From: a virus
Virus record (IMG/VR): IMGVR_UViG_3300044816_000064
Span: 1-41,523 of that record
Length of the DNA: 41,523 nucleotides
Reading direction: 5' to 3' (one strand)
Positions within the stretch are counted from its first letter, which is position 1. Each line of letters opens with the position of its first letter. Below, one piece after another: positions 1 through 41,523 of this stretch. Both the position numbers and the translations under genes were made by a program. Below the pieces are notes generated by a model, which worked only from the letters and a program-made list of their open reading frames with translations, searched no databases and had not been told where the DNA came from.

Positions 1-127
1 CGTGTAGTCCACGAAGCAATCGAGCAGCGTGTACTTGCCATCGATGCGCGGGGGGGCGTAATCGACGCCCGGCACTAGCCAGCGTAGCTTTCCGCCGCGA
101 CCGTCGAAAAGACCAACGGCGTAGCTC
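1..127. repeat. Terminal direct repeat, left copy
   Basis: Bases 1-127 are identical to bases 41397-41523. The repeat sits inside the recombinase gene and ends in the middle of its first codons, so it is not a natural boundary. It is best read as the overlap left when a circular or circularly permuted molecule was assembled. A genuine short terminal repeat of a linear phage is less likely, because such ends rarely fall inside a gene. Confidence 0.93.
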
Positions 128-129
128 AT
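1..129 (-). CDS. Second tyrosine recombinase, N-terminal part (continues at right end of window)
   Basis: The first 43 codons of a tyrosine recombinase whose remainder lies at 40553-41523; the two parts join through the 127-bp overlap. The ATG at 127-129 overlaps the TGA of the preceding small gene (ATGA), which suggests translational coupling. The N-terminus (MSYAVGLFDGRGGKLRWL) has the short beta-rich look of an arm-binding domain. Its place directly behind ERF and NinB genes makes it part of a recombination operon rather than the usual int-attP pair. The 3' part is frameshifted (see that entry), so activity is uncertain. Confidence 0.8.
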   Translation of the reverse strand, partial: MSYAVGLFDGRGGKLRWLVPGVDYAPPRIDGKYTLLDCFVDYT

Positions 130-287
130 GCGGCGTCCTTGCGCGGATCCGGCTCACGACCGTCAAGGACGCGGATGATGCGAAGGTGGGTCTCCCACGC
201 TTCGAGGGACTGGCGCATCTCCGGCGTGGGATCGCCCCACCCGATGGCGGCGGCGATCTCGTTGTAGTTTTTCTCGCGCTCGGTCAC
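126..287 (-). CDS. Small conserved-looking phage protein, 53 aa
   Basis: No family recognised. It is a short, soluble, mostly helical and charged protein with no cysteine motif and no membrane segment. The GTG start at 285-287 overlaps the ERF stop codon (GTGA), and its own stop overlaps the recombinase ATG. It is therefore embedded in a chain of coupled genes and almost certainly translated. Position between a single-strand annealing protein and a recombinase suggests an accessory role in recombination, but that is inference only. Confidence 0.65.
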   Translation of the reverse strand: MTEREKNYNEIAAAIGWGDPTPEMRQSLEAWETHLRIIRVLDGREPDPRKDAA

Positions 288-982
288 TTCGCTGGCTCCA
301 AGTTGCGTGACTGGTTGCCAGCCTTCTTGATGGCGGTGCGCTGCTTGGAAGTGAGGAGGCTCCAGACGGCGGGTTTCTCGACGTCGTCGAGATTCTTCGA
401 CTCGAGATAGCCGTAGGCTTCCGTGTCGCGGCCTTCCTCGAGCAGCGCGACGCAGTTGGCGGCGATGCCTTTCACGTACTCCTTCATCTTCGGATCGAGG
501 TTCTGGAAAGCCTCCTGCATGAACTCGGCGGCGGACCCACTGGGAGCGGTCGTTTTCTTGCGGTTCAATTCGCGCTCGGCGGTCTGCCCATCGTCGTCCT
601 CCTCGGCGGTGATCCCGAGCGCGGAGGTCGCGGCGTAGCGCTTGCGGAACGAGAGCTCGGAGCCGAACGCCCGAGGGGACGGGTAGGAGCGGGGCATTTC
701 CTCGGAGTACGTGATCCACTCTCCCGACGAGTGGAACAGTGACGTCTCAAGACAGAAGCCGTTCATGCCTTGACTGAGAATCAGGCCGTTCTCATTGAGG
801 GCGGGCGTGATCTTGTGAATAACTTCCTCGAACGGCGCGTACTTGAACGAGTACTCGAACTGAGCGCCGCCCTTGCCCTCTCCCTTGAGCTTGGCTTCCT
901 TCGTCTTCACGATCGGCTCGATGACCTTCCGGGCCGCGAGGATGGCGGGGATGATGTTCGCGATGCTTTCGCTCTTGTTCAC
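284..982 (-). CDS. erf: ERF-family single-strand DNA annealing protein
   Basis: 232 aa with a GTG start that overlaps the upstream stop codon. The N-terminal two thirds match the ERF superfamily pattern: an early helix (SIANIIPAILAAR), then FKYAPFEEVIHKITPALNENGL, a beta segment ending in SSGEWI, and the typical turn FGSELSFRKRYAATSALGI followed by an acidic EEDDDG stretch. ERF proteins (P22 Erf is the type member) form rings that anneal complementary single strands and help circularise or recombine phage DNA. The C-terminal third is variable and basic. NinB lies upstream and a tyrosine recombinase downstream, so this is the core of the phage recombination module. Transcribed leftward from the deduced PL promoter. 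Confidence 0.9.
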   Translation of the reverse strand: MNKSESIANIIPAILAARKVIEPIVKTKEAKLKGEGKGGAQFEYSFKYAPFEEVIHKITPALNENGLILSQGMNGFCLETSLFHSSGEWITYSEEMPRSYPSPRAFGSELSFRKRYAATSALGITAEEDDDGQTAERELNRKKTTAPSGSAAEFMQEAFQNLDPKMKEYVKGIAANCVALLEEGRDTEAYGYLESKNLDDVEKPAVWSLLTSKQRTAIKKAGNQSRNLEPAK

Positions 983-1158
983 GCGTGCTCCTTCGCCCGC
1001 ATCCGGGCTTCGTCGATTCGGTTGGCCATGTTTTCGCGCATCCGCTCGTAAGCGCCGTCCGCCGTGGCCTCGTAGGCGACGCTCTCGTCAGCCCCGGGGT
1101 GCTGCTCCATGAACTCGGCGATCAACTGCTCGTGCGCCTGAATGAAGAGTTCTTTCAC
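979..1158 (-). CDS. Small helical acidic protein, 59 aa
   Basis: No family recognised. Predominantly helical and rich in Glu, Ala and Arg, with no cysteines and no membrane segment. It begins with a GTG overlapping the stop of the YbcO-like gene, and its TGA overlaps the ERF GTG start. It is thus one link in a continuous chain of four-base overlaps. A helper or chaperone of ERF is conceivable from position alone. Confidence 0.6.
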   Translation of the reverse strand: MKELFIQAHEQLIAEFMEQHPGADESVAYEATADGAYERMRENMANRIDEARMRAKEHA

Positions 1159-1469
1159 GTTTTCACCTTGAGGAGTTCTTTAGCCCACAAGTAATAAGTC
1201 GTCCTGTCTCGCGCTACTTCGAATGTCCAAATCTTTTCTTCATGAGGGATGTTCGGGACTCGGTTGTCGTACCAGTCGTGGCATCCAGAGCAGCCGAAAG
1301 CTCCGAACGGGTCATGCGACTTGAGGCCGTAGCCCTTCCCATGACGACCTTGATTCGAGTGACACCAAACCGTCGTCTCCCAATTGCCATTGCAGTACCC
1401 CGGTACGTTGAACATGCAGGGCTTGCCCTTCGCTAACCGCGTGAGCGCTGGTATCTCCAGGCGCGGCAT
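1155..1469 (-). CDS. YbcO-like / DUF1364 nuclease-like protein
   Basis: 104 aa. The sequence has the DUF1364 (YbcO) signature: CMFNVPGYCNGNWETTVWCH, then GKGYGLKSHD and a CSGCHDWYD pair. The cysteines and histidines would bind zinc in an HNH-like fold. Members occur in lambdoid nin-type regions and are thought to be structure-specific nucleases. The start at 1467-1469 is chosen because homology begins with MPRLEIPALT and it lies seven bases after the ninB stop; a longer upstream extension has no resemblance to the family. It sits between NinB and ERF, which fits a recombination or branch-processing role. Confidence 0.8.
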   Translation of the reverse strand: MPRLEIPALTRLAKGKPCMFNVPGYCNGNWETTVWCHSNQGRHGKGYGLKSHDPFGAFGCSGCHDWYDNRVPNIPHEEKIWTFEVARDRTTYYLWAKELLKVKT

Positions 1470-1476
1470 CCGGAAG

Positions 1477-1839
1477 CTAGACGACAATCCCCAATTCCTC
1501 GGCCGCGAACTGCGCGACGCGCTCGACGTACTGGCTGAACTCTCGGGTATCAAGCTCACGCGAACTCCCCGGTACTTCGATTTCGGCTTTCCCCACCTTC
1601 ACGACCTTGGGCGCGAGGAACTTCCTCTTCATCGCCTCGTGGAGCTCGGAGGGCGTGTAGCCGGTGCCGTCCGACATTTCCGTGTAAATCGCCCAAAGCA
1701 ACTTGTTCTGTTCTGCGGTGCGGCGGCTGCGGTGTTCGGTGACGGCAATTCGCCAGCGTGTATCCGGGGGGAGGGCGCGGATGATGTCGGCGGCGCGTTG
1801 CAATTGTTCGGCACCGTAAGAAACAAGCTCCCGCATCAT
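1477..1839 (-). CDS. ninB: NinB-family recombination mediator
   Basis: 120 aa, starting at the ATGATG at 1834-1839. The centre carries the NinB/Orf pattern RRTAEQNKLLWAIYTEMS followed by YTPSELHEAMKRKFL, and later SRELDTREFSQYVERVAQFAAEELG. In lambda this protein (Orf/NinB) binds SSB and single-stranded DNA and replaces RecFOR in Red recombination. Here it would help load the ERF annealing protein encoded downstream. Its start overlaps the stop of a small membrane protein, so expression is coupled to the same PL transcript. Confidence 0.88.
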   Translation of the reverse strand: MMRELVSYGAEQLQRAADIIRALPPDTRWRIAVTEHRSRRTAEQNKLLWAIYTEMSDGTGYTPSELHEAMKRKFLAPKVVKVGKAEIEVPGSSRELDTREFSQYVERVAQFAAEELGIVV

Positions 1840-2027
1840 TCGGTCTTGGCCCTCACCCGTTCCATGCGCTTCCGCACCTTGCAAATCTCGTTACGCTCCG
1901 CACATGACACGATCAGTCCGGCGGGCCTCACTTCCGCTCGCTTCGGGAGTGGCGGTGCGGCTAGTTGCGTGGGAATCAGAAGGACCCAGATCGCAACCGC
2001 AACGAGCGAGGCGACGGCGAGTTGCAT
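1836..2027 (-). CDS. Small membrane-anchored protein, 63 aa
   Basis: The N-terminus is a single hydrophobic helix (MQLAVASLVAVAIWVLLIPT) followed by a short proline patch and a basic, cysteine-containing tail (IVSCAERNEICKVRKRMERV). It could be a one-pass membrane protein or a signal-anchor protein; there is no clear lipobox. The ATG overlaps the upstream stop as TAATG and the stop overlaps the ninB start, so it is part of the coupled operon. No function recognised. Confidence 0.6.
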   Translation of the reverse strand: MQLAVASLVAVAIWVLLIPTQLAAPPLPKRAEVRPAGLIVSCAERNEICKVRKRMERVRAKTE

Positions 2028-2140
2028 TACCACAGCCAACGCCAGAGGCGGACATACCAAGGGGGCCGCATGAGCCACTTCCGGCGCGTGACCTCGTTGT
2101 AGTCGCGCAACTCCCTCAACGCCTCGGGGCTCGGCCGCAT
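2027..2140 (-). CDS. Tiny basic Trp-rich protein, 37 aa
   Basis: Begins ATG at 2138-2140, overlapping the TGA of the gene before it, and ends in TAATG with the next gene. The protein is basic and ends in a tryptophan-rich run (WYVRLWRWLW). No family is recognised. Support is the tight overlap on both sides plus a good codon pattern; at this length a chance reading frame cannot be fully excluded. Confidence 0.5.
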   Translation of the reverse strand: MRPSPEALRELRDYNEVTRRKWLMRPPWYVRLWRWLW

Positions 2141-2313
2141 CAAACCCTCCCCTCGCCGCGAAGTTCTTGCCGGGCTCTCTCCGCCCTGTAGAGGCGTCGC
2201 AACTCCTCCTCGAACTGGCGTCGCGACTCGCGGGCTTGTCGAAGGCGCTCGGCCAACGGAAGTTGCTCGTCAAGGAACTGGTTCAGCGCGAGCCACGCAG
2301 CGTTCAGCGCCAT
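2140..2313 (-). CDS. Small coiled-coil-like protein, 57 aa
   Basis: Strongly charged helix rich in Arg, Glu, Gln and Leu (for example FEEELRRLYRAERARQEL), likely one long amphipathic or coiled-coil helix. The ATG at 2311-2313 overlaps the last ten bases of the preceding gene, and the TGA overlaps the next ATG. No family recognised. Second gene of the deduced PL operon. Confidence 0.55.
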   Translation of the reverse strand: MALNAAWLALNQFLDEQLPLAERLRQARESRRQFEEELRRLYRAERARQELRGEGRV

Positions 2314-2525
2314 CCGCAGCCCTCCAGGGAGCGCAGCGCGAGGATTTCCTTGGCACGTGCGTCGCTGTAGCTCTCGATGATGGAGAGGACCATCGGGTCC
2401 TTGATGTAGACCTTGATGACCTCGCGGTACTGCGCGGAAGCCTCACGCGCGTTGGCGTAGGTCGCCTCCATCTGCCGACGAAGGCGCTCCTCGGTCTCGG
2501 GGGGAAGAATCGTTGTCGTGTCCAT
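2304..2525 (-). CDS. First gene of leftward operon, 73-aa helical protein
   Basis: 73 aa, mostly helical (ETEERLRRQMEATYANARE and following), no recognised domain. The ATG at 2523-2525 lies eight bases past the deduced -10 box of PL and has no Shine-Dalgarno sequence, so the message would start almost at the start codon (leaderless or nearly so). A longer frame reaching to 2570 would need a start inside the operator and is less likely. Being the first product of the leftward early operon, it holds the position lambda N has, but nothing in its sequence shows an RNA-binding Arg-rich motif. Confidence 0.65.
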   Translation of the reverse strand: MDTTTILPPETEERLRRQMEATYANAREASAQYREVIKVYIKDPMVLSIIESYSDARAKEILALRSLEGCGWR

Positions 2526-2561
2526 AAGCGCCCATTGTCCACAGTCCGTGGACGAATGCAA
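2526..2561 (-). promoter_or_regulatory. Deduced PL promoter
   Basis: On the minus strand TTGCAT (2556-2561) and GACAAT (2534-2539) are spaced 16 bases apart, and the first codon begins eight bases after the -10. The -10 lies inside TGTGGACAATGGGC, a 14-base string also present at the deduced PR. GTCCAC and GTGGAC copies overlap the spacer and the -10, which would allow shut-off by the repressor. Deduced by eye, not measured. Confidence 0.55.
2535..2555. promoter_or_regulatory. Deduced left operator
   Basis: An interrupted palindrome, GTCCAC (2537-2542), five bases, GTGGAC (2548-2553), sits between the -35 and -10 of PL. A further single GTGGAC lies at 2592-2597. The same hexamer recurs in the right operator region, so it is probably the half-site of the phage repressor and/or Cro. 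Confidence 0.55.
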
Positions 2562-2608
2562 TAGGCGCACGCAAATAAAAAGCCACGACCCGTGGACACA
2601 CAGGACAA

Positions 2609-2631
2609 CAAAAAACCCCTGAACGGGGCTT
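2609..2631 (-). terminator. Terminator after repressor-lipoprotein transcript
   Basis: Read on the minus strand, CCCC-GTTCA-GGGG is followed at once by six T. It lies about 45 bases beyond the lipoprotein stop and just upstream of PL. It would end the lysogenic transcript before the leftward early operon. The GC stem is short (four pairs), so termination may be partial. Confidence 0.6.
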
Positions 2632-2674
2632 TGGGGATAAGTCGGTCGATCCTACCCGAGCAGGTAGGGCTTGT

Positions 2675-2908
2675 TCACTTGCAAGCGATGACTAACGTCC
2701 TCCGGACGATGGCCCCGGCCGTATCCCCGGCCCGGTCCATGACGTCGTACCCGCTCGAGCCGCAGAGTTCGCTCGCCTTCTCATAGCACTGGCCCCAGCT
2801 TTGGGCTGTACCGGAGCACTCGATGGCGTGTCCAGGCTTCCCCGAAGGGGTGTAGATCGGGCTCGCGGTGACGCATCCCGTCACTAATAGACCGAGAAGA
2901 GCCCTCAT
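2675..2908 (-). CDS. Small lipoprotein co-transcribed with the repressor
   Basis: 77 aa. The N-terminus is a minimal lipoprotein signal (MRALLGLLVTGC) with a lipobox cysteine at residue 12, so the mature protein should be a lipid-anchored periplasmic or outer-membrane protein. The rest has three further cysteines in a compact pattern (ECSGTAQSWGQCYEKASELC) and a last one near the end, suggesting two disulphides. Its ATG overlaps the repressor stop (ATGA), and a terminator follows, so it should be made whenever the repressor is made. That is the expected place for a lysogenic conversion or superinfection-exclusion gene. No specific function is known to me. Confidence 0.75.
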   Translation of the reverse strand: MRALLGLLVTGCVTASPIYTPSGKPGHAIECSGTAQSWGQCYEKASELCGSSGYDVMDRAGDTAGAIVRRTLVIACK

Positions 2909-3318
2909 GATGTCTTGGCGCGACGCCGCATGGCCTTAAGGGTTTGCCTTGGGGGGCGGGTGACGCTCATGTCCGGTGCCGGATCACGGAACTGTAGGGC
3001 TTCCGTCTCGATCGTCCGGAAGTGCGCCATACGCTTGTTCTCCGGCAGAGCTCGCCAATTTCGGATGAGCTTTTCTTCCTGCTGGGAGATCGGTAGCTGA
3101 GTGTCGTCCACAGCCATAATGTAGGCGGGTCGCGAGCTCAAGGCGTGAGCCAAGATAACAGCTTCCGACGGTCCGACCATCCTTAGGCCGGATTCGTAGT
3201 TTTGGATGCGGGTGCGGCTCAGTACCTCTTTCGTGCGAAGCGAAAGGTCCTTCAACGACCACCCCTTTCCCTCTCGCAACTCCCTGATGCGCCGACCGCT
3301 TTCTTTGTTGTAGTCCAC
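2905..3318 (-). CDS. XRE-type phage repressor (CI-like)
   Basis: 137 aa from the GTG at 3316-3318. Residues about 8-65 form a Xre-type helix-turn-helix: RIRELREGKGWSLKDLSLRT, then SRTRIQNYESGLRMVGPSEA. The C-terminal half is helical (QQEEKLIRNWRALPENKRMA) and has no LexA-type Ser/Lys peptidase, so self-cleavage by RecA is not expected; induction would need another route. The GTG lies seven bases after a TACCAT -10 and lacks a ribosome binding site, like leaderless lambda cI. Faces a Cro-like gene across a region full of GTGGAC motifs. A longer upstream frame would overlap the operators and is unlikely. Confidence 0.82.
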   Translation of the reverse strand: MDYNKESGRRIRELREGKGWSLKDLSLRTKEVLSRTRIQNYESGLRMVGPSEAVILAHALSSRPAYIMAVDDTQLPISQQEEKLIRNWRALPENKRMAHFRTIETEALQFRDPAPDMSVTRPPRQTLKAMRRRAKTS

Positions 3319-3355
3319 TGGGCGAATGGTAAGCCATTGATTCTTCGTGGAGTCC
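3319..3355 (-). promoter_or_regulatory. Deduced repressor promoter (PRM-like)
   Basis: On the minus strand TACCAT (3326-3331) lies seven bases before the GTG start of the repressor. No good -35 is present at the right distance; instead the palindromic operator at 3346-3358 occupies that place. This resembles a promoter that depends on activation by its own bound repressor. It is an inference from position. Confidence 0.42.
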
Positions 3356-3413
3356 ACGATTAGTGGACTGACACGATTTCGCAATACTTGCGCGCCCACC
3401 ACGAAATGTGGAC
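3346..3413. promoter_or_regulatory. Right operator region with repeated GTGGAC motifs
   Basis: Three motif copies are visible: a perfect 13-bp palindrome CGTGGAGTCCACG (3346-3358), AGTGGACT (3362-3369) and TGTGGAC (3407-3413), the last overlapping the PR -10. A fourth, GTCCAC at 3313-3318, overlaps the repressor start codon. The array fits a multi-site repressor/Cro switch between two divergent genes. Confidence 0.6.
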
Positions 3414-3421
3414 AATGGGCA
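3388..3421 (+). promoter_or_regulatory. Deduced PR promoter
   Basis: TTGCGC (3388-3393), a 17-base spacer and GACAAT (3411-3416). The Cro-like ATG begins only five bases after the -10, so transcription would start at the A of the start codon. No Shine-Dalgarno sequence precedes that ATG, which supports a leaderless message. The -10 overlaps an operator half-site. Confidence 0.55.
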
Positions 3422-3613
3422 ATGGCTCGGAAATCTCTCTCTACGTTCATTCGCAAGCTGGGGGTCTCCCGCTCCGCTCAACTCTTCGACGAGAAAGAGC
3501 GAACGGTGAAGTCCTGGTTGCACGGCGAACGTCGCCCACGTCCGCATAAGGTCAAGAAGATCCTGCGGAAGTCCAAGGGCAGCGTCAGCGTCGAAGGCAT
3601 CTATCTCCAATGA
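3422..3613 (+). CDS. Cro-like DNA-binding protein, 63 aa
   Basis: A short basic protein with a helix-turn-helix in its centre: FIRKLGVSRSAQLFDEKERTVKSWLHGERRP by position, where the VKSWLHGER part is typical of the recognition helix and wing of small phage HTH regulators. First gene of the rightward operon, divergent from the repressor, followed by a strong terminator. Position and size fit a Cro-type regulator, though it could also be a YdaS-like or Xre antirepressor. The ATG at 3422 is chosen over upstream in-frame starts because those would read through the operators. Confidence 0.72.
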   Translation: MARKSLSTFIRKLGVSRSAQLFDEKERTVKSWLHGERRPRPHKVKKILRKSKGSVSVEGIYLQ

Positions 3614-3665
3614 ACCGCGCTGCTGCCCGCCAAGAGTCGGGAACGATCCAGCAGAGTGCGCCTTG

Positions 3666-3693
3666 GGGGGGCAGAACACCGCCCCCTCTTTTT
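3666..3693 (+). terminator. Terminator after Cro-like gene (tR1-like)
   Basis: GGGGGC (3667-3672), an eight-base loop, GCCCCC (3681-3686), then TCTTTTT. The stem is GC-only and followed by a T tract. It lies between the Cro-like gene and the rest of the rightward operon, the position of lambda tR1, so some form of antitermination or read-through is needed for the genes beyond. Confidence 0.8.
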
Positions 3694-3716
3694 CTCACGA
3701 AAAAAATTTGGCCACA

Positions 3717-3760
3717 GGCGAGACTGAAATCGCCTGAAATTCTCATTCAGGGAGATTCAG
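3717..3760. other. Small hairpin and ATTCAGG direct repeat before the CII-like gene
   Basis: GGCGA (3717-3721) pairs with TCGCC (3730-3734) around an eight-base loop, followed by two ATTCAG copies (3745-3750 and 3755-3760) just before the GTG start; GGGAG between them can serve as ribosome binding site. Coming straight after a terminator, a hairpin of this kind could belong to an antitermination site or a regulator binding site. Function unproven. Confidence 0.35.
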
Positions 3761-4120
3761 GTGCGCCAATTCGAGCTTGACTTCGAAGGTGGCCTGATCG
3801 ACCGATTCCCGGAGTGGGATCAGTGCGTCCGCAACGCGGTATCCGGGTGCGGACGCCAGTTGAAGGCGGTCGCGGCCGACGTGGACATGAGCTCGTCGGA
3901 ACTGTCCCGCAAGCTTGCGCCGAAGCAGCCAGGATCGGAAGAGCCGCACTTCCCATTCGAGAAGATTCCCGACCTGATCGCCGCGACGAACCTTGAGCCC
4001 ATTTACTGGCTCATCGAGAAGTTCTGCGACGGCCCGGACGTGAAGCGCCGCCGCGCCATCCAACAGCTTGCGGAGCTCGTCCCGAAGATCCAGACGCTCA
4101 TCAAGGAGTCCTCCGCGTGA
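3761..4120 (+). CDS. CII-family phage regulatory protein
   Basis: 119 aa with a GTG start preceded by GGGAG. The middle shows the pattern of the phage CII-type regulators: AAADVDMSSSELSRKLAPK (helix-turn-helix) followed by FPFEKIPDLIAATNLEPIYWLIEKF. These proteins bind DNA as tetramers and usually activate repressor or integrase promoters. Third position after the repressor and Cro-like genes, just past a terminator, is exactly where lambda cII lies. Which promoters it acts on cannot be told from the sequence. Confidence 0.75.
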   Translation: MRQFELDFEGGLIDRFPEWDQCVRNAVSGCGRQLKAVAADVDMSSSELSRKLAPKQPGSEEPHFPFEKIPDLIAATNLEPIYWLIEKFCDGPDVKRRRAIQQLAELVPKIQTLIKESSA

Positions 4121-4470
4121 ACAAGAAGACGGGGGAGTTCTCGGCGGCGGACCTCAAGAAGCCCATCGGGCGCAAAGAGCCGGGGCGCTCGCCGAATGGC
4201 GAGGGCTCTCTACAAGACACTTCGCCAGTCAAAGGGCGATTCGTTTGCGGTACATGCGGCCATGAGCACTCCGAATCCGAATTGGCAGATAACAACGGCC
4301 CCGGCATCAACAAGAAATGCAAGGCATGCTGCGCGCGTCTTGCATCCATTGCGGATGGCAGTTTTCGGGATTCCACAGGACGCACGCACGAAGCCCACAA
4401 GCGCAATAAGCAACGGGCGGCGTTTAGCCGCTACCAGTCCGGGCGTCTTCCGAAATGGATGTTCTCGTGA
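4117..4470 (+). CDS. Zinc-ribbon-like small protein, 117 aa
   Basis: GTG start overlapping the CII-like stop (GTGA). A CGTCGHEHSE motif and a later KKCKACCARL motif give two Cys pairs about 33 residues apart, a likely single zinc site. The N-terminus is basic and disordered and the C-terminus (SRYQSGRLPKW) is also basic, so nucleic-acid binding is plausible. No named family recognised. Part of the early replication operon. Confidence 0.65.
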   Translation: MNKKTGEFSAADLKKPIGRKEPGRSPNGEGSLQDTSPVKGRFVCGTCGHEHSESELADNNGPGINKKCKACCARLASIADGSFRDSTGRTHEAHKRNKQRAAFSRYQSGRLPKWMFS

Positions 4471-4832
4471 GCGAACAACTCCCGATCGACTTCGTTTCAG
4501 CTCCCGCCTACCGCCAGGTCGCACGCCGCGAGTTCGTCCTTCGTCGCGTCGCCGAGAACGCCAACCGCTTCCGCGAGGGCTTCCCGGGCTGGCTCGAGAA
4601 GCACATGACCCTGTGGGAGCACTACGAGCGCGAGGCCAACACGGTTTGGGGTGAGGGCTTTCGACATTACGCGTCCCGGACCATCTGGGAGCTCATGCGT
4701 CACCACACGCGGCACCGTGAGCAGGCGAGCGAGTACAAGCTGAACAACAACTGGGCTCCGTGCCTCGCGCGTTTGTACCTCCTACTCTATCCAGAGCGCG
4801 ATGGATTCTTCGAAACGCGGGAGGCCGCGTGA
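4467..4832 (+). CDS. Phage protein of a conserved unnamed family, 121 aa
   Basis: Starts with the GTG overlapping the preceding TGA. The pattern FEREAN-V-like (YEREANTVWGEGFRHYASRT), then IWELMRHHTRHRE and YKLNNNWAPCLARLYLLLYP, belongs to a set of small phage proteins commonly found near replication genes. No function is established to my knowledge. Conserved Trp and His residues and mostly helical content suggest a folded cytosolic protein. Stop overlaps the start of the next gene. Confidence 0.7.
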   Translation: MSEQLPIDFVSAPAYRQVARREFVLRRVAENANRFREGFPGWLEKHMTLWEHYEREANTVWGEGFRHYASRTIWELMRHHTRHREQASEYKLNNNWAPCLARLYLLLYPERDGFFETREAA

Positions 4833-5005
4833 GCCGCGCTCCGAACCCACGAGGGTGCCCGCACAGCGGCTTTGTCCCTGCCCAAGACGGCGGTTGGGCC
4901 GAGTACAGCCGCCGCAAGTACGCCTGGATCAAGGCCCACCCCGACGCCTCGTCCCGCGAGATCGACAAAGCGGCCAAGAAGATCGCGAAAGACCTGAACC
5001 TGTAA
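4829..5005 (+). CDS. Small basic protein, 58 aa
   Basis: GTG start overlapping the previous stop. A proline and glycine-rich N-terminus is followed by a helical basic half (YAWIKAHPDASSREIDKAAK) that looks like a small DNA-binding or winged-helix fragment. No family recognised. Immediately precedes the replication initiator. Confidence 0.55.
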   Translation: MSRAPNPRGCPHSGFVPAQDGGWAEYSRRKYAWIKAHPDASSREIDKAAKKIAKDLNL

Positions 5006-5018
5006 GGGGAGAGTAATT

Positions 5019-5810
5019 GTGGCGGGCGACTGGATCAAGATGCGGACGGGCCTTCGTGACGACCCAGCCACGTTCCGACTCGCCCTCATGTTGAAGCTCG
5101 ATCGATTCGCCATTGTTGGGAGACTGCATACGCTTTGGAGTTGGTTTGATGGCAACCATGTAGACGGTCGTGTAGACGGTGCTGTACCGATGGTGTGTGA
5201 CGAGGTGACTTCAACCGCAGGGTTTGGGGATGCTCTGCTGGTCGTCGAATGGCTGGGCCACGACGATAAAGGCATCTTCATCCCCAACTTCGAACGGCAT
5301 AACGGAGAGCCCGCAAAGAAAAGAGCGCTTGCAAATCAAAGGCAAGCGACCTGGAGACAGCGTAACGCTGATGTAGACGCCCTACAGCCTACAAATGCGT
5401 TACCAGAGAAGAGCAGAGAAGAGGTAGTAAAAGAAGCCGCGCCTACCAACGGCGCGTCCCCTTCGGGGCCTGTCTTCGGGGAGGGTCTATCCCTCCTCAC
5501 CAGCGCGGGCGTTGCGGAACTCCAAGCGCGGCAATTTCTCGGGATGCTCATGTCGTCATGGGAGGAGCGCGACATTCTCGACGCGCTCCTAGCCTCTGTC
5601 GGCAAGGTGGATCCTCGCGCCTACGCGAAGAAAATCCTTCAAGGAAAGCCCAAGAAGGTGAAGCCGCCGCCCGGGACAGAGAAGATTCTGGCCGAGCTTC
5701 GTCGCCAGCATGGAGATGCGGTCACGCTGGCGCGTGACGCGAGGTCCTTCTGGCATCCATCCCTGCAAATGCGTTGGTCCTTGAAGGGCGAAAGGCTCGC
5801 ATCGGTATGA
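5019..5810 (+). CDS. Phage replication initiator / helicase-loader-like protein
   Basis: 263 aa, GTG start with an AGGGGAGAG ribosome binding site. The N-terminal 110 residues (GDWIKMRTGLRDDPATFRL and FDGNHVDGRVDGAVP) match the N-terminal domain of phage replisome organisers and DnaT-like proteins, which bind the origin. A variable linker follows, then a C-terminal helical part (KVDPRAYAKKILQ) that in this type of protein contacts the helicase. It overlaps the start of the helicase gene, so the pair functions like lambda O and P or DnaT with a helicase. The origin is probably inside or near this gene, but I see no clear iterons. Confidence 0.75.
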   Translation: MAGDWIKMRTGLRDDPATFRLALMLKLDRFAIVGRLHTLWSWFDGNHVDGRVDGAVPMVCDEVTSTAGFGDALLVVEWLGHDDKGIFIPNFERHNGEPAKKRALANQRQATWRQRNADVDALQPTNALPEKSREEVVKEAAPTNGASPSGPVFGEGLSLLTSAGVAELQARQFLGMLMSSWEERDILDALLASVGKVDPRAYAKKILQGKPKKVKPPPGTEKILAELRRQHGDAVTLARDARSFWHPSLQMRWSLKGERLASV

Positions 5811-6730
5811 GCGCGAAGCCCGACATCAAACCGGAAGTCATTGGACCCGCTGCGCTATACCCGAAAGTCGAAGCCCTCTGGCATAGCGGGTTGCCTCCGG
5901 GCGAGAAGACCGGCTGGCCATCGCTCGACAAGCATCTGTCGATCGCGGAAGGACAGTTAACGATCATCACGGGTTGGCCTGGAAGCGGTAAGTCGGAATG
6001 GCTCGACGCACTCCTCGTGAATCTCATGCACCAGGGCTGGTACACGGCGTACTTCTCGCCGGAGAACCGACCGATCGAACTCCACGTCGCCAAGGTGTTG
6101 GAGAAGATCGCGGGCAAGCCATTCGGGAAGGGGCCTTCGGAGCGCATGACGATTCAGGATGTGCGCGAGCTCACCGTTCACATGGCCGCCTCGCGCTTCT
6201 GCTGGATCGAGCCGCCCGAAGAGGAATCGTCATTGACCGTGAACGAGGTCATCGAGGCTGCGACGCCTTGGCTCGAGCTTCGCCAAGGCCCTAAACGTGC
6301 CCTGGTCATTGATCCTTGGAACGAGCTCGAGCACTGGCGTCCGCCGCAGATGAGCGAGACCGAATACGTCTCGAAGTCGCTCTCGCGGGTCCGCAACTGG
6401 GCGCGCAAGCATCGCGTTCACGTCTTCCTCGTCGCCCACCCGCAGAAGATGCGCCGCGAGGCCGATGGAAAGCTTCCCATTCCCAAGCCGGACATGATTT
6501 CGGGATCACAGCATTGGTGGAACAAGGCGGACGTCTGCATTACGGTCTATCGCAAGATGGACGACTTCGAGGATCCCAACGTCGAGATTCACGTCCTCAA
6601 GGTGCGTTTCAAGCACATCGGACGCCCCGGGATCGTGACCCTGATTTACGACAAGGTCACGGGACGCTATCGCGAGATGGTGACAGTCCGCGACGTCTCG
6701 GCCTATCGCAACAAGGGAGCCGACGAATGA
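5807..6730 (+). CDS. DnaB/Twinkle-like RecA-fold replicative helicase
   Basis: 307 aa from the ATG overlapping the initiator stop. Walker A is GWPGSGKS at residues 56-63, preceded by ITIITG-type strand, and Walker B is ALVIDPWNEL at about 165-174. A sensor-like FLVAHPQKMRR follows near residue 206. Only the RecA-like C-terminal ATPase domain is present; there is no DnaB N-terminal domain and no primase zinc finger, so priming must come from the host or elsewhere. It would unwind DNA at the fork. Gene order initiator then helicase is standard for temperate phages. Confidence 0.82.
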   Translation: MSAKPDIKPEVIGPAALYPKVEALWHSGLPPGEKTGWPSLDKHLSIAEGQLTIITGWPGSGKSEWLDALLVNLMHQGWYTAYFSPENRPIELHVAKVLEKIAGKPFGKGPSERMTIQDVRELTVHMAASRFCWIEPPEEESSLTVNEVIEAATPWLELRQGPKRALVIDPWNELEHWRPPQMSETEYVSKSLSRVRNWARKHRVHVFLVAHPQKMRREADGKLPIPKPDMISGSQHWWNKADVCITVYRKMDDFEDPNVEIHVLKVRFKHIGRPGIVTLIYDKVTGRYREMVTVRDVSAYRNKGADE

Positions 6731-7077
6731 ATGCCCGTGTCGTGCGCTTCGGCATGAACCGACCCAAGTTCGGCAATACGAAGACCATCCGCAATGGCCA
6801 AATCTTCGATTCCAAGCGCGAGGCCAACCGATACGAAGCCTTGAAGCTCCTCGAGGCCAATGGGGAAGTCCGCGACATCAAGCGCCAGGTTAAGTACGTG
6901 ATGATCGTCAACGGCGTCCGCATCGCGACCTGGAAGGCGGATTTCGTCTACGAAGAGCTCCGCAAGGGCGAATGGAAGGAGGTTGTTGAGGATTCGAAGG
7001 GCTATCCAAACGATCGATGGCCAATGAAGAAAAAACTCATGCGCGCGTGCCACGGGATCATCGTCAGGGAGACATGA
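6727..7077 (+). CDS. DUF1064 endonuclease-like protein
   Basis: 116 aa. The pattern FGNTKTIRNGQIFDSKREANRY, then RQVKY..., WKADFVYEE and VVEDSKGYPNDRW by position is the DUF1064 family, which has the restriction-endonuclease-like core (E, D, ExK-like residues in DSKREA, ADF and EDSKG). Such proteins are proposed to be phage Holliday-junction resolvases or structure-specific nucleases. The start overlaps the helicase stop. A role in processing replication or recombination intermediates is likely. Confidence 0.78.
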   Translation: MNARVVRFGMNRPKFGNTKTIRNGQIFDSKREANRYEALKLLEANGEVRDIKRQVKYVMIVNGVRIATWKADFVYEELRKGEWKEVVEDSKGYPNDRWPMKKKLMRACHGIIVRET

Positions 7078-7280
7078 CCTACACCAAATACCCGAAGTGG
7101 TTCATTAGTCGCGTGAAGGGGGCTTTGCGCGCCGGATTGAAGCCGAAGCAACTCGCGCACTGGACGGGGACACCGCTCGAGACCATCAAGGAATGGGCTA
7201 CCGATGATCGACACGCAGCCGTAGAAGCCGATACGAGCGTGATCGATGACCTCAAGTTCGCCTTGCTCAAGGAAAGCTGA
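7074..7280 (+). CDS. Small helix-turn-helix-like protein, 68 aa
   Basis: ATG overlaps the previous stop (ATGA). The middle (LRAGLKPKQLAHWTGTPLETIKEWATDDRH by position) has the spacing of a helix-turn-helix, with TPLETIKEWA as recognition helix. It could be a late regulator or a divergent small terminase-like DNA binder. No named family recognised. Confidence 0.6.
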   Translation: MTYTKYPKWFISRVKGALRAGLKPKQLAHWTGTPLETIKEWATDDRHAAVEADTSVIDDLKFALLKES

Positions 7281-7495
7281 TGGAGGGCTTTCCCTTCGCG
7301 CTGATCCATCGGCGTGGAGAAGGCGCATGTGGGGGCGTCGCCTTCTACCTCCGCGACAAGCCGAAGCTAGGGGACATGCTCTATTCGGCCAATGCCAGAT
7401 TGCCGGATGGAACTGAGCCCGCTGGCCAGCGGGTGCATTGTAGTTCGTGCGGTATGTTCATTCCCGAACCGCCGATGATCGACGACGTCGAGTAG
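7280..7495 (+). CDS. Small protein with one CxxC, 71 aa
   Basis: Starts in TGATG with the previous gene. Contains VHCSSCGMF near the C-terminus and an acidic end. One CxxC alone cannot make a full zinc site unless it dimerises. No family recognised. Last gene of the early rightward cluster before the packaging genes. Confidence 0.55.
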   Translation: MEGFPFALIHRRGEGACGGVAFYLRDKPKLGDMLYSANARLPDGTEPAGQRVHCSSCGMFIPEPPMIDDVE

Positions 7496-7556
7496 TTTGC
7501 AAGTTCACCCTCTATAGGGTGCGTGTGCTTATCTAGTTGAATCATCATGAACTTCC

Positions 7557-8066
7557 ATGGAGATCAATTCCGTGGGGTTCTCTGCGAGCGAGAGCGCCGC
7601 AACTTCCGTTGCGAAAGCGGATGGATTCGACAGGCCAGGAGTTCCGGCCAATGCTCGCGCGAACATCGAACGCCTGAACGCGAACAAGCCGCTCGCCAAC
7701 GTAGAGCCGGAAACGATCCTCGATCGACTGTACGGCGGCGCAAGCGTGAAGGAGGTCGCGGCCGAGTACGGCGTTAGCCACGCCGCGATGTACGCCTACC
7801 TCATGCGCAGATGTCCCGAGCAGTGGCTGGCCATCTCTACCGGCAAGTCGCTCGAACGCCTCGAGAACGCAGAAGCAGGGATGGACGAGGCCGACGACGC
7901 GCTCAAGGTCTCGAAGGCCCGTGAATCCCACCGCATGGGCGCTTGGACATTGGAACGCGTTGCCCGCGCTTTCTTTGGCGACACGAAGAACCAAGCAGCC
8001 GTGACAGTTAACGTCGTCATCGATCGCTCTGGCGGCGAGACGATCATCGAAGGCGAGAAGGCGTGA
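7557..8066 (+). CDS. Putative terminase small subunit
   Basis: 169 aa. An N-terminal helix-turn-helix (ILDRLYGGASVKEVAAEYGV by position) is followed by the central helices and the hallmark segment ARESHRMGAWTLERVARAFFGD, which matches the R-x-D-x-x-K-W-x-A-x-x-L-x-P-K-x-YG type end of many small terminase subunits. It then ends in a beta-rich tail (AVTVNVVIDRSGGETI). It would recognise pac or cos DNA and form a ring that loads the large subunit encoded 1.5 kb downstream. The ribosome binding site is poor; the upstream ATG at 7547 is in another frame. Confidence 0.72.
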   Translation: MEINSVGFSASESAATSVAKADGFDRPGVPANARANIERLNANKPLANVEPETILDRLYGGASVKEVAAEYGVSHAAMYAYLMRRCPEQWLAISTGKSLERLENAEAGMDEADDALKVSKARESHRMGAWTLERVARAFFGDTKNQAAVTVNVVIDRSGGETIIEGEKA

Positions 8067-8200
8067 AGTTCTACCTCGCGCCGCATCCCCTCCCAATCGC
8101 CGTCCTCTACACCCTAGCCGAGATGCAGTGGGGTCCAATAGCCCGAACGCTCAAGCCCGCACTTCACGCTCGACTCGGCCTCACGCTGGAGAAACGGTGA
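8063..8200 (+). CDS. Very small protein, 45 aa
   Basis: GTG start overlapping the small terminase stop. Composition is proline and leucine-rich with no recognised motif. Support is only the overlap and codon pattern. The following 350 bases look non-coding, so this may be the last gene before a promoter. Confidence 0.4.
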   Translation: MKFYLAPHPLPIAVLYTLAEMQWGPIARTLKPALHARLGLTLEKR

Positions 8201-8552
8201 GCGGCGCTCTCGGCCTTGATGCATCGCGCGCTCGACGCGAGCTCGATCAGGCTGGAATCGCCCTCCGCTGCACTGCAACAGAACTCTCGTTTGGTGCGAC
8301 CTGGACGTCGATCCGGACCACAAGATGTGGGGTCGAGGCCCTACATAGCGCCAGCATAATCAGATTGCAAGTAAGCAATACGTTTGCATATCAAGGACAT
8401 GCGAGATACCTGTCGCATAATGTCCATTCTGTCAACTCCTGCCGCAGCGCAGCATTTCCGCGCGGCGGGGGGGGGTATCAAGCGGCAGGCACCCGGGGGG
8501 CTTTAGAGCACTCGTCGACGTGCATTAGACACAGCCGAGTTCGGAGTCCCCG
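8201..8552. other. Intergenic region, possible late promoter and packaging signal
   Basis: No convincing gene. An open frame covers it but its translation is Ser/Arg-rich and unlike neighbours. The stretch around 8365-8430 is AT-rich compared with its surroundings and includes TTGCAA and CATATC 16 bases apart, a plausible promoter. It also has ATGCGA, eight bases, TCGCAT, an inverted repeat. A run of G follows near 8465. Its place between small and large terminase genes makes it a candidate for a late promoter or a pac/cos site. Confidence 0.4.
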
Positions 8553-8798
8553 ATGAACTGCCCCGCTTGCGGCTTCCCGTCGCATGGGCTGGATCGGTGC
8601 GAGGTGGCGGCGCGGAAGCGTGCGTTAACTGCTCCGAAGGAAGTTAACGCGGCCCCTTGTGCAGTTAACGAGGATGCGCCCGCAGTTAACACAAATTCGA
8701 CGAAGAAGCGTGGTGCCTACCCGGGCACTGAGGCTCGGCGCGAGTACATGCGCGAAAAGATGCGGAAGCGTCGATCACAGGAGAAGCGAAATGGCTAA
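8553..8798 (+). CDS. Small Cys-containing protein with VN repeats, 81 aa
   Basis: The N-terminus has CPACGFPSHGLDRC, a potential zinc knuckle. The centre has seven-residue repeats ending in VN (KEVN, CAVN, PAVN), and the C-terminus is very basic (EYMREKMRKRR). This build, Cys motif plus short repeats plus basic tail, occurs in small phage proteins near terminase genes; function unknown, possibly DNA binding. The repeats create four GTTAAC sites in the DNA. Confidence 0.6.
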   Translation: MNCPACGFPSHGLDRCEVAARKRALTAPKEVNAAPCAVNEDAPAVNTNSTKKRGAYPGTEARREYMREKMRKRRSQEKRNG

Positions 8799-9000
8799 AA
8801 GGAAGGCCCGGGCATTGCGGGAAGAGCCGGAGTTCGGTTCGGGTCCCGTTGTAACCCCCGCCGAAAAAATCGAAGAGGCGGAAGTCGCTCAAGAGGTTGT
8901 GCAAGCGCCGCTGAAAGCGCGCGTTTCTCCGGAAGGGGTCGTGCTTTCGAAGTGCGAGTACTCGCGAGAGGGCGTGATTCTCAAGGTCTTGGAGGAATAG
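8791..9000 (+). CDS. Small acidic/basic protein, 69 aa
   Basis: ATG at 8791 overlaps the end of the previous gene by eight bases and is preceded by AGGAGAAG. The N-terminus is basic (MAKRKARALREEP), the middle is acidic and helical, and the C-terminus is beta-like (REGVILKVLEE). No family recognised. Packaging-module position. Confidence 0.55.
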   Translation: MAKRKARALREEPEFGSGPVVTPAEKIEEAEVAQEVVQAPLKARVSPEGVVLSKCEYSREGVILKVLEE

Positions 9001-9002
9001 CG

Positions 9003-9239
9003 ATGGCACAGACACCGGCAGCGGTTCAAGCGGTTCTCGGGACGGATGTGGGCTCACCGAAAATTCTCTGCGCGGATGAAGGTGGCGGAGGTACCGAGCA
9101 GCGCTGGTACGTGCAGGGCGGAGCCGCCTATCCCGGGGTGACGAAGTGGTGTACGACCACGGCGGCGAATAGCGCGGCGACGCAGGGGGCGGCGATTCTC
9201 ACGTCCTTGCTCGCGCGAAACGGGTATCCCGGCGCTTGA
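9003..9239 (+). CDS. Small Gly/Ala-rich protein, 78 aa
   Basis: ATG two bases after the preceding stop with GGAGG in front. Rich in Gly, Ala and Thr, with two cysteines (ILCADEGG and KWCTTT). No motif recognised. Possibly a head-associated or assembly protein, judged only by position. Confidence 0.5.
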   Translation: MAQTPAAVQAVLGTDVGSPKILCADEGGGGTEQRWYVQGGAAYPGVTKWCTTTAANSAATQGAAILTSLLARNGYPGA

Positions 9240-9520
9240 AGGTCATTACCTTCCCGGGCGGGTTCATGTGCGGGACCTGTGGCTCCCCCATGGGTTCGGA
9301 GGGCATCCAGCCGGGAGAGCAATCCGTCGTTCTGTCGTGCTTGAGCTTCGAATGCGCGGAAAAGGGCGTTCGCTACCGCCTTCCGGCGATCGTTGTTCCG
9401 GTCGAGCTCGCGGATCCTCCGGAAATCGAAATTCCCGCCCCTCCGGAAATTCCCGTTCCCGTGATTCCAGCGGGTCCGATCACGACTCCGACCGAAGTCG
9501 CCAAGAAGGCGGCGATTTGA
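9236..9520 (+). CDS. Zinc-finger-like protein with Pro-rich tail, 94 aa
   Basis: TTG start overlapping the previous stop. The N-terminus has CGTCGSPMG and then SCLSFECAEKG, giving four cysteines able to bind one zinc, followed by a Pro/Ile/Val-rich repetitive tail (EIEIPAPPEIPVPVIPAG). No family recognised. Stop overlaps the start of the large terminase, so it is likely co-translated with it. Confidence 0.55.
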   Translation: MKVITFPGGFMCGTCGSPMGSEGIQPGEQSVVLSCLSFECAEKGVRYRLPAIVVPVELADPPEIEIPAPPEIPVPVIPAGPITTPTEVAKKAAI

Positions 9521-10923
9521 TCGAAATTCGCCTCCCGAATAACTGGGCTCCGAGGCCGTATCAGAGGAAAGCCTGGAAGTACCTCATGGACGGGGGGAAA
9601 AGGGCGTCTCTCGCGTGGCATCGAAGAGCGGGGAAAGACGACTTGTGCCTGCATTTCGCCGCGATCGCCGCGCATGAGCGAATCGGGAACATCTGGCACA
9701 TGTTGCCGGAGGCCGCGCAAGCGAGAAAAGCGATCTGGCTCGCCGTTAACCCGAAAACCGGGAAACGACGCATCGACGAAGCCTTCCCGATCGAGATCCG
9801 AGCCAACACGAACGACCAGGAAATGATGATCCGCTTCAAGAACGGGTCCACCTGGCAACTGTGCGGTTCCGACAACTACAACTCGCTCGTCGGCTCGTCC
9901 CCGATGGGGATCATCTTCTCGGAATACGCGGTCGCGAATCCATCGGCATGGGCGTACCTCAGACCGATCCTCCTCGAGAACGGCGGGTGGGCGGTTTTCA
10001 TCTCGACCCCCCGGGGAAAGAACCATTTCTACCTCCTTCACCAACAGGCGAAGAAAGAGGGCTGGTTTCAACAGAGCCTTTCCAATAACGAGACCAAGGT
10101 TTTCACGGCGGAACAACTCCAGGGCGAGCTCCGCGAACTCCAGGCCGAACACGGCGACTCCTACGGAGAGGCCATCTGGAAGCAGGAGTATTTCGTCTCC
10201 TTCGAAGCCGCGATTCCCGGATCCATCTTCGGTGAATGGCTCGATCGGGCGCAGAAGCAAGGCCGTATCGCGAAAGTCCCCTTCGACAAGGCGGTCGAAG
10301 TCCATACCGCGTGGGACCTCGGAAGGACGGACGCAACCGCCATCTGGTTCTACCAGCACGTGGGCTCGGAAATCCACGTCATCGACTATCACGAGTCGTC
10401 CCTGAAAGACGTCCCGTACTACACGCGTCTCTTGAAGGATTACTCGAAGGAAAAGGGCTATCGCTACGGGACGCACTGGCTTCCCCATGACGCGAGAGCT
10501 CGGATCCTAGCGGCTGGAGGAAAGTCCATCCAGCAGCAGATGATCGACGCGAAAGTCGGCCGCATCGTCATCGCGAAACGACTCGACCACGTAGACGGCA
10601 TTCAAGCCGCTCGAGCCACCCTTCCGTACTGCTACTTCGACGAAGACAACTGCGCCCCCGGGTTGGAAGTCCTTCGCCACTACCACTACGAGTGGGACGA
10701 GGAAGCGAAGGTTTTCAGGTCCCACCCGGCTCACGACTGGGCCTCGCACGGATCCTCGGCTTTCCGGACGTTGGCTCTTTCTTGGCGACGTCCGAAGGAA
10801 AGAGGCCCAGACGCTCCGATCCAGGACAAGGCGACCAATTCCTACGCGGCCGGAGTGACGTTCGGCGCGATGAAGAAACAACACCTGTCTCGTATGCGCG
10901 CTCGACGCGAAGAAATGCACTGA
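9517..10923 (+). CDS. Terminase large subunit
   Basis: 468 aa, TTG start overlapping the stop of the preceding gene. The ATPase domain has an atypical Walker A WHRRAGKDD at about residues 34-42 (as in many podophage terminases) and Walker B GIIFSEYAV with catalytic Glu near 136. Coupling motif FISTPRG follows near 161. The nuclease domain begins with AWDLGRTDATAIWF, whose Asp residues (about 267 and 272) are the usual metal ligands. It packages DNA into proheads and cuts it. A longer frame runs upstream but that part belongs to the shadow of the preceding gene. Confidence 0.93.
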   Translation: MIEIRLPNNWAPRPYQRKAWKYLMDGGKRASLAWHRRAGKDDLCLHFAAIAAHERIGNIWHMLPEAAQARKAIWLAVNPKTGKRRIDEAFPIEIRANTNDQEMMIRFKNGSTWQLCGSDNYNSLVGSSPMGIIFSEYAVANPSAWAYLRPILLENGGWAVFISTPRGKNHFYLLHQQAKKEGWFQQSLSNNETKVFTAEQLQGELRELQAEHGDSYGEAIWKQEYFVSFEAAIPGSIFGEWLDRAQKQGRIAKVPFDKAVEVHTAWDLGRTDATAIWFYQHVGSEIHVIDYHESSLKDVPYYTRLLKDYSKEKGYRYGTHWLPHDARARILAAGGKSIQQQMIDAKVGRIVIAKRLDHVDGIQAARATLPYCYFDEDNCAPGLEVLRHYHYEWDEEAKVFRSHPAHDWASHGSSAFRTLALSWRRPKERGPDAPIQDKATNSYAAGVTFGAMKKQHLSRMRARREEMH

Positions 10924-10933
10924 GGAGAACGAC

Positions 10934-11224
10934 ATGCCCGCACCCCCCGGAATGAAGGCGCTCGGATACCAGCAGATCACGTCGCTATCGGCTGCGACGG
11001 CCCTCACGGTGCCCGCTGGCGCGGTCCTCGCGATGTGTACGCCGGAGACTCAAGCCGTTCGCTGGCGCGACGACGGGTCGAATCCGACCGCCTCTGTCGG
11101 CTACCCGCTCGCCGTGGGCGCGGAGCTTCGCTATGACGCGGCGCAAATGGCGGCTGCGAAGTTCATCGAGCAAGTCGCCTCCGCGAAATTGAACGTCGTG
11201 TACTACGGCTTCCAGCCCTTCTGA
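10934..11224 (+). CDS. Small virion-module protein, 96 aa
   Basis: Begins eleven bases after the terminase stop with GAGGAGAA as ribosome binding site. It is a beta-rich protein (TVPAGAVLAMCTPETQAVRW and VGYPLAVGAELRY) with a C-terminal aromatic end. This pattern is common in small phage proteins that form a single jelly-roll or ligand-like domain on the head. A structural protein is likely; no name can be given. Confidence 0.6.
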   Translation: MPAPPGMKALGYQQITSLSAATALTVPAGAVLAMCTPETQAVRWRDDGSNPTASVGYPLAVGAELRYDAAQMAAAKFIEQVASAKLNVVYYGFQPF

Positions 11225-12012
11225 TGGAAACCTACACCAACGGGGTCCCCTACAACCCAGCCGCTGTTGGTATTACTGGAGGAGTGCTAACGGGGACGAA
11301 CGTCCCGTATGACATCGCAGCGGGTGCTGTGCCGGTTATCAAAGTCTCCTCCGGCACGATGGGAAATAACGGGGCGCTGTCTGGAATTACGGCCCTCGGC
11401 AGAACCTATAGCGGCGGGGCGTGGCTCTACCTTCCGGCTGGCGCGGTTGCGGCTGGCGTTCCAGCCGCCGCTGGATTCCAGTGGGGGGTGGGCTCCTCGA
11501 CCACAGCCTTCACGGTCTACAACTCGACGTGGAATGGCACGGGTGCGCCGCCTATTGGCGTGCAGACGGCCTTCGTTACGACGGGTCCGGGCGCGTTCAC
11601 CGGGGACACGACTGAACAGGGCATTGCGATCACCGTTCCTGCTGGCGCGATGGGGCCGAACGGTTATATCGAAATAGTTGCGGTTTTTAGCCACACCAAC
11701 AGCGCGGGCAACAAGGTGCCGCGCCTCCGGCTTGGTGGTGTTGGCGGAACTTCGTATGCGGGGGCGAATGCGCTCACCACAACGGTCCATGCCGCGGTTT
11801 ACGCGAAGGTCAGCAATACGGGCGTGCAAAACGCACAGGTCGGAACGATTGGTGCGGCATTTGGCGGTCTTGGCACTTCGACAATCGCACCAGCTACCGG
11901 GTCCGTCGATACCTCGGCATCTACGACTGTTTACATCAGTCACACGAACGCTGTCGCCACCGATAACACGGTTATTGAATCGTGGCATGTGCGATGCAAG
12001 TACGGCGCTTAA
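11224..12012 (+). CDS. Putative virion surface or fibre-like protein, 262 aa
   Basis: Gly, Ala, Thr and Val-rich beta protein without cysteine clusters or enzymatic motifs. Segments such as YSGGAWLYLPAGAVAAG and TVPAGAMGPNGYIEI fit a jelly-roll or receptor-binding head domain. ATG overlaps the previous stop. It is followed 20 bases later by the inverted-repeat cassette, so it may once have been adjacent to the portal gene. Could be a decoration protein or short fibre. Confidence 0.6.
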   Translation: METYTNGVPYNPAAVGITGGVLTGTNVPYDIAAGAVPVIKVSSGTMGNNGALSGITALGRTYSGGAWLYLPAGAVAAGVPAAAGFQWGVGSSTTAFTVYNSTWNGTGAPPIGVQTAFVTTGPGAFTGDTTEQGIAITVPAGAMGPNGYIEIVAVFSHTNSAGNKVPRLRLGGVGGTSYAGANALTTTVHAAVYAKVSNTGVQNAQVGTIGAAFGGLGTSTIAPATGSVDTSASTTVYISHTNAVATDNTVIESWHVRCKYGA

Positions 12013-12031
12013 CCGATGAGCAGCTCGCGCT

Positions 12032-12053
12032 CGATAGTATGGAGTTATTGAAA
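12032..12053 (+). repeat. Left 22-bp terminal inverted repeat
   Basis: Begins CGATAGTATGGAG and matches the reverse complement of 13468-13489 in all 22 positions. Similarity fades immediately outside and only a few bases agree further inside. Confidence 0.9.
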
Positions 12054-12070
12054 GTGTGGGCTTTTTGCCC

Positions 12071-12111
12071 CGCCGAAATAGGTCCGGCGACTCACCTCGG
12101 GGAGAGGTGAG
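12071..12111. other. Two strong hairpins inside the left end of the cassette
   Basis: CGCCG (12071-12075) pairs with CGGCG (12085-12089), and CTCACCTC (12091-12098) pairs perfectly with GAGGTGAG (12104-12111) around a five-base loop. No T tract follows on the plus strand, so they are not a standard terminator. Subterminal hairpins like this are common in transposable elements and could also stop read-through into the cassette. Confidence 0.6.
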
Positions 12112-12126
12112 GAATGTTCCTAGCCG

Positions 12127-12452
12127 CTAGTTCCCCATCCAATCGCTGCCGCCACCGCGGCCGCCACCCCCGCGCGGTCGCGCGTTCACAACCGGGAGCG
12201 GCCTGTCTGGATCGGAAAAGAAATGACCGCCCATGGTGCAGCGCCAGCCATATTTCTCATTCGCCAGCGGATTGCGTTTGCCATCGTTTAGCGTTGAAGT
12301 GGATTCACCTCTCCTTGCAGACGCAGGTTCTGCGTCTTGAGGGATTGTATCTCCGTCTCCATCGCCGAAAACTCCTCATCGAGCGCGAGCATCTGCTGCT
12401 TCTTTTGAACCGGCATGGCAATGCCACGAAATGCGTCCGCAAGTCGCCCCAT
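12127..12452 (-). pseudogene. Small coiled-coil gene, apparently frameshifted
   Basis: From the ATG at 12450-12452 a 54-codon frame ends at 12288 and encodes a coiled-coil (QQMLALDEEFSAMETEI, then LKTQNLRLQGEVNPLQR). In the -1 frame the sequence continues with good coding character (GKRNPLANEKYGWRCTMGGH, then a Gly/Arg-rich tail) to a TAG at 12127-12129, but that part has no convincing start of its own. Coiled-coil followed by a short domain starting near a NEKYGW motif fits one protein split by a frameshift. Alternatives are two tiny genes or programmed -1 frameshifting. Function unknown. Confidence 0.45.
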
Positions 12453-12456
12453 GATT

Positions 12457-12732
12457 AATCCCCAGCATTCGACTGTGAATCACAGCCGTAAGGAATACGC
12501 GCGCACTGGCGGCATCACGACGAACTCCATCGAGGGCTATTTCGGCATCATCAAACGCGGGTTGGGCGGCATCTATCACTCCGTCTCGGAGCAACACCTT
12601 CATCGCTATCTTTCCGAGTTCGATTTTCGCTACTCGTTTCGCGATTTGTCCGATGGCGAGCGTGCAAAGCTCGCGGTGCGCAGCGGAGACGGAAAGCGTC
12701 TTACCTACCGAGCGATGGTTGGTGATCTATGA
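12457..12732 (+). pseudogene. IS1595-family transposase, C-terminal fragment
   Basis: About 92 codons read NPQHSTVNHSRKEYAR, then TTNSIEGYFGIIKRGLGGIY and HLHRYLSEFDFRYSFR, the C-terminal signature of IS1595 (ISXO2-like) DDE-type transposases, where the HSTVNHS and N-x-IEG parts surround the last catalytic residue. Full-length relatives are around 300 residues, so the zinc-finger and the catalytic Asp residues are missing. The homology stops abruptly at about 12455, where the start of the opposite-strand coiled-coil gene lies. A dead remnant. Confidence 0.8.
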
Positions 12733-12800
12733 GTTGCCAACTCAGGACAAGTGAGGAAAAGATTCTTTGACGAGCTTGTCCCATTTTGAAAAAATGTCTT

Positions 12801-12906
12801 TGGTGGGGGATAGGGGAATCGAACCCCTACGGGCATTGGTTCTCTTCTCACGGAGATGCCCGGCAGCTTCCAAGGCTGCTGTGTCTACCAGTTTCACCAA
12901 TCCCCC
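12801..12906 (-). tRNA. Class II tRNA with leucine-type body and UGG anticodon
   Basis: A complete cloverleaf: acceptor GGGGGAT/ATCCCCC, discriminator A and encoded CCA; D stem GTG/CAC with Leu-type loop AAACTGGTAGA; anticodon stem GCAGC/GCTGC with loop CTTGGAA; T stem AGGGG/CCCCT with loop TTCGATT. The anticodon is TGG (12870-12872), which reads CCA (proline). The variable region is 34 bases long, with a seven-pair stem CGGGCAT/ATGCCCG. A long arm, the D-loop form and A73 are features of tRNA-Leu; proline tRNAs are class I with a short variable loop. One change, A to G in the middle of a Leu UAG anticodon, would give this. If charged by LeuRS it would put leucine at CCA codons. It may also be a decaying gene. 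Confidence 0.8.
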
Positions 12907-12961
12907 CACTCGGGGGCGGGTCCAGGATGTTCTGGAAAACCTCGCTGGACCCGCCATCCGT

Positions 12962-13390
12962 TTACTGCCCTGCCGCTCCCTTCGCGGCCAACACCTGCGC
13001 AATGCCCCCGAAGAACGCCGTAATTCTGGCGGGGTCCCATCCTGCAATCTCAGCCATATCTACTTTGACGGTGACGTTGAACTGGATGCCGTCTACGCTC
13101 GGCTGAGGGGCTGCGCGAACGATGTGCGACGCAGTGGGCGGCGGTTGGGCTGGCTTGTCGGGTGTGACGGTGTCTGTAGCGGACGCAGGTCGCTCCTGCG
13201 CCCCCGTGGTGGCGCCATCAGCAGCGAGCTTCACCATTTCATCGGCGCGCACGACCAAGCCCGCGGCTTCCATGTAGTCGAGCAGGACGCGAAGCTGCGG
13301 CTCGTATTCCGGCGCGGCGTTACACGCATCGGCAAGGTGCTTGATCGCTTCCTTTTCGGTGTACGGGCGGAACGTGAGCCCCGGCATCAA
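12962..13390 (-). CDS. Unrecognised cassette protein, 142 aa
   Basis: N-terminal helical part with a winged-helix look (EPQLRVLLDYMEAAGLVVRA), then a Pro/Ala/Thr-rich linker, then a beta-alpha end (FNVTVKVDMAEIAGWDPARI and ITAFFGGIAQVL). The last part resembles the C-terminal strand-helix of DUF5343-like proteins, but the match is weak. Start at 13388-13390; ATG at 13385-13387 is an alternative. It lies upstream of the tRNA on the same strand and could share its transcript. No function can be given. Confidence 0.6.
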   Translation of the reverse strand: MMPGLTFRPYTEKEAIKHLADACNAAPEYEPQLRVLLDYMEAAGLVVRADEMVKLAADGATTGAQERPASATDTVTPDKPAQPPPTASHIVRAAPQPSVDGIQFNVTVKVDMAEIAGWDPARITAFFGGIAQVLAAKGAAGQ

Positions 13391-13467
13391 GCTTTGCGCG
13401 AACCACGTTTCCCGAATCGATGGCGCGAGCTTGTGAGTGGCGTTATCCGCGTCCCGGGGAACCCGAT

Positions 13468-13489
13468 TTTCAATAACTCCATACTATCG
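13468..13489 (-). repeat. Right 22-bp terminal inverted repeat
   Basis: Perfect inverted copy of 12032-12053. Its outer end lies 30 bases before the portal start codon, so it sits in the leader of the portal gene. Confidence 0.9.
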
Positions 13490-13519
13490 CAGTCGTTCAC
13501 TTAGAAAGGCAGTGATTTT

Positions 13520-15925
13520 TTGACCACCGAAAGCCCCATCGGTTACTGGCTGAGCGAGATCAAGGCCGCGAAAAAACGCGACAAGGATTATCGCAAGGAC
13601 GGGCTTCGCATCCTTGAAATCTACGGGGGCGAGAAGAGCGACACCATCCCCTTCAACATCCTCTTTTCCAACACGGAAACGCTGCTGCCGACGCTCTACT
13701 CGGCGGTCCCGAGACCGGTTGTCGATCGCCGCTTCAAGGACGGGGACATGGTCGGGAAAGCCGCCGCGACCGCAGGACAGCGGGTCCTCGAGTTCCTTCT
13801 GGACACCAACGTCGATGGTTACGAGACCTACGACGAGGCGATGCGTGCAGCGACGCTTGACGCGTTGCTCCCTGGCCGTGGCGTCACTTGCGTCAAGTAC
13901 GACGCCGAACTGGGGCAGTTGCCGACCGCGAGCGTAGACGACTCGACACCCGCCTCCGAGGACGCGAAAGGGGAGCCGGAAAAGGAAGGTGCCGCCCCCG
14001 GAGAGAAGGAACCGACCCCGTACAAGAAATCCGAGCTCGTCTGTTGCGACGCGCGATCGTGGAACCGGGTCCTCTTCGGCTACGCCAAGAAATGGTCGAA
14101 GGTCCCTTGGATCGCGTTCGAAGAGAACGTGGACAAGGAAGAGGCGACCCGGCTTTTCGGAAAGCCGATTGCGGAAGCTCTCGTCTATACGACGACTGCC
14201 GAAGAGGAAGACGAGGAAAAGAAAAAGAACAAGAACAAAGGGGAGACCCAGACCGCCACGATCTACCAGATATGGGACAAGGACGGCGGGCGGAAAGTCC
14301 GCTATGTCGCGGAGCAGTTCAAGGAAGCGTTCCTCAAGGTCGAAGACGATCCCCTTGAGTTGACGGGCTTCTACAACCTTCCCAAGCCCATCCAGTTCAT
14401 CGAGAAGTCGAACGACCTCACTCCCGTGGCTCCGTACACGCTGTACGAGAACCAGGCGAAGGAGTTGAACCGGCTCACCAACCGCATCAACAAGATCATC
14501 CAGGCGATCAAGGCCCGGGGGATCTACGACGGCGAACTTGGCGAAGACATCGCCAACGTGATGAAGCTGGACGACAACGAACTCGTCGCCGCCGACAAGA
14601 ACTCGTCCCTCGCGGCGGAAAAAGGTCTCGGCAACGCGATCTGGTTCATGCCGGTCGAGCAATTGGTGAACGTCCTTCGTGAGCTCTACACCGCGCGAGA
14701 GAATTGCAAGGCGGTCATCTTCGAAATCATGGGCCTCGCGGACATCATGCGCGGGGCTTCGCAGGCTTCCGAGACCTTGGGAGCCCAGCAGATCAAGCAG
14801 ACGTGGGGAAGCCTTCGCTTGAAGCGCCAGCAGAAGGAAGTCCAGCGCTACGCGAGGGACCTCCTGCGCTTGATGCTCGAGCTCGCGGCGACGAAATTCT
14901 CCGAGGAGACGTGGGCCAAGATGACCGGCCTTCCCTACCTCACCGCCGAGCAGTTCGCGAAGGCGCAAGCCATCGCGCAAGCCGCGCAACAGCAGATTCA
15001 GGCGGCGCAAGCGATGCCGCCCCAAGTGGATCCGCAGACGCAGCAGCCCATGCCGAATCCGCAAGTGCAACAGGCGCAGCAGCAGCTTCAACAGGCCCAG
15101 CAGGAGTTGCAGAAGCCCCAGTGGAGCCAGATCCTCGGGATGTTGAAAGACGACATCCAAAGGTCTTACCGCATCGACATCGAGACCAATTCGACCGTCG
15201 AGCCGGAAGCCGTTGAAGACCAGAAGAACATCGCGGACGTGATGAACGCGCTGGGTCAATACCTGAACGGCGTGGGACCTCTGGTTCAAAAGGGCGTCAT
15301 GCCCTTCCAAGCCGCGCAAGCCATGATGCTCGCGATCGTGCGTCGGTTCCGCTTCGGAGCCGAGATCGAGGACTACATCCAGCAGATGAAAGCCCCCGCT
15401 CTGGAGGACAACTCGGGGGACTTGAAGAAGCACGCTGCGGAACAGCAGACCAAGGTTCAAGAGACCCAGATCAAGTCGCAGGCGGAAGCGCAGCGTCGCC
15501 AGGACGAGCATGCAGCGGAGAAAGCGCGCAGCGACGCCGAGACGCAGCGCTACCTTGCCGAGCAGGAGACGAAGCGCCAGGAGATCGGCGCGGAGCTTAC
15601 TCGCGATCGCGAGCAGCGCGAGTTCGAACGTCGAGAGAAACAAGCCGAGCGCCAGTCCCAGCGGGCTATCGAGTCCGACAAGAGCCGTTGCGAGCAGGAC
15701 ACCGAGCTTCGCAAGGCCGCTCTTCAAGCTGCGGTTGCCATCGAGACCGCCGCGATCTCCGCGACGAAGAGTGCGGAAGCAGCGACTTCCGCCAACGAAG
15801 CGGCCGGGACTCAGGTGGCCAACACCGCCGAAGTCATGGCGCGGATCCTCGAACGACAGGAACAGATGCTCGCGATTGTCACGGCGCCGCCCAAGTTCGT
15901 GAAAGGCCGCGATGCCCACGTATGA
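13520..15925 (+). CDS. Portal protein
   Basis: 801 aa, TTG start behind GAAAGGCAG. The N-terminal half shows the usual portal pattern of podophages: NILFSNTETLLPTLYSAVPR, then GVTCVKYD, a long acidic/Lys insertion, PYTLYENQAKELNRLTNRIN and FEIMGLADIMRGASQASETLG, the last being the stem region with the conserved Ser/Ala cluster. The C-terminal 300 residues are Gln- and Ala-rich coiled coil (QQQIQAAQA, QQAQQQLQQAQQEL) and then a very charged helix, compatible with a P22-type barrel reaching into the head. Twelve copies would form the DNA channel. Directly followed by zinc-ribbon and scaffold genes. Confidence 0.88.
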   Translation: MTTESPIGYWLSEIKAAKKRDKDYRKDGLRILEIYGGEKSDTIPFNILFSNTETLLPTLYSAVPRPVVDRRFKDGDMVGKAAATAGQRVLEFLLDTNVDGYETYDEAMRAATLDALLPGRGVTCVKYDAELGQLPTASVDDSTPASEDAKGEPEKEGAAPGEKEPTPYKKSELVCCDARSWNRVLFGYAKKWSKVPWIAFEENVDKEEATRLFGKPIAEALVYTTTAEEEDEEKKKNKNKGETQTATIYQIWDKDGGRKVRYVAEQFKEAFLKVEDDPLELTGFYNLPKPIQFIEKSNDLTPVAPYTLYENQAKELNRLTNRINKIIQAIKARGIYDGELGEDIANVMKLDDNELVAADKNSSLAAEKGLGNAIWFMPVEQLVNVLRELYTARENCKAVIFEIMGLADIMRGASQASETLGAQQIKQTWGSLRLKRQQKEVQRYARDLLRLMLELAATKFSEETWAKMTGLPYLTAEQFAKAQAIAQAAQQQIQAAQAMPPQVDPQTQQPMPNPQVQQAQQQLQQAQQELQKPQWSQILGMLKDDIQRSYRIDIETNSTVEPEAVEDQKNIADVMNALGQYLNGVGPLVQKGVMPFQAAQAMMLAIVRRFRFGAEIEDYIQQMKAPALEDNSGDLKKHAAEQQTKVQETQIKSQAEAQRRQDEHAAEKARSDAETQRYLAEQETKRQEIGAELTRDREQREFERREKQAERQSQRAIESDKSRCEQDTELRKAALQAAVAIETAAISATKSAEAATSANEAAGTQVANTAEVMARILERQEQMLAIVTAPPKFVKGRDAHV

Positions 15926-16334
15926 CCACCGCTGCGACAACGGCCATGAGTTCGAGCTTTATCTACGGCTCGAAGAGCTCCAGCACGACCAGGTTTGCGA
16001 GTGCGGACGTCCTGCAATCCGTCTCATTCGCGCGCCGATGATCTTCGTCGCGCCAGACATTTGCTACGACTCGCCCACCACCGGCAAGTCCATCACGTCG
16101 AAGCAGGCCCGCATCGAAGACCTGAAACGCTCCGGGTGCGTCGAGTACGACCCGGGGATGCGACAGGACTACGACCGCCGCGCCCAAGAGGGCGAAAGGA
16201 AGCTCGAGCAAGTCATCGAAGCGAGCGTCGAGCAACAGATTCAGGAGATGCCCGCGCGCAAACGCGAGCTCTTGCAAACCGAACTGGCTTCCGGCGCCAC
16301 CGCCGAGCCGGTAAGACAAACACTGGGAGGCTGA
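15912..16334 (+). CDS. FmdB-type zinc-ribbon protein
   Basis: 140 aa, overlapping the portal stop by 14 bases. The N-terminus MPTYDHRCDNGHEFE with a later CECGRPAIR makes the FmdB/regulatory zinc ribbon (Cys-x-x-Gly-His and CxCG). The remainder is helical and charged. Such proteins recur between portal and scaffold genes of podophages; their role in assembly or regulation is unknown. The gene is unlikely to be transcriptional in the way its family name suggests. Confidence 0.8.
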   Translation: MPTYDHRCDNGHEFELYLRLEELQHDQVCECGRPAIRLIRAPMIFVAPDICYDSPTTGKSITSKQARIEDLKRSGCVEYDPGMRQDYDRRAQEGERKLEQVIEASVEQQIQEMPARKRELLQTELASGATAEPVRQTLGG

Positions 16335-16335
16335 T

Positions 16336-17298
16336 ATGGGACCGGACGACGAAGTCATCGACCAAGAGCAAATCGACGCGGGCGTGGAAGAGATCGCCGG
16401 GAGCCTCGGGTTCACGGAAGAGGTTGTCGATGATCCGGTCGAGGATGCTGCGGTTGCCGACGATCCTGCGGCGACCGCCGTTACCGTGCGCAACCCTCCC
16501 AAGTCGTGGGCAAAGGAATACCACGAGCCTTGGTCGAAGATCGACCCGAAGGTCCAGGAGTACGTCGAGCTTCGCGAGAAACAGATGCTCGACGGAATCG
16601 AGCAGTACAAGGACTTCTCCGGCTTCGGAAAAGCGATGCGCGATGTCATCACGCCCTACAAGGCCCTGATCGCCGCCCAAGGCATCGACGAGCCCAAGGC
16701 CGTCGCGGCTCTCATGAACGCGCACTACAAGATGTCGAGCCTCGCTCCCGCTGAGAAGCTCCAGTATTTCGCGATGATCGCCCGCAACTACGGCGTCGAT
16801 CTCGGGCAGCTTCCGCAAGGACAGCCCGCACAAGTGGATCCGGCCCTCAAGGCCATTCAGGACGAAGTCGGCTCGATCAAGAGCGCCCTCACGCAGAGGG
16901 AACGCGAGCAGTACGAGACGGCCAAGACCCAAGTTTCGAAGGACGTCGGCGCGTTTGCCGACGCGGTAGATGAGAAGGGCAACAAGGTTCACCCGTATTT
17001 CGATGACGTTGCCGAAGACATCGTCAAGTTCATCAACACGGGTGAGACGCTGGACGCTGCATACGACAAGGCGGTTTGGGCCAACCCTGTTACTCGCGCG
17101 AAAGAAACCGCGCGCCTCCAGACAGAGGCGCAGGAAAAACTTCGCACGAAGTCCAAGCAGGAGGCCGAAAAAGCCCGCAAGGCTTCGAGCACCAACGTCA
17201 GAAGTCGAGACACCAACCGAGCTCCGACAGAGCCACTGGGAAAGATGGACGACACGCTGAAAGACACTCTCGCAACCATTCGCGGGAGGACCCATTGA
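16336..17298 (+). CDS. Capsid scaffolding protein
   Basis: 320 aa, very acidic N-terminus (DDEVIDQEQIDAGVEEIAGS) followed by a KSWAKEYHEPWSKIDPKV segment, a helical middle, and a basic Lys/Arg/Ser C-terminus (KSKQEAEKARKASSTNVRSR). Acidic start, long helices and basic tail directly upstream of the major capsid gene are typical of podophage scaffolds, which bind capsid protein inside the prohead and then leave. No protease motif is seen. Confidence 0.82.
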   Translation: MGPDDEVIDQEQIDAGVEEIAGSLGFTEEVVDDPVEDAAVADDPAATAVTVRNPPKSWAKEYHEPWSKIDPKVQEYVELREKQMLDGIEQYKDFSGFGKAMRDVITPYKALIAAQGIDEPKAVAALMNAHYKMSSLAPAEKLQYFAMIARNYGVDLGQLPQGQPAQVDPALKAIQDEVGSIKSALTQREREQYETAKTQVSKDVGAFADAVDEKGNKVHPYFDDVAEDIVKFINTGETLDAAYDKAVWANPVTRAKETARLQTEAQEKLRTKSKQEAEKARKASSTNVRSRDTNRAPTEPLGKMDDTLKDTLATIRGRTH

Positions 17299-17316
17299 CC
17301 TCTTTAGGAGACCTTC

Positions 17317-18279
17317 ATGGCTTCCCCAAACACCACCTTTACGGAACTGGTTTCGACCACGTTCCGGAAGCACCGGAAGGAGATCAAGGACAACATCTCC
17401 AACCGCAACGCGCTTTACAAGTACATTCAAAAACGGGGTAACACCCGCAAGGAGGACGGCGGTCTCACGATCGCGACGCCGCTCGACTACCAGGCGAACA
17501 GCACTTACCAGCGCTACTCCGACTGGGACACGCTGAACATCTCGCAGTCGGACGTCATCTCGTCGGCGGAATACCAGTGGCGCCAGATCGCGATCAACGT
17601 CGTCGCCTCCGGTCGCGAATTGCGCATCAACTCCGGCGACTCGCGGATCATCAACCTCGCGAAGGGCCGGATCAAGAACGCGATCCGCACCTTCAACAAC
17701 AACTTCTCGTCCGACATGTACTCGGCGGGATCGCTCACGAACCAGATCAACGGCCTCCAGGCGATCATCGCGGACACGAACACGAACACCGTGGGCGGCA
17801 TCGACGCCTCCGCGTGGCCGTTCTGGCAGAACACTGTCATTTCGGCGGCGACCCTGTCCGTGACCCCGAGTGCGACCACGATCGAGAATGGCCTGATGCT
17901 GCCCGCATGGCTCGCAATCGATCGCGGCCCGGACGATCAGCCCGACTTGATCGTCGCCGACAACACCTACTACCAGTATTACGAGGGTAGCCAGGTCTCG
18001 TTGAAGCGTTACTCCGACGAGAACAAGGTGTCCGGCGGCTTCGTGTCGCTGAAATACAAGAACGCGGATGTGCTGTACGACGGCAACTCCGGCATTCCGT
18101 CCAGCCACATGTACTTCTGCAACACCAATTACCTCGAGCTCGTCGTCCACCAGGACGCGGACCTCGAAGTGATGGATGACATGCGGCCGGTCAACCAGGA
18201 TGGTTCGGTGACTCCAATCTTGTGGATGGGAAACCTCGTCTGCTCGAACCGGAAGCTCCAAGCCGTCGTGAAAGCGTAA
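17317..18279 (+). CDS. Major capsid protein
   Basis: 320 aa with an AGGAG ribosome binding site nine bases before the ATG. An N-terminal helix (FTELVSTTFRKHRKEIKDNI) is followed by an E-loop-like stretch (GNTRKEDGGLTIATPLDYQA), a WRQIAINVVASGRELRINSG segment, and a C-terminal beta-alpha part (MYFCNTNYLELVVHQDADLE and DDMRPVNQDG). Order and content agree with HK97-fold capsid proteins of temperate podophages. Position behind the scaffold supports it. The gene uses mostly preferred codons, as expected for the most abundant protein. Confidence 0.88.
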   Translation: MASPNTTFTELVSTTFRKHRKEIKDNISNRNALYKYIQKRGNTRKEDGGLTIATPLDYQANSTYQRYSDWDTLNISQSDVISSAEYQWRQIAINVVASGRELRINSGDSRIINLAKGRIKNAIRTFNNNFSSDMYSAGSLTNQINGLQAIIADTNTNTVGGIDASAWPFWQNTVISAATLSVTPSATTIENGLMLPAWLAIDRGPDDQPDLIVADNTYYQYYEGSQVSLKRYSDENKVSGGFVSLKYKNADVLYDGNSGIPSSHMYFCNTNYLELVVHQDADLEVMDDMRPVNQDGSVTPILWMGNLVCSNRKLQAVVKA

Positions 18280-18292
18280 GGAGACCACACAC

Positions 18293-19003
18293 ATGTTTGC
18301 TTCTCTCGACTTTGCCGGTGCCGCACCTTTCAACGACTGGTTCGCTCCGGATGCCACGCAACGGCATCAACTCGGCTTGAAGATCACGGCGGTCGATCCC
18401 TTCTGGGGATTGGGCGAGTTCGTGTACATCAAGTCGAACGACGCCATCTTGAAGGGCTCTCTCGTCGCCTGGAACGGCACCTACCAAGGTGTGCTGCTCC
18501 CCAGCACGGCGGGACAGGGCTTCCCCTTCGGTATCGCGATGGCCCCGATTCCCTCCGCGAGCTTCGGCTGGCTCCAAGTCTCCGGACGCACCGTCTACAA
18601 GACGAATGCGACCGTGGCTGCGGATACGGCTGTCGCTGTCGCTGCGGCGGGTATCGCGGGGACCCTTGCCAACGGCAAGCAACTCGTCAACGTCCGAAAC
18701 CTCGTCGCAGCCACTGGTACTCGTACCGTGACCGCGATCACGACCAACGGCACGGGCGTCCTGCAAACCGGCGGCTATGACGGGTTCTTCATCGGCATGG
18801 CGCTGTCCGGAACGGGCATCCCCGCCTCTACCGTGGTGGCGAAGCTGGACCCGGACGGTCGGACCATCTACACCGGTTCGGCCATCGGCACCCTTGGCGA
18901 CAAGAACTCGACCGCGTCGGGCTCGATCACCCTCACCGGGACCTTCACGGGTTTCGGCGAAGGAATGGTCATGTACCCCTTCGCGCAAGGCCAGGTCGCT
19001 TAA
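18293..19003 (+). CDS. Putative capsid decoration / cement protein, 236 aa
   Basis: Beta-rich, Gly/Thr/Ala-rich, beginning right after the capsid gene with AAGGAG. The segment GEFVYIKSNDAILKGSLVAW resembles the opening of DUF2190-type cement proteins. The C-terminal half is a Thr/Gly beta domain (GTRTVTAITTNGTG and STASGSITLTGTF), possibly exposed on the head. No enzymatic motif. A terminator follows. Confidence 0.65.
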   Translation: MFASLDFAGAAPFNDWFAPDATQRHQLGLKITAVDPFWGLGEFVYIKSNDAILKGSLVAWNGTYQGVLLPSTAGQGFPFGIAMAPIPSASFGWLQVSGRTVYKTNATVAADTAVAVAAAGIAGTLANGKQLVNVRNLVAATGTRTVTAITTNGTGVLQTGGYDGFFIGMALSGTGIPASTVVAKLDPDGRTIYTGSAIGTLGDKNSTASGSITLTGTFTGFGEGMVMYPFAQGQVA

Positions 19004-19011
19004 CCCCTTCT

Positions 19012-19031
19012 GCCCCCTTCGGGGGGCTTTT
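19012..19031 (+). terminator. Terminator after capsid and decoration genes
   Basis: GCCCCC-TTCG-GGGGGC followed by TTTT. Six GC pairs with a stable TTCG loop. It lies eight bases after the decoration gene stop and would cut back expression of downstream tail genes relative to capsid protein. Confidence 0.85.
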
Positions 19032-19070
19032 CAGAGGGATCGCCCTCTGACAAGTCCCAAGGAGAAGACA

Positions 19071-19820
19071 ATGAGCATTCAAGACATGGTGGAACGCAAG
19101 GAACGCCCTCCGTTCGTGAAGTTCGTTCGCGTGGCGCTCGACGATCCGGAAGAAACACGGAAGCAAGGGCATTACGTCGCGAAGGACGTTGACTTCGTGA
19201 ACGTGACCCCCGCGTATTCGAAGGACGTCTTCAAGGCTCCCGTTTCCGAGTGGTTCAACACGCTTGAGCAGGACGTGAGGAACGAGAGATTCCCCCAACA
19301 GTGGCTCGACCTCTTCAAGGACAACTACAACAAGTGGCGCAACGGCCAGGAGATTCCACTGAACGGGACTGCCATTAAGGGCTGGGGCGTCATCTCTCCC
19401 GCGCAACAGGAAACCTTGACGCGGATGAACATCCTCACCGTCGAAGACCTGGCGAGCATCAATGACGAAGGCGTGAAGCGCGTCGGCATGGGCGCCGTCG
19501 AGTTGAAGAGAAAAGCCGCCGCGTGGCTCGCGGAGCTCGGGGAAAAGGGGCCGAACACCATCAAGATCGCCGCCCTCGAAGCCGAGAACGCGCTTCTCAA
19601 GAAAAACCAGGAGTCCTTGGAAAAGGCGGTCTCGGATCTGAAAGCCGCCATCGAGATCAAGCAAGGCCCCGTGGCCGTGAGCGTCCCCACCATCACGTCG
19701 AGCGACATCATCGAGGACTTCACGCACGAAGAACTCGTAACGAAATACATCGAGAAGTTCGCGAAGCCTCCGCACCATCGCAAGAGCGACCAGACGATCC
19801 GCACGGAACTGGGGCTGTAG
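19071..19820 (+). CDS. Virion-module protein with helix-hairpin-helix, 249 aa
   Basis: ATG preceded by AAGGAGAAG. The middle reads TRMNILTVEDLASINDEGVK and VGMGAVELKRKAAAWLAEL, a helix-hairpin-helix-like element seen in DNA-binding proteins and in some head-associated phage proteins. A coiled coil (EAENALLKKNQESLEKAVSD) and a basic end follow. It lies between capsid and tail genes. Function unknown; a head-completion or DNA-contacting structural protein is possible. Confidence 0.6.
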   Translation: MSIQDMVERKERPPFVKFVRVALDDPEETRKQGHYVAKDVDFVNVTPAYSKDVFKAPVSEWFNTLEQDVRNERFPQQWLDLFKDNYNKWRNGQEIPLNGTAIKGWGVISPAQQETLTRMNILTVEDLASINDEGVKRVGMGAVELKRKAAAWLAELGEKGPNTIKIAALEAENALLKKNQESLEKAVSDLKAAIEIKQGPVAVSVPTITSSDIIEDFTHEELVTKYIEKFAKPPHHRKSDQTIRTELGL

Positions 19821-20534
19821 ATGGCCACGCTGCTCGAGATCGTGACCGACCTGTGCGGGAGACAAAACATCCCCGTGCCGACGACGGTTTACGGCACGAG
19901 CGATCCGCAGGTTCGCCAGATCATGAGACTCCTCGAGGAGGAGGGGAACGACCTCGCGCAACGCGGTGAATGGGAGAGTCTTACCAAGGAGGCGTCTCAT
20001 ACCACGCTCGCCCTCGAAGACCAAGGGGCAATAGCGACCATCGCGAACAGCGGTTTCCGAAACGTCAAGAACAACACCATCTGGGACCGCACCGACCGCC
20101 TTCCTGTACTGGGACCCATGAGCTCGTCGGAGTGGCAGGCGATGAAGGCCGTCTTCACAGACGGTCCGCGCTATCGCTTCCGCATCCGGGGCGGAAAACT
20201 CTTGGTGAACCCAACCCCCACGGCGGGACACAGTTGGTACTTCGAGTACGTCTCGAAGCTCTGGATGACGGACACCGGGGGCACGATCTACAAGCGGCGC
20301 TTCACTGCCGACACCGACATCATTCTCCTTCCCGAAGACCTGACACTCCAAGGGCTGCGCTGGCGCTGGAAGAAAGAGAAGGGGATGGACTACGCGGAGG
20401 ACTTCCGCACCTACGAAACGCAAGTGAAGAGCGCTCTCGGCAAGGATGGGGGGAAACCCATCCTGTCGATGGACGACAGCGACCGCTTCCCAGTTCCCGG
20501 CGTCTGGGTTTCTCCGGGGAGTTGGTCGCTGTGA
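19821..20534 (+). CDS. Tail tubular protein A-like head-tail adaptor
   Basis: 237 aa, start immediately after the previous stop. The pattern MATLLEIVTDLCGRQNIPVP, LLEEEGNDLAQRGEWESLTK and the ending PILSMDD matches the gp4/gp11-type adaptors of podophages, which attach below the portal. A conserved WRWKKEKGMDYAEDF helix lies near residue 185. Followed by the tail nozzle gene with a four-base overlap. Confidence 0.78.
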   Translation: MATLLEIVTDLCGRQNIPVPTTVYGTSDPQVRQIMRLLEEEGNDLAQRGEWESLTKEASHTTLALEDQGAIATIANSGFRNVKNNTIWDRTDRLPVLGPMSSSEWQAMKAVFTDGPRYRFRIRGGKLLVNPTPTAGHSWYFEYVSKLWMTDTGGTIYKRRFTADTDIILLPEDLTLQGLRWRWKKEKGMDYAEDFRTYETQVKSALGKDGGKPILSMDDSDRFPVPGVWVSPGSWSL

Positions 20535-22099
20535 GGGTCGCACTCCGGGGGAAGGCGCGGATTCAACAGGGGCGAGTCTCGGAGTCCATCAGCTACCCGG
20601 CCCCAGTAGGCGGTTGGAATGCACGCGATGCGTGGGCGGAGATGGCCGCGATCGACGCGCTCGTGCTCGAGAATTGGTATCCACGGACATCGTACTGCGA
20701 GATCCGGGGAGGCTATTCGAGCTTCGCGACGGGACTCACCAACAATGGCAAAACGCTCGCCGTCTACAACAAGACGAACGGGGCGAGCCAGATGTTCTGC
20801 GCTACGCAAGCTGGGGTGTACGACGCCTCGATTTCAGGAGCTGTCCCCGCATCGCTCGCCGCAAGGACCAACGGCAAGCATCAACACGTCAACTTCGGGG
20901 ACGGCACGAACAACTACCTCATCATGGTCAACGGGGCCGACAAGCCCCTGTACTACGACGGCACGACATGGATTGCCGTAGATGCCGCGAGCTCTCCGGC
21001 CCTGACGGGGGTCACGTCCTCCACGCTGGTCCACGTCAACGTCTTCAAGGGGCGGCTTTTCTTCATCCCCGTGAACTCGCTCGCGTTCTACTACCTCGCG
21101 GCCGGGGCTGCGGGTGGAGCGCTCACGAAGTTCGCGCTCGACGGCGAAGCGCCTCGCGGCGGCTATCTGATGGCCATGGCGACGTGGACCGTGGATGGCG
21201 GCAATGGCCCGGACGATCGGGCGGTCTTCGTCACGTCCGAAGGCGATCTCATCGTCTACCAGGGAACCAATCCTTCGAGTGCTTCAAGCTGGGCGAAGAT
21301 CGGGAGCTACTTCGTTGGGAAGCCTCTCGGAAGGCGCTGCTTTGAAAAACTCGGCGGGGACTTGGTTCTCCTTACGCAGAACGGAGCCTTTCCGCTTTCC
21401 AAGGCGCTCCAGTCCGCAACGATCAACTATACGTCGGCTCTCTCGGACAAGATCACCAAGGCGTTCAACGACGCGGCTCGCTCGTATTCGGGCGTTTTCG
21501 GCTGGAAGGCGACGGTCTATCCGAACCAAGCCGCCTTGATCGTGAACGTCCCGCAAGCGGAGGACGGCACGCACGAGCAGTACGTGATGAACACGATCAG
21601 CGGGTCTTGGTGCAAGTTCACTAAATGGAACGCGGAGGATTTCGCCGTATTTAACGGCGACCTCTATTTCACCGCTGGAACCGTCGTCTACAAGGCGTGG
21701 ACGGGCAACATCGACGGCGTAAACGACATCATTGCTTACGGGAAAACAGCCTTCTCATACTTCGGGAGCACGGGCGATCTCAAGCAGTTCACTGGCTTTC
21801 AACCCGTTCTCGCGGTCAACGGCTCGCTCTCGTTCCTTGCCGACATCGACGTGGACTTCGGTGACGGGCCGATCACCACCACGGCGACATACACCGTCGT
21901 TTCCGGAGCCTTGTGGGGCGTGGGACGTTGGAATCAGGACTACTGGGCTCCAGGCGTTGAGGTCGTGAAGCAATGGAACTCGCCCGCCGAGTACCCGGGC
22001 TACTGCGCCGCCGGGAAGGTGAAGATCGCGACCAACAGCCTCACGGTCCAGTGGATGGCGTCTACCTACATCTTTCAGCGCGGCGGGATGCTCGGATGA
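20531..22099 (+). CDS. Tail nozzle / stabilisation protein (tail tubular B-like)
   Basis: 522 aa from the GTG overlapping the adaptor stop. Starts with the typical SYPAPVGGWNARDAWAEMAA, then ENWYPRTSYCEIRGGYSSFA, and is composed of repeated beta segments (YLIMVNGADKPLYYDGTTW) that suggest a propeller, ending FQRGGMLG. This is the pattern of P22 gp10-like/T7 gp12-like nozzle proteins that close the short tail and bind fibres. No long tape measure or sheath gene is present, so the tail is short. Confidence 0.82.
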   Translation: MRVALRGKARIQQGRVSESISYPAPVGGWNARDAWAEMAAIDALVLENWYPRTSYCEIRGGYSSFATGLTNNGKTLAVYNKTNGASQMFCATQAGVYDASISGAVPASLAARTNGKHQHVNFGDGTNNYLIMVNGADKPLYYDGTTWIAVDAASSPALTGVTSSTLVHVNVFKGRLFFIPVNSLAFYYLAAGAAGGALTKFALDGEAPRGGYLMAMATWTVDGGNGPDDRAVFVTSEGDLIVYQGTNPSSASSWAKIGSYFVGKPLGRRCFEKLGGDLVLLTQNGAFPLSKALQSATINYTSALSDKITKAFNDAARSYSGVFGWKATVYPNQAALIVNVPQAEDGTHEQYVMNTISGSWCKFTKWNAEDFAVFNGDLYFTAGTVVYKAWTGNIDGVNDIIAYGKTAFSYFGSTGDLKQFTGFQPVLAVNGSLSFLADIDVDFGDGPITTTATYTVVSGALWGVGRWNQDYWAPGVEVVKQWNSPAEYPGYCAAGKVKIATNSLTVQWMASTYIFQRGGMLG

Positions 22100-22668
22100 T
22101 CTTCGCCGTCGAGCCGTTGGGAGAAGCGTGGGGCGAGATGATTACGCTAGCCTCGCAACACTGGCACGAGACGCAGGAATATCGCCACAACCAGCCATTC
22201 GCGCCGAGCTTCGATCGTTACAACCAGTACGCGCAGTCCGGTTGGTTCCTGCAATTCACGGTCCGCGATGAAGGCCGCATGGTGGGGTATGGCGGGGTCT
22301 ACCTTGTCCCATCCATGCACACGCAAGTCCTCATCGCGCAGGAGGACACCTGGTATCTGTTGCCCGCATACCGTAAGGGATGGACCGCCATGAAGTTCTT
22401 CAAGTTCATGGAGGCTGAGTGCCGCAAACGCGGGGCGAGACAGGTCAATCTCACCGTCCCCGAGGGGATCGGAACGGGTGTCTTGTGCGAGCGTATGGGC
22501 TACCGCAAGGTGGCCATTCACTACGCGAAGGACATTCACCCGCTAGAGGGTGCGGCTGCTGTAACAGATATGCAATGCTCAAATAGCCAAGTACGGGCCG
22601 ACAGCCCACCTCTTCAACGAGTGGAGTTGTCGAATGTGCCAAGCAACGCCTCCGGCGGGAGCGAGTAG
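22096..22668 (+). CDS. GNAT-family N-acetyltransferase
   Basis: 190 aa, ATG overlapping the nozzle stop. GNAT features: beta strands FTVRDEGRMVGYGGVYLVPS, a YLLPAYRKGWTAMKFFKFME segment (acetyl-CoA binding V/A-loop and helix), and LCERMGYRKV near the end, the usual E-x-x-GY-x. The C-terminal 40 residues are not part of the domain. Acetyltransferases recur in this place in podophage structural modules; substrate unknown, perhaps a virion protein or a host target. Confidence 0.78.
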   Translation: MIFAVEPLGEAWGEMITLASQHWHETQEYRHNQPFAPSFDRYNQYAQSGWFLQFTVRDEGRMVGYGGVYLVPSMHTQVLIAQEDTWYLLPAYRKGWTAMKFFKFMEAECRKRGARQVNLTVPEGIGTGVLCERMGYRKVAIHYAKDIHPLEGAAAVTDMQCSNSQVRADSPPLQRVELSNVPSNASGGSE

Positions 22669-23272
22669 CAACCCCACAGGCAGGGGCCCCGGAAACGGCA
22701 TCGGGGCCATCGGGAACGTCAACTACGGTCCAGCGGCGACGCAGAGTCCGACCGATCGCGGTCCCGGAAACTCTGTCGGCGCTACCCCCGCGTCCACCGC
22801 CCCCGGCGGCAGCATGGTCCCGCTCGGCGCGAATGCTGTCACCCCCGCGACAAATCAATCCTTCGCGCAGCAAGGATTCTCCGGCGTTGGAACGCCTCTT
22901 GGCGTGCCTTACGGGACGACGCCTGCGAGCGGAAGCGCAACCGGCACGGCGAACGTGGGTGGAATTGTCGGCCCGCGCATGATGGACACGGGCCCGCTAT
23001 TCGGGAGCGCAGGAGGGCAGGCGACGCCGACCACAGTCGCAAACGCGGGGACAAGCGGCATTGTTGGGCCGCGAACGATGGACACCGGGCCGTTGTTCGG
23101 GAGCCAACTTGGGCCTGCGCCGACCGAAGGCGCGAGAGCGCCATTCCCGGAGACATCGCAGGAAACAAGCGATCCGTACATCCTTCGCGACCAGATGTAC
23201 GGCCTGAATCCGACGCCGGTCAATAACGTGAGCAACGCGCTCATGCGCCGCTATCGCTCGTACTACCGCTGA
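22634..23272 (+). CDS. Gly/Pro/Thr-rich virion protein with internal repeats, 212 aa
   Basis: Overlaps the acetyltransferase by 35 bases; ATG preceded by GTGGAG. Low-complexity Gly, Pro, Thr and Ala composition with two near-identical copies of IVGPRxMDTGPLFGS (residues near 112 and 140) and two of RGPGN. The C-terminus has an Arg/Tyr-rich tail (LMRRYRSYYR). Starts MCQATPP, similar to the MCSPSPP of the next gene, suggesting a shared N-terminal signal or anchor. Likely an internal or tail-associated protein. Confidence 0.65.
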   Translation: MCQATPPAGASSNPTGRGPGNGIGAIGNVNYGPAATQSPTDRGPGNSVGATPASTAPGGSMVPLGANAVTPATNQSFAQQGFSGVGTPLGVPYGTTPASGSATGTANVGGIVGPRMMDTGPLFGSAGGQATPTTVANAGTSGIVGPRTMDTGPLFGSQLGPAPTEGARAPFPETSQETSDPYILRDQMYGLNPTPVNNVSNALMRRYRSYYR

Positions 23273-24393
23273 TGTGTAGCCCCAGTCCGCCTCCCGCTCC
23301 TGACGTCATCGGGGCCGCAAACGCCCAAGGCGCTGCGAACGTAGAGACCGCCCGCGCTCAAGGGCGGATGAACAACCCGAACAGGGTCACGCCCTCGGGT
23401 TCTTCGATCGTGACGTGGGATGGCGACACTCCGACGATCACGCAAACACTTTCCCCGGAGCAACAGAGACTTTACCAGCAGAACCTGCAAACGCAGGGGA
23501 TTCTCGCGGGGCTCGGAACACAGGGCGCTCAGAGTCTCACCGGCATTGTCGGCAGACCTCTCGACACGGCAGGGCTGCCCGCCTCTCCGGATGCGTATAG
23601 CGCAGGCGCGTTGCCGACCGCCCTCGACACGCGATCACTCGGAGCCCTTCCGGCTGCATACACCGCGCCGACGAATCTACCGGCGATGCCGCAAGGCTCC
23701 GAGGCACTTCGTCAGCGCGTGATCGACGCGACGATGGCGCGGAGCAATGTGGACCTCGCGAAGCGTTCCGATCAAACACGGTCCGACTTGATCGCGCAGG
23801 GCATCCGTCCGGGAACGGAAGCGTACCAGCGCGAGATGGACATGATCGATCGCTCGCGCAACGACGCTCGCACACAAGCAGAAGCGAACGCCGGAGCGGA
23901 AGTCTCGCGCGCTTACGGCATGGACCTGTCTTCTCGCCAAGAGGGGCAACAGGAAGCACTCGCGAACTCCGCGCAATCATTCGGCCAAGGAATGCAGCGA
24001 CGTGGGGCTGCAGCCGGAGAACAGGCGCAATCCTTCGGTCAACAAGGCCAGGTCGCGCAACTCCAACAAGGGCAACAGGCGCAGACCTATGCGCAACAGT
24101 CCGAGCGTCGTCGGCAAGCCATCACGGAAGCCCTTGCGCGCCGTCAGGTGCCGCTCAACGAAATCATCGGCCTCATGTCTGGATCTCAGGTTCAAAACCC
24201 ATTCTCGGGTAGCACAAGTTCTCCAGGCGGCTCCAGCTTCAACCCGACCAGCATCGCGCCGCCTCCGATCTTCGGTGCGAACCAGGCTGCGAACGCTTAC
24301 ACGACCGACGTTTACAACCAGCAGGTTGGCACCGCGAACACTCAACAGAGTGCGGCGGCTTCCATCGCTGCCGCCGCGATCATGGCCTATTGA
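23272..24393 (+). CDS. Ejection-type internal virion protein, 373 aa
   Basis: ATG overlaps the preceding stop. N-terminal MCSPSPPPAPDVIGAANAQG, then a region with GSSIVTWDGDTPTITQTLSP, and a long Gln/Ala-rich helical part (GEQAQSFGQQGQVAQLQQGQ). Rich in Gln, Ala and Gly, no cysteine besides residue 2. This set-up is common to the first internal protein of podophages that is ejected with the DNA. A lipid anchor at Cys2 is not supported by a signal peptide. Confidence 0.68.
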   Translation: MCSPSPPPAPDVIGAANAQGAANVETARAQGRMNNPNRVTPSGSSIVTWDGDTPTITQTLSPEQQRLYQQNLQTQGILAGLGTQGAQSLTGIVGRPLDTAGLPASPDAYSAGALPTALDTRSLGALPAAYTAPTNLPAMPQGSEALRQRVIDATMARSNVDLAKRSDQTRSDLIAQGIRPGTEAYQREMDMIDRSRNDARTQAEANAGAEVSRAYGMDLSSRQEGQQEALANSAQSFGQGMQRRGAAAGEQAQSFGQQGQVAQLQQGQQAQTYAQQSERRRQAITEALARRQVPLNEIIGLMSGSQVQNPFSGSTSSPGGSSFNPTSIAPPPIFGANQAANAYTTDVYNQQVGTANTQQSAAASIAAAAIMAY

Positions 24394-24394
24394 T

Positions 24395-25066
24395 ATGAAG
24401 GCGCTCGCTTTCTCCGGTGGGAAGGACTCGATGGTGTGTCTGCATCTCCTCCGGGGCGAGTTCGACTGTGCGATCTACGTCGATACCGGGTTCGCGTATC
24501 CAGAGACGCTGGCGTTGGTGGAATACGCCGCCGCAATGGTCCCGATGCACGTCGTCAAGTCGGATCGGGCCGCGCAGAACGATCGCCACGGCATCCCTTC
24601 CGACGTCGTCCCCGTCGATTGGACGACCGCTGGACAGGACGCGACGTGCCGCAAGAGCTGCGCCGTTCAAAGCTACCTGGAGTGCTGCTACCAGAACATC
24701 GCCCGCCCTCTGTTCATGAAGGCACAAGCGCTCGGGGTTACGGAACTCGTCTACGGCCAAAGAAACGATGAGGGGCATCGCGGTTGCGCGAAGGACGGTG
24801 ATGTGGTGCTGGGCATTGTTCGTCGCCAGCCGATCGAGGACTGGACCGAGGCCGACGTGATGGCCTACCTCGCGTCGAAGATGGACGTTCCCGAGCACTA
24901 CAAGATCAAGCATTCGTCGCTCGACTGCTACGACTGCACCGCGTTTCGTCGCGATTCCGCTGATCGCATCGCTTATACGAGAGCGAAGCATCCGGTCTTC
25001 TACGCGCAGTACGCGAAGCGCGTCGAACTGCTCGACACCGCTTTGAGTCAAGCACTATGTCCGTAA
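24395..25066 (+). CDS. PAPS-reductase-like PP-loop ATPase
   Basis: 223 aa. The PP-loop SGGKDSMVCLHLL is at residues 7-19, followed by YVDTGFAYPETLALVEYAA, as in PAPS reductases, CysH-like and DndC-like proteins. Cysteine clusters occur at CRKSC, LECC, GHRGCAKDGD and LDCYDC, which could bind an iron-sulphur cluster or zinc. It adenylates or uses an adenylated substrate, but the substrate is not known; sulphur transfer or a DNA modification step are possible. Embedded between two ejection-protein genes with an overlap of ten bases downstream. Confidence 0.82.
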   Translation: MKALAFSGGKDSMVCLHLLRGEFDCAIYVDTGFAYPETLALVEYAAAMVPMHVVKSDRAAQNDRHGIPSDVVPVDWTTAGQDATCRKSCAVQSYLECCYQNIARPLFMKAQALGVTELVYGQRNDEGHRGCAKDGDVVLGIVRRQPIEDWTEADVMAYLASKMDVPEHYKIKHSSLDCYDCTAFRRDSADRIAYTRAKHPVFYAQYAKRVELLDTALSQALCP

Positions 25067-26583
25067 GCGACCCCTACGGCCTCGGCGCGAGTGGACTGCC
25101 TCCGGACATGCTCACGGAGTTGGCGGGCATTTCGCGCCGCCAACAAGTGATGAACGCCCTCATGCAGCAGTCGGGGCAACCGATGGAGACCCCGCAGTCG
25201 CACGGACGTTTTGCCGGTCGCCAAAGCCCGCTGTCGGCGGTTGCGAAAATCGTCCAAGCCTATCTCGGCGCGCAAGGGTTGCAGGACACCGACAAGTCTT
25301 ATGCGGACCTCGCGGGCCGCGCGACGCAGGCGAGAACACAAGCGTACTCGGACTACCAGACGGCGCGTGATGGGTCCCCGGCTTCGGTGAGACCGCCGAC
25401 CGTGACGACCTCGGATGAGGGCGAGCCTTCGCCGCTCCCGAATGTGGAGACCCCTGCGGTTCCGGGGAATCGTCGCGCCGCGATCGCTCAAGCGATTCTG
25501 AACCCGATGCTCGCCAACAACCCGTTGGTACAGGCCGACATGAAGAAGATCGAGCCGGATTGGAAGCCGACGAAGCAATACAACAATGCCACTGGGCGCG
25601 AGGAACACGTTCTCGTCAACGTGAACGATCCGGACCAAGTTCGCGCGATGGGCGGGCAGAAGGCTCCCGACCTGAAAGAAGTCACGACCGTCGATCCGGT
25701 CACGAAGCAGCCGGTCACGACGTTCGTGAACCCACAGGACGTGAAGACGCCGATCGCGCAGCCCGTGAAGATGGAAATGAAGGACACGGGAAGCAAGCTC
25801 GTGCCCTCCAATCCGTACTCGCCGGAAACGCTCACCAAGACCACAACGCCCGACGCGCGTCTCGCGGACGCTCGCGCTCGCGAGCTCAACGGAATCCTCG
25901 AAGGCCAAGGCCCGGTGGATCTCGGCCCGACTGCGAAGTTGATCGCGAACTACGACCAGAAGCTGGGTCCGCCGCCGAGCAACGCCCGCAACCCCATGGC
26001 GATCACCCGCTACAACCAACTCGTCGCGGAAGTGAAGAGGATCAACCCCGATTGGAGCGCCCCGGACTACGACGCTTCGCAGGCAGGGCTCAAGGCGTTC
26101 ACGTCCGGGAAGCAGGGCAACACGGTTCGCTCGTTCAACGTGGCACTTGCCCACTTGGACACGCTCGACAAGGCGGTGGACGCGCTCAAGAACGGCGACT
26201 TGAAGTCGTTCAACGCCGTCTCGAACTTCATCGCGGAGCAGACCGGACAGCCAGCGCCGACGAATTTCGCCGCTGTGAAAAAGATCGTCGGAGACGAGAT
26301 TGTGAAAGCGGTCGTCGGCTCTGGTGGCGGCGTTGAGGATCGTAGGGACGCCGCGAACACGATTGCAAAGGCCAACAGCGAGGCGCAGTTGAAGGGCGTC
26401 ATCGGCCAATACAAAGAGTTGATGCGTGGGCAGTTGGGCGGCTTGAAGCAGCAGTACGAGCAGGCCACGAAGCGCAAGGACTTCGATCGCTTCCTGTCGG
26501 AAGCCGGGAAGGCGACAGCGCACGCGCCAGCAGGTAAGTCGGTGCTCGACGAAGCCGACGCGATCCTCTCGGGGGGGAAATAA
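25057..26583 (+). CDS. Ejection-type internal virion protein, 508 aa
   Basis: Overlaps the PP-loop gene by ten bases. Mostly helical and polar; a disordered Pro/Thr-rich stretch around residues 100-140 is followed by helical parts (NTVRSFNVALAHLDTLDKAV and LGGLKQQYEQATKRKDFDRF). No enzymatic motif such as a lytic transglycosylase Glu signature is seen. Size, composition and position between other internal proteins suggest a DNA-ejection protein of a short-tailed phage. Confidence 0.65.
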   Translation: MSVSDPYGLGASGLPPDMLTELAGISRRQQVMNALMQQSGQPMETPQSHGRFAGRQSPLSAVAKIVQAYLGAQGLQDTDKSYADLAGRATQARTQAYSDYQTARDGSPASVRPPTVTTSDEGEPSPLPNVETPAVPGNRRAAIAQAILNPMLANNPLVQADMKKIEPDWKPTKQYNNATGREEHVLVNVNDPDQVRAMGGQKAPDLKEVTTVDPVTKQPVTTFVNPQDVKTPIAQPVKMEMKDTGSKLVPSNPYSPETLTKTTTPDARLADARARELNGILEGQGPVDLGPTAKLIANYDQKLGPPPSNARNPMAITRYNQLVAEVKRINPDWSAPDYDASQAGLKAFTSGKQGNTVRSFNVALAHLDTLDKAVDALKNGDLKSFNAVSNFIAEQTGQPAPTNFAAVKKIVGDEIVKAVVGSGGGVEDRRDAANTIAKANSEAQLKGVIGQYKELMRGQLGGLKQQYEQATKRKDFDRFLSEAGKATAHAPAGKSVLDEADAILSGGK

Positions 26584-27900
26584 ATGGCGAGCGCCGAAGA
26601 CTACGCCGCCTGGATCGTCGCGAACAAGGACAAGCAGGGAACGCCCGACTTCGAAAAAGTCGCGGCTGCGTACAAGGTCGCGAAACAAGGTGTGACCCAG
26701 AAGGCCGAGGATCCCACGTCTGCCGGGAACCTCGCCGGGGCGGCGATCGAGCCGAACCTGTCTCTCCTAACGGGCATGTTCGCGCAGCCGGTGGCCGGGT
26801 TGGCGGGTCTCGCGACGAGCGCAGGTAACGCGCTCGGACTTACGAAGTCCGAGCCTGCTGATGTCGTTCGAAACATCTCCGGCGCGATGACCTATGAGCC
26901 GAAGACCACGGGCGGCAAGAACGCCATGTCGGTTGTCGGCTACCTGCCTGAGAAGTTCGGTGAGCTCGCGCATAGCGCAGGAGAAAAGGTGAGCGACGTC
27001 ACGGGCTCGCCCGCTCTCGGGACGTACATCAACACGGGCCTAAACGTCATTCCCGCCATTCTCGGCGCGAAAGGCTCCTCAACCCTTTCCGGTGCCACCG
27101 GAGCCGCTTCGGAACGCCTCATGCGAAGCGCCTTGAAGCCTTCGGCAGACCTCGTCAAGAGCGGAGATGCGGCAAAGGCCATTCAAACGCTTCTTGATGA
27201 AGGGGTGAACGTCACGCCTGGCGGGGCCAACAAGGTCGCCGGGCGCATCTCGAGCATCAACGATCAAATCGCCGAAGCGATCGTCAACTCCAACGCCCGC
27301 GTTCCGAAGATTGGCGTCGCGAATCGCCTGCAAGACCTCACCAAGCAAGTTGAGAAACAGGTGAACCCGAACGCTGATATGAAGGCCGTCGAAGCGGCAT
27401 ATAACGAGTTCGCCGACCACCCGCTGATTCCGGGAGCCGACCTTCCTGTGCAGTTGGCGCAGGAGATGAAGCAGGGCACCTACCGACGTCTTCGGGACAA
27501 GTACGGCGAGATGGGGAACGCGGATACCGAAGCCCAGAAGGGCCTCGCCCGAGGATTGAAGGAAGAGATCGCGACGGCGGTTCCCGAAGTCGGCCCGCTC
27601 AACGCTCGCGAATCCGAGCTCCTGAACGCCAAGAAGATGTTGGACCACCGCGTGGCGGTGGCCGGAAATCACAACCCGATCGGTATCACGCATCTGTCGC
27701 CCGGGCTAGGAAACCTCATCGCTGGCCTCTTGGATCGCAGCGAGCTCGTCAAGTCGCTCATGGCGCGTGGGCTCAATCCCGGCAAGGACCTCTCGCTCAG
27801 CGACATGGCCGCAGTCGGTGCGACCGCCCCTCAAACCTTTTCCGATGACATGCAGAAGCGCAAGGCCGTGATCGCCGCGCTCATGGGAGCCCAACAGTGA
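26584..27900 (+). CDS. Ejection-type internal virion protein, 438 aa
   Basis: Begins directly after the previous stop. N-terminal SAEDYAAWIVANKDKQGTPD (a short motif frequent at the start of podophage internal proteins), then a Gly/Ala-rich amphipathic region (GMFAQPVAGLAGLATSAGNA) that may insert into membrane, and a helical C-terminal half. It resembles the last internal core protein of podophages with repeated G-x-P-A turns. Probably forms part of the periplasmic ejection channel. Confidence 0.68.
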   Translation: MASAEDYAAWIVANKDKQGTPDFEKVAAAYKVAKQGVTQKAEDPTSAGNLAGAAIEPNLSLLTGMFAQPVAGLAGLATSAGNALGLTKSEPADVVRNISGAMTYEPKTTGGKNAMSVVGYLPEKFGELAHSAGEKVSDVTGSPALGTYINTGLNVIPAILGAKGSSTLSGATGAASERLMRSALKPSADLVKSGDAAKAIQTLLDEGVNVTPGGANKVAGRISSINDQIAEAIVNSNARVPKIGVANRLQDLTKQVEKQVNPNADMKAVEAAYNEFADHPLIPGADLPVQLAQEMKQGTYRRLRDKYGEMGNADTEAQKGLARGLKEEIATAVPEVGPLNARESELLNAKKMLDHRVAVAGNHNPIGITHLSPGLGNLIAGLLDRSELVKSLMARGLNPGKDLSLSDMAAVGATAPQTFSDDMQKRKAVIAALMGAQQ

Positions 27901-28988
27901 GTTTCAACGGAGCAGGGCTCTTCCTCATCAACACCGCTGGACAGCCTGTCGTGGGCAATACGCTGATCGACGCGGCGACCTTCAACGCGTTCACAGCAGA
28001 CGTGGCGACTGGACTCTCGAACGTCATCTGCAAGGACGGGCAGACGACGCCGACTGCGAACATCCCCATGGGGGGCTTCAAGATCACGGGGCTTGCTCTT
28101 GGAACGTCGAACAACGATGCGGCTGCGGTCCAGAACCTCAACGCCCTGCATACCTGCGAAGGGCGGCTCACGCTCACAACTGCGGTTCCCGTCACGACCT
28201 CCGATGTCGTTGGCGCTGCAACCGTCTACTTCACTCCGTACCAAGGCAACTGCATCGGCCTCTACGACGGCGCGAACTGGAATCGCCGCACCTTCTCCGA
28301 GCTTTCAATTACGAATGCGGGGCTTGCCGCAAACACCTGTTACGACGTTTTCATCTATGACAACGCTGGCACAGCGACCATCGAGCTTCTGGCGTGGACG
28401 AATGAAACCACGAGGGCCACAGCCCTAACGACGCAGAACGGCGTGTTGGTGAAAAGCGGAGCAGTCACACGTCGTTATGTGGGGACCATTCATTCCAACG
28501 CAGCGTCCCAGTTCTACGACACCTACGCATTCCGGCGCGTGTGGAACTACTACAACCGCGTCCTTCGTCCCATGCGTCCCGCGCTTGAGACGACGGATAC
28601 ATGGGCCTACACGCTCGCCGCGTTCCGCCAAGCGAACGGTAACGTTGCGAACCAGCTTGATTATGTGATCGGCGTCTCAGAGGATGCCGTGACGGCGCAA
28701 GTCCAAGCGTTCGCGAAGAATACGAACGCCAACGTGGACATGATCGTTGCGATCGGCGCGGACTCCACGACGACGATGGCCTCTGGCTGCTTCGCATATA
28801 GCGGAGCGAGTCAGGTCGCCAATCAATACGTGGGGCTCCAGGCGCAATACACCACCATCCCGGCCGTAGGTCGGCACACGCTGGTCTGGCTGGAGCTCTC
28901 CGCCGCCTCTGGAACGACGACATGGGGGGGCGATGGCGGAGCGCCGACCACTTCTCAAGCGGGTATTCACGGATGGGTCAGGGCATGA
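27897..28988 (+). CDS. Tail fibre / receptor-binding protein
   Basis: 363 aa, GTG start overlapping the previous stop. The N-terminus (NGAGLFLINTAGQPVVGNTL and IPMGGFKITGLALGTSNNDA) is the standard repeated adaptor of phage fibres, where the MGGFKITGLA motif is typical. The rest is a beta-rich domain (YDVFIYDNAGTATIELLAWT) ending in a Gly/Thr-rich WGGDGGAP tip. It should bind the host surface. No chaperone gene or reverse transcriptase for diversification is nearby. Confidence 0.78.
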   Translation: MSFNGAGLFLINTAGQPVVGNTLIDAATFNAFTADVATGLSNVICKDGQTTPTANIPMGGFKITGLALGTSNNDAAAVQNLNALHTCEGRLTLTTAVPVTTSDVVGAATVYFTPYQGNCIGLYDGANWNRRTFSELSITNAGLAANTCYDVFIYDNAGTATIELLAWTNETTRATALTTQNGVLVKSGAVTRRYVGTIHSNAASQFYDTYAFRRVWNYYNRVLRPMRPALETTDTWAYTLAAFRQANGNVANQLDYVIGVSEDAVTAQVQAFAKNTNANVDMIVAIGADSTTTMASGCFAYSGASQVANQYVGLQAQYTTIPAVGRHTLVWLELSAASGTTTWGGDGGAPTTSQAGIHGWVRA

Positions 28989-29000
28989 GGGAGGCGCGAT

Positions 29001-29327
29001 GTGGCTGAGATCGCCTCCGTCCTCGCGCTCGCGGGGTTCGGAGCCCTCGTCAAATACGCGCAGCGCTTCACCGGGAAAAAGGAAGAGCGCCCCGAGTGGG
29101 AATGGAGCGTTGCCGGACTCACCGTTGGGACCGGAGCATTCGCCGGACTCCTCACCTTGTGGATCGTGCAAAAGAAATTCGAGGCCGACTATGTCCATGT
29201 CTTCGTCGCTCTCGCCGGGTACGGCGGACCGCTCACCATCGAAGCCATTTGGGAAGCCGGTCGAGACACCCTTCGGCGAATGCTCGGAACGCCGCAGGAC
29301 GCCAAGGACTCCGATGCAAAAAACTAA
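29001..29327 (+). CDS. Putative holin, 108 aa
   Basis: GTG start. Two or three hydrophobic segments: IASVLALAGFGALVKYA near the N-terminus, LTVGTGAFAGLLTLWIV in the middle and VHVFVALAGYGGPLTI thereafter, with a charged C-terminus. Size and topology agree with a holin, and the endolysin and spanins follow. Could also be an antiholin partner of the next gene. Confidence 0.7.
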   Translation: MAEIASVLALAGFGALVKYAQRFTGKKEERPEWEWSVAGLTVGTGAFAGLLTLWIVQKKFEADYVHVFVALAGYGGPLTIEAIWEAGRDTLRRMLGTPQDAKDSDAKN

Positions 29328-29496
29328 GTTCTGGTCCTGGCGTGCGTGCGTGCATACCGGCCGCATCGTTCAACTCGTCATCATCGCCTTCGTGTTGTTC
29401 ATCGGCGTGAACGCCATCGCGGAACTGCTGCACAAGCCAATTCTCGCGGACCGTCATCCGCCGTCGTACTACTTGCCCGCCGCGCACGCGAAATGA
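29314..29496 (+). CDS. One-pass membrane protein of the lysis cassette, 60 aa
   Basis: ATG inside the holin end, overlapping by 14 bases. A single transmembrane helix (IVQLVIIAFVLFIGVNAIAE) is flanked by a basic N-terminus and a periplasmic His/Pro-rich tail. Likely a holin-like or antiholin accessory of lysis. Stop overlaps the endolysin start. Confidence 0.62.
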   Translation: MQKTKFWSWRACVHTGRIVQLVIIAFVLFIGVNAIAELLHKPILADRHPPSYYLPAAHAK

Positions 29497-29885
29497 TCCT
29501 GACGGACGAATACTTCCAGGATTCCATCGTGAACTATGGGTTCAAGCCGAACGCGCTCGATTATGAGCGCAGCGACGACCTTCTCACCCGCGTCAACGCG
29601 ATCTTCGAAGCTCTGGGCTATCCGTGCGAGATCCGATCGGGTCATCGCACGCGCGAAAAGACGCTTGCGTTGATCGCCTCCGGGCATCGCGCCGCTGTTG
29701 GCGGAAACCACGAACAGAGTCTCGCCGTTGACGTGGCCGACCCCACCAACATGGCCGACGCCGATTTGAGCGACGAGCTCTTGGAGCAGTACGGGCTCTA
29801 TCGCGAGTCTCCAACCGCGACCGCGAGTTGGGTCCATTTGCAGAGCGTCCCGCCGAAGTCGGGACGCAGGACGTTCAACCCGTGA
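29493..29885 (+). CDS. Endolysin, peptidase M15-like
   Basis: 130 aa. Active-site pattern of M15 (VanY / L-Ala-D-Glu or D-Ala-D-Ala peptidases): SGHRTREK (residue 49), GNHEQSLAVDVAD with His73 and Asp80, and WVHLQ with His115, the three zinc ligands. It would cut the peptide stems of peptidoglycan. No signal peptide, so export depends on the holin encoded upstream. ATG overlaps the stop of the membrane protein. Confidence 0.83.
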   Translation: MILTDEYFQDSIVNYGFKPNALDYERSDDLLTRVNAIFEALGYPCEIRSGHRTREKTLALIASGHRAAVGGNHEQSLAVDVADPTNMADADLSDELLEQYGLYRESPTATASWVHLQSVPPKSGRRTFNP

Positions 29886-29905
29886 AATCAACCATAGGAG
29901 GAGTC

Positions 29906-30076
29906 ATGAACCGCGATGAAATGAAGCAGAAGGCGAAAGACGCGTTGAAGTACGCGGAAGACAAGGCCGAAGAGGGGCTGGTGAGGGTCGAGACGAAGTT
30001 CCCGGTCGGGACGGCGATCGTGTGTGCTGTTCTGGGGCTCATCGTCGGTCTCTACCTGCGCGGGCTGTTTCGATGA
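29906..30076 (+). CDS. Small one-pass membrane protein, 56 aa
   Basis: ATG with a perfect AGGAGG. Charged coiled-coil-like N-terminus (KQKAKDALKYAEDKAEEGLV) and a C-terminal transmembrane helix (VGTAIVCAVLGLIVGLYLRG). Resembles DUF883/ElaB-type tail-anchored proteins as well as small holins. Its place between endolysin and spanin genes suggests a lysis role. Confidence 0.62.
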   Translation: MNRDEMKQKAKDALKYAEDKAEEGLVRVETKFPVGTAIVCAVLGLIVGLYLRGLFR

Positions 30077-30543
30077 ACCTGTACGTCCTGCTCGGAGGCA
30101 TCGCGCTTGCCGTGAGTCTCTTCATGGGCGGGGCGTATGTCGGCAAGTCGATCGAACGGCTTGATCGCGTGCAGGAGCGGGCGACAGAGCTCGACCGCGT
30201 CATCGTGCATCAACAGGTCCTCATCAAGGAAGTCCCGAAGATCGTCACCAAGACGGTCACGAAGGAAGTCGAAGTCACGAAGGAGGTCGAACGTGTCGTC
30301 ACCGCGTCTCAACACATGCTGGCTCCTGACTGCGTGCTTCCTGGCGATTTCGGGATGCTCCTCGTTGCCGCCGCCAACGGTATCGACCCAGCCGCCGGAG
30401 TCCCTGATGAAATCAGCGGAGCCTATGGATGCCGTGAAGTCATTGCGGCCGTCCTCTCAGACTTGCGAGCGGGATGGGTCAATTCTGCAAGACTCAAAGG
30501 ATTGCAGGAATACGAAAAAGTTGTAGCGGGGCCTCCTAAGTGA
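30073..30543 (+). CDS. Inner-membrane spanin (Rz-like)
   Basis: 156 aa. N-terminal transmembrane anchor (LYVLLGGIALAVSLFMGGAY) followed by a long charged periplasmic coiled coil (TKTVTKEVEVTKEVERVV) and a C-terminal globular part. An outer-membrane spanin gene lies inside it in another frame, which is the classic Rz/Rz1 arrangement. Together they fuse inner and outer membranes at the end of lysis. Confidence 0.8.
   Translation: MNLYVLLGGIALAVSLFMGGAYVGKSIERLDRVQERATELDRVIVHQQVLIKEVPKIVTKTVTKEVEVTKEVERVVTASQHMLAPDCVLPGDFGMLLVAAANGIDPAAGVPDEISGAYGCREVIAAVLSDLRAGWVNSARLKGLQEYEKVVAGPPK
30293..30526 (+). CDS. Outer-membrane spanin lipoprotein (Rz1-like), nested in Rz-like gene
   Basis: 77 aa in a different frame inside the Rz-like gene. 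GTG start six bases after a perfect AGGAGG (30281-30286). Signal sequence WLLTACFLAISGC with the lipobox cysteine at residue 22, then a proline-rich SSLPPPTVSTQPP typical of Rz1. It is entirely embedded in the partner, the arrangement of lambda Rz/Rz1. Confidence 0.82.
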   Translation: MSSPRLNTCWLLTACFLAISGCSSLPPPTVSTQPPESLMKSAEPMDAVKSLRPSSQTCERDGSILQDSKDCRNTKKL

Positions 30544-31403
30544 GGGCGCTGCTACTCGCCGTCTTTCTTGCGGCGTGTGGCGGCGGTGGCTCCTCTCCGG
30601 TTTCTGGCCCCATCGTTCCCGTAACAACTCTCCGCGCCGATCTGCGGATGGGCTACTACTGGGGCGATCCGCTCTATCTCATCGAGCAGGATCAACACGT
30701 CAACCTGTGGTGGGTTGTCGTGACTTCGGGTGTATGGCATCTCGGAGCGGCGCAACAGCTTCAATCCGCTCGTGGTGCGGGCATCAAGAACATCGTCCTG
30801 CACCTCAACACCACGGACCCCACCGAGCTTCGCTTCCAACTAGGTCGCCTTTCCGAAGGCAACTACCTCACCGGATGGGAGTCGATCGTTCTCTACCCGA
30901 TGGACGAGCCGGACACGATCGCGGGCGGCAGTCTCAGCGAGCAGGTTGTTGCCGATCGCGTCACGGCGATTCGGCAAGTGGCCTTCGATACGCCGGGGCT
31001 GCTGGGCGCGAAGGTCGGCGTCTTCTACCAGTGCGAGAGCGGCGGGCGTCCCGGCATCCGGTCATATGACCTCGTCGGCTGCTACCGCTACGAATCCAGC
31101 GGCTGCGCGAAGCTCGAGGGCGACTACGCGGGACTTCGCGCGAAGCTCGTGATCGGAGCTCGCCTCTGGGTCATCCCCGGCGGGGCCAAGATCAATGGCA
31201 CGGATGGCCACCAAGACCCCGCGTGCTGGGCTTCCTACGCGCATCGAAACGCCGACGTCTGGGGCGTCATCCCTTTCATGTGGCAATCGGGGGCGGATCC
31301 GCGCAACAACATCGTCGGCATCCGCGACGACAAGGACATCCGCACGCTCTATTGCGAGATGGGCCGAACCATCTTGAAGCCCAATGAGACCCCCCGGTGC
31401 TGA
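30540..31403 (+). CDS. Large phage-encoded lipoprotein, 287 aa
   Basis: GTG start overlapping the spanin stop. Lipoprotein signal MRALLLAVFLAACGGGG with lipobox LAAC, so it is anchored in a membrane and faces the periplasm or outside. The body looks like a TIM-barrel fragment: YYWGDPLYLIEQDQHVNLWW, IKNIVLHLNTT, ESIVLYPMDEPDTIAGG and DVWGVIPFMWQSG; the PMDEP motif recalls glycoside-hydrolase-like proteins. No family confirmed. Late position after lysis genes is unusual for a functional lysis protein; superinfection exclusion or surface modification are options. Confidence 0.68.
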   Translation: MRALLLAVFLAACGGGGSSPVSGPIVPVTTLRADLRMGYYWGDPLYLIEQDQHVNLWWVVVTSGVWHLGAAQQLQSARGAGIKNIVLHLNTTDPTELRFQLGRLSEGNYLTGWESIVLYPMDEPDTIAGGSLSEQVVADRVTAIRQVAFDTPGLLGAKVGVFYQCESGGRPGIRSYDLVGCYRYESSGCAKLEGDYAGLRAKLVIGARLWVIPGGAKINGTDGHQDPACWASYAHRNADVWGVIPFMWQSGADPRNNIVGIRDDKDIRTLYCEMGRTILKPNETPRC

Positions 31404-31543
31404 AACGCAAGAAGCGCGAGGCCCCGATCGGGCCAGCCATTCCCGCGCTCTTGCGGCCTATCTACGCCGAAGACTTCGCGAGGCTCGTCAAAGGACCGCT
31501 GCGCATTCGCATCACTCGCTCAAGACGAGACGTGATTCACTGA
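31397..31543 (+). CDS. Small very basic protein, 48 aa
   Basis: GTG start overlapping the lipoprotein by seven bases. Arg/Lys-rich at both ends (KRKKREAP and RIRITRSRRD) with a hydrophobic middle. No family recognised. Last gene of the rightward operon before attP. Confidence 0.5.
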   Translation: MLKRKKREAPIGPAIPALLRPIYAEDFARLVKGPLRIRITRSRRDVIH

Positions 31544-31608
31544 TCGAGTGGGGCTTCATCCTCACCGCCGCCATGTCCCTCTTTGTGGCAATCTCGCCGT
31601 GGCTGTGA

Positions 31609-31704
31609 TGGGGAAGCTGATGGGCTTCCATCGCGTTCGTGAGCATCCATGGTTCCACGTGGAGCATATAAATCAACGATGTAACGATTCGTGGACAGGG
31701 GCAA
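31609..31704. other. Intergenic region upstream of attP core
   Basis: No gene seen. Contains a palindrome TCCACGTGGA near 31652, a GGAAGC/GCTTCC hairpin near 31615, and a GTGGAC copy near 31691 like those in the operator region. It could hold arm-type integrase or excisionase sites. No T-tract terminator for the late operon is visible here. Confidence 0.4.
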
Positions 31705-31754
31705 ACGGACTTTTAATCCGTTGGTCACTGGTTCGAATCCAGTACGCCCTACCA
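31705..31754 (+). other. attP core: 3' half of a tRNA-Lys(UUU) gene
   Basis: From the anticodon stem to CCA the sequence folds as a tRNA 3' half: stem ACGGA, loop CTTTTAA (anticodon TTT), stem TCCGT, variable TGGTC, T arm ACTGG-TTCGAAT-CCAGT, acceptor ACGCCCT and ACCA. Acceptor 5' strand and D arm are absent, so this is no functional gene. The integrase ends 14 bases away. Phages that integrate into tRNA genes carry exactly this identity segment so that the host tRNA is restored. Host site is therefore predicted to be tRNA-Lys(UUU). Confidence 0.88.
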
Positions 31755-31767
31755 ATAAAACAAGGAC

Positions 31768-32772
31768 TTACGCAGCCTTCTTCGCCTTTGCCCGTTTCCT
31801 GATGGGATCCTGATGGGCTAGGGCCGTGGTAAGGGCCTGCCTCTTGGCCGCGACGTCGGTGTGGACGTAGCGCCTGTGAGTCTCGACGGACTTGTGCCCC
31901 ATGAGGTCCATGGACACCCTCAAATCCGCGTCAGAACGCGCCAGGGCGCTCGCCACCATGTGGCGGAGGTCGTGATAGCGCAGGGATAGCCCAGCGGCTT
32001 CCCGGGCCCGCTCGAAGCCCCTGTAGACGTTCCTCCAGCCTGCCCGGAATGGGATCTGCCCAAGGTGCGGCCGGAGCTCGGCCAGGATGGGGATGATGCG
32101 ATCGCTCCCGTTCTTGGTGTCTCGAGCCACGATGACGCCGTCGTGGATGTCGGAGGGCTTCAACTTGAGGACTTCCCCGAGACGCATCCCCGTGAACGCC
32201 GACAGGGCGATCAGGGCCTTCGCCCGGGGACTGCTGGCCTTCTCGATCAGGAGCCGAGCGTCGGCGGGGGTGACGTCCCGGCGCGTGTATTTCGGCTCCG
32301 GGAGGAGTTGGATCTTCCCCGAGAGGTTTTCTTCCGTCCAACCTTTGCGCCACGCGAATTTGGCGACGGCTTTGAGGACGCAGAGGCGGCGATTTCGAGT
32401 TGCCGGAGATAGTCGTCCATCTTCGCGTATAGCTCCGACAAGGCTCCCCGTATCTTGTACCGGGCAATCTGGATTATCTCGGGCGACAAGTCCGAGTACG
32501 GTTGCGGCATGGGAGCGGGTTTGGTCTTCGCTCTTGCGACCCTTGACGACTTCTTCAAGCCAGCTTTCGATCGCGTAGCGGAGCGTGACATTCGGCCTCT
32601 TTCCTAAGACGACTTGGTCAATGAGCTCGTTGCGGAGACGAGCTTCAAGCTGGGTCGCCTGACCTTTCGTTGCGCTGGGCGGGAGCCGTCTGAAAACACG
32701 ATTTCCGCTCGTCTCGAACTCGACTTTCCAGCGGTTGCGCCCCCGCGTATCGACCCACGGCTTGACTGACAC
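31768..32772 (-). CDS. int: Phage integrase (tyrosine recombinase)
   Basis: 334 aa. N-terminal arm-binding domain (MSVKPWVDTRGRNRWKVEFE), core-binding domain about residues 60-155, and catalytic domain with Arg197 (TGMRLGEVL), Lys220, His267/Arg270 (YHDLRHMV), His293 (MGHKS) and Tyr302 (HRRYVHT). All catalytic residues are present. The gene ends next to attP and would catalyse integration into tRNA-Lys. An excisionase-like gene overlaps its 5' end. Confidence 0.93.
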   Translation of the reverse strand: MSVKPWVDTRGRNRWKVEFETSGNRVFRRLPPSATKGQATQLEARLRNELIDQVVLGKRPNVTLRYAIESWLEEVVKGRKSEDQTRSHAATVLGLVARDNPDCPVQDTGSLVGAIREDGRLSPATRNRRLCVLKAVAKFAWRKGWTEENLSGKIQLLPEPKYTRRDVTPADARLLIEKASSPRAKALIALSAFTGMRLGEVLKLKPSDIHDGVIVARDTKNGSDRIIPILAELRPHLGQIPFRAGWRNVYRGFERAREAAGLSLRYHDLRHMVASALARSDADLRVSMDLMGHKSVETHRRYVHTDVAAKRQALTTALAHQDPIRKRAKAKKAA

Positions 32773-32927
32773 GCGATCCCCTTAAGGTAGTTCTCCACGG
32801 CGCTTTCCGGGAACCGGATGCACCGTTTGGAGACGACAACATACGGCAATTCGTCGCCATCCTTCAACCGGCGAACGGTTGACTTGGAGACGTTGAGGCG
32901 GCGAGCGACTTCCTCGAGCGTCAGCAT
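32604..32927 (-). CDS. Excisionase-like helix-turn-helix protein
   Basis: The first 60 residues are an AlpA/MerR-type excisionase domain: LTLEEVARRLNVSKSTVRRL, then GDELPYVVVSKRCIRFPESA. The frame continues to 32604, giving 107 aa, with its last 56 codons inside the integrase gene in another frame; that tail (Ser/Arg-rich) shows no family. An overlap of about 170 bases is large for a phage. Either the tail is real, or a frameshift removed the natural stop. It would bind att DNA and steer excision. Confidence 0.72.
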   Translation of the reverse strand: MLTLEEVARRLNVSKSTVRRLKDGDELPYVVVSKRCIRFPESAVENYLKGIACQSSRGSIRGGATAGKSSSRRAEIVFSDGSRPAQRKVRRPSLKLVSATSSLTKSS

Positions 32928-33097
32928 CAGGGCGCGGGCACGCTGTAGAACTCCATGAGCCGCCGACCCGCCTCGATCGCTGCGTCCGTGTCCGGCATGA
33001 GCGCCGCCATCGTCTTTGCGATGCACTCGCGCTGCTCCGCGCTCGCCATCAGTCGGTGATGGCGAAGTGTGGTGTCGATGATGTCGTGGAAGAGCAT
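32927..33097 (-). CDS. Small helical protein, 56 aa
   Basis: Begins with ATG at 33095-33097 (MLFHDIIDTTLRHHRL) and ends in TGATG with the excisionase start. A shorter start at 33049 is possible. Mostly helical with many Ala, Met and Arg; no family recognised. Part of the leftward operon. Confidence 0.55.
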   Translation of the reverse strand: MLFHDIIDTTLRHHRLMASAEQRECIAKTMAALMPDTDAAIEAGRRLMEFYSVPAP

Positions 33098-33112
33098 TGA
33101 ATCAGCAGGGCG

Positions 33113-33349
33113 TCACAGTTTCGACGCGAAAGCCATGTCTCGAAACGTCTGCCACCGTTCGAGCATGTAGTCGGCAAGCTCGACGCGCTCAGCGGGCGTA
33201 AGAGCCTCGTCCTCGGCCTCGCCGACCATCCAAAAATTCCCGTCGTAGCCTTCCGTGACTTCGTAGCTGCACGTAAGGCCAATGATCCCGGCGTGCGCGT
33301 AACGACGCTTCCCCGTCGCGAAAATCATGTGGTCGTCTTCGTACTTCAT
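33113..33349 (-). CDS. Small phage protein, 78 aa
   Basis: ATG at 33347-33349. N-terminal beta part (YEDDHMIFATGKRRYAHAGI) including a GYDGNFW motif, and a helical end (PAERVELADYMLERWQTF). Its style is typical of small early phage proteins of the leftward arm, where counterparts of unknown function are common. No name recognised. Confidence 0.62.
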   Translation of the reverse strand: MKYEDDHMIFATGKRRYAHAGIIGLTCSYEVTEGYDGNFWMVGEAEDEALTPAERVELADYMLERWQTFRDMAFASKL

Positions 33350-33366
33350 GTCACTGCCTTTCGGAT

Positions 33367-33567
33367 TCAATCCTGCGGCGCATCGCTGCTATACGTTGAG
33401 ATGTAGACCGTGCCCGCGCCTACGTCTGCCGTGGCCCAATAGAGCGCGATAACGCCCGCCTCCGTCGGCACGCCGTTTTCATCAAACAGCCCCGGCCTGC
33501 GCTCTGCAAGCGCCTTCTTCGCCTCCGCGATTAATAGCGGAACTGCATCGGTCGAAATATGGAACAT
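33367..33567 (-). CDS. Small phage protein, 66 aa
   Basis: ATG at 33565-33567. N-terminal helix (LLIAEAKKALAERRPGLFDE), then a short beta part with YISTYSSDAP. No family recognised. Leftward operon. Confidence 0.6.
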   Translation of the reverse strand: MFHISTDAVPLLIAEAKKALAERRPGLFDENGVPTEAGVIALYWATADVGAGTVYISTYSSDAPQD

Positions 33568-33582
33568 GGGTATTTCCCTTGG

Positions 33583-33729
33583 CTAGTCAACGACTTTGAG
33601 GGAGTCGGCGCGGCGCTGAAACCACTCGCGCATTACCTTCCGCCAACGAGGCTCCGCGCGAAGCGCATCCAGGCGCGGCAGGTCGCGCAGCAGTTCCGCG
33701 AGGCTGTTGGTGACGGTCGATGCGCTCAC
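33583..33729 (-). CDS. Small basic helical protein, 48 aa
   Basis: GTG start at 33727-33729. Amphipathic and basic (LAELLRDLPRLDALRAEPRW, then MREWFQRRAD). No Shine-Dalgarno is evident. It lies next to a gene fragment on the other strand, and may be the surviving end of a longer gene. Confidence 0.45.
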   Translation of the reverse strand: MSASTVTNSLAELLRDLPRLDALRAEPRWRKVMREWFQRRADSLKVVD

Positions 33730-33759
33730 GCGCTCTGGCGGCGTTCCCGCGTTCCAGTC

Positions 33760-33921
33760 TTCTTGGACTCCACCGCTTCGCGGCTGATTCAGCTTGCCGA
33801 TCTGGTGGCCTTTGCGCTGTATCGCTTCTACGAGCACAACGACAACGCCTTCTACGATGTGATAAAGCGCAGATTCGATCAAGAAGGGGGCGTAGAGCAT
33901 GGGCTCTACATCCGCCTATGA
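33760..33921 (+). pseudogene. DUF3800 family protein, C-terminal fragment
   Basis: About 53 codons on the plus strand read FLDSTASRLIQLADLVAFAL, then YRFYEHNDNAFYD and RFDQEGGVEHGLYIRL, the C-terminal signature of DUF3800 proteins (an RNase-H-like fold seen in defence and mobile elements). The upstream frame is open but not related, so only the last fifth remains. It lies against the direction of the surrounding operon and marks an old insertion or recombination. Confidence 0.7.
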
Positions 33922-34055
33922 GTTAGGTACGGCAAAGCCAATAACGCCAAATTCTTCATCGTCCACTCGTCGATCCATGCCCTCATCCCCACGTACTCGG
34001 CGTGGCTGGCGCATTCGATGTTGAGATTTCCCGCGCTGTCGATGTCGCATTTCAT
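33906..34055 (-). CDS. Small phage protein, 49 aa
   Basis: ATG at 34053-34055. Begins MKCDIDSAGNLNIECASHAE and continues with a helix (MRAWIDEWTMKN), a build frequent in small early phage proteins. The last residues run into the DUF3800 fragment and probably are not original, so the C-terminus may have been replaced. Confidence 0.55.
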   Translation of the reverse strand: MKCDIDSAGNLNIECASHAEYVGMRAWIDEWTMKNLALLALPYLTHRRM

Positions 34056-34065
34056 TCAGGATTCC

Positions 34066-34410
34066 TCACGCAGTGAAATGCGGCAAGCGGGTGAAGCGCT
34101 CGATGACCGTGCGCCGGACCTCTTCGATTCGCACCACGGGATTCTCATCCAGATATTGCAGGGCGTAGTGGCGCACTTCTGCAAGCGTCGCCTCTCGCGG
34201 ACCGTGCGCGCCCGCGCAGAGCATGTCGCCAGCGTGGACCTCGAACTCGGCTTCTGACCTCTCGGGGGCCTCGTTCTTCTCGCGGCACTTCGCCTCGATA
34301 GCCTGCGCGAATTGCTGCCAGCCCCAGCCCTTGAGGAAGCCGTCGATAGCGCCGGGGAGACTCGCCAGCACGTCGGCGCGGTCCTCGTCGGTGAGAGTGT
34401 TCCAGCTCAT
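34066..34410 (-). CDS. Unrecognised phage protein, 114 aa
   Basis: Begins MSWNTLTDEDRADVLASLPG; helical and acidic, with a C-terminal helix (IEEVRRTVIERFTRL). Contains CREKNEAPERSEAEFEVHAG in the middle. ATG overlaps the stop of the preceding gene. No family recognised. Leftward operon. Confidence 0.65.
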   Translation of the reverse strand: MSWNTLTDEDRADVLASLPGAIDGFLKGWGWQQFAQAIEAKCREKNEAPERSEAEFEVHAGDMLCAGAHGPREATLAEVRHYALQYLDENPVVRIEEVRRTVIERFTRLPHFTA

Positions 34411-34685
34411 TCAGGATTCCTCTTGGGATACTGTTTCAACGCATCCTCCAGTCGCGGGCACGCATGCCCGAGCAGTCCACGCGGCGTCACCTTGAGGTCG
34501 TAGCAGTGATAGACGAGCACGGCGGCAATCTCCGCATGGCGGCGCAGGTCCGACTTCGCGGCGCTCCTGCGCAGTTGTAGATGCTCCAGCGTGGCAAGCT
34601 CGCACTCGGTCGCGTGGGCGAGTACGAGCGCCAGTTGACGCGCTGCTGCCTCGGGGGTGCGATCCTCAAATAGCCGTTCGGTCAC
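34407..34685 (-). CDS. Unrecognised phage protein, 92 aa
   Basis: Helical protein (AARQLALVLAHATECELATL, then HAEIAAVLVYHCYDLKV) with three cysteines. Coupled by four-base overlaps to the genes on either side. No family recognised. Confidence 0.62.
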   Translation of the reverse strand: MTERLFEDRTPEAAARQLALVLAHATECELATLEHLQLRRSAAKSDLRRHAEIAAVLVYHCYDLKVTPRGLLGHACPRLEDALKQYPKRNPE

Positions 34686-34897
34686 TTACTGCTCCCGGAA
34701 TTACATCCACTCTCAAGCGCCGCGATGCTGTTGTCGAGGCACGCCAGCACGAGCTTCTTCGTAGCGAAGTTGTCGTTCCAGTAGGTGAGCGAGATTGCGT
34801 CACGCGGCAGATTCGTGACGTTGTAAAGAACCGCGCCAGCCGCATTGAGCGCACCAGCGGGTAGTGTCTCAGTTTGAAAGGGCCCTACTCTTGTCAT
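34682..34897 (-). CDS. Short protein at left edge of cargo block, possibly altered start
   Basis: 71 aa. The frame begins MTRVGPFQTETLPAGALNAA and then LPRDAISLTYWNDNFATKKL. The bases around 34865-34900 (including AGGGCCCT and TCTCAGTTTG) look like junction DNA, so the natural start of this gene may have been lost and the present first residues may derive from the inserted block. The rest of the protein has good coding character. Function unknown. Confidence 0.5.
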   Translation of the reverse strand: MTRVGPFQTETLPAGALNAAGAVLYNVTNLPRDAISLTYWNDNFATKKLVLACLDNSIAALESGCNSGSSK

Positions 34898-34927
34898 GGC
34901 ATGGTGTCCAGTGATAGGTTTTGGTCT

Positions 34928-35158
34928 ATGCCTAAACGCTCAAGCAAACAATCGGACGCCAATTCCGCCGCATTCCGCATCGTCGCGGAGGCCACCGGCG
35001 ATATGCCCGACCTTGAGGGTAAGAATCCCGCTGCCGTCATGCTGGGGCGGCTGGGCGGACTCAAGGGCGGCAAGGCCCGGGCCGAGGCTCTGACCCCTGC
35101 CAAACGCGCTCAAATCGCCAGGAAAGCGGCTATGGCACGTTGGAAAACTAAGAAGTAG
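34928..35158 (+). CDS. Short basic Ala/Lys/Gly-rich protein, 76 aa
   Basis: Begins MPKRSSKQSDANSAAFRIVA and carries MLGRLGGLKGGKARAEALTP, then AQIARKAAMARWKTKK. This is a widespread small bacterial family (often labelled histone-like), mostly basic and probably nucleic-acid binding; function unknown. It stands at the start of the cargo block, convergent with the Ntn-hydrolase gene, and the two overlap by 11 bases at their ends. Confidence 0.7.
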   Translation: MPKRSSKQSDANSAAFRIVAEATGDMPDLEGKNPAAVMLGRLGGLKGGKARAEALTPAKRAQIARKAAMARWKTKK

Positions 35159-36116
35159 GGGTCGCACCCTTTCCCTTTCGCCTGGGTTTAGCTTTGGTGT
35201 CTTGCGCTTTCTCCTGCTTTGCCTCCGCCCCGGTTTTAAGATCCTTCGGCTGATTCATACTTTCCGTTGCTTGTGCGGCCTGGACCTTTGCGGCCTCAGC
35301 CAAGCCGTCCAAAAACCGCTGGACCTTTGCCTCGGTTTCATTGGCCACAATTTGAGTGGCGTGCTGATGTTCTCGGTAGATTTGCTCCAGCGGCATGAGC
35401 AGGTCATAGGGAATGGTGTTGAAGCTGTTGGGATCGGGACCGACGACAAACATATCCGTCCAAGAATCCCCAACCCCGGGAGCGACCTCGGACCGACGTT
35501 TTGCGACATATGTACGCAGCAGCGTTCGGGCAATGGTTTCGAAGCGCGTGTGTTTCGAAATCATGAAGTGCGAATTGGCATGCACGGCACCGACGCCAAT
35601 AGCCGCGAACCCCAGCGGGTCTTTGCAACTGACCTCGCCGTCGTCCACGACGTACAGATGACTGCCCCTGTCGTCCACGCCAGCGATTAGCACCCCTACC
35701 TCAAGCTGAGGATATGAGCGAATGTTGTCCGCGAGTCGCCGCGAAAAGTCAGGCGACATATCCCGTTGTTTGTCGATAAAGCTTCCCAGCGTTAGTCCTA
35801 GCGGTCTCAATAAATCGCGTTCCGCAAACTTTGCGTGCGCATCCATCCAAAGGCTTTGGTACAGGTAGGCAACGTCCCGTACCCGCCATGGCTTTGCAGG
35901 TTGATTGCGGAGGCGGTCTTGCACGGCAGACCATAGGTCCGCCCAAAAATCGGCGTGAAGCCCGAGGTCGCCAGCCACCATGACGGCTATAGAGTCCGTG
36001 AGCTTCCAAATCTTCTGCATGGGCGGCTCAAATTCGACGTCTCCCGCCGTAATCATTCGATCCGACGCCCCGAATATCGCCCCGGTCTCACAAATCGCCG
36101 CGACACAGACAGTCAT
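35148..36116 (-). CDS. Proteasome-like Ntn-hydrolase
   Basis: 322 aa. N-terminus MTVCVAAICETGAIFGASDR, then MITAGDVEF...QKIWKL and IAVMVAGDLG, the pattern of proteasome beta, HslV and Anbu-like proteins: removal of Met would expose Thr2 as nucleophile, with the ASDR Asp and a Lys near residue 36 in the usual places. The core ends near residue 235; the remainder is a charged Lys/Glu/Ala/Gln tail (TGAEAKQEKAQDTKAKPRRK). No ATPase or cap partner is present. Start at 36114-36116 is required by the N-terminal nucleophile logic. Cargo gene with visibly lower GC than phage genes. Confidence 0.78.
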   Translation of the reverse strand: MTVCVAAICETGAIFGASDRMITAGDVEFEPPMQKIWKLTDSIAVMVAGDLGLHADFWADLWSAVQDRLRNQPAKPWRVRDVAYLYQSLWMDAHAKFAERDLLRPLGLTLGSFIDKQRDMSPDFSRRLADNIRSYPQLEVGVLIAGVDDRGSHLYVVDDGEVSCKDPLGFAAIGVGAVHANSHFMISKHTRFETIARTLLRTYVAKRRSEVAPGVGDSWTDMFVVGPDPNSFNTIPYDLLMPLEQIYREHQHATQIVANETEAKVQRFLDGLAEAAKVQAAQATESMNQPKDLKTGAEAKQEKAQDTKAKPRRKGKGATPTS

Positions 36117-36231
36117 AGGAACCCCCCGTTTACGGTGCGGGGAAATCCTACGCTCGGGAGCGTCCTCAAGTAGCCGCTTGACAATGCTTGAGCGGTCAAG
36201 CATAATGACTCCGATAGGTAGAGGGGGTCAA

Positions 36232-37062
36232 ATGAATCGCCTGAGCATTCAAGAACGCGCCCGAATCCTTCAATGCCTTGTTGAAGGCAACTCCATGCGC
36301 TCCACGTCCCGCATGTGCGACGTGAGCATCAACACGGTGAGCAAGCTCCTCCTCGACGTGGGTAGCGCGTGCTGGGTCTATCAGGATCGCGTCATGCGCG
36401 ATCTCCCCTGCACCAAGATTCAATGCGACGAGATTTGGTCTTTCTGCTACTCCAAGGAAAAGAACGTCCCGGAGTCGCGCAAGGGCGAGTACGGCATTGG
36501 CGACGTTTGGACGTGGACCGCGATCTGCGCCGATACCAAGCTCGTTCCGGTGTTCATGGTGGGCAAGCGCACTTACGAAACCGCGCAGTACTTCATCCAA
36601 GAACTCGCGCATCGCATCCACCATCGCATCCAGCTCACGACAGACGGACACAAGGTTTATCTCCGCGCCGTCGAAGCCGCGTTTGGATCTGAGATCGACT
36701 ACGCGATGCTGGTCAAGCTCTACGGGAATGCGGGCGGCAAGAGCGAAGAACGCAAGTACAGTCCTGGCGAATGCTGCGGCACGATCAAAGGCACCGTGTG
36801 CGGCAACCCCGACGAGAAACAAGTTTCGACTAGTTACGTCGAGCGCCAGAACCTCACGATGCGGATGGGCATGCGCCGTTTCACGCGGCTTACCAACGGG
36901 TTCTCGAAGAAAATTCAGAACCTCGAATGCGCCGTCGCCCTGCACTTCATGTACTACAACTTCGGGCGCATCCATAAGACGCTGCGTGTGACACCCGCGA
37001 TGGAAGCCAAGATCGCGGACCACGTATGGACGCTCGAAGAAATTGCGGCTCTCGCTGCATAG
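36232..37062 (+). CDS. IS1-family transposase (single ORF)
   Basis: 276 aa. HTH-like N-terminus (SIQERARILQCLVEGNSMRS), zinc-like and catalytic parts: Asp66 (CDEIWSFC), Asp138 (TTDGHKVY) and Glu204 (SYVERQNL), the DDE triad of IS1-type transposases. Full length and uninterrupted; no frameshift window is needed, as in the single-ORF IS1 subgroup. I could not find matching terminal inverted repeats around it. It may be an IS that has lost its ends, or a resident transposase gene in the cargo. Confidence 0.83.
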   Translation: MNRLSIQERARILQCLVEGNSMRSTSRMCDVSINTVSKLLLDVGSACWVYQDRVMRDLPCTKIQCDEIWSFCYSKEKNVPESRKGEYGIGDVWTWTAICADTKLVPVFMVGKRTYETAQYFIQELAHRIHHRIQLTTDGHKVYLRAVEAAFGSEIDYAMLVKLYGNAGGKSEERKYSPGECCGTIKGTVCGNPDEKQVSTSYVERQNLTMRMGMRRFTRLTNGFSKKIQNLECAVALHFMYYNFGRIHKTLRVTPAMEAKIADHVWTLEEIAALAA

Positions 37063-37063
37063 C

Positions 37064-37114
37064 GCCCACAAGCTATAGGTGGCGCAGGAACGCGCGCTAC
37101 CACATTTTGTGGGC
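37064..37114. other. Long inverted repeat after the transposase gene
   Basis: GCCCACAA (37064-37071) pairs with TTGTGGGC (37107-37114), with an inner GGTGGCGC/GCGC-TACC stem. It would fold into one long hairpin directly behind the stop codon. It can act as a terminator-like or end structure. No T tract follows. Confidence 0.6.
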
Positions 37115-37198
37115 GGTCGGTGACTGACTTTGGGGATAACCTTGAAATAAACCACACAATCCCCATGTAAATCATACGCTTGTGCGGTGAAGCAAAAG

Positions 37199-37227
37199 TT
37201 GCTTGACGGAACAAGCACGTTTATACT
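37199..37227 (+). promoter_or_regulatory. Promoter for the ImmA-like gene pair
   Basis: TTGCTT (37199-37204), 17-base spacer, TATACT (37222-37227). It lies 37 bases before the ATG in AT-richer DNA. A good sigma-70-type match, so the pair has its own expression independent of phage operons. Confidence 0.65.
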
Positions 37228-37264
37228 AGGTCTCAAACAATATTGGTCCGGTACGGGGGCGAGA

Positions 37265-37744
37265 ATGCAAAACGTACTAGTTCGGCCAAGCGAGAGAGCG
37301 CGGGAAGTTCTGGATAGCCTCTGGGACCGAGAGCTGCCTGTGAATGTGCGGGCCATCGCTGTTGGCTTAGGGGCTCAAGTTGAAGAGGTGTCGCTTGATT
37401 ACAGCGGCTCTTTCAACTGGATAGATGGAAAGCCCGTAATTCGCGTAAACGCCAATGAGCCGTTGGTTCGTCGGCGGTTCACGCTCGCCCATGAAATCGG
37501 CCACTTTCAACTGCGTCACGAGGATAGCTTTCGCGACCATCCCGAAAGCTTTTCGACGGGCAACTACGATCCGCGTGAAATCGCGGCGAACCAATTCGCC
37601 GCTGAACTCTTGATGCCCGAGATAGCCGTTCGCTACCTTGTGTTTAAGCTCAACCTCAAGGCTATCGGCAGCCTCGCGGCCAAGCTCCAGGTCTCGGAAG
37701 TGGCGATGCAATATCGCCTTAAGAACCTCGGCCTGATTTCTTAG
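37265..37744 (+). CDS. ImmA/IrrE-family metallopeptidase
   Basis: 159 aa. FTLAHEIGHFQLRHE gives the HEXXH zinc motif at residues 76-80, with the ANQFAAELLMP segment (Glu near 114) as the third ligand: the M78 (ImmA/IrrE) signature. The usual N-terminal helices precede it. Such enzymes cut phage or mobile-element repressors. Here no XRE partner lies next to it; the only phage repressor is at 2905-3318. Upstream in-frame codons reach 37187, but ATG 37265 fits family length and follows the promoter. Confidence 0.85.
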   Translation: MQNVLVRPSERAREVLDSLWDRELPVNVRAIAVGLGAQVEEVSLDYSGSFNWIDGKPVIRVNANEPLVRRRFTLAHEIGHFQLRHEDSFRDHPESFSTGNYDPREIAANQFAAELLMPEIAVRYLVFKLNLKAIGSLAAKLQVSEVAMQYRLKNLGLIS

Positions 37745-38136
37745 TGTCCGTACCCGCGTCGTCAGTCCCCCCCGCTCAGGATTTGGCTGGCGGCGTGGTT
37801 GCTGCGGCCGACAAGGACCTCGCCAAGTACGAGCTAAAGCAAGCGGCCGATGCGATTTGGTATCGACGCTGGGCCTTCGCGCTTGCCGTAGTGGTCTGCG
37901 TCGGCGGCTACAGCGCATTTCTGTGCTTTGTTTTCCGCCAATCTTGGTATGAGATTGGACACGAGCGCCTAATTCTGGCCACGATATTTGCGACGGTTCC
38001 AACAATCGTTCTCCTTGCTTTAATCCGCTATGCATTCGCGGAGAAGGGCAAAGCTAGTGAGCGCGACGATATGTCGATAGTCCTCGCATTCATTAGAGAA
38101 GTTGTCGATGCGGTCAAAGGCGTGGTCAAAAAGTAG
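37744..38136 (+). CDS. Two-helix membrane protein coupled to ImmA-like gene
   Basis: 130 aa, GTG start sharing one base with the ImmA stop. Two transmembrane segments (WAFALAVVVCVGGYSAFLCF and LILATIFATVPTIVLLALIR), polar N-terminus and a cytosolic charged C-terminus. No family recognised. The tight coupling suggests that it works with the peptidase, as sensor, target or anchor. A terminator follows. Confidence 0.7.
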   Translation: MSVPASSVPPAQDLAGGVVAAADKDLAKYELKQAADAIWYRRWAFALAVVVCVGGYSAFLCFVFRQSWYEIGHERLILATIFATVPTIVLLALIRYAFAEKGKASERDDMSIVLAFIREVVDAVKGVVKK

Positions 38137-38411
38137 GGCGATTCGACGGTCAGCAGAACTCCCGCTTCGGCGGGTTTTTTCTTTCTGAAACATCGAAGTG
38201 ATACACGACCGTCCTCTGCGTAGGCGTCGCTCTCGCGGCGCTTCCGCGTGGCTTCCTCGGCCAAGTCCTGCCACATGCGGGCACGCTCGGCTGCGGCTTC
38301 CAGCTTGAGCGTTTCATCGGAGAAGAACTGCCAAAGCTGCTCGTAATCGTCAGCGTCCACGCGAGGGCCGCACTCTCCGCAGGTAATGGCCTTAGCTTTC
38401 TTGATGGTCAC
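38028..38411 (-). pseudogene. Phage early gene truncated at right edge of cargo
   Basis: The first 72 codons (from ATG 38409-38411) read like a phage gene: KAKAITCGECGPRVDADDYE, then AAERARMWQDLAEEATRKRR. From about 38195 leftwards the frame runs through the terminator and the 3' end of the membrane protein gene in reverse, giving a meaningless tail. The original C-terminus therefore seems to have been lost when the cargo entered. A CGECG motif could bind metal. Confidence 0.65.
38161..38180 (+). terminator. Terminator closing the ImmA cassette
   Basis: CCCGC-TTCG-GCGGG followed by TTTTTT. Five GC pairs, stable loop and a six-T tract. It marks the right end of the cargo transcription unit. 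Confidence 0.88.
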
Positions 38412-38433
38412 GGCATCCCCTTACTTGTGAAAT

Positions 38434-38628
38434 TCAGGCCGCTTCTTTGCGCGGCGAAACGGGCTCGTATCCGTAGGGCTCTGGATAGACGAAGTAATGC
38501 GCGTTGTCGCAGCCGTAGCGCGTTCTGCCAGCCTGTGTCTCGCCCAACTTGCCCTTGAGCTGGTACGCCGCCAACTTGCAATAGGGGCACGTCACGGCAA
38601 GGGGCGCGGGCTTCATTGAGTTTTTCAT
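38434..38628 (-). CDS. Small zinc-ribbon-like protein, 64 aa
   Basis: ATG at 38626-38628. TCPYCKLAAYQLKG at the start and YGCDNAHYFVYP later give a Cys/His set similar to small phage zinc ribbons. No named family recognised. Leftward operon, downstream of the methyltransferase. Confidence 0.62.
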   Translation of the reverse strand: MKNSMKPAPLAVTCPYCKLAAYQLKGKLGETQAGRTRYGCDNAHYFVYPEPYGYEPVSPRKEAA

Positions 38629-38651
38629 GTGAATAGTTCCTGTAGTTCCAT

Positions 38652-39686
38652 TCACTCGTTGGCGACCTTGGCGAACATCGGGGAGTCGCCCTGGATGCGC
38701 CGCTCGGCCATCGCCGCGTATTCGGGATTCAGCTCGATCAGGATCGCGTCTCGTTGCAAGCGATCCGCGACCAGGCCCGTAGTGCCAGCGCCGCCGAATG
38801 GGTCGAGCACCATGCCGCCCGGTGGGCACCCGGCGACGATGCAGATTTCCGCGAGGCGTTCTGGCATGACGGCGTAGTGGCCCTCGCGGTACTGCGCGGG
38901 CGAGATCCACCACACGGAGCGCAGATTCGATCCGGCCGCGACTTGATCGTCGCGCTCCATGGCATCCCATCGCTCGTTGAATCCGGCGTGCCGCCGCGTG
39001 TGCCCGCGCTGCTTGTCGCTGCGCTGGACGGCCTTCATCGTGCCGTTGGTCTTCGCTCCACCGTTGGCGCGGTCGGAGCCATCCTGGGCCTCTACGTTCT
39101 GCGCGAGGCGCGTTTCCGATGACGGCTGTAGCGGCGTGCGTGCGGCGTCGGCGTCGTACCAGTAGTCGTTATTCTTCGTGAACTGGAAGACGTACTCATG
39201 TGAGACGGTCGAGCGGTCGCGGACGCTCTCGGGCATCCCGTTCGGCTTCGCCCAGATGTTGCACTGCCGCAGATACCAACCCTCGGCCCGCATGGCGAAG
39301 GCGAGCATCCACGGCACGCCCACCAGATCTTTGTCCTTGTACCCGGCGGGCGGCGAGCGCCAGCCCTTGTTCGCCTTGACGTGCGCCCACGCCTCGCTGC
39401 GCTCCTCCATGAAGGATCCGCCGCCACCGTTGCCACCGGATGCCCACTTGTCCCCGATGTTGACCCAGCACGTCCCATCGGTCCGCAGCGCCCGACGAAC
39501 GTCCGCGAAGATGGCCGTCAGGCCGTCCACGTAAGCCTCTGGCGTCAGCTCGAGGCCAAGCTGCCCAGGGACGCCGTAATCGCGCTGGCGCCAGTAGGGC
39601 GGGCTGGTGACGACGCAGTTCACGCTCTCGTCCGGCAGTTCGGCCAGCCGGTCGCGCACATCACCTCGGAGGATTCGGACGGTCAT
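38652..39686 (-). CDS. Orphan DNA methyltransferase (beta-class N4/N6)
   Basis: 344 aa. The catalytic motif IV TSPPYWRQRDYG is near residue 27 and the AdoMet-binding motif I DPFGGAGTTG near residue 295, the order of beta-class amino-methyltransferases acting on N6-adenine or N4-cytosine. A target recognition region lies between them (residues about 110-260). No restriction gene adjoins, so it probably protects phage DNA. ATG at 39684-39686; a frame extending further upstream is not related. Leftward operon. Confidence 0.88.
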   Translation of the reverse strand: MTVRILRGDVRDRLAELPDESVNCVVTSPPYWRQRDYGVPGQLGLELTPEAYVDGLTAIFADVRRALRTDGTCWVNIGDKWASGGNGGGGSFMEERSEAWAHVKANKGWRSPPAGYKDKDLVGVPWMLAFAMRAEGWYLRQCNIWAKPNGMPESVRDRSTVSHEYVFQFTKNNDYWYDADAARTPLQPSSETRLAQNVEAQDGSDRANGGAKTNGTMKAVQRSDKQRGHTRRHAGFNERWDAMERDDQVAAGSNLRSVWWISPAQYREGHYAVMPERLAEICIVAGCPPGGMVLDPFGGAGTTGLVADRLQRDAILIELNPEYAAMAERRIQGDSPMFAKVANE

Positions 39687-39714
39687 CTGAATGGTATGTG
39701 GTGTGAACCGCAGT

Positions 39715-40038
39715 TCACAGCGCCGTGATGCGGCCGGAGCGCAGACCGGCGCAGATTGCGTCCAGCGTTGCGCCTTCATCGTTCTCGATCCACACGGAGA
39801 TGAAGCTGCCGCACGCGCCCAGCGCACTCCGAAACTCTTCGTAGGGGGAGTCCGCCACCAACTGAGCGCGACTGAACCCATGCGCGAGCATGGCGAAGCC
39901 CAGCGCACATGCACGGTCGCCGTCGAGCAGTTCCTTCTTGCCGTGCTTCAAGTCCGGGTTGGCTGCGCGTCCTGCCTCGATGAGGGCAGCGAGCTGATCG
40001 GCGATGGTGAGTGGCTTCGGTGCGGGCTCGAAGGGCAT
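39715..40038 (-). CDS. Small phage protein, 107 aa
   Basis: ATG with AAGGAGAT in front. Pro-rich start (MPFEPAPKPLTIADQLAALI), helical middle with ACALGFAMLAHGFSRAQLVA, and an acidic end. No family recognised. Confidence 0.65.
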   Translation of the reverse strand: MPFEPAPKPLTIADQLAALIEAGRAANPDLKHGKKELLDGDRACALGFAMLAHGFSRAQLVADSPYEEFRSALGACGSFISVWIENDEGATLDAICAGLRSGRITAL

Positions 40039-40070
40039 TGCTATCTCCTTGATTGAATTGAACGAGAAAT

Positions 40071-40307
40071 TCAGTGTTGCGCTTCGAGCACATGCCCGAT
40101 TTCGTGTCCGAGCTTCGCCAGCGCGCACACGTCGTTGAAGCGCGGCGGCGGGCCTTTCAGACGCACCAGGCACAACCTTTCGCCGTCCGTTGCGTAGCAG
40201 TCCGTCACGCCGTACTGGCCCCTCGGTTGCTCCGCATCGAATCGCCATGCGAGCCGCACGTTTCCTTGCGCGGCCATGGGCGTTTCGTTCGCGTACTCGG
40301 TCCTCAT
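40071..40307 (-). CDS. Small protein ending in an HEXXH motif, 78 aa
   Basis: ATG at 40305-40307 overlaps the stop of the preceding gene (ATGA). Beta-rich N-terminal half (GNVRLAWRFDAEQPRGQYGV), then LVRLKGPPPRFNDVCALAKL and a terminal GHEIGHVLEAQH. That gives HEXXH plus a third His six residues further on, the spacing of metzincin zinc sites. A tiny zinc metallopeptidase is possible, but the protein is very short and ends right at the motif. Confidence 0.6.
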   Translation of the reverse strand: MRTEYANETPMAAQGNVRLAWRFDAEQPRGQYGVTDCYATDGERLCLVRLKGPPPRFNDVCALAKLGHEIGHVLEAQH

Positions 40308-40537
40308 GTCGCACGCCACACCCGGAGTCGCGCAGCCCAACATTCCGTCGTCGGCGTCTCGGCGGGCGCGGGTGCAGGCGTAGGTGCGGGCCGCGCTCTT
40401 CGCGCCTTCAACTCCGCGTTGCCGCGCGCTTCCAGCCATCCGATAAGCGCCATCAGGGCTTCGTCGTCGATGTTCGGGAGCGCATCGACGAACGCTTGCA
40501 TCACGGAGAACTCGGTTTTCGCTCGCTTGGTGGACAT
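40304..40537 (-). CDS. Small protein with Pro/Ala linker, 77 aa
   Basis: ATG at 40535-40537. Helical start (SVMQAFVDALPNIDDEALMA), then an Ala/Pro-rich linker (RPAPTPAPAPAET) and a basic end. No family recognised. First gene after the recombinase. Confidence 0.6.
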   Translation of the reverse strand: MSTKRAKTEFSVMQAFVDALPNIDDEALMALIGWLEARGNAELKARRARPAPTPAPAPAETPTTECWAARLRVWRAT

Positions 40538-40552
40538 GGGGGCTTTCTTGGA

Positions 40553-41523
40553 TTAGTGCAACACTCGCGTGTCGTCCTGCAGGTCGGTGGGAAGTACGTG
40601 CGAATAAGTGCGCTCAATCATCGTGATCGTGTCGCCCAGCATCATTGCGACGCGATGGATTGGCGCTGGCGGAATGCCGCGGTCCTTGTCACCACGCAGC
40701 ATCCAGGTTGCTACCGTGTGACGCGCAACGTGACGCGCGACACCGCGCTCCTTGATGCCAATCCACGCCAGATCCCGTTTGCACTCGTGGTAAAAGCGAA
40801 CCCTGCGAGTAGCGCTTGCCTTTGCGGTTCACCACGAACGGGCAGGACGGGTCGCGGCGCGCGTAGGCAGTCTCAAGCCGGGGCAGAAGTGAGTCGTTGA
40901 TGAAGACCACCGCGCGGCGCTTGTTCTTGTAAACGACGCCCTCGCGGCGGTAGTCGATCGTGCGGCGCACGAGATCCACACGACTCCATTCGAGGTCGAG
41001 AATCGCGCCCGTTCTCGCTCCAGTCCCGAAGGCGAGCAGCCAGAACAGTTGCCGGGGACCGGGCTTCGGCAATAGCATCAGCTTGCGATGCTCCTCGCGC
41101 GTCAACCAGCGAAGGCGAGGCTGCGCTGCGGCTGGCATCTGGAAGGCCGGGAGCACCTTGTCCTTCCCGAGACGCTCTTCCTTGCGAGCATGGTTGAACG
41201 CCGCGAGGCCCATCGTCAGATGCTTGCGGGCTGTGGCGCTCGACACTCCACGGGCCAGTTCGCGCTCTACAACCGTCCGACCGTCGGCGCGGGTGAGCGT
41301 GATGCATTCACGATTGAGGCCGAGGGAGTCGATCCACGCACGGAAGGCGATCCAGGCGCGCTTGGCGTCACCGCCGGTCGGGACGCAATGCTCCCGCGTG
41401 TAGTCCACGAAGCAATCGAGCAGCGTGTACTTGCCATCGATGCGCGGGGGGGCGTAATCGACGCCCGGCACTAGCCAGCGTAGCTTTCCGCCGCGACCGT
41501 CGAAAAGACCAACGGCGTAGCTC
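40553..41523 (-). pseudogene. Second tyrosine recombinase, main part, frameshifted
   Basis: Continues the gene that starts at 129. The frame contains core-binding and early catalytic parts: LLAFGTGARTGAILDLEWSR (catalytic Arg in ARTGAIL) and VVYKNKRRAVVFINDS (Lys). Near 40815 the homology shifts by one base into another frame, which carries VARHVARHTVATWML (His-x-x-Arg) and MMLGDTITMIERTYSHV (Tyr) and ends at 40553. In the first frame translation ends at 40689 without the C-terminal catalytic residues. Either the gene is dead, or the shift is an error or is programmed. All catalytic motifs survive across the two frames, except that Gly-Asp replaces Gly-His. Confidence 0.8.
41397..41523. repeat. 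Terminal direct repeat, right copy
   Basis: Identical to bases 1-127; see the left copy. The two copies represent the same DNA on a circular map of 41,396 bp. Confidence 0.93.

What the first reader, a model, noticed from the sequence alone, without database searches (positions are those of the whole stretch)
12032..13489. IR-bounded cassette in the late operon, possibly transposable or invertible
Perfect 22-bp inverted repeats enclose a dead IS1595 transposase fragment, a tRNA, one unrecognised gene and one broken gene. The cassette lies between two structural genes and leaves both intact. No target duplication is visible. Without its own enzyme it may be moved in trans as a MITE-like passenger, or flipped by one of the two tyrosine recombinases.
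Basis: partly seen in the sequence, partly recalled or inferred. Interest (0 to 1): 0.72.

Follow-up and report, generated by a model that had tools for sequence, protein, structure and literature searches.

The report
Broken tRNA-carrying transposon in a phage
The segment is a crippled jumping gene of the known IS1595 family sitting between two phage structural genes, and it belongs to a previously unremarked branch of that family whose members carry an odd transfer RNA: a leucine-type body with a proline anticodon.

Summary
Perfect 22-bp inverted repeats (12032-12053, 13468-13489) enclose the C-terminal part of an IS1595 transposase, a minus-strand tRNA and a minus-strand unknown gene, between two intact phage genes, with no target duplication. 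The repeats are the terminal inverted repeats (TIRs) of an IS1595-family transposon. They match the TIRs of one transposase clade in viral contigs at up to 17/22 positions, against at most 12/22 for 54 other IS1595 elements. A search with the repeat alone, four positions left open, hit a single contig: twice, inverted, around an intact IS1595 transposase with an 8-bp target duplication. The transposase fragment is closest to that clade, and its convergent tRNA has a counterpart 95% identical over 42 nt in the same place in one member. The segment is therefore an internally deleted, transposase-dead copy, movable at most in trans. Nothing supports inversion by a tyrosine recombinase. The unexpected part is the tRNA. 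Most members of this clade, and several of a neighbouring one, carry class II (leucine-like, A73) tRNAs with anticodon UGG or AGG (Pro) or UGC (Ala), never a leucine anticodon. I found no description of this in the papers searched; the tRNA's function is untested.

The parts
12032..12053 (+). left terminal inverted repeat CGATAGTATGGAGTTATTGAAA
   Evidence: exact inverted repeat; 17/22 to TIRs of IS1595 clade A, max 12/22 to 54 other IS1595 elements; degenerate form finds L231 twice, inverted, around an IS1595 transposase
12288..12452 (-). 54-aa minus ORF (coiled-coil-like), possible gene remnant
   Evidence: translation; no relatives found
12466..12732 (+). C-terminal fragment of an IS1595-family transposase; N-terminal two thirds missing
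   Evidence: PF12762 E=1e-15, positions 97-152/153; best match L153 63.6%; groups with clade A on C-terminal columns
12801..12906 (-). class II tRNA gene, leucine-like body, anticodon UGG (Pro), A73, 34-nt variable arm, encoded CCA
   Evidence: Rfam 53.9 bits; cloverleaf parse; 5' half 95% over 42 nt to the tRNA beside the L157 transposase
12962..13390 (-). unrecognised passenger gene; frame open without a start codon to 13483, perhaps truncated at its 5' end by the TIR
   Evidence: translation; no family in Pfam, NCBIfam, PHROGs, PADLOC; no match in 385 genomes of one class
13468..13489 (-). right terminal inverted repeat
   Evidence: as for the left arm
11224..12012 (+). intact left flanking gene
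   Evidence: homologue in the related phage contig L005
13520..15925 (+). intact right flanking gene, portal protein
   Evidence: PHROG 12082 E=1.4e-150

Best explanation
The cassette is an internally deleted, transposase-dead copy of an IS1595-family passenger-carrying transposon, from the transposase branch called clade A here. Its 22-bp repeats are the terminal inverted repeats that an IS1595 DDE transposase would bind and cut. The original layout was TIR - transposase - convergent tRNA - passenger gene - TIR; most of the transposase and some neighbouring sequence were lost, leaving the ends, the tRNA and one passenger. It inserted, or was carried by recombination, into the accessory gap between the terminase region and the portal gene, where relatives carry other genes. 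It cannot move by itself; a related transposase supplied in trans could still act on its perfect ends. Shown: the identity of the ends, the family of the transposase fragment, the tRNA and the shared architecture. Inferred: mobility in trans, and that the target duplication was lost by flank exchange or adjacent deletion.
For: (1) The window repeat matches TIRs of clade A at 13-17 of 22 positions, against at most 11 for clade B and 12 for 54 other IS1595 elements with TIR and duplication; among 83,002 22-mers of the window only the two arms reach 17; 2 of 200,000 shuffles do. (2) A scan of 2.9 million viral contigs with the repeat, four positions open, returned one contig (L231) with two inverted matches enclosing an intact IS1595 transposase; the flanks read TTATTTTT on both sides. 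(3) The transposase fragment is closest to L153 (63.6%) and, on its own columns, nearest L153 and L157; holding it with clade A raises the likelihood by 27.6, p-AU 0.85. (4) L157 has the same order: TIR, transposase, then a convergent class II UGG tRNA just downstream, 95% identical to the window tRNA over 42 nt. (5) Four UGG-tRNA elements have TIRs and a perfect 8-bp duplication (L140, L141, L149, L150), and so do L152, L153, L156, L159, L162, L165 found by transposase. (6) Related phages carry other genes or almost nothing at this place.
Against: No 8-bp target duplication in the window, although L157 and L158 lack one too. The exact 22-mer occurs nowhere else searched. A FastTree of full transposases placed the 88-aa fragment outside clade A (27% of columns filled). 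About 410 bp between the left TIR and the fragment has no identified origin. Single metagenomic assembly; no reads examined. The degenerate pattern was written after seeing clade A ends.
Confidence: 0.9

Rival explanations
1. An invertible segment: the repeats are recombination sites at which a phage tyrosine recombinase flips the 1.46-kb segment, switching expression of the minus-strand genes.
For: Perfect inverted repeats and a phage integrase elsewhere in the genome.
Against: The repeats match IS1595 transposon ends; the only confirmed integrase is 18 kb away next to a tRNA-Lys; nothing in the segment looks like a switch and both neighbours are complete.
Confidence: 0.03
2. A chance or assembly-made inverted repeat around a random piece of host DNA captured by the phage.
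For: Contents include decayed sequence of unknown origin; the 22-mer is unique.
Against: No other 22-mer of the window comes as close to clade A transposon ends; transposase, tRNA and ends all point to one element lineage.
Confidence: 0.04
3. An actively spreading MITE-like family: the deleted copy is regularly mobilised in trans by intact relatives and carries the tRNA as its cargo (a stronger form of the best explanation).
For: Perfect ends while the inside is decayed; intact relatives exist in viral contigs.
Against: Only one copy known, no target duplication, no second cassette with the same ends and other contents.
Confidence: 0.15

Closest known systems
IS1595-family transposons with passenger genes ('tIS': tISCpe8, MTnSag1/tISSag10; Siguier et al. 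2009 as cited in PMC5704250)
   Same: DDE transposase of the ISXO2-like family, TIRs of about 25 bp, passenger genes between transposase and far TIR, direct-repeat target duplication in intact members (8 bp measured here)
   Different: Here the transposase is truncated and no duplication is seen; the clade carries a class II tRNA with Pro or Ala anticodon, not mentioned in the papers found
Allo-tRNAs (Mukai et al. 2017, reviewed in PMC7609411), including an allo-tRNA(UAU) pseudogene overlapping a transposon-related ORF
   Same: class II-like tRNAs whose anticodon does not fit their body, one linked to a transposon-related gene, suspected link to transposable elements
   Different: Allo-tRNAs have an 8/4 or 9/3 acceptor branch and mostly serine identity; the tRNAs here have a normal 7/5 branch, leucine-type D arm and A73
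Mistranslating tRNASer(UGG) variants made in yeast (PMC6827378)
   Same: class II tRNA whose charging ignores the anticodon, given the Pro anticodon UGG
   Different: laboratory construct with serine; here natural, leucine-type and carried by transposons
MITEs and internally deleted insertion sequences
   Same: intact ends, no working transposase
   Different: longer, keeps a tRNA and an ORF; mobility in trans not shown

Membership tests
IS1595-family transposon (defective copy) | transposase of PF12762 / IS1595 type | tested here: met
   fragment E=1e-15, C-terminal part only; a working transposase is absent
IS1595-family transposon (defective copy) | TIRs related to those of elements with close transposases | tested here: met
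   17/22 to clade A, at most 12/22 to 54 others; L231
IS1595-family transposon (defective copy) | 8-bp target duplication (a trace of insertion, not part of the element) | tested here: not met
   4/8 identical, chance level; present in 10 tRNA-bearing relatives, absent in L157 and L158
IS1595-family transposon (defective copy) | passenger layout transposase - tRNA - passenger between TIRs | tested here: met
   same order in L157, L140 and L141
Invertible DNA segment | dedicated recombinase beside the segment | tested here: not met
   none within the segment or in the genes flanking it
Invertible DNA segment | both orientations in the population | not testable with these tools
   no reads
Leucine tRNA | A73 and long variable arm (identity elements listed in PMC9976931) | tested here: met
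Leucine tRNA | leucine anticodon | tested here: not met
   anticodon UGG
Allo-tRNA | 12-bp acceptor branch, 8/4 or 9/3 | tested here: not met
   7/5

The most novel reading that the evidence does not exclude
A branch of IS1595 transposons, many of them in phages, has kept a trans-acting tRNA that is charged with leucine but reads proline (or alanine) codons: a natural, mobile missense tRNA selected for its effect on translation, for example as a modulator of host or phage proteins or as a decoy for tRNA-cutting enzymes of the defence and toxin systems with which these transposons travel. The window holds a copy in which the tRNA outlived the transposase.
Probability: 0.3. Interest if true: 0.85.

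Novelty: new variant of a known kind. Interest (0 to 1): 0.6.

Why it matters
Passenger genes in IS1595 elements are known; a tRNA as a recurrent passenger is, as far as I could search, not. If these tRNAs are charged with leucine and read Pro codons, they are naturally selected, horizontally moving genetic-code modifiers, and the listed loci make this testable at once in laboratory E. coli. For annotation, the case also shows that long-armed tRNAs are missed by ARAGORN's default settings, and that TIR comparison can identify a transposase-less cassette in a phage.

Tried and rejected
Single-subunit RNA-polymerase promoter reading of the repeats: the right arm ends in ACTATCG, but there are no further copies and the left arm would fire against the operon. 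Hairpin-loop target or palindrome split by an insertion: AT-rich arms, replaced by the TIR match. Target duplications of other lengths (checked by eye): none. Exact 22-mer in viral contigs and genome contigs: nothing. Transposase fragment and passenger as single queries in viral contigs: nothing. Passenger gene in phages, plasmids and 385 genomes: nothing. Leu-to-Pro codon use in transposases of tRNA-bearing elements: at 10 Leu-rich columns no proline among 130 cells, so no sign that the transposase itself is recoded. General IS1595 TIR profile against the window repeat: only moderate (177th of 83,014 16-mers); the clade-specific comparison was decisive. tRNA inside 18 intact alphaproteobacterial IS1595 elements: none, so the trait is not general. 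FastTree with full-length columns placed the fragment elsewhere; not trusted because 73% of its columns are empty. Structure prediction was not run: nothing in it would decide the question.

Full report
What is there. The window is a virus record of 41,523 bp (G000) with a 127-bp end repeat. Between gene 11224-12012 and the portal gene 13520-15925 (PHROG portal) lies a 1,458-bp segment bounded by perfect 22-bp inverted repeats. The repeats occur nowhere else in the window with up to three mismatches, and in no shuffle. Inside are the last part of an IS1595 transposase on the plus strand (PF12762 positions 97-152 of 153, E=1e-15), a tRNA on the minus strand (Rfam 53.9 bits) and a minus-strand ORF without known family. 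A 54-aa minus ORF at 12288-12452 may be a remnant; I could not show it. No target duplication is visible.

Surroundings. Relatives of the portal (14 viral contigs, 48-60% identity) mostly keep the order terminase, accessory genes, portal; the gap varies from under 60 bp to 2.6 kb and holds different genes, likewise in the phage MW202489. None carries the cassette or its repeat. L005 has a homologue of the upstream gene and a 408-aa gene in the place of the cassette. The segment is therefore a local acquisition at a variable place. That a flank was lost with the old gene, taking the duplication with it, is inference.

The tRNA as a lead. The tRNA has a leucine-type D arm, a 34-nt variable arm, A73 and an encoded CCA, but the anticodon UGG. 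A pattern for a leucine-type D arm with this anticodon loop gave 3 viral and 10 genomic contigs. In four of these the tRNA lies inside an IS1595 element with matching ends and a perfect 8-bp duplication: L140 (TTACTAAT), L141 (ATTGGTAA), L149 (AATTTTTT), L150 (TCTTTCCT). L030 and L033, from two Chloroflexi genomes, share the transposase-tRNA block at 92.6% identity in different surroundings, with different passenger genes. The remaining pattern hits show no such element.

Survey of IS1595 elements. In 190 genomes of the class of G009, 40 have the family; in 150 genomes of the class of G012, 17. Thirty-two elements with TIR and duplication were delimited in the loci held at that point, including four chosen through the tRNA; they are about 1-4 kb long and many have room for passengers. 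None of 18 alphaproteobacterial ones has a tRNA between its ends. In viral contigs a transposase profile found 80 loci. There tRNAs cluster in two transposase branches: clade A (10 transposases, support 100; 8 with a class II tRNA) and clade B (10 transposases, support 95; 5 with one). The search that brought these loci in did not use the anticodon. The ten class II tRNAs it added (L152, L153, L156-L162, L165) have anticodons UGG six times, AGG once, UGC twice and GGA once; none is a leucine anticodon. All 15 parsed tRNAs, the window's included, form the cloverleaf with many compensated stem pairs and all have A73. The tRNA lies downstream and convergent in some elements and upstream on the same strand in others, so a product acting in trans is likelier than a role of the DNA in place (inference).

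Placing the cassette. The window repeat agrees with clade A ends at up to 17 of 22 positions (L153, L158), with clade B at most at 11 and with 54 other IS1595 elements at most at 12; 2 of 200,000 shuffles reach 17. The transposase fragment is closest to L153 (63.6%). On its own columns its nearest rows are L153 and L157, and holding it together with clade A gives a higher likelihood (p-AU 0.85). The window tRNA is 95% identical over 42 nt to the tRNA that follows the L157 transposase in the same orientation. Finally, the repeat with four positions left open was scanned against all viral contigs: one contig, L231, with two matches, inverted, 2.6 kb apart, around an intact IS1595 transposase, with TTATTTTT on both sides. 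L231 carries no tRNA, so the tRNA is common but not obligatory. L157 and L158 also lack a duplication.

How it works. The ends are those on which an IS1595 DDE transposase would act (family knowledge). The cassette encodes no complete catalytic core, so it can move only with a transposase supplied by another element; this is inferred, not shown. A tyrosine recombinase has no visible part in it.

What the tRNA may do. Bacterial leucine identity rests on A73, tertiary contacts and the long variable arm rather than the anticodon (PMC9976931). The likely consequence is leucine at Pro codons; this is inference. A tRNASer given the UGG anticodon mistranslates in yeast (PMC6827378). Transposases of the tRNA-bearing elements show no proline at 10 leucine-rich columns, so they do not seem to rely on recoding. 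Passengers of the same elements include SLFN_AlbA_2, IrrE/HTH (RmrA in PADLOC), a Panacea antitoxin, Bro-N and ClpP-like proteins, i.e. defence, toxin and stress genes. Whether the tRNA serves them is unknown.

Comparison with the known. IS1595 elements with passengers are established (PMC5704250, citing Siguier et al. 2009). A transposon-linked odd tRNA has been reported among allo-tRNAs (PMC7609411), with another structure. I found no report of tRNA passengers in IS1595 elements among the hits of the open-access paper searches; I read only a few of those papers, and subscription papers and ISfinder were not available.

Limits. All viral loci and the window are metagenomic or uncultivated-virus assemblies. 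The first four tRNA elements were chosen by anticodon and were left out of the anticodon tally above. L160 has TIRs without a duplication and L161 only one recognisable end.

Noticed in passing
window 35148-36203 (-): 351-aa phage gene with a match to the proteasome subunit family (PF00227, E=1.2e-7), unusual for a phage; no PHROG.
   Followed up: no
window 31676-32772: Integrase gene (minus) beside a weak tRNA-Lys match (30 bits), a likely attP of a temperate phage.
   Followed up: no
L021, L024-L029, L031, L032: Leucine-type tRNAs with anticodon UGG outside any IS1595 element that I could delimit, several in alphaproteobacteria with variable arms of about 30 nt or more.
   Followed up: partly
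L157:4964-5078: tRNA with a 46-nt variable arm, and a second, serine-like class II tRNA with anticodon CGC at 6231-6317 in the same element.
   Followed up: partly
TIRs of intact IS1595 elements (L100-L230): Many ends contain TTGACA at both sides, so each end may hold a -35 box of an inward promoter, one for the transposase and one for the passengers.
   Followed up: no
L150:7643-7780, L153:2215-2448, L231 about 5944-6087: A small basic protein ending in KK(R/K)P..GWP recurs beside the far end of clade A elements.
   Followed up: no
L150-L231: IS1595 passenger transposons are frequent in viral contigs and carry defence, toxin-antitoxin and stress genes such as RmrA, Panacea, Bro-N, ClpP-like and SLFN_AlbA_2.
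   Followed up: partly
window 1-127 and 41397-41523: 127-bp direct end repeat: the record is a circular or terminally redundant assembly.
   Followed up: no

Follow-up and report, generated by a model that had tools for sequence, protein, structure and literature searches.

A leucine-type tRNA with a proline anticodon carried by IS1595-family transposons, and its possible recoding of one transposase codon

Why would a phage carry a tRNA with the body of a leucine tRNA and the anticodon of a proline tRNA? The preliminary description of the window (the whole stretch of 41,523 nt that was analysed, an IMG/VR virus record) claimed such a gene at positions 12906-12801 on the minus strand, and the claim was borne out. 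The acceptor stem (GGGGGAU/AUCCCCC, 7/7 paired), the D stem (GUG/CAC), the anticodon stem (GCAGC/GCUGC, 5/5) and the T stem (AGGGG/CCCCU, 5/5) are complete. The anticodon loop at 12866-12872 (minus strand) reads CUUGGAA and the anticodon is therefore UGG. The discriminator is A73, the CCA end is encoded at 12801-12803 and the variable region is 34 nt long. Of the checks on the tRNA model proposed earlier, Rfam RF00005 scored the gene clearly above the cut-off (53.9 bits against 29, E 5.3e-9), but ARAGORN missed it, as it missed or misread several other long-arm members of the family. Its sole call in the window was a second tRNA, tRNA-Lys(UUU), at 31676-31754 on the plus strand. A strict pattern for leucine-type tRNAs with UGG matched once in the window and never in 100 dinucleotide shuffles. 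Stem pairing, the RF00005 score and covariation within the family thus confirm the gene as a real class II tRNA, intact and with the leucine identity elements in place.

Which amino acid such a tRNA would receive can be approached through its identity elements. In E. coli, LeuRS reads A73, A14, A15-U48, G18G19 and A20a (PMC9976931). The D loop and discriminator of the window tRNA carry this entire set, and the same positions are invariant columns in an alignment of 18 family members. A35 of the leucine anticodon is absent, with G35 in its place. Bacterial ProRS, by contrast, recognises C1:G72 (PMC10164551). Neither this pair nor the class I body of tRNA-Pro is present: all 17 members counted have G1:C72, and the variable arm is long. 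Because all leucine identity elements are present and the first pair is G1:C72 and not C1:G72, the window tRNA is likely a substrate of LeuRS, which supports the reading put forward in the preliminary description.

Charging with proline, or a role as a decoy against anticodon nucleases, is very improbable. G35, G36 and A73 are common to proline tRNAs, and changes in the anticodon loop of phage tRNAs can evade nucleases (PMC10264068). The first base pair, the leucine-type D arm and the variable arm nevertheless point away from proline, hosts already own a tRNA-Pro(UGG), and sibling tRNAs with the anticodon UUA would read stop codons. The decoy, one of the roles suggested earlier, is also unsupported as the main explanation in that it leaves the matched transposase codon described below unexplained.

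The tRNA belongs to a family. At least 18 further leucine-type UGG tRNAs were found in phages and in bacteria of several phyla. Pattern scans for a leucine D arm, a long variable arm and UGG gave matches in five viral contigs besides the window and in twelve stretches of bacterial DNA (Alphaproteobacteria, Gammaproteobacteria, Chloroflexota, Bacteroidota and others). A thirteenth bacterial match (L125) does not form a cloverleaf. Among the matches, L126 has a poor acceptor stem, and L128 and L131 are one sequence with T73. Four full-length UGG tRNAs were found later (L229, L263, L302, L312). The alignment of 18 members comprises 13 UGG tRNAs collected before L229, and the others carry UGG, UUA or UCC. 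In these 18 diverged members 98.3% of the cloverleaf pairs are kept, with changes on both sides at 16 of 20 pairs. Pairing kept through compensatory change strongly indicates that selection maintains a functional tRNA. Other genomes thus contain homologues with these features, the reverse of what the preliminary description had named as grounds for abandoning its reading.

A decayed gene or a chance chimera devoid of function, the former also raised in the preliminary description, is accordingly highly unlikely and unsupported as the main explanation. The transposase beside the window tRNA is truncated and its target duplication was not found, so the window copy itself may be a relic. Against decay stand the covariation across the family, the perfect stems of the window tRNA and its encoded CCA.

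Other class II tRNAs with unexpected anticodons were encountered. An alphaproteobacterial genome has two tandem, near-identical leucine-type tRNAs with the anticodon UGC for alanine codons (L193, G058:C3, ~60060 and 60308). At L013, L057, L101 and ~75 further viral loci, class II tRNAs combine a leucine-type D arm and a long variable arm with G73, a UC-type acceptor and the anticodon GUU (Asn). These GUU tRNAs of marine viral contigs are apparently a class II tRNA-Asn family.

How did the tRNA come to be in the phage? It lies in an insert of 1,458 bp (12032-13489) bounded by perfect 22-nt terminal inverted repeats, the left one (CGATAGTATGGAGTTATTGAAA) at 12032-12053 on the plus strand and the right one at 13468-13489 on the minus strand. 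The insert end GATAGTATG resembles the GGAAGTATG ends of other elements (L003, L302, L312, L121). To its left are a terminase large subunit gene and a gene for 262 aa, and directly to its right is the portal gene. The insert separates a structural gene from the portal gene. Nine related contigs, collected by portal protein, have no tRNA at all, and the cassette is therefore an insertion. Searches of phage and plasmid records with the insert DNA, and of viral contigs with the terminal repeat as an exact pattern, gave no match.

Within the insert, an ORF at 12415-12732 contains the C-terminal remnant (12466-12732, plus strand) of an IS1595/ISXO2-type transposase (Pfam PF12762, E 1e-15), which converges on the tRNA and is 53% identical to the transposase of a UGG element (L134). 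Two ORF calls lie on the strand of the tRNA. The one at 12288-12452, of 54 aa, has a coiled-coil-like sequence and is possibly, though weakly, a relic. The other, of 142 aa at 12962-13390, has a frame that is open upstream to the right repeat and matches nothing in Pfam or PHROG. Despite the perfect repeats, a search for a target duplication around the insert gave none. Since this duplication was not found and the transposase is truncated, the window copy is probably a relic that can no longer transpose. The suspected mobile cassette is identified as the remnant of an IS1595-type transposon. The idea that CCA stands at leucine positions of the portal gene of this phage was rejected, as the gene contains no CCA codon.

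Intact carriers were found elsewhere. Of the UGG tRNAs in the initial set, roughly half adjoin an IS1595-family transposase, whereas none of 78 loci resembling class II tRNA-Asn, collected by the same kind of scan, do so. In L130 and relatives the transposase is intact and of IS1595/ISXO2 type. Terminal repeats and 8-bp target duplications mark two of the elements as complete. L003 (TCTTTCCT) carries the transposase, a Schlafen/AlbA_2 protein and the tRNA, and L302 (TACTTCCT) carries the transposase, the tRNA, a winged-helix gene and a HicAB-like pair, which is of toxin-antitoxin type. L302 (~5030) and the related UGG element L312 (~1354) occupy the same kind of site, the 5' end of a ComF-like gene, which suggests a preferred target. 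Six loci of plasmid IS1595 relatives had no tRNA, and no description of tRNA cargo in IS1595 elements was found in the open-licence literature.

The tRNA usually has a neighbour on its own strand, a gene for a small protein. The predicted fold of this protein has a long helix at the N-terminus and a winged helix at the C-terminus (pLDDT 76.5, moderate confidence). Its best matches, all weak, are PadR/LmrR and Fur regulators, and no synthetase was matched. A search with this protein alone, blind to anticodons, yielded four new loci, and all four have a leucine-type tRNA just upstream (anticodons UGG, UCC, UUA and UUA). The module of tRNA and winged-helix gene therefore favours non-leucine anticodons. 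Some modules (L001, L021, L113, L230, L231) have no IS1595 transposase within the available stretch; L021 and L230/L241 pair a leucine-type UCC tRNA with the winged-helix gene in this way. In one UUA element a second tRNA, of class I with the anticodon ACC, directly follows the winged-helix gene (L232, 2893-2966, plus strand). A divergent locus (L038, 208-2893) combines a leucine-type UGU tRNA, a winged-helix gene, a GIY-YIG-like gene and an IS1595-like transposase.

What could such a tRNA do for a transposon? In an alignment of the transposases, the UGG elements share CCA at one column near the C-terminus, GKRLMYxx[CCA]. It is CCA in L002, L003, L004, L121, L130/L133, L134, L263, L302 and L312, that is, in all nine independent UGG elements in which the column is readable. 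The one exception is the broken copy in the window, where the codon is ATG (12715-12717, plus strand; GKRLTYRA[ATG]VGDL). Both UUA elements that have a transposase carry a stop at exactly the same column (L086 TAG, L232 TAA). In the family, though not in the window copy, a gene of the element itself thus has a codon cognate to the tRNA at one particular position.

Further relatives were collected by transposase homology. In one large group of tRNA-free relatives the column is leucine (TTG, CTG, CTC, CTT, TTA), and outside this group it is Thr, Pro (CCT), Ala, Ile or others; CCA or a stop never occurs at the column in tRNA-free relatives. One seemingly tRNA-free element (L272) has CCA, which predicted an overlooked UGG tRNA, and cmscan of a wider stretch then found a leucine-type UGG tRNA ~260 nt from the transposase. 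A covariance model likewise revealed UGG tRNAs at L263 and L312, and in both the column is CCA. In this homology-collected set the tRNA is present in 4/4 elements with CCA and in 0 of ~60 others (a rounded count; p 1.6e-6). Two cases are partial: in L305 the transposase tail is frameshifted but contains CCA, and the UGG tRNA is class-I-like; in L273/L304 a truncated UGG tRNA adjoins a transposase that has lost its tail. The tRNA screens of transposase loci mostly covered 1.5 kb on each side. The final screen used the covariance model, as ARAGORN and a GGYAGAC regex overlook variant D loops (L272, L263, L273, L275). The column was picked after the first elements had been seen, and the later cases are the real test.

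A tree of 119 rows, from which the window remnant was left out as too short, shows tRNA-bearing elements interleaved with tRNA-free sisters. The sister of L263 has CCC (L245), that of L134 has ACG (L244), that of L302 and L312 has ATA (L313) and that of L232 has ACT (L207). In all six independent pairs on supported branches the tRNA and the codon change together (sign test p 0.031, the floor for six pairs), and none of 68 rows is discordant. What the sequences show is the tRNA family, its location in transposons and a correlation, as such, between anticodon and codon.

The correlation might reflect linkage and not decoding, with CCA or the stop as a by-product of a constraint on DNA or RNA sequence near the end of the transposase. 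One group of tRNA-free relatives is biased at the column (mostly xCT), so a nucleotide constraint does exist near it. This explanation is still rather unlikely: at one and the same column, each of two anticodons is matched by its own codon, extended complementarity between mRNA and anticodon loop was not seen, and tRNA-bearing elements differ from their tRNA-free sisters.

Several other candidate target codons were considered and set aside. Another column, column 1 (E-CCA in L003, L004, L130 and L134), is not used as evidence, since CCA is replaced by CCC in L302 and is not kept in L312, and proline (CCT) is found at this position in tRNA-free L208 and L154. The two ACA codons of the UGU element L038 are at ordinary positions. 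The winged-helix gene has no in-frame stops in UUA elements, and a comparison of this gene between L001 and L021 gave no Leu/CCA or Leu/GGA correspondence. No obvious locked codons were seen in the neighbouring integrases of L001 and L231. In L285 (3434-3518, plus strand), a leucine-type UCU tRNA lies ~1.1 kb away from a transposase that is IS1595-like but of a different subfamily; close to the column-1 position this transposase has AGA.

The reading we prefer, to which we give a probability of slightly under 60%, is that the leucine tRNA (UGG) is cargo of an IS1595 element, recodes one codon of the transposase and so gates transposition of the element. An IS1595-family transposon would have inserted itself, with the tRNA aboard, between two phage structural genes. 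Intact relatives carry a transposase, the tRNA and usually the small coiled-coil/winged-helix protein. Charging, decoding and a gating or control role are what we infer from the sequences. Host LeuRS, which presumably does not read the anticodon, would charge the tRNA, and the tRNA would insert leucine at CCA. Its target would be a single codon a few residues before the C-terminus of the transposase, CCA in UGG elements and UAA or UAG in UUA elements. Were leucine placed at this column by the tRNA, neither the anticodon nor the locked codon could change without the other.

Conserved prolines of these elements are also encoded by CCA, and the idea of a full private code, with CCA as leucine throughout the element, was rejected on this ground. 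An ordinary tRNA-Pro(UGG) pattern was found in 5 of 8 host genomes checked (the pattern was strict and its absence in three means little). Decoding therefore cannot be all leucine and must be competition. At CCA the tRNA of the element would have to compete with host tRNA-Pro, and at a stop with release factor. The first contest would yield mixed proteins and the second, in UUA elements, partial readthrough. Only where the element expresses its tRNA would transposase bear leucine or be full-length. The element would thereby limit or gate its own transposition, with transposase activity kept low and tied to expression of the tRNA, and the winged-helix protein perhaps taking part in control. The column is leucine in many tRNA-free relatives, but in the nearest ones it is Ile, Thr, His or Pro.

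A more general role has to be weighed against this. The mistranslation agent of the preliminary description pointed in the right direction but is too general, as the evidence favours one codon of the element's own transposase. Under it, Pro-to-Leu errors (or stop-to-Leu, Gly-to-Leu) would arise proteome-wide as a stress or conflict factor, and the transposase codon would be secondary. In Streptomyces and Kitasatospora, tRNA-ProX and ProRSx form mistranslation pairs that insert the amino acid of the body at other codons (PMC10365949). The family resembles them in having several foreign anticodons on one body and a conserved partner gene (PMC10365949), and some modules lack an IS1595 transposase. 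General mistranslation nonetheless seems unlikely, since it leaves the matching transposase codon unexplained over two anticodons and several origins, and broad errors would burden the host of the element. Recoding of the single transposase codon remains the preferred reading.

Among known systems, tRNA-ProX is the nearest in concept (PMC10365949), likewise one body that occurs with several foreign anticodons beside a partner gene, but it is actinobacterial and has a proline body and a synthetase partner. The tRNA described here has a leucine body and a winged-helix partner, and it travels on a transposon whose own transposase contains the matched codon. IS1595 transposons with passenger genes share the transposase family, the terminal inverted repeats and the 8-bp target duplications, and differ in the tRNA cargo, which the open-licence papers searched do not describe for them. 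Stop-recoded phages bring suppressor tRNAs, which give a codon in the phage's own genes a new reading, and the UUA elements are nearest to these; the differences are the single transposase position, the mostly sense codon (CCA) and the insertion-sequence carrier. Nematode nev-tRNAs, which are eukaryotic and chromosomal, pair an anticodon with an amino acid that the standard code does not assign to it. The same is true of the Candida CUG tRNA (PMC10365949). Both have this mismatch in common with the tRNAs described here, and unlike them are eukaryotic and chromosomal.

A broader proposal is about evenly balanced in our judgement. The elements may form a class of bacterial transposons with a private decoding key, consisting of a reprogrammed leucine tRNA (UGG, UUA, perhaps UCC, UGU, UCU) and a matching locked codon in the transposase. 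Both would switch together in evolution, and active transposase would be made only with the element's own tRNA expressed.

Annotation by anticodon hides this family, as ARAGORN labels its members as Pro, Ala or stop tRNAs or reports nothing. The old question of why odd tRNAs travel on mobile elements becomes simply testable here. If the preferred reading is true, these would be, as far as found, the first natural leucine tRNAs of bacteria in which selection keeps anticodons for proline, glycine, threonine and stop codons, and the first insertion sequence carrying a tRNA to recode its own transposase.
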